Shown: positions 1 through 64,000 of the stretch, one piece after another
Position numbering within the stretch: position 1 is the stretch's first letter
Layout: each line of letters opens with the position of its first letter
From: Sulfurospirillaceae bacterium
GTDB taxonomy: Bacteria > Campylobacterota > Campylobacteria > Campylobacterales > Sulfurospirillaceae
Direction of reading: 5' to 3'
NCBI GenBank assembly: GCA_028684065.1
Contig: JAQUGO010000002.1
Coordinates: forward strand, 310,001 to 374,000
DNA length: 64,000 nucleotides
Program-made: the position numbers and the translations under genes
The notes under the pieces: model-generated
What the model saw: the letters and a program-made list of their open reading frames with translations, nothing else
The model's database searches: none
Told to the model about the DNA's origin: nothing

Positions 1-1210
1 CTTTAGACATACGTTCTCCATGTCCTACTCGATAATTTGGGATACCTTTTTCATAACGCTCAACAAACACTACATCAGGGGTTACATCAATTCCCATCGT
101 CTCTTTGATACCCTTTTGAGCTATGGCTACGAGTTCATTTTCGCTTTTTAGTGCTAATGTTGGATTACGCTGTCCACCAATCATGACACGCACTGACTTT
201 TTACCCTTTGGCGCTCGACCATCAAAAATGGAGCTATCCCATAACACTCCTAAAATTTCTTTGTTAGCGGAGGAGGTCGTTAATAAACCAAAGCCATCCA
301 AGTCGTACCCCAAACTGTTATACCCAAAACCTACGATACTAATCGGCGAATACTCAATATCATTTAATATTTCTGCGAGTTGCTTATCTATGTTTTGGAT
401 TAATTGTGCACTTGTAAAGGCCGGTGAGGCTAAAATAACTTTATCACAGAGCGTTTCTTTATCGTTTGTTACGATACTATAACCTTGTTCACACCTATCC
501 ACACGTTCCACACAGGTGTTAGTGTAAATCTCAATATTAGCTACGCTTGCTAAGCGCTCTATAAAATGGCTGACCCCTTTTTCAAAACTCATCAAAACTC
601 CACCTGGACCTGCTTCTTTTTTCTTTTTGGCAAGCATTCCACGGAAAAGTCCGCCGTACTCATGTTCGAGTTTCACCACTGCAGGAAAAGCAGAGTTTAC
701 AGATATTTTATCTGGTTTTGAAGCAAAAATTCCAGCCACCATAGCATCGAGAAAAACATCCGTCATCTCTTTACCAACACGTCTATAACCAAAGGATTGA
801 AGGGTTTCGTCACTATTGTCTTTTTTAGCAGGAATAAAAAATTCACCAGCGACTCTTAATTTTCCCGTAAAACTCAGAAGTGGGGATTTTAAAAAGGCTT
901 TAGGAGATTCAGGTAAAGGGCAAAGAAAATCTTTGTAGATAAAACGCTTTCGAGCATTATCGTTACTTTTTATTAAGATATCTTCACAATTACTTAATTT
1001 AACAAGTTCAAGTGTGTCAGGTTTGTTAGATAAAAAACCATTGCTTCCTGCTTCAAAGAAAAATCCTTCAACTTCTTTGGTTGACATCTTGCCACCCAAA
1101 GTCTTGGCTTTTTCAAAAAGAACTATTTCAACATCGGGATGCGCTTGACGGATATAAAATGCTGTTGCTAAACCACTAATTCCACCACCGACAATACCTA
1201 TTTTCATCAT
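1..1210 (-). CDS. hemY: FAD-dependent protoporphyrinogen oxidase-like protein (3' end truncated by window edge)
   Basis: Reverse-strand reading from ATG at 1210 gives MMKIGIVGGGISGLATAFYIRQAHPDVEIVLFEKAKTLGGKMST..., a Rossmann GxGxxG FAD motif, continuing open to base 1; not in ORF track because it runs off the edge. Confidence 0.75.
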   Translation of the reverse strand, partial: MMKIGIVGGGISGLATAFYIRQAHPDVEIVLFEKAKTLGGKMSTKEVEGFFFEAGSNGFLSNKPDTLELVKLSNCEDILIKSNDNARKRFIYKDFLCPLPESPKAFLKSPLLSFTGKLRVAGEFFIPAKKDNSDETLQSFGYRRVGKEMTDVFLDAMVAGIFASKPDKISVNSAFPAVVKLEHEYGGLFRGMLAKKKKEAGPGGVLMSFEKGVSHFIERLASVANIEIYTNTCVERVDRCEQGYSIVTNDKETLCDKVILASPAFTSAQLIQNIDKQLAEILNDIEYSPISIVGFGYNSLGYDLDGFGLLTTSSANKEILGVLWDSSIFDGRAPKGKKSVRVMIGGQRNPTLALKSENELVAIAQKGIKETMGIDVTPDVVFVERYEKGIPNYRVGHGERMSK

Positions 1211-1244
1211 TTCTCTCCGCCTGTTAATCTTTCAAAAGTACATT

Positions 1245-2444
1245 TTAGGTGATTTTATCTTTAGTTTTGATTTTAATAAGCCACTCATTGAGAATTTTTT
1301 CGTACCCTATGCCTAGGCTATCGTAAAAATGCAATGGCTTCTCTAAATAGCTCTGTTCAACCCAGCCACCAAAGTCATGCGGGTACAAATATCCTTGAGG
1401 GGAGGGACTTCGTAAATGTTCGGGAACACCTAAGGCTTTTTCGTGTTGCACATAAGAAATGGCAGCATTGATGCCATTATATGCACTATTAGATTTGGGG
1501 CTGCAGGCAAGATACACCAAACAGTGCCCTAAGATAATGCGCGCTTCGGGATAACCGATTTTACTCACAGCCATGAGTGTACTGGTCGCTAAATTTAAAG
1601 CATTAGGGTTGGCATTACCGATATCCTCACTCGCTAACACCACCAAACGGCGTGCAATAAAATCAGCGCTTTCTCCACCATCAATCAATCGTGCTAAATA
1701 ATACAATCCAGCGTCAACATCGCTTCCTCTAACACTTTTTATCATCGCACTTATTAAATTATAGTGCGTATTATCCGCACTTACGCCATCTTTGAGCGCA
1801 CTTGGACGCAGGGCTTTGAGTGTTTCAAGGCTTACATGTAAATCCACTTTGAGCGAAAATTCCAATAGGTTAAGCAAGGCTCTACTATCACCTGCACTGG
1901 AACTAATGAGATACTGCATCGCATCTTCATCAATCTCAAAACTAATCTTCTCTCGCACGCGTGCAATAATCGCCTCCATATCCTTACATGTAAGGGCATA
2001 AAATTCAAATAACATCATACGCGAGCGAATGCCAGAGCTGAGGGTAAAGTAGGGATTTTCCGTTGATGCACCGATGATAATGGCTTCGTGATTTTCCATA
2101 GGAAGCAGTAAAACTTCTTGTTGTGTTTTAGAAAGTCTATGGATTTCATCGATAAAAATGAGTGGTTTTTGAAGTGCATTTTTGTGATTTGCAAAAATTT
2201 TTCGAAATTCCTCAACTTTAACACTCGTTGCATCAAGTTCATAAAATGGGAGATCTAAAGTATTGGCAACAATTCGAGCAAGCGTTGTTTTACCGACTCC
2301 AGCTGGCCCAAAAAATAGTGAATGTGACATTGAGCCTGATTCAAGAAGCCTTCTAAAAGGGCTCCTCTCACCGCACAGATGTTTTTGACCACTAAATTCT
2401 TCAATGACTTTGGGCCGAAAGAAGAGGGCAAAATTATTCTGCAT
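1245..2444 (-). CDS. rarA: Replication-associated recombination protein A (AAA+ ATPase, RarA/MgsA)
   Basis: FGPAGVGKTTLARIVA Walker A, FIDEIHR Walker B, C-terminal MgsA-like region (GYLYPHDFGGWVEQ). Confidence 0.93.
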   Translation of the reverse strand: MQNNFALFFRPKVIEEFSGQKHLCGERSPFRRLLESGSMSHSLFFGPAGVGKTTLARIVANTLDLPFYELDATSVKVEEFRKIFANHKNALQKPLIFIDEIHRLSKTQQEVLLLPMENHEAIIIGASTENPYFTLSSGIRSRMMLFEFYALTCKDMEAIIARVREKISFEIDEDAMQYLISSSAGDSRALLNLLEFSLKVDLHVSLETLKALRPSALKDGVSADNTHYNLISAMIKSVRGSDVDAGLYYLARLIDGGESADFIARRLVVLASEDIGNANPNALNLATSTLMAVSKIGYPEARIILGHCLVYLACSPKSNSAYNGINAAISYVQHEKALGVPEHLRSPSPQGYLYPHDFGGWVEQSYLEKPLHFYDSLGIGYEKILNEWLIKIKTKDKIT

Positions 2445-3219
2445 TAGCCTCTTTGCCTTCTACGTATTCAAGGTAATCTCTTAATGCTGCATACTCACCT
2501 GCTTCTAAGAAGCGGTGTTTCCCAGGTTTTAGCGCGCCCAAATCAATTTTTCCATAACTAACACGCTTAAGGTCAACTACATCTACATCAAAATAACCAA
2601 AGAAACGTCGTAATTCTCTGTTCTTTCCTTCATTGATAACGACTTTAATCGTAGAGTACGTTGGTGAATTTTTAATGATGCGATAGCCCACAAATGGAGC
2701 AAAATCCATGGAGCGAATCGTACTTTCTTGGTGGCCACCCTTGCGAGCATCTTCGATAAACATGCCATCTCTCATAGCAAGTTCCATCGCTTGCGTAATC
2801 GTGCCATTGATTTTAACATAGTAAATTCGCTCTAAATCCCCATGCATCAAAGCAGAAACAACACTTGGAGAATCTGAAAGCAAAAGCAAGCCTTCACTTG
2901 CAAAATCTAGTCTTCCCACGCTAATAAAATGTGAAAAACGTTGAGGCAAAGTGTCGAAGATCGTTTTTCTTCCACGGTCATCTTTTTTACTAACCAATTC
3001 GCCTTTTTGTTTGTGATAGACAATGACTGAGTATTGACTTTTTTCAAAGAGTATATTGCCTTTAATTTCTATCCTGTTTTTTAATGTCGCCTTTGTGGCT
3101 AAGTCTTCAACGACTTTTCCATCCACTTTGACATGCCCTTGTTTGATTAATTCATCTGCCTCTCTACGCGAATAGTGCGTATTATGAGAGATGAGTTTGT
3201 TGAGTCTGGTTAGTTCCAT
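2434..3219 (-). CDS. Pseudouridine synthase, RsuA/RluB family
   Basis: S4 N-terminal domain (RLNKLISHNTHYSRREADELI), VGRLDFASEGLLLL catalytic motif, EGKNRELRRFF. Confidence 0.92.
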   Translation of the reverse strand: MELTRLNKLISHNTHYSRREADELIKQGHVKVDGKVVEDLATKATLKNRIEIKGNILFEKSQYSVIVYHKQKGELVSKKDDRGRKTIFDTLPQRFSHFISVGRLDFASEGLLLLSDSPSVVSALMHGDLERIYYVKINGTITQAMELAMRDGMFIEDARKGGHQESTIRSMDFAPFVGYRIIKNSPTYSTIKVVINEGKNRELRRFFGYFDVDVVDLKRVSYGKIDLGALKPGKHRFLEAGEYAALRDYLEYVEGKEANAE

Positions 3220-4184
3220 TATTTTATTCCTGCTTCCACTAAATCGTGGATATGTAATACCCCTTCAAGTATGCCGTTTTTATCGGTCACAACGAGAAGC
3301 TGTATCTTGTATTGTTCAATTAATGCGAGAGCATCACTGGCTAAAAGGTTTGAGTTGTCTAATCTTCTTGGGTTTTTAGTCGCATAATCATACGCTAGGG
3401 CATCCATAGAAAAATCACTTCGCATTAAAGCACGACGTAAATCACCATCACTAAGAACTGCTAATAAAACATTGTTAGCATCCGTAATTAGTACATTACC
3501 TAATCGCCCTTCACTCATTGCAACAATAGCTTCTTTAAGAGGTGTATTTTGATTGATTATTGGTAAATCCTTGGATAACATCAAATCTTTCACTTTTACA
3601 AACAAACGCCTTCCCAAACTGCCACCAGGATGAAATGATGCAAAATCTTCTTTTTGAAAATTTTTCTTCTTCATTAAACAAACTGCTAACGCATCACCAA
3701 GAGCTAAAGTGAGTGTTGTTGATGTAGTCGGAGCAACATCAAGTGGGCACGCTTCTTTGTTTACATGTAAAGGTAAAAATACATCACTATAACGACCCAA
3801 TGAAGAGTTTATAGACTTTGCCATGCCAATAAGAGGAATGTCAAACCGTTTAATATGCGGTAATATTTTAATAAGCTCTTCACTTTCACCACTATAACTA
3901 ATCGCTAACACAGCATCATCTTTGCCCATCATGCCCAAATCTCCATGCATCGCTTCGGTAGGATGTAAGAAAAAGCTACTGGTGCCTGTACTCGCCAAGG
4001 TTGCAGCTATTTTTGCGCCGATAAGCCCACTTTTACCTACACCTGTTACAATCAATTTGCCTTTAATGCCTGCAACTAAATTCGTGGCTTGTGCCATTTC
4101 TTCACCAATCAGTGTTGCTGCATGCGCTAGCTCTTTTGCTTCTAACTCTAAAACTTCTTGAGCAATTAATCGAAAATCATTCAT
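3219..4184 (-). CDS. kdsD: Arabinose-5-phosphate isomerase, KpsF/GutQ family (SIS + 2 CBS)
   Basis: GKSGLIGAKIAATLASTGTSSFFLHPTEAMHGDLGM SIS motif; CBS domains at C-terminus. Confidence 0.93.
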   Translation of the reverse strand: MNDFRLIAQEVLELEAKELAHAATLIGEEMAQATNLVAGIKGKLIVTGVGKSGLIGAKIAATLASTGTSSFFLHPTEAMHGDLGMMGKDDAVLAISYSGESEELIKILPHIKRFDIPLIGMAKSINSSLGRYSDVFLPLHVNKEACPLDVAPTTSTTLTLALGDALAVCLMKKKNFQKEDFASFHPGGSLGRRLFVKVKDLMLSKDLPIINQNTPLKEAIVAMSEGRLGNVLITDANNVLLAVLSDGDLRRALMRSDFSMDALAYDYATKNPRRLDNSNLLASDALALIEQYKIQLLVVTDKNGILEGVLHIHDLVEAGIK

Positions 4185-4192
4185 ATTTTCCC

Positions 4193-6208
4193 CTACATCA
4201 TAAATATCGTCGGAACGATAGTTGGGTATTTTTTCATTTGGCGATAGATATGCTTGCGCACGACTTGGCGCACTTCATTTTCTAGGGCCCGTGCATTTTC
4301 AAGCAACTCTTTTTTGGCATTGGCAACAAATTGATCAATTACACCTTCCATTTCAATAGAAAATGCTTTATCGTCCTTATCTGGAACCAAACCATAACTA
4401 ATAATCTTTGGTTTACATATAAGTTTATGCTCACTCTTATCTAACTGAATAACTAACATAACAAGGCCAGAATCTGCTAATTTTTGTCTGTCGATAACAA
4501 CGTCATCAGCAATTTGCTCATTGATTTGGTTATCAATGAAAACCTTACCTGTTTTAACCGTTTTAACTTTTTTCATATATTTAGCACATAATTCTATCTG
4601 GTCACCATCACTCATTAATACAATATTGCGCTCAGGAATACCACATTGCATGGCTGTTTCTTTATGCTTTGTGATGTGATTGTATTCACCATGTACTGGT
4701 AAAAAGAATTTTGGCTTAACTAAACGTAAGATAAGCTTTTGCTCTTCTTGTGCCGCATGCCCACTCACATGAATCTCACTAAAATCTTGATACGCTACAT
4801 TAGCACCACTTTTCAGTAAAAAATTAAGCACTTTTGAAACGCTACCTTCATTACCAGGAATAGCTTTTGCAGAGATAATAATTTGATCTGTTGGCTTAAT
4901 TTTCACATGTCGATGTTCATCCGTTGCCATACGGTACAAGGCACTCATGGTTTCGCCTTGGCTACCTGTCGTGACAATTAGAACCTCGTGATCTGGATAT
5001 TTATTGACTTCGTGTGGGTCAATAAATATACTTTTATCAAGCTCAATGTATCCTAAATCAATTGCGGTGAAAAGATTCCTTTCCATGGATCGTCCTATGA
5101 CAGATACTTTTCTTCCATATTTTAATCCATAATCAATCGCTTGATAAACCCTATGAATATTGGAAGAAAATGTCGACATAATGACGCGACCTTTTGCTTT
5201 TGAAAAAATAGAATCAAAGGTTTTACCAACGGTACTTTCACTACGTGTAATACCTTCTTTATAGGAGTTTGTACTATCACTCATCAAGCATAGAACGCCT
5301 TTTTCACCATAATCCGCAAAACGGTGTAAGTCTGTTACATAGCCATCGATTGGCGTGTGGTCTATCTTGAAATCTCCTGTATGAATAATGGTTCCTGCTT
5401 CTGTGGTAATAGCAATGGAAGAAGCATCAATAATAGAGTGCGTTATATGAATCCATTCGACTTGAAATTCACCAATTTTATAAATTTTGCGTTTTTCGAT
5501 AGGCCTAAAAAACTTTTTATGGGCTTTAATCCCATGCTCATCAAATTTGTTAGATAACATTCCTAATGGCAATGGTGTTGCGTAGAGGGGAAATTGCATC
5601 TCTTTAAAAAGATACGCCACAGCACCAATATGATCTTCATGGGCATGTGAAATAATAATTCCTGCAATTTTTTTCTTAATTTGTCGTAAATAGTTAAAAT
5701 CAGGCACCAAAATATCTACGCCATGCATATCTTCACTTGGGAAACTCATACCAACATCAAGGATAATTGCAGAAGTATCGGTTTCAAAAACACAGATATT
5801 TCCACCAATTTCCCCCAATCCACCCAGTGGTGTGATTTTGATTTTACCTTTTGAGTTGTGCTCAACTGCAGCAAAGCGATTAAGCCTGTCTTTGTGCATT
5901 TTCTGATTGGCATCAATCGCTTTTTTCATCTCTCTTTGCCATGCTTCATTGCCATCAATAGAACTTGATTGAGATTTATTGTTGTTCCTGCGTTTTTTGT
6001 TATTAGTGTTAGGCTTTGAGGTAGCATTATTGGCATCGGCTGGCTCTTTTGAAACACCATTTTGCACGTTTGTATTAGCCTGTTTTTTATTATTGTGGTT
6101 ATTATAACGTGGTTTGTGAGCTATAGTGTCAGTTTTGGGCTGATTTTCTGTTTGTGGTTTTGACTCACTCTGTACTTGTTGTGTTGTTATCTCGTTTTCT
6201 TGCATCAT
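4193..6208 (-). CDS. rnj: Ribonuclease J
   Basis: Beta-lactamase fold HAHEDHIGA, beta-CASP region, low-complexity Asn/Lys-rich N-terminal extension; overlaps rsmA end. Confidence 0.93.
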   Translation of the reverse strand: MMQENEITTQQVQSESKPQTENQPKTDTIAHKPRYNNHNNKKQANTNVQNGVSKEPADANNATSKPNTNNKKRRNNNKSQSSSIDGNEAWQREMKKAIDANQKMHKDRLNRFAAVEHNSKGKIKITPLGGLGEIGGNICVFETDTSAIILDVGMSFPSEDMHGVDILVPDFNYLRQIKKKIAGIIISHAHEDHIGAVAYLFKEMQFPLYATPLPLGMLSNKFDEHGIKAHKKFFRPIEKRKIYKIGEFQVEWIHITHSIIDASSIAITTEAGTIIHTGDFKIDHTPIDGYVTDLHRFADYGEKGVLCLMSDSTNSYKEGITRSESTVGKTFDSIFSKAKGRVIMSTFSSNIHRVYQAIDYGLKYGRKVSVIGRSMERNLFTAIDLGYIELDKSIFIDPHEVNKYPDHEVLIVTTGSQGETMSALYRMATDEHRHVKIKPTDQIIISAKAIPGNEGSVSKVLNFLLKSGANVAYQDFSEIHVSGHAAQEEQKLILRLVKPKFFLPVHGEYNHITKHKETAMQCGIPERNIVLMSDGDQIELCAKYMKKVKTVKTGKVFIDNQINEQIADDVVIDRQKLADSGLVMLVIQLDKSEHKLICKPKIISYGLVPDKDDKAFSIEMEGVIDQFVANAKKELLENARALENEVRQVVRKHIYRQMKKYPTIVPTIFMM

Positions 6209-7016
6209 TCAACCTTAATTTTTTAAATAGTAGATGATGAGACAAGACGCTAAGTTCATGAGGACGAATAGTTATAGGAAGGCTTTCATCGTGCATAATC
6301 TCCTGCACAACTGCTTTATCAAACTCTGATGAGATGTTTCTCAACCAAGTTTTTCGAGGACTTTGAAATGACGCCCGCAAATAGCGTTTAAACTTTTGCA
6401 ACTGCTCATTAGATTCAAAAATACCAGAAAATTTTCCTTCTATAAACTCTTTTTGTTTGTCAATTTTGAGAATAGACGACACCACTTTGGGCTGTGGTTC
6501 AAACGATTCAGGTGGGACATCAAAGAGTAGAGCTGCATGTCCAATACTCTGTGTCAGAATCGCTAAAGAGGTAAACTCTTTTGTTTTGGGAAGTGCCGCA
6601 AACTTTTGCGCAACTTCTTTTTGGACCATCACTGTCATTGATTTACAGTTTTGATCTTCCAATGCTTCCAAAATAATTGTCGTTGCAATATAATAGGGTA
6701 AATTAGCAACCAAATCATAAGGCTCATCACTAAGTGAACCCTTTTGGAATTGCTTCAATACATCGGTTTGAACCAATGTTAATTTACGCTCGTCTATCGG
6801 TTTTGCAAATGTCTTTCTCAAATAAACGCACAAATCTTCATCGACCTCATAGGCTGTTAAAGACTTTACCTCTAACAACTTTTGCGTCAAATCACCTAAT
6901 CCAGGCCCTATTTCAATCAGTTTTCGCTCATTATGGGGCATCGATTGGATGATTCTACTTAGGATTGTTGTATCTTTTAAAAAGTTTTGGCCAAATTTCT
7001 TTTTTGCCTCTATCAA
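6165..7016 (-). CDS. rsmA: 16S rRNA (adenine1518-N6/adenine1519-N6) dimethyltransferase
   Basis: [29 protein letters not shown] motifs. Confidence 0.95.
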
Positions 7017-7166
7017 ATTTGTACCCTATTTTCTAAGTTTCAGCGATTATACCCTATTAATACTTACAAAACAGTTATACCTACATATATTTATTTTTTT
7101 CAGAAGATTTTTCTGATACTTTTGGTATTATCTTTGGCATATCTTCTTACATATAAAGAGAGTTTT

Positions 7167-7925
7167 ATGGATTATTTTGCGAAGCGGATTATTCCGTGTT
7201 TAGATGTTAAAAATGGCCGCGTTGTTAAAGGAGTCAATTTTGTAGGACTTCAAGATGCTGGAGATCCTGTTGAAATTGCCAAGCGTTACAATGAAGAAGG
7301 TGCTGATGAAATCACGTTCTTAGATATTACGGCTAGTCATGAAAAGCGTGATACTATTGTTGATATAGTTGAGAAAGTTGCACGGGAGGTTTTCATTCCA
7401 TTAACTGTTGGAGGAGGTATTCGTAAACTTGAAGACATTTATCGATTGCTTAATGTTGGATGTGATAAAGTGAGTATCAATTCTCCTGCCATTCAAAATC
7501 CGATATTTATTGATGAATCATCCAAACGTTTTGGTTCTCAATGTATTGTTATAGCGATTGATGCCAAAAAAACAGGTAATTCATGGAATGTTTTTATTAA
7601 TGGAGGACGTATTGATACGGGCATTGATGCTCTTAGCTGGGCCAAGGAGGCACAAGAGAGAGGTGCTGGAGAGATACTGCTCACATCAATGGATTGTGAT
7701 GGTTCAAAGAACGGCTACGATATAGCCCTTACTTCAAAAATGAGTACAATGTTAGATATTCCCATCATTGCTAGCGGTGGGGCAGGAACCATGGAGCATA
7801 TTAAGGATGCTTTTGTTAACGGTGCAGATGCTGCACTTGCTGCATCTATTTTTCATTATAAAGAAATTGATATTATGAATTTAAAACATTACCTCAAAAA
7901 CGAGGGAATTGCAGTGCGATTATGA
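7167..7925 (+). CDS. hisF: Imidazole glycerol phosphate synthase subunit HisF
   Basis: [25 protein letters not shown]...; ATG at 7167 is preferred over the upstream-extended ORF at 6987. Confidence 0.96.
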
Positions 7926-8464
7926 TTATCTGTGCAGGGCAGAGTGAATCATTTGATTTTGCCCAATCCGTGGGTATTGGTCTTATAGATACAGCTATGA
8001 CTCTAACACAATTAGTTATAGAAAAAAATCCTTCATTTCTTCTTTTTGTAGGTACAGCAGGAAGTTACGGCCATTTACGAATTTTTGACATTATTACAAC
8101 TTCACGTGCTTCTAATATTGAGTTGGGTTTTATTGATCATTTATGCTATTCACCCATTGATTCTTTTTTAGAAACCAAAACACCTCATGTTTCACGTGGA
8201 ACAAATCATCCTATTGTCAATTCGAGTAATTATATAACAACCGATAAGGACCACTCACTAAAAATGCTTGATTTAGGAATAGAGCTTGAAAATATGGAGT
8301 TTTATTCTGTTCTAAGTGTTGCCAAAAAATTCAATATCCCTGCATCAGGTTTTTTTGTCATTACCAATTTTTGTGATGCTAATGCACATAATGATTTTCT
8401 ACTTAACCATGCTCACGCAAAAGAAATTATTGCTCAACATATCGAAAAAAATTTAAAAATTTGA
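7922..8464 (+). CDS. Phosphorylase-superfamily (PNP/MTAN-like) protein
   Basis: [11 protein letters not shown] and [10 protein letters not shown] motifs typical of the PNP/UDP superfamily; ATGA overlap with hisF. Confidence 0.7.
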
Positions 8465-8471
8465 GAAACAT

Positions 8472-9548
8472 ATGCCAAAAATTAATATTTTAGACCTCAG
8501 CAAAGAAGAACTTATGGAAGTTGTCAAGCCTTCCTTTAGAGCGAAGCAAATATACCAATGGTTGTATCAAAAATATGTTATATCCTTTGATGCAATGAAG
8601 AATTTACCTAAAGAGCTCAAAGATACATTAGAAGAAAATTATCATTTAGAACCGCTTAAAGTTGTTAAAATAGAACAAAGTATTGATGGTAGTAAAAAAT
8701 ATCTCTTCGCATTAATGGATGGAAATACCGTAGAATCTGTTCTCTTGCCAATGAAAAAAGAGCAAGTTAATGAAGACGGTACGCTTATACACCATACAAA
8801 ATATACAATTTGTATTTCAAGCCAGGTGGGATGTAAAATAGGATGTGCTTTCTGCCTTACAGGAAAAGATGGTTTTAAACGTAATCTTAGCGCTGGAGAA
8901 ATAACCTCCCAAGTACTTATGATTAAAAGAGATAATAATATTGCTGAAAATAGACGCGTTAATATTGTTTATATGGGGATGGGTGAACCTCTTGATAATC
9001 TGGATAATGTTAGTAAAGCTGTTAAAATTTTTAGTGATATTGATGGTCTAGCAATTTCAACACGAAGACAAACTATTTCAACAAGTGGATTAAGTAATCA
9101 AATAGAAAAGCTAGGTAAAATGGACTTAGGTATTTTATTAGCCATTTCATTGCACGCTGTTGATGATACATTACGTCAAAAACTAATGCCCATTAATAAA
9201 GCTTATAATATTGAGTCTATCATAAATGCCGTCAAAGCATTTCCTATTGATGCCAGAAAGCGTGTTATGTTTGAGTATCTAGTTATGAAAGATGTTAATG
9301 ATGACCAGCTAAGTGCAAAAAAACTTGTTAAACTACTGCATGGTATTAAATCAAAAGTTAACCTTATCTACTTTAACCCTCATTTTGGTAGTGACTTTCA
9401 ACGCCCACGAGAACAAGATGTTATTGCTTTTCAACAATATCTTGTTGACCATGGTATACTTTGTACCATTCGCCAATCAAAAGGTCTAGATATTAGTGCT
9501 GCATGTGGACAACTCAAAGATAAGGAACAGAATAATGGAAATGCTTGA
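8472..9548 (+). CDS. rlmN: 23S rRNA (adenine2503-C2)-methyltransferase RlmN (radical SAM)
   Basis: CxxxCxxC as [20 protein letters not shown]-terminal [15 protein letters not shown]. Confidence 0.96.
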
Positions 9549-9627
9549 TCTTGCTGAAGTAGGTTTTCTTATTGTAGTCGTTATTATTGGTATAGGAGGA
9601 ATGCTAAAAGTTATCTTTAAAAAATAA
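9535..9627 (+). CDS. Small hydrophobic membrane protein, 30 aa ([30 protein letters not shown])
   Basis: ATG overlaps end of rlmN, single predicted TM helix with positive C-tail, followed directly by a hairpin terminator; position recalls the small hydrophobic ORF after rlmN in Campylobacter jejuni (Cj1714, from memory). Confidence 0.7.
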
Positions 9628-9656
9628 AGGTCTTTTTATATGTAAAGACCTTTATT
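9626..9656. terminator. Bidirectional rho-independent terminator
   Basis: AAAGGTCTTT-ttatatgt-AAAGACCTTT followed by attttct, between convergent genes. Confidence 0.8.
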
Positions 9657-9663
9657 TTCTCAT

Positions 9664-10275
9664 TTACTGAACAACCCACTCCATTTTACTAATTTCCTTT
9701 GACCCTATAAATATTTTTCCGATAAAAACATCACCTTTTTTAAAAGAACCAACGCCTTTTGGAGTACCACTCATAATAATATCTCCATCAATTAATGTAG
9801 AAAATGTACTGATTTCAGCTAACATCATTTCTGGTTTATAGATCATTAAACCAATGTTCCCTTCTTGAACCAATTGACCATTTATCCACAATTCCATTGC
9901 TAACAGGCTGACATCTTTTTCTTGAATGCTAACAAAAGGACCAAAGACGGCAGCACCATCAAAAGCCTTCGCTCTTTCCCATGGAAGCTTTTTTTCCTTT
10001 AACTCATTTTGTAAAAGCCTGTTAGTTAAATCTAACCCAAAACCAACTGCACTAATTTTATTGTTGTAAATTAGAAAAGAAATTTCTCCTTCGTAATGTA
10101 AGGGATGAGATTGAGACACTAACATATCACTCACGGCTGAGTTTGGTTTCATAAAAATAACCATCGACGTTGGCACTTCATTTTGCAACTCTTGTATATG
10201 CTCAACATAGTTTCGGCCAATGCATATAACTTTGCTTGGAGCAATTTTTTTTCCATCAACAATTACGGTATTCAT
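9664..10275 (-). CDS. Fumarylacetoacetate hydrolase family protein
   Basis: CIGRNYVEHIQEL, MKPNSAVS, MSGTPKGVG motifs. Confidence 0.9.
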   Translation of the reverse strand: MNTVIVDGKKIAPSKVICIGRNYVEHIQELQNEVPTSMVIFMKPNSAVSDMLVSQSHPLHYEGEISFLIYNNKISAVGFGLDLTNRLLQNELKEKKLPWERAKAFDGAAVFGPFVSIQEKDVSLLAMELWINGQLVQEGNIGLMIYKPEMMLAEISTFSTLIDGDIIMSGTPKGVGSFKKGDVFIGKIFIGSKEISKMEWVVQ

Positions 10276-10284
10276 GTTTTTCCT

Positions 10285-11190
10285 TTACTGACATAATGTA
10301 TAAAAACTATTTCTTGCATTAAAATTTGATTCAATAGTGTATTGTTCACCATGGTATTCAAATACTAAACTTTGAGCATGTAACAATAGACGCTCAGCAC
10401 CTGTTTTTGATATTCTTTCAATATCACTTAATGTGCCCTCTAAAAAGCTATTAGCATCCTCTTCACTCAATCCATAAATTGCATCACCAAAAATTTTATG
10501 TTTCACGTGGAACAAATGAACTCTAATTTGATGTTGTCTTCCAGTTAAAGGAATTGCCTCAACTAAAGTTGCATTTTTATCTTCGAAGTATTCTAGCGGA
10601 ATTATTTTTGTTTGAGAATCCTTACCTCCGGCATCAACATGAACTTTCATTCTAATTTTACTATAGACACAGTCTCTTTTAATTTTTTCATTAATTAAAA
10701 AAGCAGAATCGATTTTTCCTTCAACTAAAGCTATATAACGCTTATGAACTTCTCTGTTTGCAAATAGCTTTTTTAGTTCTATTTCAGTACGTTTATTTTT
10801 ACCTACTAAAACCAAACCACTCGTACTCTTGTCAATACGATGAATAGGGTTGGCTTCATTTCCATATAATGCTTTAATTTCATCATTCAAAGTATAACCA
10901 TCGCTCCTGCTTCTTGGATGGATCATTACCCCGCTAGGTTTATCAAATACAGCAAAATCATCAGTTTCAAATATTGGCTTTAGACCTTTAGACTGTCCTT
11001 TAAAAACAACAACTGATATATCACCTTTAATCATACAAGACTTTTGTTCAAGTAGCACATCATTAACAAAAACTCTTTTTTTATCGATGATTTTTTGTGC
11101 TTCCCCCATAGAAATATCAAATTCATCTATTAAAAAACGAAATGCAAATTTTGGCTGAGCTAAAAAGAATTTCTTTAATATATACGCCAA
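10285..11190 (-). CDS. RluA-family pseudouridine synthase
   Basis: HRIDKSTSGLVLVGKN catalytic motif, LTGRQHQIRVHL. Confidence 0.93.
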   Translation of the reverse strand: MAYILKKFFLAQPKFAFRFLIDEFDISMGEAQKIIDKKRVFVNDVLLEQKSCMIKGDISVVVFKGQSKGLKPIFETDDFAVFDKPSGVMIHPRSRSDGYTLNDEIKALYGNEANPIHRIDKSTSGLVLVGKNKRTEIELKKLFANREVHKRYIALVEGKIDSAFLINEKIKRDCVYSKIRMKVHVDAGGKDSQTKIIPLEYFEDKNATLVEAIPLTGRQHQIRVHLFHVKHKIFGDAIYGLSEEDANSFLEGTLSDIERISKTGAERLLLHAQSLVFEYHGEQYTIESNFNARNSFYTLCQ

Positions 11191-11309
11191 ACTTCAAGCC
11201 TTTTTTAGTAGTCATTTGGTAAAATCATAACTATTATGACACACTAATTTTCTATAAATTTACAGTATTGTATCACATAACATTTACAAAATAGATAAGG
11301 AATTTTCAG

Positions 11310-12638
11310 ATGGTAGAGCGCTATGCAAGAGAAGAGATGAAAAAAAATTGGACAATTCAAGCAAAATATGATGCATGGCTAAAAGTTGAGAAAGCCGCTA
11401 CAAAAGCTTGGAATAAACTCGGTCTTGTTCCTAATGAAGATTGTGAAAAGATTTTAAAAAATGCTGCTTTCAATATTGACAGAATTGATGAAATCGAAAA
11501 AGTAACCAGACATGATGTGATTGCTTTCTTAACCAGTGTTGCGGATAGTTTAGGAGAAGAGAGTAGGTGGGTGCATTATGGAATGACCAGTTCAGATTGT
11601 ATCGATACTGCAGTAGCACTTCAAATGAGAGACTCCCTACATGTAATCCTTGAAGATGTTAAAATATTAATGGATTCTTTACAAAAAAGAGCTCAAGAAC
11701 ACAAAATGACATTGATGGTAGGTCGAAGTCATGGTATTCATGGTGAACCTATTACCTTTGGACTAGTACTTGCCATTTGGTATGAAGAAATTAAACGTAA
11801 TTTGAAAAATCTTGAACACGTGATGGAAGTCATTAGTGTTGGACAGATTAGTGGTGCCATGGGAAACATGGCTCACTCTCCAATAGAATTAGAAGAACTT
11901 GTATGTGCTGATTTAGGATTAAATCCAGCACCTGTCTCAAATCAAGTCATACAACGTGATAGATATGCAGCTCTTATGAATGCACTTGCACTTTTGGCAT
12001 CAAGTTGTGAAAAAATAGCTGTTGCCATTCGTCATTACCAAAGAACGGAAGTCTATGAGTGTGAAGAGTTTTTTGAAAAAGGGCAAAAAGGTAGCTCTGC
12101 AATGCCTCATAAACGTAATCCTGTCTTAAGCGAGAATATCACAGGACTTTGTCGCATGATACGTTCCTACGCCATGCCAGCAATGGAAAATGTAGCTCTT
12201 TGGCATGAACGAGATATCAGTCATAGCTCTGTTGAGAGGTTCATCCTTCCTGATGGATTTATCACAACTGACTTTATGCTATCTCGCCTTAATAGTGTTA
12301 TATCAAAACTTGTTGTCTACCCACATAATATGATGAGAAACCTCAATCTTACAGGTGGACTCGTCTTTTCCCAACGCATTTTACTTGAACTTCCACTAAA
12401 AGGTGTTTCAAGAGAAGATGCGTATAAAATAGTCCAAAGAAATGCTATGAAAGTATGGGAAGATTTACAACAAGGCAAACCTGCCCTTAATACAAAAGGC
12501 GAGAGTCTTTACCTTGAAAACTTATTAGGTGATGAGGACTTACGAGCAAAACTAAGTGAAACAGAAATTCGTGATTGCTTTAATTATGATTATTACACTA
12601 AAAATGTCGACAAAATTTTCAATAGGGTCTTTAAATAA
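11310..12638 (+). CDS. purB: Adenylosuccinate lyase
   Basis: MVERYAREEMKKNWT..., signature GSSAMPHKRNP. Confidence 0.96.
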   Translation: MVERYAREEMKKNWTIQAKYDAWLKVEKAATKAWNKLGLVPNEDCEKILKNAAFNIDRIDEIEKVTRHDVIAFLTSVADSLGEESRWVHYGMTSSDCIDTAVALQMRDSLHVILEDVKILMDSLQKRAQEHKMTLMVGRSHGIHGEPITFGLVLAIWYEEIKRNLKNLEHVMEVISVGQISGAMGNMAHSPIELEELVCADLGLNPAPVSNQVIQRDRYAALMNALALLASSCEKIAVAIRHYQRTEVYECEEFFEKGQKGSSAMPHKRNPVLSENITGLCRMIRSYAMPAMENVALWHERDISHSSVERFILPDGFITTDFMLSRLNSVISKLVVYPHNMMRNLNLTGGLVFSQRILLELPLKGVSREDAYKIVQRNAMKVWEDLQQGKPALNTKGESLYLENLLGDEDLRAKLSETEIRDCFNYDYYTKNVDKIFNRVFK

Positions 12639-15005
12639 ATGTTAACAGTACAAAAACGTAATGGCCGAATAGAGCCACTAGATATTTCAAAAATTCAAAA
12701 GTATACGAGTTCTGCCGTCAAAGGTTTGGAGAATGTTTCTCAAAGTGAATTAGAAGTCGATGCAAAAATTCAATTCCGAGATAAAATCACTACCGAAGAA
12801 ATTCAAAAGACACTCATTAAAACTGCCGTTGATAAAATAGATATCGACAGACCCAACTGGACATTTGTTGCTGCCAGACTTTTTCTATATGACCTCTATC
12901 ATAAAGTCAATGGGCATACCGGCTATGGTAGTTTTGCTGAATATTTGGAACGCGGTGAAAAAGAAGGACGTATTGTATTAGGACTTAAAACAAAATATGA
13001 CCTTAACGATTTAGAAGCGCACTTGAAACCTGAACGTGATTTACAGTTTAACTACTTAGGTCTCAAAACCTTACATGACCGTTATTTAATTAAAAATAAA
13101 CACGGACGACCTATAGAATTACCACAACATATGTTTATGGCAATTGCAATGTTTTTGGCGCAAAATGAACTCAACTCACAAGATTGGGCTAAGAAGTTTT
13201 ATGATGTAATCAGTAAATTTGAAGTGATGCTTGCCACACCTACTCTTTCAAATGCACGAACCCCAAGACACCAACTTAGTTCTTGTTATATTGGTAGTAC
13301 ACCTGATAATATTGAAGGCATTTTTGATTCATACAAAGAGATGTCACTTTTAAGTAAATTTGGTGGTGGCATTGGTTGGGATTGGAACTTAGTACGTTCT
13401 ATGGGTGGTATGATTGATGGGCATAAAAATGCAGCTGGGGGAATCATTCCTTTTTTAAAAATCACTAATGATATAGCGATTGCTGTTGATCAATTGGGTA
13501 CTCGAAAGGGTGCAATAGCCGTTTATTTAGAGCCTTGGCATATGGATGTCTCAGATTTTCTAGATTTAAAGAAAAACTCTGGAGAAGAACGTAGACGCGC
13601 ACATGATCTTTTCCCCGCTCTTTGGATTAACGATCTTTTTATGAAACGTGTTGAAGCAGATGCCATATGGACACTGTTTGACCCAGCCGAAGCGGGAGAT
13701 TTATCGGAAGTCTATGGTGAAGAATTTGAAAAACGTTATTGTGCTTATGAACAGAACAGTGCCATTTCAAAAGAATATGTCCCTGCAAAAGAATTATGGA
13801 AAAAGATTTTAACCAGTTATTTTGAAAGTGGAAGTCCTTTCCTATGTTTCAAAGATAATGCCAACAGAGCAAATCCAAACAGCCATACCGGTATTATTAG
13901 AAGTTCAAACTTATGCACAGAAATCTTTCAAAACACTGCACCAAATCATTACAAAGTTCGTGTTGTTTTCAATGATCAAAGCACCGCTCTTTTTGAAGAA
14001 GCTGACTTAGTCAAAGTTGATAGTGGAATGGTTAAAGAAGCTAAAAAAATTACGGCACTCGATAGCATTAATGGAAAAGATATCTTTATTGTTGAGAAAG
14101 AGATGATTGAAGGTAAAACGGCTGTGTGTAACCTTGCAAGCGTTAACCTTTCAAAAATCAATACCAAAGAGGATATTGAGCGGACTATTCCTATTGCAAT
14201 ACGTATGCTTGATAATGTTATTGACTTAAATTTCTACCCACACGCCAAAGTAAAACATACGAATCTTCTCTCTCGTGCTATTGGATTAGGCGTTATGGGC
14301 GAAGCACAAATGCTAGCGGAACAAAAAATCGAATGGGGTAGTTATGACCATTTTGCCAAGATTGATGAAGTCATGGAGGCTATCAGTTATAATGCCATTC
14401 ATGCTTCATCTAACCTAGCGATTGAAAAAGGTACTTACCCAGAATTTCTTGGTTCAAAATGGAGTAAAGGAGTATTCCCTATCGATACAGCAAATGATGA
14501 AGCGAAAAAGCTCGTTGACCGTGGAGGACTTTTTGGTTACATGTACGACTGGGAAAGCCTTCGAGAAAAAGTCAAAAAAAATGGTATGCGCAATGGCTAT
14601 TTAATGGCCATTGCACCCACAAGCTCAATCTCTATCTTAGTGGGAACCACTCAGACTATTGAACCTGTGTATAAACGTAAATGGTTTGAAGAAAATCTCT
14701 CAGGTATGATTCCAGTAGTTGTTCCAAATCTTAGCCCTGATACATGGAACTTTTACACACCAGCCTACGAACTTGACCAACGTGTGCTCATTAAAGCAGG
14801 GGCCATTCGTCAAAAATGGATTGATCAAGGGCAAAGCCTTAATATTTTTATAACACTCGATAAGGCTAGTGGTAAATACCTTAATGACATTTATATGTTA
14901 GGATGGAAGCTGGGTATCAAATCTACTTATTACCTTAGAAGTCAGTCGCCTGAAAATAAGTTAGAAGTTGCCGATAGAAGTATTGAATGTGAAGGTTGTC
15001 AATAA
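12639..15005 (+). CDS. nrdA: Ribonucleoside-diphosphate reductase subunit alpha (class I)
   Basis: N-terminal ATP-cone, SSCYIGSTPDNIEGI, NLCTEI, C-terminal CEGC. Confidence 0.95.
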   Translation: MLTVQKRNGRIEPLDISKIQKYTSSAVKGLENVSQSELEVDAKIQFRDKITTEEIQKTLIKTAVDKIDIDRPNWTFVAARLFLYDLYHKVNGHTGYGSFAEYLERGEKEGRIVLGLKTKYDLNDLEAHLKPERDLQFNYLGLKTLHDRYLIKNKHGRPIELPQHMFMAIAMFLAQNELNSQDWAKKFYDVISKFEVMLATPTLSNARTPRHQLSSCYIGSTPDNIEGIFDSYKEMSLLSKFGGGIGWDWNLVRSMGGMIDGHKNAAGGIIPFLKITNDIAIAVDQLGTRKGAIAVYLEPWHMDVSDFLDLKKNSGEERRRAHDLFPALWINDLFMKRVEADAIWTLFDPAEAGDLSEVYGEEFEKRYCAYEQNSAISKEYVPAKELWKKILTSYFESGSPFLCFKDNANRANPNSHTGIIRSSNLCTEIFQNTAPNHYKVRVVFNDQSTALFEEADLVKVDSGMVKEAKKITALDSINGKDIFIVEKEMIEGKTAVCNLASVNLSKINTKEDIERTIPIAIRMLDNVIDLNFYPHAKVKHTNLLSRAIGLGVMGEAQMLAEQKIEWGSYDHFAKIDEVMEAISYNAIHASSNLAIEKGTYPEFLGSKWSKGVFPIDTANDEAKKLVDRGGLFGYMYDWESLREKVKKNGMRNGYLMAIAPTSSISILVGTTQTIEPVYKRKWFEENLSGMIPVVVPNLSPDTWNFYTPAYELDQRVLIKAGAIRQKWIDQGQSLNIFITLDKASGKYLNDIYMLGWKLGIKSTYYLRSQSPENKLEVADRSIECEGCQ

Positions 15006-15020
15006 AAAAAAGGAATTGAA

Positions 15021-15998
15021 ATGACCTATAGAGCGCTAAGGGTTGAAGAAATTGATGGTCAATTTATAAGTTCTATTAAAGAATTATCGCTTGAAGCGCT
15101 GGACGTTAACGATGTACTCATTCGCATAAAATATGCAGCCTTGAATTATAAAGATGCCCTCAGTTGCATAGGTAATAAAGGTGTAACAAAAAACTATCCA
15201 CACACACCAGGTATTGACGGTGCCGGCGTAGTTGTTAGAAGTAATTGTGAAAAATTTAGTGTGGGCGATGAAGTAATTGTTACCAGCTTTGATTTGGGGA
15301 TGAACACCGATGGCGCTTTCAGCCAGTTTATTAGTGTACCCAAAGAATGGATTATTCCCTTACCTAAAACCTTAAACCTAAAAGAAGCCGTAGCGATTGG
15401 AACAGCAGGGCTCACTGCTGCTATTGGAGCCTATAAGCTTCTTGCAAATGGACAAACAAAAGGAAATTCTATTCTCATAACAGGCGCGAGTGGTGCTGTT
15501 GGTAGTTTTTGTGTGAAACTCTTTGCAAGTATTGGTTTTAAAGTTATTGCACTTAGTTCACGAGCCGACAATAGAGAATTTTTACTTTCTATTGGGGCAA
15601 ATGAAGTCATATTAAAAAGTGACTTTGAAATGAATAAAAAGAAACCTTTACTCTCTCCTCAATATGATGCGGCAATCGATGTTGTAGGAGGAGAAATTTT
15701 AGAAAATATACTTAAGCAGATTAAACCCGAAGGTAGTATTGCCATCTGTGGACTTGTTGCTTCACCAAACATACAAACAACAGTATTTCCTTTTATACTA
15801 CGAGGGATTAACCTTTTAGGCATTAATTCTGTCGAAATAACACAAGAGTTAAGACAGCAACTGTGGCATAAACTTGCCAATGAATGGAAAATTGATTTAA
15901 ATGCTATCATACATGAACATACTTTAGATGAAATTCCTTGTCTCGTTAACACAATGTTAGCAGGGAAAATTACTGGCAGAGGAATCATAAAACTGTGA
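15021..15998 (+). CDS. YhdH/AcuI-type quinone oxidoreductase (acrylyl-CoA reductase family)
   Basis: NYKDALSCIGNKGVTKNYPHTPGIDGAG, ITGASGAVGSFCVKL NAD(P)-binding motif. Confidence 0.88.
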   Translation: MTYRALRVEEIDGQFISSIKELSLEALDVNDVLIRIKYAALNYKDALSCIGNKGVTKNYPHTPGIDGAGVVVRSNCEKFSVGDEVIVTSFDLGMNTDGAFSQFISVPKEWIIPLPKTLNLKEAVAIGTAGLTAAIGAYKLLANGQTKGNSILITGASGAVGSFCVKLFASIGFKVIALSSRADNREFLLSIGANEVILKSDFEMNKKKPLLSPQYDAAIDVVGGEILENILKQIKPEGSIAICGLVASPNIQTTVFPFILRGINLLGINSVEITQELRQQLWHKLANEWKIDLNAIIHEHTLDEIPCLVNTMLAGKITGRGIIKL

Positions 15999-16699
15999 AA
16001 ATAATTGGCTTAATAGGTGGAATGAGCTGGGAATCAACTCTTACTTATTATAAACTGTTAAATGAAGGGATCAAAAAAAGATTAGGGGGGCTTCATAGTG
16101 CTAGAATCATACTGTATTCAGTAGACTTTGCTCCTATAGCACAATTACAAACCGAAGGAAAATGGGATGAAGCAGGAGAAATTTTATCTCATGCTGCAAG
16201 TTCTCTTGAACGAGCAGGTGCTGATATGATTTTACTGTGCACTAATACAATGCATAAAATAGCCCCACAAATCATAAAAAACTGTACTATTCCCTTGTTG
16301 CATATCGCCGAAGCAACAGGAACAGCATTATGCCATTACGGAGCAACACATGCCTTGCTATTAGGGACAAAATTTACTATGCAAGAACATTTTTATAAAG
16401 ATATCTTAACTATGCATCATATAAAAACGTGTGTCCCAAATCAAAGTGATACAGACCGTATCAATACTATCATTTTCAATGAACTTTGCCTCGGTATTAT
16501 AAAACAAGACTCTAAAGAAATATTTTTAGACATTATCCATAAACTAAAAAAAAATAATCCTACCATAGATTCCGTTATCTTAGGATGCACAGAAATTGGA
16601 CTTCTCCTAAAGCAAAATGACTCTGAACTGCCATTCTTTGATACAACAATTTTACATGTAAATGAAGCATTAAACAATTCTCTTAGCGCAACTAATTAA
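15995..16699 (+). CDS. Aspartate/glutamate racemase family protein
   Basis: IGLIGGMSWESTLTYY, LCTNTMHK, LGCTEIGLL cysteine motifs. Confidence 0.92.
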   Translation: MKIIGLIGGMSWESTLTYYKLLNEGIKKRLGGLHSARIILYSVDFAPIAQLQTEGKWDEAGEILSHAASSLERAGADMILLCTNTMHKIAPQIIKNCTIPLLHIAEATGTALCHYGATHALLLGTKFTMQEHFYKDILTMHHIKTCVPNQSDTDRINTIIFNELCLGIIKQDSKEIFLDIIHKLKKNNPTIDSVILGCTEIGLLLKQNDSELPFFDTTILHVNEALNNSLSATN

Positions 16700-16925
16700 T
16701 AACTATTAATTATAATAAACATTAATTAATATTAATATTTATTTTTTATTTTTTAGAATATAAAATCCTACTTAATAACTATATTATGGTAGTTTAACTA
16801 TTTAAGAAAATATCAAAAAAATACTCTATTTTATTTCCGTGACATAATAGTTTCACATTTATTTTTAAGTTTAATTAAATTTTTCTCACACTATAATCTA
16901 ACCTACTTTTATACTTAGGATTATC

Positions 16926-19040
16926 ATGCTGACTAAAGTACTCAAACGCGATGGAACAACCGAAGAATTTTTCCCTTATAAAATTGAAGATGCTATTAAA
17001 AAAGCTTTCAAAAGTGAAGGGGTTACTTATGATGAAAGTATCTTTAGAGAGATTTTAAAACGTATTGAAAAAAAACGTGTTGCTGCGGTTGAAGATTTTC
17101 AAGACATGATTGAACAAGAACTCTATAAAGGTCGCTATTTTGACATCATGCGTTCATTTATGCTCTATCGCCACACCCATAAAATGCAACGTGAACATAT
17201 TTATGGACTTAATGAAGATACAACTTACATCAATTCAACACAAACCATTGAAGAATACATTGGAAAGAGTGACTGGCGAATTAAAGCAAACTCCAATACG
17301 GGCTACTCGAACGCTGGACTAGTCAACAATACTGCAGGTAAAGTTATCGCAAACTATTGGCTCGACAAAATCTACTCGAAAGAGGAAGGTTTAGCACATC
17401 GCAACGGCGATTATCATATCCACGATCTGGATTGCCTTACAGCTTACTGTGCAGGTTGGAGTCTAAGAGTTTTACTGGATGAGGGTTTTAATGGGGTTCG
17501 TGGTCGTGTTGAAAGCCGTCCACCACAACATTTTAGAGAAGCGCTTGGTCAAATGGCAAACTTCTTAGGTATTTTACAAAGCGAGTGGGCAGGCGCACAA
17601 GCATTTAGCTCTTTTGATACTTACCTTGCCCCTTATGCTTTTAAAGATAAAATCTCTTATAAAGAGATTAAAAAAGCGATTCGAAGCTTTATTTATAACC
17701 TTAACGTTCCAGCTCGTTGGGGACAAAGTCCGTTTACTAATATTACGATTGACTGGAGTGTACCTTCTGATTTAGCAGGACAAATTCCAACATCAAGTCA
17801 AGTACATCTCTTTAAAAATATTAAAGACGCCGAACTCCTTGAAGAAGCAAAAAAGCGTGGTGTAAATGACTTGGAAGCTATGACGTACAAACATTTTCAA
17901 GCCGAAATGAATCTTATCAATAAAGCTTATTATGAAGTTATGACAGAGGGTGACAAAACAGGACAACCGTTCACTTTCCCTATCCCTACTGTCAATATTA
18001 CAGAAGATTTTGATTGGGATGGCGAAAATACCGATTTACTATTTGAGAATACAGCAAAAATCGGTTCATCCTATTTTCAAAACTTTGTAGGAAGCCAGTA
18101 CATTCGCAACGAGGAGGGAAAACTCGTTGAAAATCCAAAAGCCTATAAGCCTGGCCATGTTAGAAGTATGTGTTGTCGTTTACAACTCGATTTACGTGAG
18201 CTTTTAAAACGTGGTGGAGGTCTTTTTGGAAGTGCTGAGATGACAGGAAGCATCGGTGTTGTTACTCTCAATATGGCACGTCTGGGTTATTTATATAAAG
18301 GTGATAAAGCAGAATTAATGAAACACTTTGAATCGCTTATGGATTTAGCACAGTCTACCCTAGAAAAAAAACGCGTCTTTGTACAAGAAATGTATAATCG
18401 TGGACTTTATCCTTATACTGCGCGTTATTTACCAGGTTTTAACAGCCATTTTTCAACTATTGGTGTCAATGGTATCAATGAAATGATACGTAACTTTACG
18501 GATGATAAACATACCATTGCAGATGATTATGGAATGGAATTTGCTCATGAAATATTAGAGTTTATGCGTAATAAAATGGTCGCCTACCAAGAAGATACTG
18601 GCAACCTTTATAACCTTGAAGCAACACCAGCAGAGGGAACAACATATCGATTTGCAAAAGAAGATAAAAAACGTTATCCAGAAATTTTACAAGCAGGGAC
18701 AGGAGAAAATATCTATTATACTAACTCTTCCCAGTTACCTGCCAATTATACGGATGACCCATTTGAAGCACTTGATATGCAAGATGATTTACAGTGCGCC
18801 TATACGGGAGGCACAGTACTTCACCTTTATATGAAAGAACGCATTAGCTCATCAGAAGCATGCAAAAAATTAGTGAAAAATGTTATTAGCAATTACCGTA
18901 TGCCTTATTTAACCATCACACCAGTATTTTCAGTCTGTGAAAAACATGGTTATATCAGTGGTGAGCATGAATTTTGCCCAAAATGTGATGCCGAATTGAT
19001 ACACAAATATACACAAGGAGATAATAATGAGTCAAACTGA
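16926..19040 (+). CDS. nrdD: Anaerobic ribonucleoside-triphosphate reductase catalytic chain, lacking the C-terminal glycyl-radical motif
   Basis: ATP-cone plus NrdD core (NVPARWGQSPFTNITIDW); ends after the Zn-site CEKHGYISGEHEFCPKC without an RVxGY motif. Confidence 0.93.
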   Translation: MLTKVLKRDGTTEEFFPYKIEDAIKKAFKSEGVTYDESIFREILKRIEKKRVAAVEDFQDMIEQELYKGRYFDIMRSFMLYRHTHKMQREHIYGLNEDTTYINSTQTIEEYIGKSDWRIKANSNTGYSNAGLVNNTAGKVIANYWLDKIYSKEEGLAHRNGDYHIHDLDCLTAYCAGWSLRVLLDEGFNGVRGRVESRPPQHFREALGQMANFLGILQSEWAGAQAFSSFDTYLAPYAFKDKISYKEIKKAIRSFIYNLNVPARWGQSPFTNITIDWSVPSDLAGQIPTSSQVHLFKNIKDAELLEEAKKRGVNDLEAMTYKHFQAEMNLINKAYYEVMTEGDKTGQPFTFPIPTVNITEDFDWDGENTDLLFENTAKIGSSYFQNFVGSQYIRNEEGKLVENPKAYKPGHVRSMCCRLQLDLRELLKRGGGLFGSAEMTGSIGVVTLNMARLGYLYKGDKAELMKHFESLMDLAQSTLEKKRVFVQEMYNRGLYPYTARYLPGFNSHFSTIGVNGINEMIRNFTDDKHTIADDYGMEFAHEILEFMRNKMVAYQEDTGNLYNLEATPAEGTTYRFAKEDKKRYPEILQAGTGENIYYTNSSQLPANYTDDPFEALDMQDDLQCAYTGGTVLHLYMKERISSSEACKKLVKNVISNYRMPYLTITPVFSVCEKHGYISGEHEFCPKCDAELIHKYTQGDNNESN

Positions 19041-19191
19041 ACTGTTGGAAAAAATAAAAAGTGAACGCACTAAGTGTATTGTTTATACACGAGTAATGGG
19101 CTACCATAGACCAGTAGAAAGCTTTAATGTTGGCAAAACTGGTGAACACAAAGAACGAGTACAATTTGTTGAGCGCGACTGCCATAAATAA
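19027..19191 (+). CDS. Stand-alone glycyl-radical domain of class III RNR (54 aa)
   Basis: MSQTELLEKIKSERTKCIVYTRVMGYHRPVESFNVGKTGEHKERVQFVERDCHK; matches the canonical NrdD C-terminus (R-V-x-G-Y); AAGGAG at 19015-19020; 14-nt overlap with nrdD in another frame. Confidence 0.88.
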   Translation: MSQTELLEKIKSERTKCIVYTRVMGYHRPVESFNVGKTGEHKERVQFVERDCHK

Positions 19192-19861
19192 GCCTATTTA
19201 TAGTATTACGCCTTTTACGACGCTAGACTATCCCAAACATCTAGCGTCTATTTTATGGTTTGCCAAATGCAATATGGCATGCCCATACTGTTATAATCCA
19301 CGTATTGTTAGAGAGAAGGGTAGCATCAGCACGGAGGAAGCATTAACCTTCCTTTCGACTCGAAAAGGGCGTCTTGATGGCGTTGTGCTTAGTGGCGGGG
19401 AATGCACTCTTTATCCTTTTCTTGAAGATTTTTGTACTCATATTAAAGCTTTAGGTTTTTCTATCAAAATTGACACCAATGGTTCTCAGCCTAGTGTCAT
19501 TCAAAGCCTTGTTGAGCAAAAGCTTATTGATTATATAGCTCTTGATTATAAGGCACCGCAAGAAAAGTTTACAACGATTACTGCACATAAAAATTTTGAA
19601 CCTTTTTCTGAAACATTAAATTACCTTATTCACTCTCGTTTTCCTTTTGAAGCTAGAACAACATTACATAGTGATTTTCTCACCACAAATGATATTAATA
19701 CAATCATTGATGATTTGAGTCGCCGTCATTATCCTCACACGTATTATCTCCAAAACTATTTGCATGTAGAAGAAACCTTAGGTGCTACAAAAATGCAACA
19801 AAATAAGTTTGATTTGAGTTTATTAACCCAAACACTACCTATAGAATTAAGAAATTTTTGA
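19169..19861 (+). CDS. nrdG: Anaerobic RNR activating protein (radical SAM)
   Basis: CNMACPYCYNP radical SAM cluster motif, LSGGECTLYP; TTG start at 19169 gives SATAINKPIYSITPFTTLDYP. Confidence 0.88.
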   Translation: MSATAINKPIYSITPFTTLDYPKHLASILWFAKCNMACPYCYNPRIVREKGSISTEEALTFLSTRKGRLDGVVLSGGECTLYPFLEDFCTHIKALGFSIKIDTNGSQPSVIQSLVEQKLIDYIALDYKAPQEKFTTITAHKNFEPFSETLNYLIHSRFPFEARTTLHSDFLTTNDINTIIDDLSRRHYPHTYYLQNYLHVEETLGATKMQQNKFDLSLLTQTLPIELRNF

Positions 19862-19904
19862 TAAAATAGAACTCTTTTTTAGATAAATGATTTAGGAATA
19901 ACCA

Positions 19905-20927
19905 ATGGAAAGAAAAAAAATATACAATCCAAGCTCAGATGAAAATTTGAATGATCGCAGGGTTTTTGGTGGGAATCCTCACGGAATTTTAAATTTTACA
20001 AAAGCAAAATACACATGGGCTTTAAAGTTATGGGATATGATGGAAGGTAATACATGGTTTCCTAAAGAGGTCGATACTACCAAAGATGTTATGGATTACA
20101 ACCGAAATCTTACCGATGCAGAAAAGCGCATGTATGACCTTGTTTGGTCCCAACTCATTAGCATGGACAGTTTTCAAACTAATAATTTAGCAGATAATAT
20201 CAATCCCTATATTACAGCACCTGAAATCAATGCCTGCCTAGCACGTCAAGCCTACGAAGAAGCCAACCACTCAAAATCGTATGCTGTTATGGTAGAGGCG
20301 ATTTGTGATAATACCGATTTAATTTATGAGATGGAAAAGCACGATGACGTTTTGCGTCGTAAGAATGACTATATCTCAAGTGTTTATGAAGAGTTGGCGG
20401 GCGATGTAACCGAAGAAAAAATAGTATTAGCTATGTTTGCCAATCAAATTTTAGAAGGTATCTACTTTTATTCAGGCTTTACTGCTATTTACGCCCTTGC
20501 GCGAGCGGGAAGGATGCTAGGAAGTGCCCAAATGATACGCTTTATCCAACGCGATGAAATTACACACCTTTTAATCTTCCAAAACATGATTAATTCTGTA
20601 AAAAAAGAGAGACCTGAACTTTTTACCGACGCACTCAAAACAAAAGTATGCGAAATGTTCCAAAAAGCAGGTGACCTTGAAATAGAGTGGGGTAGATACA
20701 TTACGCAAAATCAAATCATGGGTTTTACGGATGATATTATTGAAGAATATATTCATTATCTTATTGATGAGCGTTTAACAGCTGTAGGTTTTGAGAAAAT
20801 ATACAATGCCAAACACCCTATCAAATGGGTTGATGATTTTTCAAAATTTAACGACCAAAAAACAAACTTTTTTGAAGGAAATGTCTCAAATTACAGTAAG
20901 GGCAGTCTCTCTTTTGATGACTTCTAG
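19905..20927 (+). CDS. nrdB: Ribonucleoside-diphosphate reductase subunit beta (class I)
   Basis: EEANHSKSY, diiron ligands (E/H), RDEITHL. Confidence 0.95.
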   Translation: MERKKIYNPSSDENLNDRRVFGGNPHGILNFTKAKYTWALKLWDMMEGNTWFPKEVDTTKDVMDYNRNLTDAEKRMYDLVWSQLISMDSFQTNNLADNINPYITAPEINACLARQAYEEANHSKSYAVMVEAICDNTDLIYEMEKHDDVLRRKNDYISSVYEELAGDVTEEKIVLAMFANQILEGIYFYSGFTAIYALARAGRMLGSAQMIRFIQRDEITHLLIFQNMINSVKKERPELFTDALKTKVCEMFQKAGDLEIEWGRYITQNQIMGFTDDIIEEYIHYLIDERLTAVGFEKIYNAKHPIKWVDDFSKFNDQKTNFFEGNVSNYSKGSLSFDDF

Positions 20928-21648
20928 TCCTACTTTATGTGCCCTACAATTTGCCTTTGAGTTTCAATCGTTTGAAGAAAACTTTGCAACACTGAGGCAA
21001 TTGATAGAAAAAACCCCTAAAAATGCTATTGTTTTAGCGCCTGAGCTTTGCTTAAGTGGCTATTGTTACCAAGATATGGACAAAGCGGCTCTTTTTTCCA
21101 ATGCCATTATGGGAGAGCTTAAAAAACTCTCTTTGGATAAAACGATTGGGTTAACACTGATTGAGCAAACACCTCAAGGGTTTTTCAATAACTTTAAACT
21201 CTTTCACCATGGAGAAATCATTCTCACAAGAGCCAAAGCAAAACTCTTTACTTTGGGCGATGAAAATGATTACTTTCAAGAGGGTAATACCGATGACATC
21301 ACTCTTTTGGAGGTTGATGGAATAAAAATTGCTGTACTTATCTGTTTTGAGCTTCGCTTTACAGAACTTTGGGAGCAAATCAAAGGTGCCGATATCGTTT
21401 TACTCCCTGCATTTTGGGGAAAACTACGAAAAGGGCATCTTGAAACACTCTCTCAAGCATTGGCTATTGCTAATCAAACGTGGGTTTTGTGTGCTAATAG
21501 CAATGGTGATGAGATGGCCGCTGCAAGTGGTATTATTTCTCCTTTTGGTGACACATTTCGTGATGATACACAGGCATTGCTTATGCATCCATTTGAGAAA
21601 ACTGAAATAAAAAAAATGCGACGCTATATTGATATAGGATTACAATAA
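20917..21648 (+). CDS. Carbon-nitrogen hydrolase (nitrilase family)
   Basis: APELCLSGYCY, CFELRF, E-K-C triad; start ATG 20917 overlaps end of nrdB. Confidence 0.85.
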   Translation: MTSSPTLCALQFAFEFQSFEENFATLRQLIEKTPKNAIVLAPELCLSGYCYQDMDKAALFSNAIMGELKKLSLDKTIGLTLIEQTPQGFFNNFKLFHHGEIILTRAKAKLFTLGDENDYFQEGNTDDITLLEVDGIKIAVLICFELRFTELWEQIKGADIVLLPAFWGKLRKGHLETLSQALAIANQTWVLCANSNGDEMAAASGIISPFGDTFRDDTQALLMHPFEKTEIKKMRRYIDIGLQ

Positions 21649-22304
21649 ATGCTTGATTCTGCTCATTTTCAAACAAAAATACGTCTTCAAAAAAATAAAA
21701 AAATGGCTGATGACATTGCTAAAGTATGTACTCTTTCTCCTAGCGTGTATGAAGCTTTTTGCAAGAGTGAGCGTGAACTTTTTGTACCCCTTGGTTTTAG
21801 TATGCATGCTTATAGACTTGATGCCCTTCCTTTGGCGGCAAACCAATGGATTAGTTCTCCTTTAACAGTTGCAAAGATGACTGAAGCCCTTACATGTAAA
21901 GGGGCTGATTCTGTCTTAGAAATCGGTTGCGGTAGTGGCTATCAAGCATTAATTTTGAGCAAACTAATTAGGCGTGTTTTTACCATTGAACGTATTGAAC
22001 GATTGTTAAGAGAAGCGAAAGAGCGTTTTAAATCTTTAGGGATTAGTACGGTTCATACACGATTTGATGATGGCCAAAATGGATGGCGAGAATTTGCACC
22101 TTATGACCGTATACTCTTCTCTGCTTCAATCCCCGAAGTATCACAAAAAATTTTTGAACAACTTAAAATTGGTGGAATTTTGGTCGCACCCATTGAAAAA
22201 GGGGATAAACAAATTATTACACGCTTTTGCAAAACAGCAACAGGTATTATCAAAGAAGAGCTTGATGACTGCCTCTTTGTACCCGTCAAAAATGGTAGAG
22301 AATT

Positions 22305-22308
<4 letters not shown>
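21649..22308 (+). CDS. pcm: Protein-L-isoaspartate O-methyltransferase
   Basis: QWISSPLTVAKMTEAL, VLEIGCGSGYQALIL. Confidence 0.93.
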
Positions 22309-25575
<3,267 letters not shown>

Positions 25576-25585
25576 TTATCTAAAC

Positions 25586-26452
25586 CTACTTACTTTTATC
25601 ATGAAAATAATTTGTAGCCTCTACAAAGCCCTCTATAGAGCCACAATCAAAACGTTTTCCTTTAAATTTATAAGCAATAACTTTACCTTGTTTGGCAAGT
25701 TCTAGGAGTGCATCTGTGATTTGAATTTCTCCACCTTTTCCAGGTTTTGTATTTTCTATTATCTCAAAAATATCAGGTGTTAGAATATAACGTCCAATAA
25801 TTGCTAGGTTGCTTGGTGCATCTTTGGGATCTGGTTTTTCAACCATGTCAGTAACGCGTAAAACACACTCATTACCATCTACAATACGTCCTGCAATAAC
25901 ACCATATTTATTGGTATCTTCTTTAGGTACTTCTTCAATAGCAACAACAGCACAACTGTATTTTTCATACACTTCAACCATCTGCTTAAGCACAGGATCT
26001 CCACCATCATTGTCACACAAGTCATCTGCCAAAATAACCGCAAATGGCTCATCACCAATCAATGTTTTACCTGTTAAGATAGCATGTCCCAACCCTTTCA
26101 TTTCGACTTGTCTCGTATAACTAAAGGTGCAATTATCAATCAAATTACGAATTTCTGTTAAATAACTCTCTTTGGACGTTCCTTTAATTTGATGTTCCAA
26201 TTCATAACTGACATCAAAATGATCTTCAATGGCTCGCTTTCCACGTCCTGTTACAATCGCCATTGTATCAATGCCTGCACTCACAGCCTCTTCCACACCA
26301 TACTGAATTAAAGGCTTTGTTAAAACAGGTAACATTTCTTTAGGCATGGCCTTAGTAGCAGGTAAAAATCGTGTACCATACCCAGCGGCTGGGAAAAGAC
26401 ATTTTTTAACTGATTTTAAACTATTTATTTTATATTTTGAACCACTTGACAA
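25586..26452 (-). CDS. galU: UTP-glucose-1-phosphate uridylyltransferase
   Basis: KCLFPAAGYGTRFLPATKAMPKEMLPV. Confidence 0.96.
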   Translation of the reverse strand: MSSGSKYKINSLKSVKKCLFPAAGYGTRFLPATKAMPKEMLPVLTKPLIQYGVEEAVSAGIDTMAIVTGRGKRAIEDHFDVSYELEHQIKGTSKESYLTEIRNLIDNCTFSYTRQVEMKGLGHAILTGKTLIGDEPFAVILADDLCDNDGGDPVLKQMVEVYEKYSCAVVAIEEVPKEDTNKYGVIAGRIVDGNECVLRVTDMVEKPDPKDAPSNLAIIGRYILTPDIFEIIENTKPGKGGEIQITDALLELAKQGKVIAYKFKGKRFDCGSIEGFVEATNYFHDKSK

Positions 26453-26623
26453 CGTATGACTCCTTATAATATTTGCGTAATTCTACCTTAATTCTTTTTC
26501 ATTTTTGATTAGTGTAAAATCTAAGCATTTAAAAAAATTTTTACCTTTTTAGAAAGAATTTCATACCATTATCACGCCTTTTTTGCTACGCTATAAACAT
26601 CTTTACATGTGAAAGGTTTACCA

Positions 26624-28291
26624 ATGATTCAAAGCTATTTTCTCAAATTAAGCGCCTTTTTTTTACTGCTTTTCTTAACACTGATAGGTCTTTCTTTTTT
26701 CATTACACAACCAAGTATTATTGCTATTGCTTCCTTGATAGTTTTTTGTGTGGCGATATTTTGTATTTATACCTTAATTCTCAAACCAATAGATAGCGCC
26801 TTTCAAGCAATGACTAAATTTGATGCTCGTAGTAAAATAGAAAGAGAGACATATAAAAAAGAATTTTTACGTGTTAGCGAAAAAAGCTCTTTTATTCAAG
26901 AGCTTTTTACAAAAATCTATAAACTAATTGGCACACTGACAGCATTAAGTGAAAATTACTCTCAAAGTGCGGGTAAAAATTCTATTGCAACAGCTCAATT
27001 AATGTTCTCTATTGATAATATGTCAAAAAAACTGGAAGAAAAAGCCAAAGGAATTGCTGAAATTTCCACCTCTGCACAAAATATTTTTGAACACGTTAAC
27101 ATCGTCAGTGCCAATTCACAGGAAGCATCTTCCTTTGCAAAAGTGTCTATGAATGAAAGCCGAAAAAGTATTAGTGAATTAAACGATATTATTCACAAAA
27201 TGAATGCTATTAACATCCAAACCAGTGATGCCTCTACCAAAGTAAATGAACTTAAGGAGAAATCTATTTCTATTCAAAATGTCACAACTGTCATCGATGA
27301 TATTGCTGACCAAACTAATTTATTGGCCTTGAATGCGGCTATTGAGGCAGCTCGAGCAGGAGAGCATGGAAGAGGTTTTGCCGTCGTTGCAGATGAGGTA
27401 CGAAACCTAGCAGAGAGGACTAGCAAATCAACAGGTGAAGTCACAATTATTGTTAAGCAAATTCAACAAGATACCAATGATGTTTTTGGGAGTATAGAGG
27501 CCCTTCGTAAAGAGGTAGACAATGCAACAGCCAAAGTACAATTTGTAGGCGAGGAGATCAAATCATTTATTAATAACGCCGAAAAAATTGAACAACAAAT
27601 TGCCAATATTGCTCAAAGTTCCGACCACAATAGCGAGCAACTTTTAAGCATACGTGATTCAATTGGAAAGATTAGTGAACAACTTGAATCAGGAACCAAA
27701 GAAATGCGACAAATTTCAGGGCAAACACAAGCTATCATCAACAGTGCCGAAGAAGCACATGAAAGCCTCAGTGAATTTGCAATGGATGAGTATCATGAAA
27801 AAATGTATGGCCAATGTAAACATGCAAAAGAGAGCATAGAAGCTATTCTTACTCAAGCTATAGAAAGTGGTAAATTAAGTCTGGATGATGTTTTTGACAC
27901 TAACTTTAAACCAATTGCGAACACAAACCCTCAAAAATTTTCAACACGTTATGATAGTTATGCAGATCAGACATTCCCTGCTGTGGTCGATAAAATTATG
28001 CGTGAAAACAATAATACTTTTTATTCTGTTGCGATGCATAAATCTGGCTATATTTCCACACATAGTGCTAGAGCTCCTCTGACAGGTAATTATGATAAAG
28101 ATCTTTTTGGTAATCGTACCAAACGTATTTTTACCGATAGAGGGCTTAGAGGTGCAAACCACGAAAAACGTGTCTTATTGCAAACCTATCGTCGAGAAGA
28201 TGGTGTTGTTATGCATGATATTTCAATGCCAATCTATGTTAAAGGTCGCCATTGGGGTGGCTACCGAATAGGATATAGACCTAAAGAATAA
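26624..28291 (+). CDS. Methyl-accepting chemotaxis protein with C-terminal sensor-like domain
   Basis: Two N-terminal TM helices separated by a very short loop; [38 protein letters not shown] hairpin; C-terminal [11 protein letters not shown] domain. Confidence 0.95.
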
Positions 28292-28577
28292 TTTTTCAAC
28301 CAATTGTTTACATTATTATTCTACTTTAGGTGAGTGTTTCAAAAATACTCACCTTTCCTTAAAAACACCATAAACTCCTTAAAATAATCATTTAATTATA
28401 CTATATATTTAGTTTTAAATTTTAAATTATTCTTAATATTTAAAATTTTTATACCTTCTTTACTAAAATTAAAGTGTAATATTGTTACTTATATAAAATA
28501 TATATCACTAAATTCCTATATATTTATTTTTTATTAAGCTTATTTATATATAATTCCAAAAATTAAAAGGAGACGCA

Positions 28578-28685
28578 ATGTTAAAGAAAGTTAATGCAAA
28601 AAATGTAGGTCTCATCATCACACTTACAAATGTTGTCTTGTTTGCGATAGGTTTTGTTTATCTAACTGTAAATACTGCAGCTTAA
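28578..28685 (+). CDS. Small membrane protein, 35 aa (MLKKVNAKNVGLIITLTNVVLFAIGFVYLTVNTAA)
   Basis: AAAAGGAGA SD 6-8 nt upstream, single TM helix, terminator directly downstream; absent from ORF track. Confidence 0.72.
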   Translation: MLKKVNAKNVGLIITLTNVVLFAIGFVYLTVNTAA

Positions 28686-28693
28686 TACCTTTT

Positions 28694-28730
28694 GTGGCGA
28701 AAATCCTTTTTCGCCACGTCTTATTTTTCT
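28694..28730 (+). terminator. Rho-independent terminator
   Basis: GTGGCGAAAA-tcct-TTTTCGCCAC then gtcttatttttctt. Confidence 0.85.
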
Positions 28731-28803
28731 TCGCTCTAAGTACCCCTTAACACCGCTCATGCTAAGATAAATTTTATAATGAATCTTACGATAAAGGCTT
28801 AAG

Positions 28804-29568
28804 GTGAACCCTTCTCACACCAAAAAAAGCTCCCCTACCATTTGGGATAAAAAAGCCAAACAATACGCTCGCTTTTCGCATGACCCAAATACATTTACAC
28901 AAAAAATTCTTACTAAAATTGCCCAACGTGGTATTTCATTTCAGAATAAAAGTATTCTTGACATTGGTTGTGGAACAGGTGTGTATACTTTACATATTGC
29001 AAGCTCTGCACAATCTGTATGTGCTTTAGATTTTTCACAAGAAATGCTCGATATTTTGTATAGTGATGCACAAAAAGAAAATTTATTATCAAAATTTTCC
29101 TTTACATGTAGCACATGGAGTGATTTTCCACGTGAAAATACATTTGATATTGTCTTTTCTTCTATGTCACCAGCCTTTAAAAGTGATGAAGATTTTGAAA
29201 AAATGAATGCACTTGCTCGTGAATATTGTATCTATCTTGGATGGGCAGGAAAAAGAATATCGCCACTTCTGGATGAAGTTTTCAAAGCACATGGTTTCAC
29301 GCCAAAAGTTCCTCCAGGTTCAGATAAACTAAAAACGTGGCTTGACACGAAAAATATTTTTTATACAAAAGAGTATATTGAAGATGAGTGGACGACCTTA
29401 AAAAGCCAGCAAGAAGCTATTGATTCTATGTTATGGCACTTAGAAATTAATGAAAAAGAGGCCAATGAAACTCTTGTGAAAAAGATTGTTGCCTCTTATT
29501 GCAATGCAGAAGGTAAGGTAGCCGTACATGTTAGTGTAGGATTAGAACTTATTTCATGGTCAAAATAG
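28804..29568 (+). CDS. Class I SAM-dependent methyltransferase
   Basis: SILDIGCGTGVYTLHIA; GTG start. Confidence 0.85.
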   Translation: MNPSHTKKSSPTIWDKKAKQYARFSHDPNTFTQKILTKIAQRGISFQNKSILDIGCGTGVYTLHIASSAQSVCALDFSQEMLDILYSDAQKENLLSKFSFTCSTWSDFPRENTFDIVFSSMSPAFKSDEDFEKMNALAREYCIYLGWAGKRISPLLDEVFKAHGFTPKVPPGSDKLKTWLDTKNIFYTKEYIEDEWTTLKSQQEAIDSMLWHLEINEKEANETLVKKIVASYCNAEGKVAVHVSVGLELISWSK

Positions 29569-29573
29569 GGAGT

Positions 29574-29774
29574 CTATTTTTCTTTGTCTTCCAATAATTG
29601 CTTCATTTTTCGCTCCATTCTCTTTTCAAAGGCCTCATTAGAAGGTGATTCTTCAGAAGAAAATTTGGCTTTTCCATACAACACACAGCCTTTATCACCG
29701 GGGTCACACTCTTTTTTAATAATATCACACAATCCTTGCCGTTCATGAGGACATGACCAACCACCAACATTCAT
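29574..29774 (-). CDS. Small Cys-containing hypothetical protein
   Basis: MNVGGWSCPHERQGLCDIIKKECDPGDKGCVLYGK; four regularly spaced Cys plus His. Confidence 0.7.
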   Translation of the reverse strand: MNVGGWSCPHERQGLCDIIKKECDPGDKGCVLYGKAKFSSEESPSNEAFEKRMERKMKQLLEDKEK

Positions 29775-29786
29775 GGGACTAACTCC

Positions 29787-30425
29787 TTATATGTAGTGGC
29801 CGACTAAAGTCGTAATACCACCAACAACAAACTGAACAGCAATAGCTCCAACAATTAAACCCATCAAGCGACTGACTATTTTTTGTCCCGTAATGCCTAA
29901 ATACTGCCTAATATAAATACTATTTTTGAAAGCAAGATAAACACTCAATGCTACAATTAAGTAGGCAATAATCAGTGAAGAGAGGCCTATAAAATCCATG
30001 TTTTGACCTCTTAAAATGATAATCGTTGCGAAGATACCAGGCCCAAAAGTAATTGGGATACCTAAAGGGATGACAGAAAACTCATCATTTTTAATCGCTT
30101 CCTCGCGCTCTTCTTCCGTTTGATTTTTGGCTTCCATTGAGCCTTGTACCATTTTGATAGCGGTTAATAAAAGTACGATTCCACCCATCACTTTTAAAGA
30201 ATCAATTTCAATACCAAAAAGATTGAGTAAAAAGTTGCCTGTTGCCAAAACTACAAAAAAAGCGACGATAATAGTTATCGTCGCTTTAAAGGCTATTTTA
30301 TTAATTGCCTCTTTTGTTGTATTTTGAGGAAGAAGTGAGAGCATTATTGCACTCACCCCTAAAGGGTCAACAATCGCCATCATAGTGATGGTATGTTGCA
30401 AGAGTAAGTTGAAAAATTCTATCAT
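29787..30425 (-). CDS. MarC family integral membrane protein
   Basis: MAIVDPLGVSAIMLSLLP, PLGIPITFGPG, multi-TM. Confidence 0.9.
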   Translation of the reverse strand: MIEFFNLLLQHTITMMAIVDPLGVSAIMLSLLPQNTTKEAINKIAFKATITIIVAFFVVLATGNFLLNLFGIEIDSLKVMGGIVLLLTAIKMVQGSMEAKNQTEEEREEAIKNDEFSVIPLGIPITFGPGIFATIIILRGQNMDFIGLSSLIIAYLIVALSVYLAFKNSIYIRQYLGITGQKIVSRLMGLIVGAIAVQFVVGGITTLVGHYI

Positions 30426-32104
30426 TATTCTTCAGTTTTCAACATGGCACCATTACTGGCGTTCGTCACAAGTTGTCGGTATTGTTTTAACCAACTTCCC
30501 TTAATCTCTTTCACTTTAGGTTTAAATGCCGCTTTACGCTTTGCAATTTCCGCATCACTGAGTTCAACTTCTATCGTGTATGCATCTACGTCAATATGAA
30601 TCGTATCGCCATCTTGAACTAAGCCTATCATACCACCTTCTGCTGCTTCAGGGCTTACATGTCCGATACTAAGTCCTCTAGTTGCACCCGAGAAGCGTCC
30701 ATCAGTAATCAGTGCCACATCAGCGCCCAAACCCATACCCATAATCAAACTGGTAGGAGAGAGCATTTCTTGCATCCCTGGACCCCCTCGAGGACCCTCA
30801 TAACGGATGATAACAACGTCACCTTTTTTAACTTTCCCACTTACAATGCCAGCAAGTGATTCTTGTTGTGAATCAAAGCAAACTGCCTTGCCAGAAAACT
30901 TGCGCTCTCCTGTAATGCCTGCCGTTTTAATAACACAACCCTCAAGTGCAAGATTACCAAATAAAATTGCAAGCCCACCTACTTTTGAATAAGGATTCTC
31001 AAGTGTGTGGATAATAGCGGTATCTTTAATCTCAGCATCTTTGATACGCTCACCCACACTTTCGCCAGTCACGGTTAAATTATCTAAAGCAAGGGCACCA
31101 TTATCACGTCTACTCATCTCTTTCATAACTGCACTAACGCCACCTGCACGGTTAATGTCTTCCATATGTACTGTTGAGAGGGAAGGGGAAATTTTTGCGA
31201 TATGCGATACTTTTTTACTGATTTCATTAATGTTTTTGATATCAAAGGTCACACCTGCTTCTCTGGCTATGGCTAACATGTGAAGCACTGTATTTGAACT
31301 TCCACCCATCGCCATATCCACAGCAAAGGCATTACGAACTGCCTTTTCATTCAAAATATTTCTAAAATTATATGTGCTATCCAAAGCAATTTCACATACT
31401 CTTTTTGCTGCTGCTCGAATTAATACTTCTCGTTCAGGCGTCAAAGCTGGAATAGTGCCATTACCGGGGAGTGCGATACCCATTGCTTCCATTAAAGTAT
31501 TCATACTATTAGCTGTAAACATACCTGAACATGAACCGCCACTTGGGCACGCGTTACATTCAATGTCTGTTAGTTCAGCCTCAGAAATATCCCCTTTTTC
31601 AAATTTTCCAACAGCTTCAAATGCCGTCGCCAAATCAATAGGATTCCCTTCTTTGGTATACCCTTTTTTCATCGGACCACCACTTACAAAAACTGTTGGC
31701 ACATTAACACGTAATGCTCCCATTATCATACCTGGGACGATTTTATCGCAGTTTGGCATACAAATCATTGCATCAAGTTTATGAGCATTCATCACCGTCT
31801 CAATAGAGTTAGCAATAAGTTCCCGACTTGGAAGTGAATAAAGCATTCCATCATGTCCCATTGCAATACCATCATCTACACCTATAGTATTAAATTCAAA
31901 AGGAATACATCCATTTTTCCGAATCTCATCTTTGATAATTTTGCCATATTCTGCTAAAAAAAAGTGTCCAGGAATAATGTCAATATAAGAATTGGCTACC
32001 CCAATAAATGGCTTATCAAAATCTTCGCTTTTCACACCTGTTGCTCGAAATAAGCTTCGGTGTGGCGCTCTATCGTACCCTTTTTTTACCTGATCGCTAC
32101 GCAT
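30425..32104 (-). CDS. ilvD: Dihydroxy-acid dehydratase
   Basis: [35 protein letters not shown]. Confidence 0.96.
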
Positions 32105-32232
32105 AAAAAGTCCTTCTGTTTTTGATAATTATAGCGCAACTTAGCTACTATTTCTTACATGTAAGTATTTTTTTCAAAAAAGAACTTTACTTTACGAAAA
32201 AAAACTGATATACTTTCAACTCTTTTTTAGAT

Positions 32233-32307
<75 letters not shown>

Positions 32308-32334
32308 TTTCTTTTAAAAAAGATGCAAAGCGTT

Positions 32335-32422
32335 GCCCGGATGGCGAAACTGGTAGACGCAAGGGACTTAAAATCCCTCGCCCGTTTTGGGCGTGCCGGT
32401 TCAAATCCGGCTCCGGGCACCA
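32335..32422 (+). tRNA. tRNA-Leu (TAA)
   Basis: GCCCGGA/TCCGGGC acceptor, anticodon TAA, long variable arm, CCA. Confidence 0.95.
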
Positions 32423-32465
32423 CCACATTTTTCAATAGCGTAAAATAAGCGATTTTACACGGAAC

Positions 32466-32539
32466 GGCGATATGGCCAAGTGGTAAGGCACGAGCCTGCA
32501 AAGCTCCGATCCCCGGTTCAAATCCGGGTGTCGCCTCCA
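32466..32539 (+). tRNA. tRNA-Cys (GCA)
   Basis: GGCGATA/TGTCGCC acceptor, anticodon GCA, CCA. Confidence 0.94.
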
Positions 32540-32564
32540 AAATTTTACAAAACTTTTCATACGT

Positions 32565-32652
32565 CGGGAGATGGCAGAGCGGCTTAATGCGGCGGTCTTG
32601 AAAACCGTTGAGGGTAATACCTCCGGGGGTTCAAATCCCTCTCTCCCGGCCA
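32565..32652 (+). tRNA. tRNA-Ser (TGA)
   Basis: CGGGAGA/TCTCCCG acceptor, anticodon TGA, long variable arm, CCA. Confidence 0.94.
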
Positions 32653-33038
32653 CTATTTCAAAAACCCCTAAAATAAGCATCAAAATTAATTTAATTTTTC
32701 AAGGTAGCTATAGCGTAGCTAAACTGCTTTAAAAAAGCTCTATTCTTGGCTCATTTGCCGTACATCATTCTTCATAAACTTGTTCATCTTTGAGATACCA
32801 TAGACACATCAACATACCTTAATATTTGTACGAATAGATTAATACTGCATCAATCTATTTACTATCATGATTACAAAAAGTGAATGGATATTATAGAGAA
32901 TAAAAGTAACCATTCTATCCATTAATACTGATATTTTATTTTGTAAATAATTTTTTTTTAAATTGACAGAACTTTGCAAGAACTTAACATTAGGATGTAC
33001 TTAGTTTTTATCAATCTTAATGAAAGGTGGTTTGTTTT

Positions 33039-34502
33039 ATGGACAATCAAGTAAAATTAACACCCAGTGCAATCGCGATAGCGATTACACTTATTATATG
33101 GTTCGGCATTACCGTTCCGCAAGGAGTTACACCAGAAGCATGGCACTTACTGGCTTTGTTTGTTGGTTCAATTGCAGCTATTATAGGCAAAGCAATGCCT
33201 ATAGGCTCTATTGCAATTATTGCTATTACGTTGGTTGCTCTTACGGGGGTTACCAATCCAAAACCAGCCATTGCTATGAAAGATGCGCTTAGTGGATTTT
33301 CCAATTCTCTGATTTGGTTAATAGGAATCTCTATTATCATCTCTCGAGGTTTAGCGAAGACGGGATTAGGCAATAGAATTGGTTACTATTTTATCTCTCT
33401 ATTTGGTAGAAAAACGATTGGAATTGGGTATGCCTTGGCTATCTCAGAGCTTGTTATCGCCCCAGTAACACCAAGTAATACGGCTCGTGGTGGTGGAATT
33501 ATCCATCCTATTATGAAATCCATTGCCACTAGTTTTAATTCCTCACCCGAAGAGGGAACCTCCAATAAAATTGGTAAGTACCTAGCACTGGTGAGTTTTC
33601 ACATCAATCCTATCACTTCAGCTATGTTTATCACAGCAACGGCACCCAATCCCTTAATTGTTAAATTTGTAGCCGAAGCAACCCATTCAAACATTAGTAT
33701 CACATGGGGTCAATGGGCACTGGCAGGATTACTCCCGGGCTTGGTTTGTATCGCACTTGTTCCTTTTGTTGTGAAGTTTTTTTACCCACCTGAAATTACA
33801 GAAACGCCTAGTGCCCCAGAGTTTGCTAGAGAAAAATTAACGCAACTGGGTGAAATGAAAGCTCAAGAAAAAATTATGATTGGTGTATTTACATTACTTC
33901 TACTTCTTTGGGCAGGGGTTCCGGCGATGATTTTTGGTCAAGCATATGCTGTCAACTCTACCGCCGTTGCTTTTCTTGGACTTTCCATTCTTTTAGTGAC
34001 AAAAGTGTTGACATGGGAAGATGTTTTGAAAGAAAAAGCCGCGTGGGATACCATCACATGGTTTGCAGCACTTGTGATGATGGCATCATATCTGCAAAAG
34101 TTGGGGCTTATAAAATGGTTTTCTGTCGTTATTGAGACCAATATTGCAAGTTTTGGTCTTGGTTGGGGATGGGCCGTGTTCATTTTAGTCGCCGTTTATT
34201 TGTATTCACACTATTTTTTTGCTAGTACGACTGCACACATTACTGCCATGTTTGCAGCATTTTTTACCGCAGGGATTGCGCTTGGAGCACCACCGCTCTT
34301 TTTAGCTTTCATCATGATAGGCGCTTCATCTATGATGATGACATTGACACACTATGCGACAGGGACATCACCTATTGTCTTTGGTTCAGGATACACAACA
34401 TTACAAGAATGGTGGAAGATGGGGCTTATTATGAGTATTGTTAATATGAGTATTTGGACACTTGTAGGTGCTGTTTGGTGGAAATTTTTGGGTTTCTGGT
34501 AG
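33039..34502 (+). CDS. DASS/SLC13-family anion (dicarboxylate/citrate-type) permease
   Basis: VIAPVTPSNTARGGGI signature, ~12 TM; ATG at 33039 after SD. Confidence 0.88.
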   Translation: MDNQVKLTPSAIAIAITLIIWFGITVPQGVTPEAWHLLALFVGSIAAIIGKAMPIGSIAIIAITLVALTGVTNPKPAIAMKDALSGFSNSLIWLIGISIIISRGLAKTGLGNRIGYYFISLFGRKTIGIGYALAISELVIAPVTPSNTARGGGIIHPIMKSIATSFNSSPEEGTSNKIGKYLALVSFHINPITSAMFITATAPNPLIVKFVAEATHSNISITWGQWALAGLLPGLVCIALVPFVVKFFYPPEITETPSAPEFAREKLTQLGEMKAQEKIMIGVFTLLLLLWAGVPAMIFGQAYAVNSTAVAFLGLSILLVTKVLTWEDVLKEKAAWDTITWFAALVMMASYLQKLGLIKWFSVVIETNIASFGLGWGWAVFILVAVYLYSHYFFASTTAHITAMFAAFFTAGIALGAPPLFLAFIMIGASSMMMTLTHYATGTSPIVFGSGYTTLQEWWKMGLIMSIVNMSIWTLVGAVWWKFLGFW

Positions 34503-34590
34503 ACAATAACTTCTTTTTAGATAGTGCAAGGGTTAAGATGTTAAAATTGTCCTAACCCTACGTTCGATTCAAGAGGAGAAACTATACCCT

Positions 34591-35601
34591 ATGTTGTATT
34601 CACAAAAATTAAGTAGACACTTTTTTGGGCTTACAAGTGTCGTCTCTTGTTTATTACTAATCGTATTATCAACATTTCTTCGAGCAGAAGAAAGTTATCC
34701 TAATAAACCTATTGAAATGATTGTTGGCTTTGGTGCAGGGGGAAGTACCGACACATTAGCGCGATCTATGGCTCCATATCTCTCTAAAATCTTAAATGTT
34801 CCTATTCATGTCCGTAATATTCCAGGCCGTGGGTCAGCCGCTGCAATCGAGGCGTTTTTACAAACAACAAACGATGGCTATACCATCCTTTGTTCCGCTT
34901 TTTCTCCTTTTTTCCTCGAAGCCATATTGCGAGAAGGTAATCATTTTACTATATCTGATTTGGATTATCTCAATATTCAATCGTATGGATTTGATGTTGT
35001 GGCGGTTAATGGGGAAAGCCCTATTGCAACACTTTCTGAGTTGTTACTAGCCTTAAAAGAATCTACTAAAACGCTTAAAATTGCGGTTGTTGAAAATTCA
35101 AATGGCTATTTTCTCTTAAGGTTAATGATGGAGGCCATGAACATTCCTATCAGCACGATTGAACTTCACCGTTTCGATAGTGATTATGCTGCAAGACAAG
35201 CTATCGTCAATGGTGAGATGGATGTCATTTTTGTGAGTTCAAAAGGAGCTGAATTGATCCGTGGGTTCATTACGCCATTGGCTATTAATGCACAAGAACG
35301 TCAACTTGAGTGGGATATTCCTACGGTCAACGAAGCACTTACCCCGTTAGGATTTCAAATACCCCATGTCCCCGATTATATGCGCGGATTTGCGGTTCAA
35401 CAATCTTTGAAAGATTTGTATCCTGAGCGTTATGATAAACTCCATGACGCTTTCATGTTACTTATGGCAAAAAAGAGTGTGCAACGAGATTTGAAAGCAA
35501 ATAAAGTGGGAGGGACATGGACAGGTCCAGAGAATTCCACACAAATGCTCAATGATGCTTTCGTTATTTTTCAAAAATACAATTACTTGTTGGAAAAATG
35601 A
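34591..35601 (+). CDS. Tripartite tricarboxylate transporter (TctC/Bug family) substrate-binding protein
   Basis: Signal peptide then YPNKPIEMIVGFGAGGSTDTLARSMAPYLSKIL, characteristic TctC N-terminus. Confidence 0.9.
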   Translation: MLYSQKLSRHFFGLTSVVSCLLLIVLSTFLRAEESYPNKPIEMIVGFGAGGSTDTLARSMAPYLSKILNVPIHVRNIPGRGSAAAIEAFLQTTNDGYTILCSAFSPFFLEAILREGNHFTISDLDYLNIQSYGFDVVAVNGESPIATLSELLLALKESTKTLKIAVVENSNGYFLLRLMMEAMNIPISTIELHRFDSDYAARQAIVNGEMDVIFVSSKGAELIRGFITPLAINAQERQLEWDIPTVNEALTPLGFQIPHVPDYMRGFAVQQSLKDLYPERYDKLHDAFMLLMAKKSVQRDLKANKVGGTWTGPENSTQMLNDAFVIFQKYNYLLEK

Positions 35602-36992
35602 AGCGTACAGAAAAGTTTTGAGGTCTCCTCATATTTTGGAAAAGTAATGCTAACATCAAGTCCATGAGGCTTTCTATTGGTTAATACAATGGAGCCCTCA
35701 TGTAATTCAACGATTTGCTTAACAATGCTTAGGCCTAGTCCTGTTCCTTGTTTTTGCGTATCAAGTCTGAAAAAACGGTCATAAATCTTATCTAAATACT
35801 TTTGAGGGATACCTGGACCATTGTCCAAAAGACGCATAATAATCGTCTCGTTTTCTTCTTTAATGCAGAGGGTTATCGTATTAGCTTTTATAGTATTTTC
35901 ATTTCTCGCATATTTTTGAGCATTATCAATAAGATTGCATAAAAGACTTTCAATAATCACAGCACTACCGTTAATCCAATAACTCTCTTCCGCTTCAAAG
36001 GCTATATCAAATCCATTTTGATAGAGTACCGGCGCTTTTTGCATCGCTATTTTTTTACATAACTCGGTTAAGTTAAAAGGTTTAAACTGGATACGATCAA
36101 AGGCATCGGGATTTGTATGCGCATGTAAGAGTAATTGTTCTATTGTATGAACCATTGTGTTGATATTTTCAAGATAGAATGGTTTTTGTTTTTCATCAAT
36201 TGACTCATCCATCTCTATATACATCTTGAGTTCCGCCAGTGGTGTTCTAAGTTGATGAGAAACATCTTGGTTAAAGTGTTCTACATGTAAAAAACTTTTT
36301 TTGAGTTTTGTAAAGAGTTGATTAATACTTTGTACGAGCGAAATAACCTCTATGGGGATTTTATTTTCTGAGATTGGCGTTAAATCATGTACATCACGTT
36401 TTTTGATAGAGTTTTGAAGGGCTTTAAGAGGCTCGAACCCCTTACTAATCGCAATGAGAGTGAAAGCGAGTGTACTCACAATAAAAGAAATAGTAATCAT
36501 TGTAATAATGAAGTATAGCTTATAAAGAATAGCATTTCTATCTTCTAGGGTTTCGGCAATCGTAATTATAACCGTAAAAGACTGCTTATTCCGCATCATC
36601 GTATACGATGTTTGAAATGCTCTGATTTTTTGATTTAAAAACTGTGCATCGTAAAATATTTGTTGCTTATTGTTCTTTAATGGTTTGGGAATATTTTTAA
36701 ACCCAAACAATAAATTTCCGGAAGTATCTTCGATACTATAAAAAATACTACTATCGCCTAATGAAGTTTGTAAGTCAATACCAAGATGTTGATTTTTGAA
36801 TTTTATGTGTGAATTTGCGATATAAAGACGGTCGATGATGCTGCTACTTTCATGCACAAGCGTGTCATCAAAATAGCGATTAATCTCACGATTAACAAAG
36901 AGATAAACAGTAATAATAACCAGAAGAGTAATGCCTAAAAAAGAGTAACTAAGCCATCCTAACAAACGTTTTTTTATAGAGATTTGATGCAT
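35583..36992 (-). CDS. Sensor histidine kinase (TctE/QseC-like)
   Basis: DVSHQLRTPLAELKMY H-box, NAQKYA N-box, DNGPGIP, GTGLGLSIV. Confidence 0.92.
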   Translation of the reverse strand: MHQISIKKRLLGWLSYSFLGITLLVIITVYLFVNREINRYFDDTLVHESSSIIDRLYIANSHIKFKNQHLGIDLQTSLGDSSIFYSIEDTSGNLLFGFKNIPKPLKNNKQQIFYDAQFLNQKIRAFQTSYTMMRNKQSFTVIITIAETLEDRNAILYKLYFIITMITISFIVSTLAFTLIAISKGFEPLKALQNSIKKRDVHDLTPISENKIPIEVISLVQSINQLFTKLKKSFLHVEHFNQDVSHQLRTPLAELKMYIEMDESIDEKQKPFYLENINTMVHTIEQLLLHAHTNPDAFDRIQFKPFNLTELCKKIAMQKAPVLYQNGFDIAFEAEESYWINGSAVIIESLLCNLIDNAQKYARNENTIKANTITLCIKEENETIIMRLLDNGPGIPQKYLDKIYDRFFRLDTQKQGTGLGLSIVKQIVELHEGSIVLTNRKPHGLDVSITFPKYEETSKLFCTLHFSNK

Positions 36993-36999
36993 TACGTCT

Positions 37000-37662
37000 C
37001 TATTTTGTATGGATCATATAGCCAAGACCCGGAAACGTTTTAATATCAACATGCAACCCTAATTTTTTGCGAAGCCTTGAGATATAAGTTTCTATTGCAT
37101 GAGAGCTAAACCCATCATCAAAATTGCCTATATGATCGGCTATATTTTCTTTGCTAATAACAATATTTTCCTGTGATACAAGATATTCAAAAACTGCCAA
37201 TTCTCGTTTACTCAGTAAAATACGCTCATTGCCAAGACTTAATTCTCTTGTTGTTGTGTTAAAAACGAGCTCTCCTAATTGAATAGTGGCTTGCCCTTTT
37301 TGCTGCGAACGCCGAAGCAATGCACGTACCCGAACCACGACTTCTGCAAGATCAAAAGGTTTGGATATATAATCATCCGCTCCCATATCAAATCCAAGTA
37401 TTCTTTGGTCTAGTTTGTGTCGCGCAGAGATAATAATAACAGGAAGATTGGTATTGTTTTTGCGAACTTCTTTAAGAATATCAATACCGTCCATCCCCGG
37501 TAGTCCTAAATCCAAAAGAAGTAAATCATACGCTTGATAATCTAAAACATTAGCACCATCAGTACCATCGTGTAAAATATCAACAGCATAGCCTTCTTTT
37601 GTGAGTATTTTCTTAAGCCCAGAAGCCAGACGGACATTATCCTCAAGAATTAAAATTCTCAT
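37000..37662 (-). CDS. OmpR/TctD-family response regulator
   Basis: MRILILEDNVRLASGLKKIL receiver, LLLDLGLPGMDG, winged-helix C-terminus. Confidence 0.93.
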   Translation of the reverse strand: MRILILEDNVRLASGLKKILTKEGYAVDILHDGTDGANVLDYQAYDLLLLDLGLPGMDGIDILKEVRKNNTNLPVIIISARHKLDQRILGFDMGADDYISKPFDLAEVVVRVRALLRRSQQKGQATIQLGELVFNTTTRELSLGNERILLSKRELAVFEYLVSQENIVISKENIADHIGNFDDGFSSHAIETYISRLRKKLGLHVDIKTFPGLGYMIHTK

Positions 37663-37813
37663 ACTTACCCTTTTAAATCATAGAGCTACATGTTAATATT
37701 TTACTTCATTTCCCTTGAAAAAGCCATTATAGTACATATGCAAGAAAACTCTGTGTTCGCCTTTGAATTAAAGTTTAGCTGTGATTTCTATGTTTGAATT
37801 CGATTACCTCCGC

Positions 37814-38872
37814 TTATTGTTTAAACCAATGTCTAGTGTTATTAGCAATGTTTACTAGGGTGAGCATAACAGGTACTTCCACAAGGACACCTACCACCGT
37901 TACAAGTGTTGCACCTGATTGCAAACCAAAAAGCGTAATAGCTACCGCAACAGCCAGTTCAAAAAAGTTACTCGCACCAATCATGCCAGCAGGTGCGGCA
38001 ATCGCATGAGGGAGCTTCCATGCACGTGCCCAACCATACGTTATGTAAAAAATAAAAAAAGTTTGAATGGTCAATGGAATTGCAATCAATACTACATGTA
38101 AAGGATTGTTTAGAATAACATCGCCCTGAAACGTAAAGATAATAATAAGCGTCAGTAAAAGCCCTATAATGGTCGTGTTGTCAAATTGTTTAATAAACAC
38201 CTCTTCAAAATATCGAAGACCTTTGCGCTTAATAATATAGCGTCTAGAGATATACCCACTCAACAAGGGGATAACAACAAACAACACAACCGATAAAAAC
38301 AAAGTGTCATACGGCACAAAGACATTGCTCACACCCAATAAATAAGCAACGATAGGTGTAAAAGCAATGAGCAAGATAAGGTCATTAACGGCTACTTGCA
38401 CTAAGGTATAAGCAGGATCACCTTTAGTAAGATGGCTCCATACAAAAACCATCGCCGTACAAGGAGCTGCCCCCAATAAAATAGCACCTGCTAAGTATTC
38501 ATTGGCAAGATTCTCCGTGAAAAAACCAGCAAAAAGAACTTTAAAAAAGAAAGCAGCGATGAGATACATGGTAAACGGTTTAATCAACCAATTCACAGTA
38601 CATGTAATGCACAGCCCTTTGGGTTTTTTGCCTGCATCCAAGATACTAGCGAAGTCAATTTTGAGCATCATCGGGTAAATCATAAGCCAAATGAGAATGG
38701 CAATAGGAATGGAGATGTTCGCGTATTCAAACCGACTTAAGGTCTGAGGAATTGAGGGAATAAACTGACCAATAGCTACACCTGTCACTATACACAACAC
38801 CACCCACACCGTAAGGTAGCGTGCAAAAAAGCCCATATCCGCAACGAAATTAGTAGATTGATTTTCCATCAT
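37814..38872 (-). CDS. ACR3-family arsenite efflux transporter
   Basis: GAAPCTAMVFVWSHL, FAxxF-type TM signature, ~10 TM. Confidence 0.92.
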   Translation of the reverse strand: MMENQSTNFVADMGFFARYLTVWVVLCIVTGVAIGQFIPSIPQTLSRFEYANISIPIAILIWLMIYPMMLKIDFASILDAGKKPKGLCITCTVNWLIKPFTMYLIAAFFFKVLFAGFFTENLANEYLAGAILLGAAPCTAMVFVWSHLTKGDPAYTLVQVAVNDLILLIAFTPIVAYLLGVSNVFVPYDTLFLSVVLFVVIPLLSGYISRRYIIKRKGLRYFEEVFIKQFDNTTIIGLLLTLIIIFTFQGDVILNNPLHVVLIAIPLTIQTFFIFYITYGWARAWKLPHAIAAPAGMIGASNFFELAVAVAITLFGLQSGATLVTVVGVLVEVPVMLTLVNIANNTRHWFKQ

Positions 38873-38884
38873 AACCTCCTACAT

Positions 38885-38900
38885 ATCAACATATGTTGAT
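38885..38900. promoter_or_regulatory. Putative ArsR-type operator, perfect 16-bp palindrome
   Basis: ATCAACATATGTTGAT located 12 bp upstream of the ACR3 start codon. Confidence 0.6.
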
Positions 38901-39216
38901 TGAAATTACCCGTCGTTAAAACAACCATATGACTTAATCTAACCCGATTAAACTAGCATCTTTCGTGCAAAGCTACTTTGTCTCAAATATATTATCGCAA
39001 TATTGTACATCAAGTTCGCAACATGAAAGTAGCATAACCTAAATTTATTTGTCTCGTGTATCAAATGAAGAAGAAATGAACGAGGAAGAGAAGGCGTTGA
39101 AGCCAAATATTTAACTTTTTTCATATTGGAGACTGATAAATATCTTTACATGTAAGCCACTTAAAACATCGAAAGCTTGACATGTAAAGCGTTATAAAAT
39201 ACTACTTTTCCCTATT

Positions 39217-39657
39217 TTAAAGAGTTTTTAGCTTGGCTAACTGTGTATTAAAGAAGTTTCCAAGGAGCTCTTTTTCGTCTTGGTTTAGCTTTGCTTCTTT
39301 GTGTATCATTGTATAGCTTGGTATGGGCATCAAACCATTGCTCACCAGTTGTTGTGCGCGTTTGAGTCTGGTGGTTTTGAGTTTAGTATCAATCGTTTCC
39401 CATTGCGAAAAATTAAGAGCTATTCTTCCTTCTTTGACATGGTCAGCAATAACCCATGAGGCAGGGGCAATATTTTGAGTCCAAGGATATTTTGTCTCAT
39501 CGGAGTGGCAATCATAACATGCTTTTTTAAGAACACTCATCACCTTTTCATCAGCATGTAATGCCATCTTTTCATCAACGGCTCGATTCGTAAAATCTGG
39601 TCGTATAAATTGCATCAGCACAAAAATCCCTAATAACCCAAAAACTATTTTTTTCAT
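39217..39657 (-). CDS. Haem-binding domain-containing cytochrome-like protein
   Basis: CYDCHSDETKYPWTQNIAPASW..HVKEGR..LNFSQW; CxxCH haem motif; N-terminal signal/anchor. Confidence 0.85.
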   Translation of the reverse strand: MKKIVFGLLGIFVLMQFIRPDFTNRAVDEKMALHADEKVMSVLKKACYDCHSDETKYPWTQNIAPASWVIADHVKEGRIALNFSQWETIDTKLKTTRLKRAQQLVSNGLMPIPSYTMIHKEAKLNQDEKELLGNFFNTQLAKLKTL

Positions 39658-39741
39658 CCAATATCTCCTTTAGTAAAAGCCGTCATGGTAACAACACTTT
39701 TTAAACAAATACATAATGAGCCATGACGCAATTCAATACGC

Positions 39742-41805
39742 TTAGAGATTAACCACTTCCACTTTTATCGACTTAAAGGCTGCGGTTAAAATGAGTTCAT
39801 CACATCTATCGCCAAAGAGTGCATTTATTTTTGATGTGGCATGGTGGAAGGTACAGAAAAGTGTTTTGGGTTGAACCTTATCGGTAAACTTGACTAACAG
39901 TGGTGCACTTTGCCCAAACTCTGTTTTGAGGATGACTTTTTCACTGCTAAAATCTGCTGCATCATTTTCATTGACAAGTAATACTGTTTCATCATAGCGT
40001 TTATGTAGCTTTTCACTGCGACTGGTTTGGGAAGCGTTGTTGTACTGTGCGAGTGTTCTGCCTGTCGTAAGATGGTAGCCCGTTAGTTTTTTTTCACATA
40101 TTTCTTCGATCATGCCACGAAGTTGATATTGATGGTAATGAAACTCTCCATAACCATCGTCCGTTCGAAAATCGAGTTGATGCAAAATCGGTGTGTCTTC
40201 GGTGTGTACTGGCCATTGTAGACCTCGGACACGATGTCTTTCTAGTCTATTGTAGCTTGCACCTGAAAAACGACGGTAGGCTACTTCTCGCACTTCATCC
40301 CAAATCTGTTTGGAGTTAGCATAAGCATAGTTTCCTCCGAGCTTTGTGTCTAAAAGTTGTATTACCTCCCAATCATCCGGCAAATCCGTTTGTACCAAAG
40401 GTTGAGAAAGATGAAGTCTACGCATTGCATTAACATACACACCTGTTTTTTCATAAGCTGATTTAACTCCGATAACGATGTCTGCTCGGCTAGCAATTTC
40501 CGTCATAAAAAGCTCTTGCACCATAATCAACTCAACATTATCCAATGCACGGTTGACTTTGTTGCTATTGGGATGGATATGCGTTAAATCTTCGCCCATA
40601 TTGATGACGGCTTTGATGCGACCTTCCAACATGGCATCAACCAATTGCGGTGTCATCAGCCCTATCTCTTTAGGGGTTTGATAATCAGGGTCATAATAAG
40701 GAAGCATTCCCATATCGCATGCACCCTGAACATTGTTTTGTCCACGAAGAGGCATCAATCCAGCCCCTTGTTTTCCGATATTCCCCGTCATTAATGCTAA
40801 ATGTGTTATTGCCATCACCGCGTAAGAACCATCGACGTGTTCTGTGATACCCAATCCCCAAAATATCATCGACTTTTTCAGCGCATATTCTCGCGCTACT
40901 TTGGGGAGAAGTTTACTAAGGTATTCATAACCCTCGATGCTCTCAAAATATTTTGGATTGGCATACGGGTCATTTAAAATTTTCTCTTTAAATTCAGCGA
41001 ACCCCTTGGTTCTATCTTCTAAAAAATGTTCATTGTAAAGCTCTTCCGTGATAATAACAAAAGCGAGCATATTTAAGATAAGCAGATTGGCTTCATGAGG
41101 AATGATACCTTTGTATTTGGCAAAGCGGTGCAGGGTGATTTCACGCACATCAAAAACGGCTAAATTATCGTGTTTACCCGCAACATCGACGATGCGATTG
41201 GAAATAATGGGATGTGCTTCTGTGGTATTGGAACCAATAACAATCATAAATTCGGTATTGTAAATATCATTGTAAGGGTTGGTTGCCGCACCTTCACCGA
41301 TAGTAGCACGCATGCCTTTGAGGCTTGGGGAATGACAAACTCTCGCGCAATTATCAACATGGGGTGAATTTAGCGTATGACGGGTAAATTTTTGAAGCAG
41401 ATAGGAACTTTCACATGAAGTCCTCGCACCACCAATGGCACAAACACTTTTTTGTCCATATGTGGTTTGGATTTCTGCCAACTTCATCGCTGCTGCTGTG
41501 GTTGCCGCATCCAATGTGGTTTCAAACCACGTCTCATCCAACTCTTTGACATGTAAAGCTATTGCTTCCTTGATTGAAGGATTTTTGTCTAAAAAACTTT
41601 TTTTAATGCGTGGAATTCTAAGCCGATCAGGTGCATCTACAAAATCAAAACCATATTTGCCTTTGACACACAGTTTTCCTTCAGAAACAACTCCTTCTGG
41701 GTGCGCAAAGATACTGAGAATTTTATTGTTTTGAACATTGGCGGCGATATCACAACCCACCCCGCAGTAAGTGCAAACGCTATCAACTATCCTTATATTT
41801 TCCAT
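39742..41805 (-). CDS. Molybdopterin oxidoreductase, formate dehydrogenase H-like alpha subunit (Cys form)
   Basis: CTYCGVGC 4Fe-4S motif, HVDNCARVCHSPS with Cys at the Mo ligand position, GQNNVQGACDMG. Confidence 0.88.
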   Translation of the reverse strand: MENIRIVDSVCTYCGVGCDIAANVQNNKILSIFAHPEGVVSEGKLCVKGKYGFDFVDAPDRLRIPRIKKSFLDKNPSIKEAIALHVKELDETWFETTLDAATTAAAMKLAEIQTTYGQKSVCAIGGARTSCESSYLLQKFTRHTLNSPHVDNCARVCHSPSLKGMRATIGEGAATNPYNDIYNTEFMIVIGSNTTEAHPIISNRIVDVAGKHDNLAVFDVREITLHRFAKYKGIIPHEANLLILNMLAFVIITEELYNEHFLEDRTKGFAEFKEKILNDPYANPKYFESIEGYEYLSKLLPKVAREYALKKSMIFWGLGITEHVDGSYAVMAITHLALMTGNIGKQGAGLMPLRGQNNVQGACDMGMLPYYDPDYQTPKEIGLMTPQLVDAMLEGRIKAVINMGEDLTHIHPNSNKVNRALDNVELIMVQELFMTEIASRADIVIGVKSAYEKTGVYVNAMRRLHLSQPLVQTDLPDDWEVIQLLDTKLGGNYAYANSKQIWDEVREVAYRRFSGASYNRLERHRVRGLQWPVHTEDTPILHQLDFRTDDGYGEFHYHQYQLRGMIEEICEKKLTGYHLTTGRTLAQYNNASQTSRSEKLHKRYDETVLLVNENDAADFSSEKVILKTEFGQSAPLLVKFTDKVQPKTLFCTFHHATSKINALFGDRCDELILTAAFKSIKVEVVNL

Positions 41806-41904
41806 CTCGCCCCATCCTTATTTGCGCATTATCAATAAGGTATTATATAAAAGTTAGACTTTTTTTTAACTATTTTGCGCTATAACTTCGTAAAAGGAGT
41901 TTTC

Positions 41905-42468
41905 ATGATACTTTACATTCACGGATTTGGTTCAAGTGGAGAGGCTAGCAAGGCGAAAGCTTTGCGTTATTTTTGTCATCAAAAACAGATTCGTTTTATC
42001 GCTCCTTCCCTTCCGAGTATTCCTGATTTAGCGATTAAAACACTCAGTGAGCTCATTGAATCATATCAAGAAAATGAACCCGTTTCTTTGATTGGCTCTT
42101 CTTTAGGTGGCTATTATGCGCTCTATCTTAGCGATAAATACAATCTTAAAGCTGCCCTTATCAATCCTGCGGTTAATGCGCCTGAAACACTGCATCAAGC
42201 TCTTGGGCATGGGATTAATTATTATGATAACTCAAGTTATGAATGGAATGAATCCCATCTTGACATGTTGGTCAATTACGAAATTGAAGAGCCCGAAGAA
42301 GAAACTATTTTACTGTTACTTCAAAAAGGGGATGAGGTGTTGGATTATGAAGAGGCGTGTGATGCCTTACCCAATGCTCAAACCATTTTAGAAGAGGGTG
42401 GTAATCATAGTTTTGAAGGCATTGAGCGTCATTTTGAAACAATCGTAGCCTTTTTAAATGCAGAATAA
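41905..42468 (+). CDS. YqiA/YcfP-type alpha/beta hydrolase (esterase)
   Basis: MILYIHGFGSSGEASKAKAL, LIGSSLGGYYALYL nucleophile elbow. Confidence 0.85.
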   Translation: MILYIHGFGSSGEASKAKALRYFCHQKQIRFIAPSLPSIPDLAIKTLSELIESYQENEPVSLIGSSLGGYYALYLSDKYNLKAALINPAVNAPETLHQALGHGINYYDNSSYEWNESHLDMLVNYEIEEPEEETILLLLQKGDEVLDYEEACDALPNAQTILEEGGNHSFEGIERHFETIVAFLNAE

Positions 42469-42493
42469 AAAGCTTCACATGTAAAGCTTTTTA
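42466..42493. terminator. Bidirectional rho-independent terminator
   Basis: TAAAAAGCTT-cacatgta-AAGCTTTTTA. Confidence 0.8.
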
Positions 42494-42494
42494 T

Positions 42495-42767
42495 TTAGTT
42501 AAAAAAATCACCATGTGTTGTCTCATTCTTAAGTTTTTTCAGTGCCCCAGCAAGCAATGTTTCATAGCGTTTTTCGTCGATATGTAAGGCTTCCATACTG
42601 AGCGTTTTTTCTACGCCCAAAACCGAAGCATTGAGCACTTCAAGCTCTTTTTTGGTAAAGCGTTTTTTAAGAAGCATCGCTAATTCTTCATCGCTTTTAG
42701 TCGGTACACGTTTATCGCCTAGAACGTGCTCGATAATTTTACGGGCTTCTATCTCTTTTAACTTCAT
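42495..42767 (-). CDS. Hypothetical protein (90 aa)
   Basis: ORF MKLKEIEARKIIEHVLGDKRVPTKSDEELAMLLKKRF...; family not recognised. Confidence 0.7.
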   Translation of the reverse strand: MKLKEIEARKIIEHVLGDKRVPTKSDEELAMLLKKRFTKKELEVLNASVLGVEKTLSMEALHIDEKRYETLLAGALKKLKNETTHGDFFN

Positions 42768-42822
42768 TGTTTTCCTTTAGCCATTTTACTTTTTTTTGCG
42801 CCATTGTAGCATAGAACAAAAA

Positions 42823-43728
42823 TCATTGTGTTTTGCGTGCTTTTTTGCGCATGATGTGAATATTATTTAAAAGCTTAACCGCCCAAAGCGTTAAGACTGT
42901 ACCAAAAACAATAAAGAGATCGACTTTTTCACCTAAGAAAATGGCACTGAGAATAATCGCCGAAAACGGTACCAAAAAGACGAACGAACTCACCTCGGCA
43001 GCGCCTAATTTTTCAATACCTAAGAAAAAAATGGTATTGGCAAAGGTAGAGGCTGCGAGAGAAATCAACAGCGTATTGAGCCAAAAAATGCCATCGAATG
43101 AACCAAACGGTATCGCGCTCACATCGACAAAGAAAAGCCAATCAAAGACAACGGACATAATGTACATGTAAAAGGTAAACACGATAGGCGAAATCTTGGT
43201 TGATTTGGAGCTAACAATCGTCAAGACTGCCCACAAAATAGCTGCCAATAAAAAATAGAGGTTGTGAATCACTAAAATGTGTGCCAAATCAAACGTCCAA
43301 ATATGCAGCATCGTCAAAACACCTACTGCACCTAAACCTAGTGCAAACAGGTCTTTGGTGCTGACTTTTTTGGTGCCCAGTAACACTAAAAAAATAAACG
43401 TTAAAATAGGAATCATTGTCGTCACCATCGCACCACCCAAAGAGGCCGTACCAAACTTTGTTCCAAGGTAATAATATTTGTTGTAAAAAATCAACGCTAA
43501 GGCTGCCAATACGACCAAACCAAAGCTTTTAAGGTCGATTTTGAACGAATGCTTCAACCCAATAATGATAGGAACCATCGTCATTGCTGTAATGCCAAAA
43601 CGCAAGAAAATCATCTCAAAAGCGCTGACATAATGTCCTAAAATTTTCACATTGACCCACGAGCCGCCCCATGCAACCATCGCAAGAAACAGTAAAAAAA
43701 AGAAAATATTTTTCTGCGTCATGTTCAC
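42823..43728 (-). CDS. DMT-superfamily EamA transporter (copy 1)
   Basis: MVAWGGSWVNVKILGHYVSAFEMIFLRF; ~10 TM. Confidence 0.9.
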   Translation of the reverse strand: MNMTQKNIFFFLLFLAMVAWGGSWVNVKILGHYVSAFEMIFLRFGITAMTMVPIIIGLKHSFKIDLKSFGLVVLAALALIFYNKYYYLGTKFGTASLGGAMVTTMIPILTFIFLVLLGTKKVSTKDLFALGLGAVGVLTMLHIWTFDLAHILVIHNLYFLLAAILWAVLTIVSSKSTKISPIVFTFYMYIMSVVFDWLFFVDVSAIPFGSFDGIFWLNTLLISLAASTFANTIFFLGIEKLGAAEVSSFVFLVPFSAIILSAIFLGEKVDLFIVFGTVLTLWAVKLLNNIHIMRKKARKTQ

Positions 43729-43806
43729 TCCTTGGCGCGCATTCTACTCTTTTTGACTTTATTTATATAGAATAAAATTGCTTTCTTCTAACTGTACTTA
43801 GAAGTG

Positions 43807-44700
43807 TTAGGAATGTGCTTTTTTTTGCATGATTTTGATATTATTGAGCATCTTAACGGAAACTAGCGTTAGAATCGTTCCTATCACGATAGAAATACTA
43901 ATCGTTTCACCTAGAAAAATAGCACTTAGGATAATGGCTGAAAAAGGTACTAGGAACATAAAAGAACTCACCTCTGCCGCACCTAGTTTTTCAATCCCTA
44001 AAAAGAAAATAGTATTGGCAAAAGCGGTTGAGAGAATAGACATACTCAGCATATTGAGCCAAAAAGATTGGTCATACGTGTGCGATATTAAAACCCCTGT
44101 GTTGATAGAAAAAATCCACACACAAACAACCATCACGACGTACATATAAAAAGTGAAAATAATCGGCGAAACCTTCGTAGCTTTAGAGCTGATAATCGTC
44201 ATAAACGCCCATAAAACAGAGGCTACAAGGAAATAAAAATTTTGTATTACAAAGATATGCTCAACATCCAAACTCCAAACATGCAACATCGTTAAAACTC
44301 CAATAGCCCCCAATGTAAGAGCAAAGGCGTCTTTCTTGCTTATCTTTTTTGACTGCAAAATAGCCATTAAAATAAAGGTATTAATTGGAATAAGCGTGGT
44401 CACCATCGCGCCACCTAGCGATGCCGTACCAAATTTTGTGCCTAAAAAATAGTAGTTCATATACGCTATCATCACCAAAGCCGACATCACAGCCAAGCCA
44501 AAGCTTTTCGCATCAATCCTAAACGATTTTTTGAGCACCATAATCATAGGTACCATCGCCACAACAGTGATGAAAAAGCGTATAAACATCATCTCATAGG
44601 CGTTGATATAGTTACTGATGATTTTGACATTGACCCATGAGCCACCCCACGCAATCATCGAGATAAAAAGTAAAAAGAAAAATAGATTTTTATTTGCCAT
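43807..44700 (-). CDS. DMT-superfamily EamA transporter (copy 2, paralogue)
   Basis: MIAWGGSWVNVKIISNYINAYEMMFIRF; closely related to adjacent copy. Confidence 0.9.
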   Translation of the reverse strand: MANKNLFFFLLFISMIAWGGSWVNVKIISNYINAYEMMFIRFFITVVAMVPMIMVLKKSFRIDAKSFGLAVMSALVMIAYMNYYFLGTKFGTASLGGAMVTTLIPINTFILMAILQSKKISKKDAFALTLGAIGVLTMLHVWSLDVEHIFVIQNFYFLVASVLWAFMTIISSKATKVSPIIFTFYMYVVMVVCVWIFSINTGVLISHTYDQSFWLNMLSMSILSTAFANTIFFLGIEKLGAAEVSSFMFLVPFSAIILSAIFLGETISISIVIGTILTLVSVKMLNNIKIMQKKAHS

Positions 44701-44736
44701 GCAAGCTCCTTGCGTAGAAGTTTACTGCTTTTTGCC

Positions 44737-45546
44737 TCATGAATATAGAATAAAATTGCTTTTTTGAAGCAGTGTTTTAGGAGAATAGCCATAAATCTTG
44801 CGAAAATTACGGATAAAATGCGACTGGTCACTAAAACCCGCTTGCAGTGCGGCATGAGCAAGAGAAGAACCTTCAAGCACTAAAGATTTGGCTTTATAGA
44901 TACGCTCTGAGAGAATGTATTGATGCGGTGTGATGCCCATATGGTCTTTAAAAAGTCTCACAAAATGGTACTTACTTAGCATCGCTGTGGTGGAGAGTTC
45001 ATCGAGTAAAATCTCATTTTCAAGATTTTCGTGAATGTACTCAACTACCATTGAGATGCTCTTTTTAGCCTTACATGTAAAGGGATACGCAACGGTTCTG
45101 TGCGCGTGATGTGTAATGAGATAAGAAAGTGCTTCCATCAGTTTAATCTCCGAGCTCATCGCATCTTCTTTGGCATAAACACTGTGAAAAAAACGGCGCA
45201 ACAGCCCATAAAGGCTCATATCTTCGATGATATGTTTTTCAAAAATTATCATCTTGGACTCACCATACATCTGCTCGTATAAATTGCTTAGAAGCTGGGT
45301 AGTCGGATAAAAATTGGTGTATTGCCAGGCGTGAGAATCGCCATAATGCACTTCACCTGGGTTGATAATTCGTGTGGCGTACTGATACGCACGGCTTGTT
45401 TTATGCCCATGAACGGAGGATTCAAACATTCCATCATGCGTGAGTCCAATGGTATAGGTATCGTGAAAATGGCTCGTAAAGACACCGTTTGAACTGGCAA
45501 TATTCTCAAAAATGGTGTCATGTAAAAGGGAAGGTTTCATGGGCAT
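44737..45546 (-). CDS. AraC-family transcriptional regulator
   Basis: N-terminal cupin-like domain and C-terminal double HTH (LSKYHFVRLFKDHMGITPHQYIL, GFSDQSHFIRNFRKIYGYSP). Confidence 0.93.
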   Translation of the reverse strand: MPMKPSLLHDTIFENIASSNGVFTSHFHDTYTIGLTHDGMFESSVHGHKTSRAYQYATRIINPGEVHYGDSHAWQYTNFYPTTQLLSNLYEQMYGESKMIIFEKHIIEDMSLYGLLRRFFHSVYAKEDAMSSEIKLMEALSYLITHHAHRTVAYPFTCKAKKSISMVVEYIHENLENEILLDELSTTAMLSKYHFVRLFKDHMGITPHQYILSERIYKAKSLVLEGSSLAHAALQAGFSDQSHFIRNFRKIYGYSPKTLLQKSNFILYS

Positions 45547-45589
45547 ATTATAACCAAATACGCACCCTTAAAATAGAACAAAATTGCGC

Positions 45590-46012
45590 CTAATAGTATT
45601 TGAATTTGACGGCTTTACCTTTGGCTTCTAACCCGCCACCTGTGCCCTTCCAGTCATTTTCAACTTTTTTATATTGCACATAAATAACCGCATTAGCGCC
45701 CAATCTTGCCGCCTCTTCTTTCAGTTTTACATTGACTGCTTCTTTGCTAGGCGTCAAGAAAAAAAGTACGCCCGAAGATGTTTTCACCGAAATATCCTGC
45801 ACCAAAGTATAGGGCCTATCTAAATCTAATTCACTGATAACGACATTTTCTGGCAAAATTTTAGCTTTCTCAACTACAATAGTAGGTGTCGTTTTAGTTT
45901 GGTTAGTTTGGCTCCAAAACTGCCAAGAACACCCTGAAAATAAAAACAACACACCCACTAAACTTACATGTAAAGCTTTAGATAACATCATTTCTCCTAT
46001 TTTAATTTTCAA
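45590..46012 (-). CDS. Putative lipoprotein
   Basis: Signal peptide with lipobox LFSGC (VGVLFLFSGCSW). Confidence 0.75.
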   Translation of the reverse strand: MKIKIGEMMLSKALHVSLVGVLFLFSGCSWQFWSQTNQTKTTPTIVVEKAKILPENVVISELDLDRPYTLVQDISVKTSSGVLFFLTPSKEAVNVKLKEEAARLGANAVIYVQYKKVENDWKGTGGGLEAKGKAVKFKYY

Positions 46013-46197
46013 TACGTTTTTAGAGCTACACTCTAAAAACTACGTTAACGCTGAGTTTTTTTCAGCAGAAGGCTCACGCACTTTTGGTGCTTTATTTCTT
46101 GCAAAATTTGTTTTTTAAAAGTCTAATGTATATTATGGCAAAAACACCTTTATAGCTCGCTAAGCCAATAGCGCCTATAATTCTCTCATCGCTATAA

Positions 46198-46629
46198 GTG
46201 TTCAAGGAGTTTTTTATGGGAAAGATTGAATCATTACTCTCAAAATTTCACAGCACCGACATCGCAGTGCTTTTGTTACGTCTAGCCGTTGGCTGTTTGA
46301 TGCTTTTTCATGGGTTTTATAAATTACAACAAGGTATTGGCGGTATTGAAAGACTTGTTAGCAATGCACATTTACCGCAATTTTTGGCCTATGGTGTTTT
46401 TATCGGCGAGCTTATTATTCCTGTTTTCCTGATTTTAGGACTTTGGACACGCGCCTCAGCATTGGTTTTAGCATTAACTATGATGAGTGCTATCTATCTG
46501 GCTTTTGGCTCAAAACTTTTGGCACTCAACACGCAAGGTGGACTTGCGATAGAACTTCCACTACTTTTTTTAGTCGGCTCTTTAGTCTTGATTTTTACCG
46601 GTGGAGGAAAATGGAGCGTGATACGCTAA
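46198..46629 (+). CDS. DoxX family membrane protein
   Basis: LLRLAVGCLMLFHGFYKLQQGI, 4 TM. Confidence 0.9.
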   Translation: MFKEFFMGKIESLLSKFHSTDIAVLLLRLAVGCLMLFHGFYKLQQGIGGIERLVSNAHLPQFLAYGVFIGELIIPVFLILGLWTRASALVLALTMMSAIYLAFGSKLLALNTQGGLAIELPLLFLVGSLVLIFTGGGKWSVIR

Positions 46630-46652
46630 ATCATGCCCACAAAGGAGAATGA

Positions 46653-47195
46653 ATGAACGAAATTATCATCTCTATCGCAAAACAGAGTATTCATGATGCA
46701 TTCAAGCATATCCAAAGTATTGATAAACTAGCACTTTTAAAACAGTACCCACACTTCCAGACATTAGGAGCTACCTTTGTCACACTTACGCTAGATGGAA
46801 ATCTCCGAGGCTGTATCGGATCACTGATTGCACATCAGCCACTCTTAGACGATTTGATTGCCAACGCTAAAGCCGCCGCTTTTGAAGACCCCCGTTTTTA
46901 TCCACTCAGCCAAGAAGAGTTTGAAAGAGTGCACATCGAAGTCTCACTGCTCAGTGTGCCTGAGCCTGTTTTATACGATAGTGTTGAGGATTTAAAAACA
47001 AAAATAACACCTCGTACAGATGGTATTATTTTGCAAAAAGGAAGTCGTAAAGCAACCTTTTTACCACAAGTCTGGGAGCAATTACCAAGTTTTGAACTCT
47101 TTTTTTCCCATCTTTGTCAAAAAGCTGGTTTAGCGTCACATTGTTTGGAAATGCATCCTGAAATTTGGCGATACACCGTTGAGAAAATAGACTAA
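46653..47195 (+). CDS. amrA: AmmeMemoRadiSam system protein A (AMMECR1 domain)
   Basis: FVTLTLDGNLRGCIGSLIAHQPLLDDLIANAKAAAFEDPRF signature. Confidence 0.93.
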   Translation: MNEIIISIAKQSIHDAFKHIQSIDKLALLKQYPHFQTLGATFVTLTLDGNLRGCIGSLIAHQPLLDDLIANAKAAAFEDPRFYPLSQEEFERVHIEVSLLSVPEPVLYDSVEDLKTKITPRTDGIILQKGSRKATFLPQVWEQLPSFELFFSHLCQKAGLASHCLEMHPEIWRYTVEKID

Positions 47196-48187
47196 TGAAC
47201 TACTTTACACCTAAAGACGATAAGCTGGTTTGTCTTTTATGCGGTCATTATTGCACCTTAAAAGAGGGACAAAAAGGGCTTTGTGGTGTCAATCAAAATA
47301 TCGCTGGTACAGTGAAAAATATGGTCTATGGCCGTCCCAGTGCTCTGCATGTAGACCCAATTGAAAAAAAACCACTGTACCATTTTTTACCCTCATCCAA
47401 AGCTTTTTCTATGGGTACGATTGGGTGTAATTTCAAATGTCCTTTTTGCCAGAATTGGAGCCTTTCGCAAGAAAAATCATTGCCAGACACAGACTATTTT
47501 TCACCTGAACGCATTGTTGAACTTGCCAAAAAGAATGACTGCCAATCCATCGCTTTTACCTATAATGAGCCCACTATTTTTTACCCCTATGCGAAAGATA
47601 TTGCCCTTTTAGCCCACCGCGAGGGCATTAAAAACATCTATGTTACCAATGGCTTTGAATCCAGCGAAGTCATAGACGATATGGTAGGAATTATTGATGC
47701 GGTCAATGTAGATTTAAAATCATTTAGTCACAACTACTACCAAAAAGAATTAGGCGGCAATCTTGAACTTATTCTTGAAAACATCAAGCATTTTAAGCGT
47801 AACCACATTTGGATGGAGATTACAACACTTATCATACCTACTAAAAATGATAGCGATGAGGAATTGCGTCACATGGCAGCATTTATCGCTCAGGAGATTG
47901 GACGAAATACCCCTTGGCATTTGAGTGCCTTTCACCCAGACTTCAAAGAAACAGCACTTCCATCCACGTCCGTCCAGACACTTCAAAGAGCGTATGCTAT
48001 CGCCAAAGAAGCAGGGCTTCATCATGTCTATCTAGGCAATGTCCACCTTGAAAATGATACACGATGTGCGACATGTAATGAAATTTTGATTCAAAGAAGC
48101 CATTTCAGTGTAATTCAAAACAGGCTTATCAAAGGGTGTTGCCCTAAATGCCTTAACCCATTAGAAGGAATATTTGATGCAAATTAG
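47195..48187 (+). CDS. amrS: AmmeMemoRadiSam system radical SAM enzyme
   Basis: CLLCGHYCTLKEGQKGLCGVN, radical SAM IGCNFKCPFCQNW, FTYNEPTIF. Confidence 0.94.
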   Translation: MNYFTPKDDKLVCLLCGHYCTLKEGQKGLCGVNQNIAGTVKNMVYGRPSALHVDPIEKKPLYHFLPSSKAFSMGTIGCNFKCPFCQNWSLSQEKSLPDTDYFSPERIVELAKKNDCQSIAFTYNEPTIFYPYAKDIALLAHREGIKNIYVTNGFESSEVIDDMVGIIDAVNVDLKSFSHNYYQKELGGNLELILENIKHFKRNHIWMEITTLIIPTKNDSDEELRHMAAFIAQEIGRNTPWHLSAFHPDFKETALPSTSVQTLQRAYAIAKEAGLHHVYLGNVHLENDTRCATCNEILIQRSHFSVIQNRLIKGCCPKCLNPLEGIFDAN

Positions 48188-48977
48188 ACAAAGTGCTGTT
48201 GCAGGCACGTTTTATCCAAGTGATTGTGCAGAGATTCAACACTATATTGCACATTTTACAGAAACGATGCCCAATACAACATGCCACGACATACCCCAAG
48301 CTCTCATAGTGCCACATGCAGGGTATATTTACAGCGGTTTTACGGCCAATATGGCCTACCATTTAGCGGCCTCTAAACGTAACGATATTAGCCGAGTAGT
48401 TGTTATCGGTCCAAGTCATCGCACCTACCTTGAAGGTGCTTCCATTGCCTTGTATAATGCATTTCAAACACCGTGTGGCACTATTACTATTGACTTAGAT
48501 TTTAGCCTTGAACTCAAAAAACGCTTTGATTTTCTCCAGTTTGTTCCAGAAGCCCATAGCGAACACTCAACCGAAGTGCAAATGCCTTTTATTCAGCATT
48601 ACTTTCCTCAAGCCAGCGTTATTGAACTTGTCTATGGGAAAATGAGTTCCGAAAAACTTTCCAGCCTTATTGATGTTCTTTTAAAAGAAGAGGGCACATT
48701 GGTGGTTATCAGCACCGACTTGAGCCATTTTTTTACACAAAGAGAGGCAATGATGCTTGATAATGTTTGTATTAAAGCCATTGATGCTCGTAATCTTAAC
48801 GCACTTGATGAGTGCGAAGCGTGTGGAATCACGGGAGTAAAAGCCTTAGTTCAGTCAGCATTGACGCACAACCTACAGCCACACTTTTTAGACTATCGTA
48901 CCAGTTATGAGCGGAGTCACGATGCTAGCAATGTTGTCGGTTATACGGCATTCGCATTAACCCGTGAGAGTGTGTGA
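48174..48977 (+). CDS. amrB: AmmeMemoRadiSam system protein B (Memo family)
   Basis: RQSAVAGTFYPSD, VPHAGYIYSG, HSTEVQMPFIQHYF, STDLSHF. Confidence 0.94.
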   Translation: MMQIRQSAVAGTFYPSDCAEIQHYIAHFTETMPNTTCHDIPQALIVPHAGYIYSGFTANMAYHLAASKRNDISRVVVIGPSHRTYLEGASIALYNAFQTPCGTITIDLDFSLELKKRFDFLQFVPEAHSEHSTEVQMPFIQHYFPQASVIELVYGKMSSEKLSSLIDVLLKEEGTLVVISTDLSHFFTQREAMMLDNVCIKAIDARNLNALDECEACGITGVKALVQSALTHNLQPHFLDYRTSYERSHDASNVVGYTAFALTRESV

Positions 48978-49007
48978 GAATCAAAAACAAACTAAAAAAG
49001 GAAATCT

Positions 49008-49616
49008 ATGAAAAAAGACTATTTTACGGAAAAATCAAAACTGTATGAAAAAGAAGCCGCACGTACCAATAATGTCAAAAATATTGGTGAATCTATTGTA
49101 GAAAAACGCATGTATGATAAAACCACTACCCATATTATGGATTTTGGTTCAGGTACAGGGCTTTTGACCGAACAAATCGCTCCACATGTGCGTAAAATTA
49201 CAACGGTCGATATTTCGCCTTCGATGAATGAACAACTTCGCGCTAAAGCCAACAGCCTTACATGTGAGCTTTCGATGCTTGAGCTTGACCTCACCACGGC
49301 CGAACTAGATGAAACATTTGATGGCATTATCTCTTCCATGACCATTCATCATGTGGAAGATGTACAAGCCCTTTTTCACAAATTTTACCGCTTACTCAAC
49401 AATGGAGGAACTATCGCACTTGCAGATTTAGACAAAGAAGATGGCACGTTTCACACTGAAGATATGGGCGTTTTTCATTTTGGATTTGACCAAGAAGAGT
49501 TTGCTACTTTGGCAAAAAATGCAGGCTTTAAAGATGTGAATATTGGGATCGTCAGTGTGGCTAAAAAACCTTATGGAGATTATCCTATTTTTTTATTGAC
49601 GGGAACAAAACGCTAA
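49008..49616 (+). CDS. Class I SAM-dependent methyltransferase
   Basis: IMDFGSGTGLLTEQIAPHVRKITTVDIS. Confidence 0.88.
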   Translation: MKKDYFTEKSKLYEKEAARTNNVKNIGESIVEKRMYDKTTTHIMDFGSGTGLLTEQIAPHVRKITTVDISPSMNEQLRAKANSLTCELSMLELDLTTAELDETFDGIISSMTIHHVEDVQALFHKFYRLLNNGGTIALADLDKEDGTFHTEDMGVFHFGFDQEEFATLAKNAGFKDVNIGIVSVAKKPYGDYPIFLLTGTKR

Positions 49617-49647
49617 TCGTTTATAAGTATGCCAAAATGATGGCGTT

Positions 49648-51000
49648 TTAAGAACCCATACCATTTAATTGATTGGCAACATGCTTTGCATGGTTATCTG
49701 TCATTCCAACGATATAATCGACTACTCGTTGGTACATCATGTATAAGTTACTTGATTTTTCAGGTTTATCGTTACCCATTAATTCTAAGGCACGCTTATT
49801 TCTAAAAGATAGTTTTGTTTCATTCTCTTTTATGTACAACTCATAAGTTGCACGTATCAAGTTATCAAGCAGTGTTTCAATGATATTATAAGCCCCTAAT
49901 TCGAGTTCAATTTTTCTTTTTTCATTAAATATCTTTCGACTTCCCAATTCTTTTGCCTCTTTGATTCCCGCCTTAAGTTGTTCGTTTGTAAATTTATCAA
50001 TCAAATCTTTTGGCTGACTTTCACCCATAATTGCATCATAATTTTTTTCAAAAACTTCCATGGTATGCATCGCTAAATGATTCATTGATATAGCTACCAA
50101 TTTAGATACTTTTTGAATATCTTTATAGTGCGTATCATCATAGGTCTCTTGCGTTATTTTTTCACCACAAATTAAATTAAACGTTTTTTTCATATCTTCA
50201 AACGTAATAATATTGAGTTCAAAGGCATCTTGTAAATCTAATAATCCATAACAAATATCATCAGAAGCTTCCATCAAATAAGAGAGAGGATGCCTTCTAA
50301 ACGAACCATCACCTTTAGTTAGACCAAGTTCCTCAAATAAAATTTTAAAAAACTCTTTTTCACTTTGAAAATAATTAAATTTTGATTTGCCAATACTTTT
50401 ACAATGATCTGAAGCATACGGATACTTTATCAACGTTCCTAAGGTTGAGAATGTAAGGTGCATACCGCCACTAAATAAATTATTTTCTAATTGACTGACT
50501 ATTCTAAAACTTTGGGCATTACCATCAATGTTTTGAAAATCTTCTCTTTCCTTTTCCGTTAATTCTTTTAAAAAATTCTCTTGCGCATTTTTTGCAAACC
50601 ACTCTTTAATGACTTCTTCACCTGCATGTCCAAAGGGTGGATTACCTATATCGTGCGCTAAACATGCTGTTTGAATAATATAAGCAACATCATAGGGGTT
50701 AATGGTATCGTCATATCCATTTTTTAAAAATTCCCCAGCTTTTAACCCTAAACTTCTGCCAACACTCGCAACCTCTAAACTATGCGTAAGCCTATTATGA
50801 ACATGGTCATTTTTTGATAAAGGGTGAACTTGTGTTTTTTTGGAGAGTCGTCTAAATGAATTGGAAAAGATTAAGCGATCATAGTCCTTGTGAAAACTAC
50901 TTCGGTAATATTCTTGGTTACTATCTTCTTCTATTTTACTAGGGCTGTAGTATCTTTTTTTTGATAATAAATTTTTCCACATATTTATGGCATCCTTCAT
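49648..51000 (-). CDS. dgt: dGTP triphosphohydrolase (HD domain)
   Basis: [49 protein letters not shown]. Confidence 0.94.
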
Positions 51001-51057
51001 AAAATAGATTTATCTCTCAGTATAAAAATAGACCTCAATGCATAATGATAATACCAT

Positions 51058-51624
51058 TTACCTCTTCCCCTCAATATGCTCAATCAACTCTTCAATCACA
51101 TCCACATAATCTTGCTCATTTCCACTCGCTTTTGCGGCTAAGATGGCCCCTTCGACTGTAGAGGTGATGAATAGGGCAAGTTTTCGTGTATTACACGGTT
51201 GCATCTCTTTAGCTTCAATGGCTTTATCTAAAATAGCTTTCACATTCGTCCGGAAGTCTTCATAAATCGCCTTCATTAGAGTATTAAAATCTTCATCGAT
51301 ATTGGACATCTCTTGCACTATGTTAGCGATGGGACATCCACGTTTAAAATCTCTTACGGAAGTATCACGTAAACGTGTGTAAAACTCTTCAAGAAAACCA
51401 TCAGTATACGTTTCAATATAACGGTATTTTTCAGCATTTTTTTGCAGTATTGTCTCTTCAATGGCGGCAAGTGCCATCTCTTTTTTATTGGCAAAGTAAT
51501 GGTACATTGAGCCTTTGTGCACACATGCTTTGGCTAAGATATCCGTAAGCGATGCTCCTTGATAGCCATGCGAATAGACTTCATCAAAAGTTGCACGGAT
51601 AAGCTTGTCGCGTGTGGTTTCCAT
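51058..51624 (-). CDS. TetR/AcrR-family regulator
   Basis: TRDKLIRATFDEVYSHGYQGASLTDILAKACVHKGSMYHYFANKKEM HTH. Confidence 0.93.
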   Translation of the reverse strand: METTRDKLIRATFDEVYSHGYQGASLTDILAKACVHKGSMYHYFANKKEMALAAIEETILQKNAEKYRYIETYTDGFLEEFYTRLRDTSVRDFKRGCPIANIVQEMSNIDEDFNTLMKAIYEDFRTNVKAILDKAIEAKEMQPCNTRKLALFITSTVEGAILAAKASGNEQDYVDVIEELIEHIEGKR

Positions 51625-51673
51625 CTCTTTTTCCTTTTGTCATTGTTTGGATTATAGCATAATTTTACACCAC

Positions 51674-51723
51674 TTGACTAATCAGTCAATTTTGGTTAAA
51701 CTTCTACTTGACCAAACAGTCAA
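51674..51723. promoter_or_regulatory. Twin TetR-type operators in the divergent promoter region
   Basis: TTGACTaatcAGTCAA (51674-51689) and TTGACCaaacAGTCAA (51708-51723). Confidence 0.7.
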
Positions 51724-51738
51724 GCCTTTGAAGGAGAT

Positions 51739-52302
51739 TTGATGAAACGCGCTCTTATCGTTATTGATGTACAAAATGAATACTTTAGTGGTGGTGCTTT
51801 ACCAATCACTTATCCACCAAACAGTTTTGAACATATCAAAAGCGCTATAGATGAGGCGCAAAGAGCAGGTATCCTAATCGTTTTAGTGCAACACACGAGC
51901 CTCAAAGAAAATGCAGGTGCATTTGTACGAGGAAGTAAGACGTGGGAATTTCACGATGAGATTAAAAAGGTTACACCCGATCTCTATATCGAAAAGCACC
52001 ATGCAAGCTCTTTTGTAGGAACCGATTTACATTGGAGGCTACGAAACCTTGGCATTGACACGGTTACCATTGTAGGGTATATGACCCAAAACTGTTGTGA
52101 TGCTACGGCACGTGAAGCTTCACAATTAGGGTTTTCTGTTGAATTTTTAAGTGATGCCAATGGCACATTGGCATTTGAAAACAATGCAGGAAACGTGAGT
52201 GCAGAAGAATTACATAGAGCATTTTTAGTTGCTCAGGCATTTGGATTTAGTCGCGTTTTAACGCTTGAAGAATGGATACAAACTCTTAAAAAGGATAGAT
52301 AA
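51739..52302 (+). CDS. Isochorismatase-family cysteine hydrolase
   Basis: ALIVIDVQNEYFSGGALPI, VGYMTQNCCDATAREASQLG; translational overlap with the next gene. Confidence 0.92.
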   Translation: MMKRALIVIDVQNEYFSGGALPITYPPNSFEHIKSAIDEAQRAGILIVLVQHTSLKENAGAFVRGSKTWEFHDEIKKVTPDLYIEKHHASSFVGTDLHWRLRNLGIDTVTIVGYMTQNCCDATAREASQLGFSVEFLSDANGTLAFENNAGNVSAEELHRAFLVAQAFGFSRVLTLEEWIQTLKKDR

Positions 52303-52835
52303 TGCCACTGATTAACACTGTCAAACCAGAAGATGCTACAGGGGAACTTGAAGAACTCTACACGCAAATCAAAGCGTTTAGAGGACATGTCAGTAACTCT
52401 GCTCAAATTTTTAGCTCTTCACCTGAGCTTTTAAAACAACAAATGTCATTTATCGGCCATTATCTCAATCACAAAGGCCTATCAATGGCACTTTTGGCAA
52501 GTATCAGAATACTCATATCGGATACCAACAACTGTTCGTATTGTGTAGATTTTAATGCTTCTATGTTGATGAATCTTCTCAATTGGACACCAAAAGAAGT
52601 TGAAGCATTGCGCAAAAATCCGATGAATGCCAATCTAAGTGACAAAGAAAAAGGTATGCTCATTTTTGTACTTAAAGCCGTACGTACTCCACACGATGTC
52701 AATGCAGAAGACATCAAACATTTGCATGCCCTAGGATATGATGATAGTGAGATTCTTGATGCAACCAACCACGGGGCTCGCATGCTTGCTGTCGATATTA
52801 TCTTTGATGCGTTTAAAATAGAAAAAGATTTTTAA
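52302..52835 (+). CDS. AhpD-like carboxymuconolactone decarboxylase family protein
   Basis: NNCSYCVDFNASML CxxC motif, CMD fold signatures. Confidence 0.88.
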   Translation: MPLINTVKPEDATGELEELYTQIKAFRGHVSNSAQIFSSSPELLKQQMSFIGHYLNHKGLSMALLASIRILISDTNNCSYCVDFNASMLMNLLNWTPKEVEALRKNPMNANLSDKEKGMLIFVLKAVRTPHDVNAEDIKHLHALGYDDSEILDATNHGARMLAVDIIFDAFKIEKDF

Positions 52836-52840
52836 CACGG

Positions 52841-52868
52841 TGCAACCCTTTACATGTAAAGGGTTGCA
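52841..52868. terminator. Perfect 28-bp palindrome, probable terminator, centred on TTACATGTAA
   Basis: TGCAACCCTTTACATGTAAAGGGTTGCA 6 bp after the CMD stop codon. Confidence 0.65.
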
Positions 52869-52944
52869 TGAACATTTTTAATTCTTTGGTTTCATCTAAA
52901 TACAGTTAAGCTATAGTATAATCACACAATTTTATTAAGGCTTA

Positions 52945-54534
52945 TTGCGTATGATTCATAACGAAATTTTTTATCTTTTTTCCATTATTTCTGTCGGCTA
53001 TATCTTTGGAAATATCAAAATACGTGGTTTTTCACTTGATGTAACAGCGATGCTCATTGTTGCACTCATCGCTGGGCATTATGGTATGGTTATCTCTGAG
53101 GATTTTAAATTTTTTGGACTGGCTATTTTTATCTATGCGGTTGGACTACAATCTGGACCTGGTTTTTTTGACACCATTAAAAACGAAGGGGTTAAACTCA
53201 ATATTATTGCCTTCGCACTTCTTCTGCTTATTTTTATTTTAGTCTATAGTATCGGTTATAGCTTTGCTCTACCATCGACCATTATCGAAGGTATTTTTAC
53301 AGGTTCGTTAACTTCTGTCCCTGCGCTTGCGGCTGCACTTGAGATTAAAGATGACCCGACTATCTCGGTTATCTTTGGTGTTGTTTACCCCTTTTGTATT
53401 GTAGCAACAGTGCTTTTTATACGTATTTTACCGATGCTCTTTCATGTGGACATGGAAAAAGAAATTGAAGAGTATGAATCTACCCAAAAGATACGCTATC
53501 CTGATATTTTTACGAAAAATTTTCGCATCAGTAATGAGAACTTTAGAGAGGGCGAAATCAAAAAATCGCAAATCGAAGGGATGACTTCCACCGTCATTGA
53601 ACGCATCCAATCAAGTGAAACAATAGACCATGAAGCCGATGATGCCATTTTGCGATTTGATGATATTATTCGCGTTTCAGGGACAGAAGAGCAACTGGCC
53701 AATCTAAGCATTATTTTAGGTCACGAGATTAGCGAAGAACATACGTTTCAAGATAATATGAAAGTTTTTAGATTACTGACGACCTCCAAAGAGATTGTTG
53801 GTAAAAAAATTGGTACCATTAAAGAACTTACCTCTTTACGAGCACTCATCACTAAAGTTAGACGTGCAGGTATTGATATTCCAGCATATCCAAGTTTAAC
53901 CCTAAGACTTGGCGATAAACTTTACGTAGTGGCTCCTGAGATTTACAGTGAGAAAGTGATTAAACTTATTGGAAATGACCTTTTAAAATACCCCGCTGCA
54001 GATTTTCTACCTATTTCTTTGGGAGTTGTTTTTGGCATCATCGTCGGAAGCATTCCTTTTACAATTCCAGGGGTAGGCATCATTAAATTAAGCTTTGTAG
54101 GTGGTATTCTTATCACAGCACTTATTTTGGGAAGACTTGGCAGAGTTGGGCCTATCGTATGGAACCTTTCACCACACTCAACCACACTGCTTAAAACACT
54201 TGGACAGCTTATTTTCATGGCAACGATTGGAACCAATGCAGGCAAATATCTTGTGGCATCGCTTCAAACGCATGGCTTTTTACCTGTTTGGATTGCTCTT
54301 TTTGCACTGATTCTTTCGCTTGCATTTGTTGCACTCATTTGTCGAAGACTTCTTAAAATGAATTTTCTCAATATCTTAGGTTTGCTTTCAGGTGCTATGA
54401 CTTCCACGCCTTCACTGACAATGGCTAACAACATTACCAAAACGGACTATCCTTCCATCGCTTATGCGGCAGTCTATCCCCTAGGACTTGTTATCGTCAT
54501 CGTACTAGCACAAATGGGCATAAAGATAATGTAA
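52945..54534 (+). CDS. YidE/YbjL/AspT-like putative transporter with TrkA-C domains
   Basis: Duplicated membrane domain (YAVGLQSGPGFF; MATIGTNAGK) flanking RCK_C/TrkA-C-like region. Confidence 0.85.
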   Translation: MRMIHNEIFYLFSIISVGYIFGNIKIRGFSLDVTAMLIVALIAGHYGMVISEDFKFFGLAIFIYAVGLQSGPGFFDTIKNEGVKLNIIAFALLLLIFILVYSIGYSFALPSTIIEGIFTGSLTSVPALAAALEIKDDPTISVIFGVVYPFCIVATVLFIRILPMLFHVDMEKEIEEYESTQKIRYPDIFTKNFRISNENFREGEIKKSQIEGMTSTVIERIQSSETIDHEADDAILRFDDIIRVSGTEEQLANLSIILGHEISEEHTFQDNMKVFRLLTTSKEIVGKKIGTIKELTSLRALITKVRRAGIDIPAYPSLTLRLGDKLYVVAPEIYSEKVIKLIGNDLLKYPAADFLPISLGVVFGIIVGSIPFTIPGVGIIKLSFVGGILITALILGRLGRVGPIVWNLSPHSTTLLKTLGQLIFMATIGTNAGKYLVASLQTHGFLPVWIALFALILSLAFVALICRRLLKMNFLNILGLLSGAMTSTPSLTMANNITKTDYPSIAYAAVYPLGLVIVIVLAQMGIKIM

Positions 54535-54536
54535 CC

Positions 54537-55013
54537 ATGCATATGACTATTCTAACGCATAACGAGTGGTTGGATAGTTATATACTTAACAAAGAATTCT
54601 CTTTAAAAGCAGGTATTTCTTCCAATGCCTATCGGTATTGGAAAGATGGGGAAGCTGCAAAATTTGACGATGCGCGGGTCGTATTTCTTAAAAAAGAGAA
54701 CATCCTACCAAAATATCAAGCCATTGCTCAAACATGTACCAACCTTGCAGGAATGGTACAATCTCAAGCGTTTTGTAAATACACAGGTCTTGCCTCTTCC
54801 CATCTGACCCAAACCAATAACTCATGTGTTTATCACATGCTAGATATTATTGAGGTATGTGATGTTAAATTTGTTAATCTCAAAAAATTTTACGATGACT
54901 TGCAGCTTGACTACCACTATCATATTTACATTGAGAAATGCAAATATTTTGGTCCTTCACCGCTGGAAAAAAAGATTAAACTTTCTAATGGTATCTGCGT
55001 TGGATACTATTAA
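54537..55013 (+). CDS. Hypothetical protein (158 aa)
   Basis: ORF with SFSLKAGISSNAYRYW and FCKYTGLASSHLTQ helix-turn-helix-like segments; no recognised family. Confidence 0.65.
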   Translation: MHMTILTHNEWLDSYILNKEFSLKAGISSNAYRYWKDGEAAKFDDARVVFLKKENILPKYQAIAQTCTNLAGMVQSQAFCKYTGLASSHLTQTNNSCVYHMLDIIEVCDVKFVNLKKFYDDLQLDYHYHIYIEKCKYFGPSPLEKKIKLSNGICVGYY

Positions 55014-55201
55014 AAAGTTTTATAAAATAATCACAATTTTTACTAAATCATAAAAAGAAAAAGAAACTACCCCTATTAACGATATTAAAAGCCTCATTTT
55101 TACCCTCAGTTGTATAGTTTCTCAGACAATGTGGACACGATTTGGTCACAGTGGAAAATAGGTGCTTTGCAAATGCTTAAAATATGGGGTTGAAAATGTA
55201 G

Positions 55202-55224
55202 TGGCGGGCAGAGGGGGATTCGAA
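55202..55224. repeat. Distal att site (copy of tRNA-Ser 3' end)
   Basis: TGGCGGGCAGAGGGGGATTCGAA identical to 59831-59853. Confidence 0.93.
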
Positions 55225-55580
55225 TTTTAATCCCTCTTTCATAAAAGCCCATAAAAGCGAAGTTTCTAGTAACTCTTTTGTACAATATTAGCTTATTTTA
55301 GCCTATAGTTATGGCACTATAGTGGCACTGTAAGGCATTTCAAAAAGCCAATAAATTATACAACACAGTGTGTTATGTTTACGGGAATGGGGTAGGTATC
55401 TCTATATTGTCAAACAAATAGCAATTCTAGTTATATAAAATTCTCTAAAAAGCCTAAAATACGAATAGCCTTTTAAAAATATACACCTCTTTCTGTTCTT
55501 TATTAGACAGCTTTTCTACATCTCTTATTATGTAGAAATTTTATCATTTTCATGCCTTAATAAATGTAGCTAAGTCATTG

Positions 55581-56387
55581 TTAGTTGCATAAGTTTTGGG
55601 AACCAAGAAGTTCGGCACTGATTCCAGAATTTTTTCTTGTAATATTGAATATGTATTTACCTTGTGATGTTATTTTATCCGCAGCCTCTTTAGGGGTCAT
55701 TGCTAAAGTCCTTAGATTAATTTCAAAAATAAGAGCATCAATTGGCCACCTATAAAGTTGACTAAAATATATTTGTGCCTTTATATCTTCTTGATGAAAC
55801 TTGTTTTGTGCTAAATCAGAAATTTCTTTACGCAATGAAACCCTTTGACATCTGTATTTTGCAATAACATCATAATAATCATTAAAGGCTTTAGATGTAT
55901 CAGTGCCATATACTCCATTATATAATTTAGCCCAAAAAAGAATTAATTCTGAATAGAGAGATTTCATATTTGAATATTGAGCTGGACTAATTTTTTGTTT
56001 CAAATCTTCTAAATTATGCAAAAGCAACGTAGGATAAGAGTCATATTCAAGTTGATATAATAATCTACTAAATTCATCTTCAGTTGGGAATGAAGAAGTT
56101 TTTTTTTCTATCGTTTCTTTTATGATTTGCTCTTCATATTGTTTGGCATATGTTTTAATACCATTATTAATCATTTCTATAACATAGGGGTCGCTAGTTC
56201 CAACTTGTTTTGCAAATATTTTAATAAGTGGTCTGCTTAAACTAGTTAGAGGCATATAACTTATCATATAAAAGATGATTAAAATAGGGATAAAAACACC
56301 TAAAGATATAAAAAAACTTTCTAAACTTTTATAGGACAGCGGCTTTATTTCGCGCCATAACCATAGTAAACTTTCTTTTATCTTCAT
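55581..56387 (-). CDS. Element-borne single-TM protein of unknown function
   Basis: 268-aa ORF, one N-terminal TM (FFISLGVFIPILIIFYMISYM), long soluble alpha-helical region; opposite orientation to rep/int. Confidence 0.75.
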   Translation of the reverse strand: MKIKESLLWLWREIKPLSYKSLESFFISLGVFIPILIIFYMISYMPLTSLSRPLIKIFAKQVGTSDPYVIEMINNGIKTYAKQYEEQIIKETIEKKTSSFPTEDEFSRLLYQLEYDSYPTLLLHNLEDLKQKISPAQYSNMKSLYSELILFWAKLYNGVYGTDTSKAFNDYYDVIAKYRCQRVSLRKEISDLAQNKFHQEDIKAQIYFSQLYRWPIDALIFEINLRTLAMTPKEAADKITSQGKYIFNITRKNSGISAELLGSQNLCN

Positions 56388-56819
56388 GAGTTTTCCTTAA
56401 AATAAAATCATTATATAAAATTTTTACTTATATAAAACAAATAAGTGTTTAGGCAAAAGTCTAAAAATTAAGATTTCAGGCTAAGTACAATTTTGGCTTT
56501 TTAAAAATAATTCTCAGTGCCATATGTTATGGACTAATACATATACTTGACAGTTATTTTTAAACTTGATAAAATTTCTCCACGCTAATTTAATTAGCAA
56601 ATTTTCGGTTCCAAATGAACTGTAAAAAGGTAAGTAAAAAAGAATAAAAGCACTATAAGAACATTAAAAGCACATTCTAGGCACTAAACGTCGCTCATAG
56701 GTACGAAAAGGCATCAGCTAAAAATACACCGCTAAAAGACAAAAAAGCCACTAAAAGCTACAACATTCATAAAACCAGCATTAAAATAAATTAAAAACCA
56801 TTAGATACTATTGCCACAG

Positions 56820-57061
56820 TATATCATCAAGCCTTCAATCTGCGTGGCAAGGACTTTGTCCTGCGTAAGCAGTAAGAAGGCGAAGCCTTGATCTAAACCA
56901 CTACAGCTTGTCTGTAGGGGCACAACGAGCTAAAAGTATTAGCTCTGTTAAATGGTTAATCGAGGCACTAGGTGGATGATGAAGGGGGTATATTGTATTA
57001 CCCCCTTAGAAACGACAAATAGTATAAAATGCAGATTATGTGGAACCTCATTAATGAGGTT
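56820..57061. other. Hairpin/palindrome-rich region upstream of rep (candidate replication origin/regulatory region)
   Basis: AAGGC-gaa-GCCTT (56877-56889), AAGGGGGTA-tattgtat-TACCCCCTT (56982-57007), AACCTCATTAATGAGGTT (57044-57061). Confidence 0.5.
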
Positions 57062-57064
57062 AAA

Positions 57065-58453
57065 ATGTCTAAAAAAAATAAGACTATGGTGTCAGCTAAT
57101 GTTGCTCTTTCAAAGAGTTATGATTTTAAAACGGTAAGTGGCGTAGATACTCTGTATTACTACTTACCATCAAATGAGGATTATCTTTTTTTCTTTGCTG
57201 ATTTAGAAGCTCAAATATTAGCCAAACAAGAAGAGTTAGGCGGATATATTCCTAAAGATACTTTTATCATAAGCATTGGCGAAAAAGAGTTTTACTACAA
57301 TGGAAGAAGTAAGGGTTTTTACTTCTTTGTTGATACATCAAGATGGCTTCGTGTTGGTTTTAAAGATTCAAAAAACATTGCAAATGTACACGATATATTT
57401 ATTCAATTAGAGTCTAGTGGAATCTATCTTCTTGGTATTGTTAAGCTTTTTAACTATATTAATGACTCCCTTTTAGCTTCAATTTCTTCTAATGTGCCAC
57501 AAATCACGCGGATTGATTATAATATTTTTTGCCAATATGACCTTAGTCAGGTTATCAATAAAGAATATATTGTCAGTCGTAAACGGTACAACCGCAGGGA
57601 TGATGGTGGAAGGCGTGGTTATCAATCACTTAAAATTGGCAAAGCTCCTTTTTTATTACGTCTTTACGATAAAAAAGAAGAACTTAAAAACTTAGAAAAA
57701 CGCCCTTTAATGGAGTTTTACTTTGTACAAAATGGTCTTAATCTAAGTGAGCCTATATGGAACTTTGAGTTTGAATGCCATAGAGACTTTCTCAAAGGTT
57801 TTAAGATTGAAAGTGTTGAAGATGCCCTAAGTAATGCTGAGATGCTTTTTCATCGTTTTATGAAGATGATACGTCTTGTAGATATATCCACGCTTTCACA
57901 AAGTGATTATGATGCAGGAAGACTTTATCGAGGGAAAACAGATGCTTTATGGGAGTATATAGATAACGCTTACACGTTTAAAGCGATACCTCAATCGTAT
58001 GAAACGCTAGAGAGGATTATACCACCTAAAAAGGAATACGATTCGCAAGCTTTTCTCAAAGAGTTTGAGATACTGCTTAATAAAGGTGTTGAAAACCATA
58101 TTATGATTTCTCATCATGAAATAAAAGATATTTTACGTGAGAGTAGTCTATGGCTTACCAAAAGAACTCAAAAACTGCTCGCACCGTTTAAACCTCTTCC
58201 TCTTATTGTAGACGATACAAACTATCTTTTAACAAGGAACAATACACCCGTTAAAACTATTCCACCAAAGCTAACGCTCTTAAGTACTGCAACGCTTCAA
58301 GAATGTGAAAGCTCTCTTATTAGAGCTTTACATAGTGAACTCAGCGAAAAAGATACGGATATCTCCCTTATTATGAAAAACCTCAAACTTATTGAAGCCG
58401 AAATAAAAAATCGTAAGTATGAGCAAAAGGAGCTTGAACTATGGCAAGTATAG
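57065..58453 (+). CDS. Replication initiation factor-like protein (Rep_trans-like)
   Basis: PQITRIDYNIFCQYD, PFLLRLYDKKEEL, WNFEFECHRDFLKGF resemble rolling-circle initiator motif order; position upstream of Xis/Int. Confidence 0.65.
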   Translation: MSKKNKTMVSANVALSKSYDFKTVSGVDTLYYYLPSNEDYLFFFADLEAQILAKQEELGGYIPKDTFIISIGEKEFYYNGRSKGFYFFVDTSRWLRVGFKDSKNIANVHDIFIQLESSGIYLLGIVKLFNYINDSLLASISSNVPQITRIDYNIFCQYDLSQVINKEYIVSRKRYNRRDDGGRRGYQSLKIGKAPFLLRLYDKKEELKNLEKRPLMEFYFVQNGLNLSEPIWNFEFECHRDFLKGFKIESVEDALSNAEMLFHRFMKMIRLVDISTLSQSDYDAGRLYRGKTDALWEYIDNAYTFKAIPQSYETLERIIPPKKEYDSQAFLKEFEILLNKGVENHIMISHHEIKDILRESSLWLTKRTQKLLAPFKPLPLIVDDTNYLLTRNNTPVKTIPPKLTLLSTATLQECESSLIRALHSELSEKDTDISLIMKNLKLIEAEIKNRKYEQKELELWQV

Positions 58454-58830
58454 AGCTCATCACCAAAGAGGACATAGAAGAGTTAAAAGCCCTCATTATT
58501 GGTTATGCCAAACCATTGATGACCGTTGAAGAGGTTGCAGGTTATTTGCGCCTCTCTCCGCATACTATTCGGCATAAAATTGCCGACCAAACTTTTATTC
58601 TTGGAGTACATTATTCAGATAAAGCAGGTAAAATACTATTTGCAAAAGAGAAACTGGATACTTGGCTTTGGGAAACGACTAAGGAGTCAAACAATGTCAG
58701 TATTCAAAAAAAACAATCGGGTGTGGATAGATTTGTTCGCCAATGGTGCGAGAATCAGAAAATCCACGGGTCTGGAGTGGACAGCGTCCAATGTCAAAAA
58801 GGTCGAAAAAGAGCTGATTCCTCAGCTTAA
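58441..58830 (+). CDS. HTH_17/excisionase-like DNA-binding protein
   Basis: LMTVEEVAGYLRLSPHTIRHKIADQTFILGVHY... typical MerR/Xis-type HTH. Confidence 0.78.
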   Translation: MASIELITKEDIEELKALIIGYAKPLMTVEEVAGYLRLSPHTIRHKIADQTFILGVHYSDKAGKILFAKEKLDTWLWETTKESNNVSIQKKQSGVDRFVRQWCENQKIHGSGVDSVQCQKGRKRADSSA

Positions 58831-59767
58831 AATGGGCGTAATGACGGGAACGTTATCACTTCAAAAAGAGCGCATTAAAACGGTGCGCTATTATGCTGAG
58901 TTGTTCATCAAATCGAAAAAACAGACAACGGCACAAAGCACTTATAGTCGTTATGCTTCCATTTTAGAAAGAGTGATTTTATCTACTTTTGGAGATACCC
59001 CCATTCGTGAGATAAAAGTTTCTCATATTGATAGATGGAGAAGCGAGCTTTTACAGCGCTTTAGTGCTAAAACTGTTAAAGAGTATCAAATTGTCTTTAG
59101 AGGTATTTTTCAAAAAGCACTTCACGATGAAGAAGTAGGAAGAAATCCTTTTGATGCGTTGGACTCTTTAAAAGTGAAAAAGCCAACCGTTGTTCCTTTT
59201 ATGCCTTATGAGGTCAAACTCATTTTAGAGACAGCGCAAGGATGGTTTAAGAACTATCTTGCTCTTGGATTTATGACGGGTATGAGAGTCGGTGAAATCG
59301 TTGCGTTAAAATGGAAAAATGTCAATCTTGACACGAGAGAGATTTACGTTTGCGCCTCTAAAACGAAAGGTGTTGAAGGCAGTACCAAAACACAAAGTAG
59401 TATTAGATACATTCCTATCATTGATACGTTAGTACCTTTTATTGAAAGTCAAAAAAAACTTAGTGGTGACAAAGAGTATGTGTTTGTCAATCAATACGGA
59501 AGAGTTTTTTATGATTACAAGACAATAGGTGCTAGGCAATGGACGGATATTTTAAAAGCGTGTAATCTTGCTCATAGAAGAATGTATGAGATGCGCCATA
59601 CATGCGCAACAAATCTTCTAATGAGTGGAAAGTATAGTGTTAATGAGATTGCATCTGTTTTAGGACATACAACACCGCAAATGTTGTTTGAACGTTATAC
59701 GAGAAACATATCAGCGGAAAGAAAACCGTTTAATAAAACAATAGATATTTATGCGGTAAATGCTTAA
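58694..59767 (+). CDS. Tyrosine recombinase/integrase
   Basis: MSVFKKNNRVWIDLFANGARIRKSTGLEW N-terminus; catalytic TGMRVGEIVALKW, HRRMYEMRHTCATNLL, LGHTTPQMLFERYTR. Confidence 0.95.
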   Translation: MSVFKKNNRVWIDLFANGARIRKSTGLEWTASNVKKVEKELIPQLKMGVMTGTLSLQKERIKTVRYYAELFIKSKKQTTAQSTYSRYASILERVILSTFGDTPIREIKVSHIDRWRSELLQRFSAKTVKEYQIVFRGIFQKALHDEEVGRNPFDALDSLKVKKPTVVPFMPYEVKLILETAQGWFKNYLALGFMTGMRVGEIVALKWKNVNLDTREIYVCASKTKGVEGSTKTQSSIRYIPIIDTLVPFIESQKKLSGDKEYVFVNQYGRVFYDYKTIGARQWTDILKACNLAHRRMYEMRHTCATNLLMSGKYSVNEIASVLGHTTPQMLFERYTRNISAERKPFNKTIDIYAVNA

Positions 59768-59830
59768 GTCACCATAGTGTCACTGGGAGTTTTTTATAGC
59801 TTCGAAAGTGCCTAAAATAGAGGGTTAAGA

Positions 59831-59918
59831 TGGCGGGCAGAGGGGGATTCGAACCCCCGGTGAGTTGCCCCACGGCCGCGTTCCAGGCGACTGGATTAAA
59901 CCACTCTCCCATCTGCCC
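59831..59918 (-). tRNA. tRNA-Ser (GGA)
   Basis: Reverse strand GGGCAGATGGGAGAGTGG...CTGGAAC...TCTGCCCGCCA; anticodon GGA, long variable arm. Confidence 0.96.
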
Positions 59919-60155
59919 AAATTTTGTAGATAGTGATTGTAGTCAAAAATGGCTTAAACCGTTATTTGATTATACTAATATCTGTTCCTAATGTGTCAAT
60001 ATAGCAATAATTGTTAAATATATTTTTACTATTTTTGTTAATTTATGTGTAAATTTAACCTATTTTTATATTAGTAAAATATATTTTACGATTTTTAATT
60101 GTTAATTAAGTTTAGTTAATGTAATTTTACTTATATTAATTATAAAGGATTTTTC

Positions 60156-60287
60156 ATGAGTGGATATATTGCTTATATCGCAGGTGGTGCACTCGCTACA
60201 TCATTCGCAGGGAACAGATGGTTAAGAGGGGCTAGTTGGATTGCTCTAGGTACTTTAGTTATTGTATTGTATATGGAATATTTATAG
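60156..60287 (+). CDS. Small membrane protein, 43 aa (MSGYIAYIAGGALATSFAGNRWLRGASWIALGTLVIVLYMEYL)
   Basis: AAAGGA SD upstream, hydrophobic; absent from ORF track. Confidence 0.65.
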   Translation: MSGYIAYIAGGALATSFAGNRWLRGASWIALGTLVIVLYMEYL

Positions 60288-60405
60288 ACTTTATTTTGCA
60301 GAGTGATACAATATGGATTACTCTGCAATCGGTGTCCAAAAAGTAAAATAATTTTCTTTTACTTTTTTTTAGATAAAATAGTCTTACAAACTTTGCAGGA
60401 CTAAA

Positions 60406-61692
60406 ATGGATACCTCTCGAAATGACGAAAGTCAAGGTGCTTTAAAATTTACTGATATTGAAAAGAAGGTAGATTCCTTTATCCAATCGTATAACTTCAA
60501 CCTATATAAAGTACACGAAGCACTATATTGCTTTGAAGAAGATGCTTTAAGTGAGGTCATTACTCTTTTACACCATTGCAAGCTACCTAAAAAATATAAT
60601 TCCTATAAAGATGTTTTACGAGAAAAACTCTCAATCAAACTTAATCTTACTGCTAATGACCTTCTTATTTTTGCTGAAGAAATGATTTATGCAAAGCTTT
60701 TCTTTCAACTAGAAAATCAAGAGAATCAAGCTGATAGGAGAGCTTGTGGCTTAAGTCCAGAGCTTTTAGAACACTATAAAGGTGAATTTTTTAGTCAAAA
60801 TACACACAAAGAAGATATTATAGAATTACTTCCTTTCGTTGTTGAAGACGTTTTGACATTTCGAAAACTAACCCCTTTAGAGTTTAAAAAAACATTTATA
60901 GTAACGCTTGTAAACTTAGTTGAAATCATCGTTATTGCCCATACGAGTTTAGATAATTTGCGTCATATTAGAGGCCTCAGTTACTATCTTTTAAGAGAAA
61001 TGTTTGATGAATTAATGCTGTTTATTGCTGAAGATATTTTATTTTCTTTTTCAAATGCAGATAAAAAAGCTATAGAATTTTTAAGTCACTTTAGCCTTAA
61101 TGAAACGATTGATACTCAAGGCAATCGATACAAAGCAAATCCAATTTTAGATGAAAGTAACTATGCTTGGAATATGACCACTATTCGTTCCACCTTACTA
61201 CAACATAAACGAGCCAAACAAGCATTTTACGATAAAAAAAATGCCTTGATTACAATAAAAAAGAAACTAGAATCTCATAAAATAGCTCAAAAAGAGCTCA
61301 ACAAACACATCAATATTGAACAACAAGAGTTCCTTGATATTGAGACGAAAATAAAAAGTATTCATAAAACACTGCAAAAGCTCCAAGAAGTTACTACAGA
61401 TGAAGTTACATTTTCTGAAAACGGTGAAGATAAAATCTTCCCACGTAATGTACTTATTGCAAAACTTTTTAAAAAAGAAGATTCTTATCTTATTGAAAAA
61501 AATAAACTTAAAAAATCGCTAGAAGAAATGGTTCTTAGAATTGCTAATAAACAAAAAGATATCGATATTTGGGAAAAAAAATACGATGAAGGTAAAGCTC
61601 TTTTGGAAGCTATTGAAGCTAATGGACATCCTATAGACAAACAATATGAACGTATTCAAAGAGCTCTAGCTAAAACCTTAGCAAGTCGTTAA
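60406..61692 (+). CDS. Hypothetical protein with C-terminal coiled coil (428 aa)
   Basis: Long ORF, Lys/Glu-rich heptad-like C-terminal half; no recognised family. Confidence 0.75.
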   Translation: MDTSRNDESQGALKFTDIEKKVDSFIQSYNFNLYKVHEALYCFEEDALSEVITLLHHCKLPKKYNSYKDVLREKLSIKLNLTANDLLIFAEEMIYAKLFFQLENQENQADRRACGLSPELLEHYKGEFFSQNTHKEDIIELLPFVVEDVLTFRKLTPLEFKKTFIVTLVNLVEIIVIAHTSLDNLRHIRGLSYYLLREMFDELMLFIAEDILFSFSNADKKAIEFLSHFSLNETIDTQGNRYKANPILDESNYAWNMTTIRSTLLQHKRAKQAFYDKKNALITIKKKLESHKIAQKELNKHINIEQQEFLDIETKIKSIHKTLQKLQEVTTDEVTFSENGEDKIFPRNVLIAKLFKKEDSYLIEKNKLKKSLEEMVLRIANKQKDIDIWEKKYDEGKALLEAIEANGHPIDKQYERIQRALAKTLASR

Positions 61693-61900
61693 AACTTATA
61701 GCACTATTATGATCTACGTCTGCCTATTAAAATACAAAATTTAAAAATAAAATCTTACTATTTAAAGAAAAATAAAAGTTGTATAATATATTTTTAACAA
61801 AATAAATACTTATAAGGAGGTAGATTTTACACTATAAACTTCTATTGTTAGTTGTCATCAATCGTGCATTTTCACGTTAAAATTATAAACAGGAGTTCAC

Positions 61901-63241
61901 ATGTTAGTTTTGATTTTATTGGTTGCTATTGGGTTTATTGTGATTTCTACAAGTAAATGGAAGCTACATCCATTCATTGCTTTACTCATTGCCGCTTATG
62001 GTATAGCCTTCAGTGTCGGTATGAAATACGCGGACATTGCTAAAACAATCACTTCTGGTTTTGGTGGTATCTTAGCATATATTGGAATTGTTATTGTTCT
62101 GGGAACTATCATCGGTGTTATCTTAGAAAAAAGTGGTGCAGCTGTTAAAATGGCCAGTGTTGTTTTAAAAATAGTCGGTAAAAAACGACCTGTACTTGCT
62201 ATGTCTATTATCGGTTATATTGTATCCATTCCTGTTTTTTGTGACAGCGGTTTTGTCATTTTAAATGCCCTTAAACGCTCTATGGTTAAACAACTTAAAG
62301 TTTCTGGCGTTGCTATGAGCGTTGCCCTTGCAACAGGACTTTATGCAACCCACACCTTAGTACCACCAACACCTGGCCCTATTGCCGCAGCAGGCAATTT
62401 ACAAGTTGGCAATCTTGGCTTAGTAATTCTATTTGGTTTAGGTATTGCTATTGTTACGATGCTTGCTGGTTATTTTTGGGCAATGAAATCAGGTAAAATA
62501 TATAAAAGTGGTGAAGATTTAGATCTTGATCTCGAAAAAGACTATGAAGTTAAAGAAAAATATGGTGAACTTCCAAGTGCATTTAAATCTTTTGCACCTA
62601 TATTTATTCCCGTTTTATTAATGGCTTTAGCAAGTATTGCAAGTCTTGCATTTAAAGGCGCTAGTAGCACATTCATATATAAAGTCTTTGTATTTTTGGG
62701 GCACCCTGCTAATGCTTTATTTGTAGGTGTACTTTTTGCAACATTACTTTTACCAAAATTCAACGAAGAAACTCTTTCTGGCTGGGTAGGTGAAGGTGTT
62801 AAAAATGCAGGTGAAATTTTAATTATCACTGGTGCTGGTGGTGCTTTGGGTGCCGTGCTCAAAGCGAGTGGAATAGGTGATTATTTAGGAACATCTCTGC
62901 AAACACTGAGCCTTGGTATTTTGGTACCTTTTATTATTGCAGCAGCATTAAAATCTGCACAAGGCTCTTCAACGACAGCACTTGTTGTAACCTCTACCAT
63001 TATGCTTCCTCTTTTAGGCAGTCTTGGACTAGACAGTGAAATTGGTAAAGTCTTGACTGTTATGGCCATAGGCGCAGGTGCAATGACGGTTAGCCATGCC
63101 AATGATAGTTTCTTTTGGGTCGTTTCAAGATTCAGTCAAATGGATGTTCCAACCGCCTATAAAGCCTATACAATGGCTACATTGATACAAGGTCTAGCGA
63201 CCATTGCTGTTGTTTCTATTTTGGCTGGAATATTATTATAA
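61901..63241 (+). CDS. GntP-family gluconate-type:H+ symporter
   Basis: HPFIALLIAAYGIAFSVGM, VPPTPGPIAAAGNLQVG signature. Confidence 0.92.
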   Translation: MLVLILLVAIGFIVISTSKWKLHPFIALLIAAYGIAFSVGMKYADIAKTITSGFGGILAYIGIVIVLGTIIGVILEKSGAAVKMASVVLKIVGKKRPVLAMSIIGYIVSIPVFCDSGFVILNALKRSMVKQLKVSGVAMSVALATGLYATHTLVPPTPGPIAAAGNLQVGNLGLVILFGLGIAIVTMLAGYFWAMKSGKIYKSGEDLDLDLEKDYEVKEKYGELPSAFKSFAPIFIPVLLMALASIASLAFKGASSTFIYKVFVFLGHPANALFVGVLFATLLLPKFNEETLSGWVGEGVKNAGEILIITGAGGALGAVLKASGIGDYLGTSLQTLSLGILVPFIIAAALKSAQGSSTTALVVTSTIMLPLLGSLGLDSEIGKVLTVMAIGAGAMTVSHANDSFFWVVSRFSQMDVPTAYKAYTMATLIQGLATIAVVSILAGILL

Positions 63242-63279
63242 AATTGTATTTAATTGCGTTATAGTTTAAAGGAACCCAT

Positions 63280-64000
63280 ATGTTGCGTCACACCAAAATT
63301 GTAGCTACCTTAGGACCCGCTTCTTCTGAGCAAAAAGTCATTGAAGAAATGATTCGCTCCGGTGTCGATATCGTACGCCTCAATTTTTCACATGGAAACC
63401 CAGAAGATCATATTGCAAGAGCTAATTTAGTACGCGAGGCTGCAAAAAACGTAGGCCGACCAATTGGCATTTTAGCAGATCTTCAAGGTCCAAAAATACG
63501 TGTAGGAAAATTTATGGAAGGTAAAATCATGTTGCAAAAAGGTGCTCTTTTCATTTTAGATGCAAACTGTAACATGGGTGATACGCAACGTGTTGGATTA
63601 GATTATAAAGACCTGCCGAAAGATGTTTCGGCAGGCAATGTATTATTGCTAGATGATGGTCGCATTGTTCTTGATGTCTCACGCGTTCTTGGAGGAGAGA
63701 TTTTCACTGTAGTCAGACATGGTGGAGAACTTTCTAATAATAAAGGCATCAATCGTCAAGGGGGAGGGCTTTCTGCCCCCGCACTAACGGGAAAAGATAT
63801 GGAAGATATACGAACAGCAGCAAGTATGTATGTAGATTATATCGCTGTATCTTTTCCAAAAAATGCTGTCGATATGTATATGGCAAAACAACTCATTGCA
63901 GCCGCAGGTGGACATGCGCAAACAATTGCAAAAATTGAACGTGTGGAAGCAGTGGAAATGTTAGAAGAAATCATCAATGCCTCCGATGGTATTATGGTTG
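63280..64000 (+). CDS. pyk: Pyruvate kinase (3' end beyond window)
   Basis: MLRHTKIVATLGPASSEQKVIEEMIRSGVDIVRLNFSHGNPEDH; open to window end. Confidence 0.95.
   Translation, partial: MLRHTKIVATLGPASSEQKVIEEMIRSGVDIVRLNFSHGNPEDHIARANLVREAAKNVGRPIGILADLQGPKIRVGKFMEGKIMLQKGALFILDANCNMGDTQRVGLDYKDLPKDVSAGNVLLLDDGRIVLDVSRVLGGEIFTVVRHGGELSNNKGINRQGGGLSAPALTGKDMEDIRTAASMYVDYIAVSFPKNAVDMYMAKQLIAAAGGHAQTIAKIERVEAVEMLEEIINASDGIMV

Follow-up and report, generated by a model that had tools for sequence, protein, structure and literature searches.

Class III ribonucleotide reductase with a putative, separately encoded glycyl-radical subunit in Campylobacterota and in phages

GrcA has been shown by reconstitution experiments to serve as a radical cofactor of pyruvate formate-lyase. 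The phage parallel of GrcA for the same enzyme is vs.6 of T4 (PMC1524935). Among ribonucleotide reductases (RNRs), a review lists split chains for NrdA and NrdJ only and describes class III as needing no second subunit (PMC3267527); in the fused enzymes of this class, the radical domain must flip out for NrdG and then return (PMC12662201). Given this view, together with a large RNR phylogeny that dropped sequences of <400 residues (PMC9531940), a class III enzyme with a small separate radical domain would be overlooked. Our literature search found no description of such a split, although Siedow 1999 (C. necator nrdDG) and Wei 2014 (Neisseria bacilliformis NrdD) could mention it. The small ORF described below is named nrdD by NCBI and is thus visible in databases.

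The 64,000-nucleotide stretch of DNA analyzed here (the window) belongs to a Sulfurospirillaceae genome of 2.67 Mb that is 99.9% complete. Its NrdD locus consists of two ORFs followed by nrdG, as listed in Table 1. The large chain comprises an ATP-cone, the barrel, and the zinc site without a glycyl-radical loop, and its stop codon lies 17 codons past the zinc site. No RVxGY motif was found in nrdD (16926-19040); the motif is present on the second ORF, which encodes TRVMGYHRPVESFNVGK and has its radical glycine at Gly25 (codon 19099-19101) within KCIVYTRVMGYHRPVESFNVGKTGEHKERVQF. Lying in the +1 frame, this ORF shares 14 nt with the end of nrdD and also overlaps the annotated start of nrdG; judging from the N-termini of relatives, the true nrdG start probably lies ~40 nt downstream. 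Together, the two ORFs tile PF13597 almost without a gap (545 bits for positions 2-529 and 29.2 bits, against a cut-off of 26.2, for positions 532-562), and this tiling, along with the adjoining NrdG2 gene, makes their pairing more than chance. The locus thus has the NRDD barrel, the zinc-site segment after the barrel, and the dedicated radical-SAM activase NrdG of a class III enzyme but lacks the RVxGY loop on the same polypeptide. The original prediction, that nrdD ends after its zinc site without RVxGY and that a 54-aa second-frame ORF, which has AAGGAG 6 nt upstream of its ATG and overlaps the nrdG start, is the NrdD C-terminus, was borne out by the sequence and by the PF13597 positions. 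No other NrdD, fused or split, was found in the 99.9% complete genome, and an Rfam search of 12000-22000 gave no match. Class I nrdA (12639-15005; PF02867, 579 bits) and nrdB (19905-20927; PF00268, 245 bits) flank the class III genes. Aerobic and anaerobic RNRs hence share one cluster, and nrdB follows nrdG at four other loci as well.

Table 1. Features of the class III RNR locus in the window
Feature	Position	Strand	Evidence or remark
nrdD catalytic chain, 704 aa	16926..19040	+	PF03477 at 4-86; PF13597 positions 2-529; NF006126 1085 bits
MCCR finger-loop motif, radical cysteine region	18168..18179	+	sequence; marks NrdDh4-like clade
Zinc-site segment CEKHGYISGEHEFCPKC, C-x2-H ... C-x2-C, on large chain	18936..18986	+	sequence
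Shine-Dalgarno AAGGAG of small ORF	19015..19020	+	6 nt 5' of ATG; Shine-Dalgarno in nearly all relatives
Putative glycyl-radical subunit, 54 aa	19027..19191	+	PF13597 positions 532-562, 29.2 bits; same ORF across genus
nrdG, NrdG2-type radical-SAM activase	19127..19861	+	TIGR02495 181 bits, cut-off 131

In 24 genomes of the genus, the main PF13597 match ended at about profile positions 507-537 and was followed by a separate short-frame match, the exception being one genome whose contig ends inside nrdD. Both pieces are under strong purifying selection at the protein level, with 2888 synonymous to 270 nonsynonymous codon differences among 21 genus members. A profile built from ten genus peptides was run on 397 Campylobacterota genomes. 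The peptide was found in 185 of them, representing 42 of 68 genera, with a Shine-Dalgarno sequence in nearly all relatives; nearly all of the matches listed were open frames of 51-90 aa. A PF13597 match to NrdD was present in 207 of the 397 genomes, and the split recurs in most Campylobacterota nrdD loci. Fused NrdDs in the phylum are mostly of another, more distant type (17 genomes; ~23% identity at two loci), and fused members of the split clade occurred in three genomes. In one genome, a frameshift disrupts an additional nrdD copy (L081:708-3864) whose peptide and nrdG look intact. In another, a phage-like contig within a metagenome bin encodes NrdG, an intein-containing PhoH, and a fused NrdD into which an intein has apparently inserted. 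An error of sequencing or assembly, or a pseudogene in decay, which the +1-frame overlap would resemble if seen as a 1-nt slip in one genome, is a negligible prospect given a strongly selected split shared by the genus and by 42 genera, and neither the 1-nt error nor the second full-length nrdD that had been named as decisive against the prediction was found, since relatives are split alike and this nrdD is the only one in the genome.

The arrangement of the two genes varies widely. From the nrdD stop to the peptide start, the distance in Campylobacterota is -4, -8, -14, -23, or +12 to +1160 nt; all three frame offsets occur among the split loci of the phylum, where nearly all small ORFs have their own Shine-Dalgarno sequence, and outside the phylum the three offsets number 21/19/21. 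PAC_bac-like (PF21758) and NifU_N (PF01592) genes lie between nrdD and the peptide gene at three loci, with several families represented, and at one further locus the peptide gene is placed beyond nrdG. In seven Campylobacteraceae-like genomes, nrdD is unlinked, at least tens of kb from the peptide gene, which directly adjoins nrdG in each. With nrdD far off while the small gene stays with nrdG, the peptide must act in trans. A programmed frameshift or stop read-through could join the ORFs into one conventional NrdD, so that the peptide is never made alone, and the short overlaps in the genus, as well as some genomes with both ORFs in frame around a single stop, would fit such recoding. However, the offsets 0, 1, and 2 are about equally frequent outside Campylobacterota and variable inside, gaps of >1000 nt hold whole genes, the small ORF has its own Shine-Dalgarno sequence, and unlinked and prophage copies cannot be joined to nrdD. 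Recoding was therefore rejected on the frame statistics and the unlinked genes, and we regard it as highly improbable. We are highly confident, from gene arrangement, that the radical subunit would be a separate trans-acting protein; the corresponding part of the original prediction is strongly supported by the conservation of the split, the full set of frame relations, the unlinked loci, and the phage copies described below.

The split extends well beyond Campylobacterota. Among plasmid matches, it was recognized by annotation in Cupriavidus necator H16 pHG1 (676 aa plus 66 aa plus NrdG), Bradyrhizobium, and Sulfuricurvum and by sequence in C. metallidurans, Paracoccus, and Cereibacter. In a motif scan of a sample of species genomes, the matches listed included split loci from Pseudomonadota (Pseudomonas, Cupriavidus), Bacteroidota, Verrucomicrobiota, Lentisphaerota, Omnitrophota, Elusimicrobiota, Patescibacteria-type bins, and one actinobacterial bin, whereas fused loci among them were mainly from Actinomycetota and Rickettsiales. 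In this sample, where several phyla come from metagenome bins only and contigs may be misassigned, the split appears to span about eight phyla. Genomes of Pseudomonas, Flavobacterium, Akkermansia, Stutzerimonas, and Hydrogenophaga hold a single split NrdD, and when six named species were checked across their whole genomes, no additional NrdD turned up. Within the order that includes Pseudomonas brassicacearum, NrdD occurred in 22 of 146 genomes and was split in ~15 of these. One NrdD (G504:C163:15337-17079) contains nine in-frame TGA codons, which suggests that TGA is recoded in that genome or contig.

Nearly all large chains examined share the MCCR finger-loop motif, the motif given for the RNRdb2 subclass NrdDh4 in the subclass account of Aurelius et al. 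2015 (PMC4493059). Judged by this motif, the split NrdDs appear to form one MCCR, NrdDh4-like clade. A quick, unrooted tree of 91 large chains (77 split and 14 fused) required six changes of the split/fused label, at least five of which were forced by well-supported branches, with fused chains nested among split ones. Leaving the position of the root aside, the split thus appears to be old and re-fusion recurrent, which does not prove the split ancestral. Because re-fusion has occurred several times, separateness would not be indispensable.

The newest part of the finding is the free-standing phage copies. A scan of IMG/VR with the ten-peptide profile returned 169 relatives; at 79 of the best 80 loci, the peptide stood without nrdD or nrdG within up to 10 kb on each side, and the remaining one held the whole operon. 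Many of these loci are near-duplicates, and 38 distinct cores were counted. Neighboring genes encode endolysin, holin, spanin, tape measure, Mu B, Gam, head closure, terminase, tail fiber, and DNA polymerase, and at ~11 of 30 loci examined the peptide adjoins a holin, endolysin, amidase, or spanin gene. A lysis-cassette (late-gene) position of this kind is unexpected for a gene that serves dNTP supply. Extra prophage-like copies were present in six Campylobacterota genomes, one of them C. concisus and another with two such copies, all of which already hold their own host copy. Elsewhere in the phylum, an orphan peptide gene (L032:2943-3173) has neighbors of unassigned family and possibly sits in an unrecognized mobile element. 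The phage peptides come from IMG/VR and prophages, and for two host-type queries INPHARED gave no match to a free-standing peptide in characterized phages. A scan with the main chain found 72 viral loci, only ~21 of which had a split main chain with an adjacent peptide; capture of host operons was rejected as the source of most phage copies on this count against the 79 orphan-peptide loci. A group of viral contigs encodes a split NrdD of the MCCR type in its own right, and the peptide frame that immediately follows it measures 77-96 aa.

Residues R, M, G, Y, H, R, and P are conserved in the phage peptides, which for the loop is partly ascertainment, as the scan pattern includes VMGYHRP or TKCIVYT; the phage peptides also keep the downstream N, G, K, E, and R, which lie outside the pattern. 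Phage peptides might be decoys, tying up NrdG or the NrdD of the host to inhibit or hijack rather than activate, and late shutdown of host metabolism would fit the lysis-cassette position. A decoy would be expected to lose the radical residues, but the glycine and the residues around it are invariant in the 38 distinct phage cores, which makes this reading unlikely. The orphan viral peptide instead suggests a swappable plug-in part, and we slightly favor the idea that phages supply the peptide to the host enzyme.

Taken as a whole, the locus can with good confidence be read as a two-subunit class III RNR in which the peptide would be the radical-bearing subunit. The 54-aa peptide is predicted to be an obligate subunit and the sole glycyl-radical domain of the enzyme. 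The large chain would be catalytically empty until docking of the ~54-residue peptide brings its glycine loop into the barrel, where the active-site cysteines lie. NrdG would place the radical on the peptide and may do so while the peptide is free or loosely docked, with docking to follow, because the small gene remains beside nrdG where nrdD has relocated. Cleavage by O2 at the radical glycine would destroy only the 54-aa part, and a fresh copy could take the place of the cut peptide while the 80-kDa chain is kept. Phages that carry only the peptide might use it in infected cells to turn on or revive the enzyme of the host. That the split enzyme works in vivo is very probable, because the plasmid locus on pHG1 is split and nrdDG there is described as essential for complete denitrification of C. 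necator H16 (PMC2864759, citing Siedow 1999). An AlphaFold model of a read-through Flavobacterium pair was mediocre (pLDDT 70.9, pTM 0.68), too low to judge docking; a PDB fold search with the model confirmed the NrdD fold and nothing more, and a PDB single-sequence search with the peptide gave no match.

The alternative that survives best is a neutral accident, in which the peptide stays tightly bound for good as a subunit without turnover or exchange and the phage copies are passengers. The split is old and was re-fused several times, and the overlapping start and stop codons in many operons suggest 1:1 synthesis, as a neutral origin would have it; yet the catalytic residues are conserved in the free-standing copies of diverse phages, these copies greatly outnumber phage split operons, and the small gene partners nrdG, not nrdD, when the genes part. 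We consider such an accident possible but doubtful. An exchangeable radical-bearing subunit that phages supply to the host enzyme is the likeliest function. Oxygen repair as the selective reason for the split is evenly balanced in our judgment. The fuller scheme, in which phages plug the subunit into host NrdD to start or repair anaerobic dNTP synthesis and the host peptide is a consumable after oxygen damage, is offered tentatively, at a little short of even chances. If true, a virus supplies a ~50-residue radical carrier in place of an enzyme, and phages would have in it an auxiliary metabolic gene of very small size. The split occurs in Pseudomonas, Akkermansia, Campylobacter, and Cupriavidus, and a detachable radical subunit would allow direct study of the access of NrdG to the glycine, of loop docking, and of whether a new peptide can revive an O2-killed enzyme.

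Compared with the class III NrdD/NrdG systems of E. coli, T4, Prevotella copri, Streptococcus thermophilus, and Thermotoga, the ATP-cone, PF13597 barrel, zinc site, radical cysteine loop, RVxGY radical loop, and neighboring radical-SAM activase are alike. The difference is that the radical loop here is on a separate 54-aa polypeptide, whereas in solved class III structures it is on the same chain (PMC11226230). NrdDh4 shares the MCCR finger-loop motif with the members examined, and its account in the subclass description of PMC4493059 does not mention a separate radical domain. Split class II NrdJa/NrdJb of Pseudomonas and split NrdA of phage Aeh1 likewise divide an RNR chain into two cooperating polypeptides (PMC3267527); they are of other classes with other split sites, and neither splits off the radical carrier. 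The pyruvate formate-lyase cofactors GrcA/YfiD and T4 vs.6 (Y06I) resemble the peptide in form, being small, free-standing glycyl-radical domains that act in trans and are phage-borne too. The peptide appears to share the GrcA/YfiD trait genetically, as a small separate protein in trans (unlinked genes and orphan copies). Membership in the GrcA family was rejected, as Pfam assigned the peptides of the window, hosts, and phages to PF13597 only, with no significant match to the PFL-type Gly_radical domain. The predicted analogy to GrcA thus stands for a small separate part in trans but not for a reserve that accompanies an intact copy: the enzyme for which GrcA is a spare has a radical domain of its own, whereas the peptide would be the only such domain of its enzyme, and its target is an RNR. 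GrcA-like replacement of O2-damaged modules is plausible all the same, with indirect backing from the prophage copies and the linkage to nrdG.
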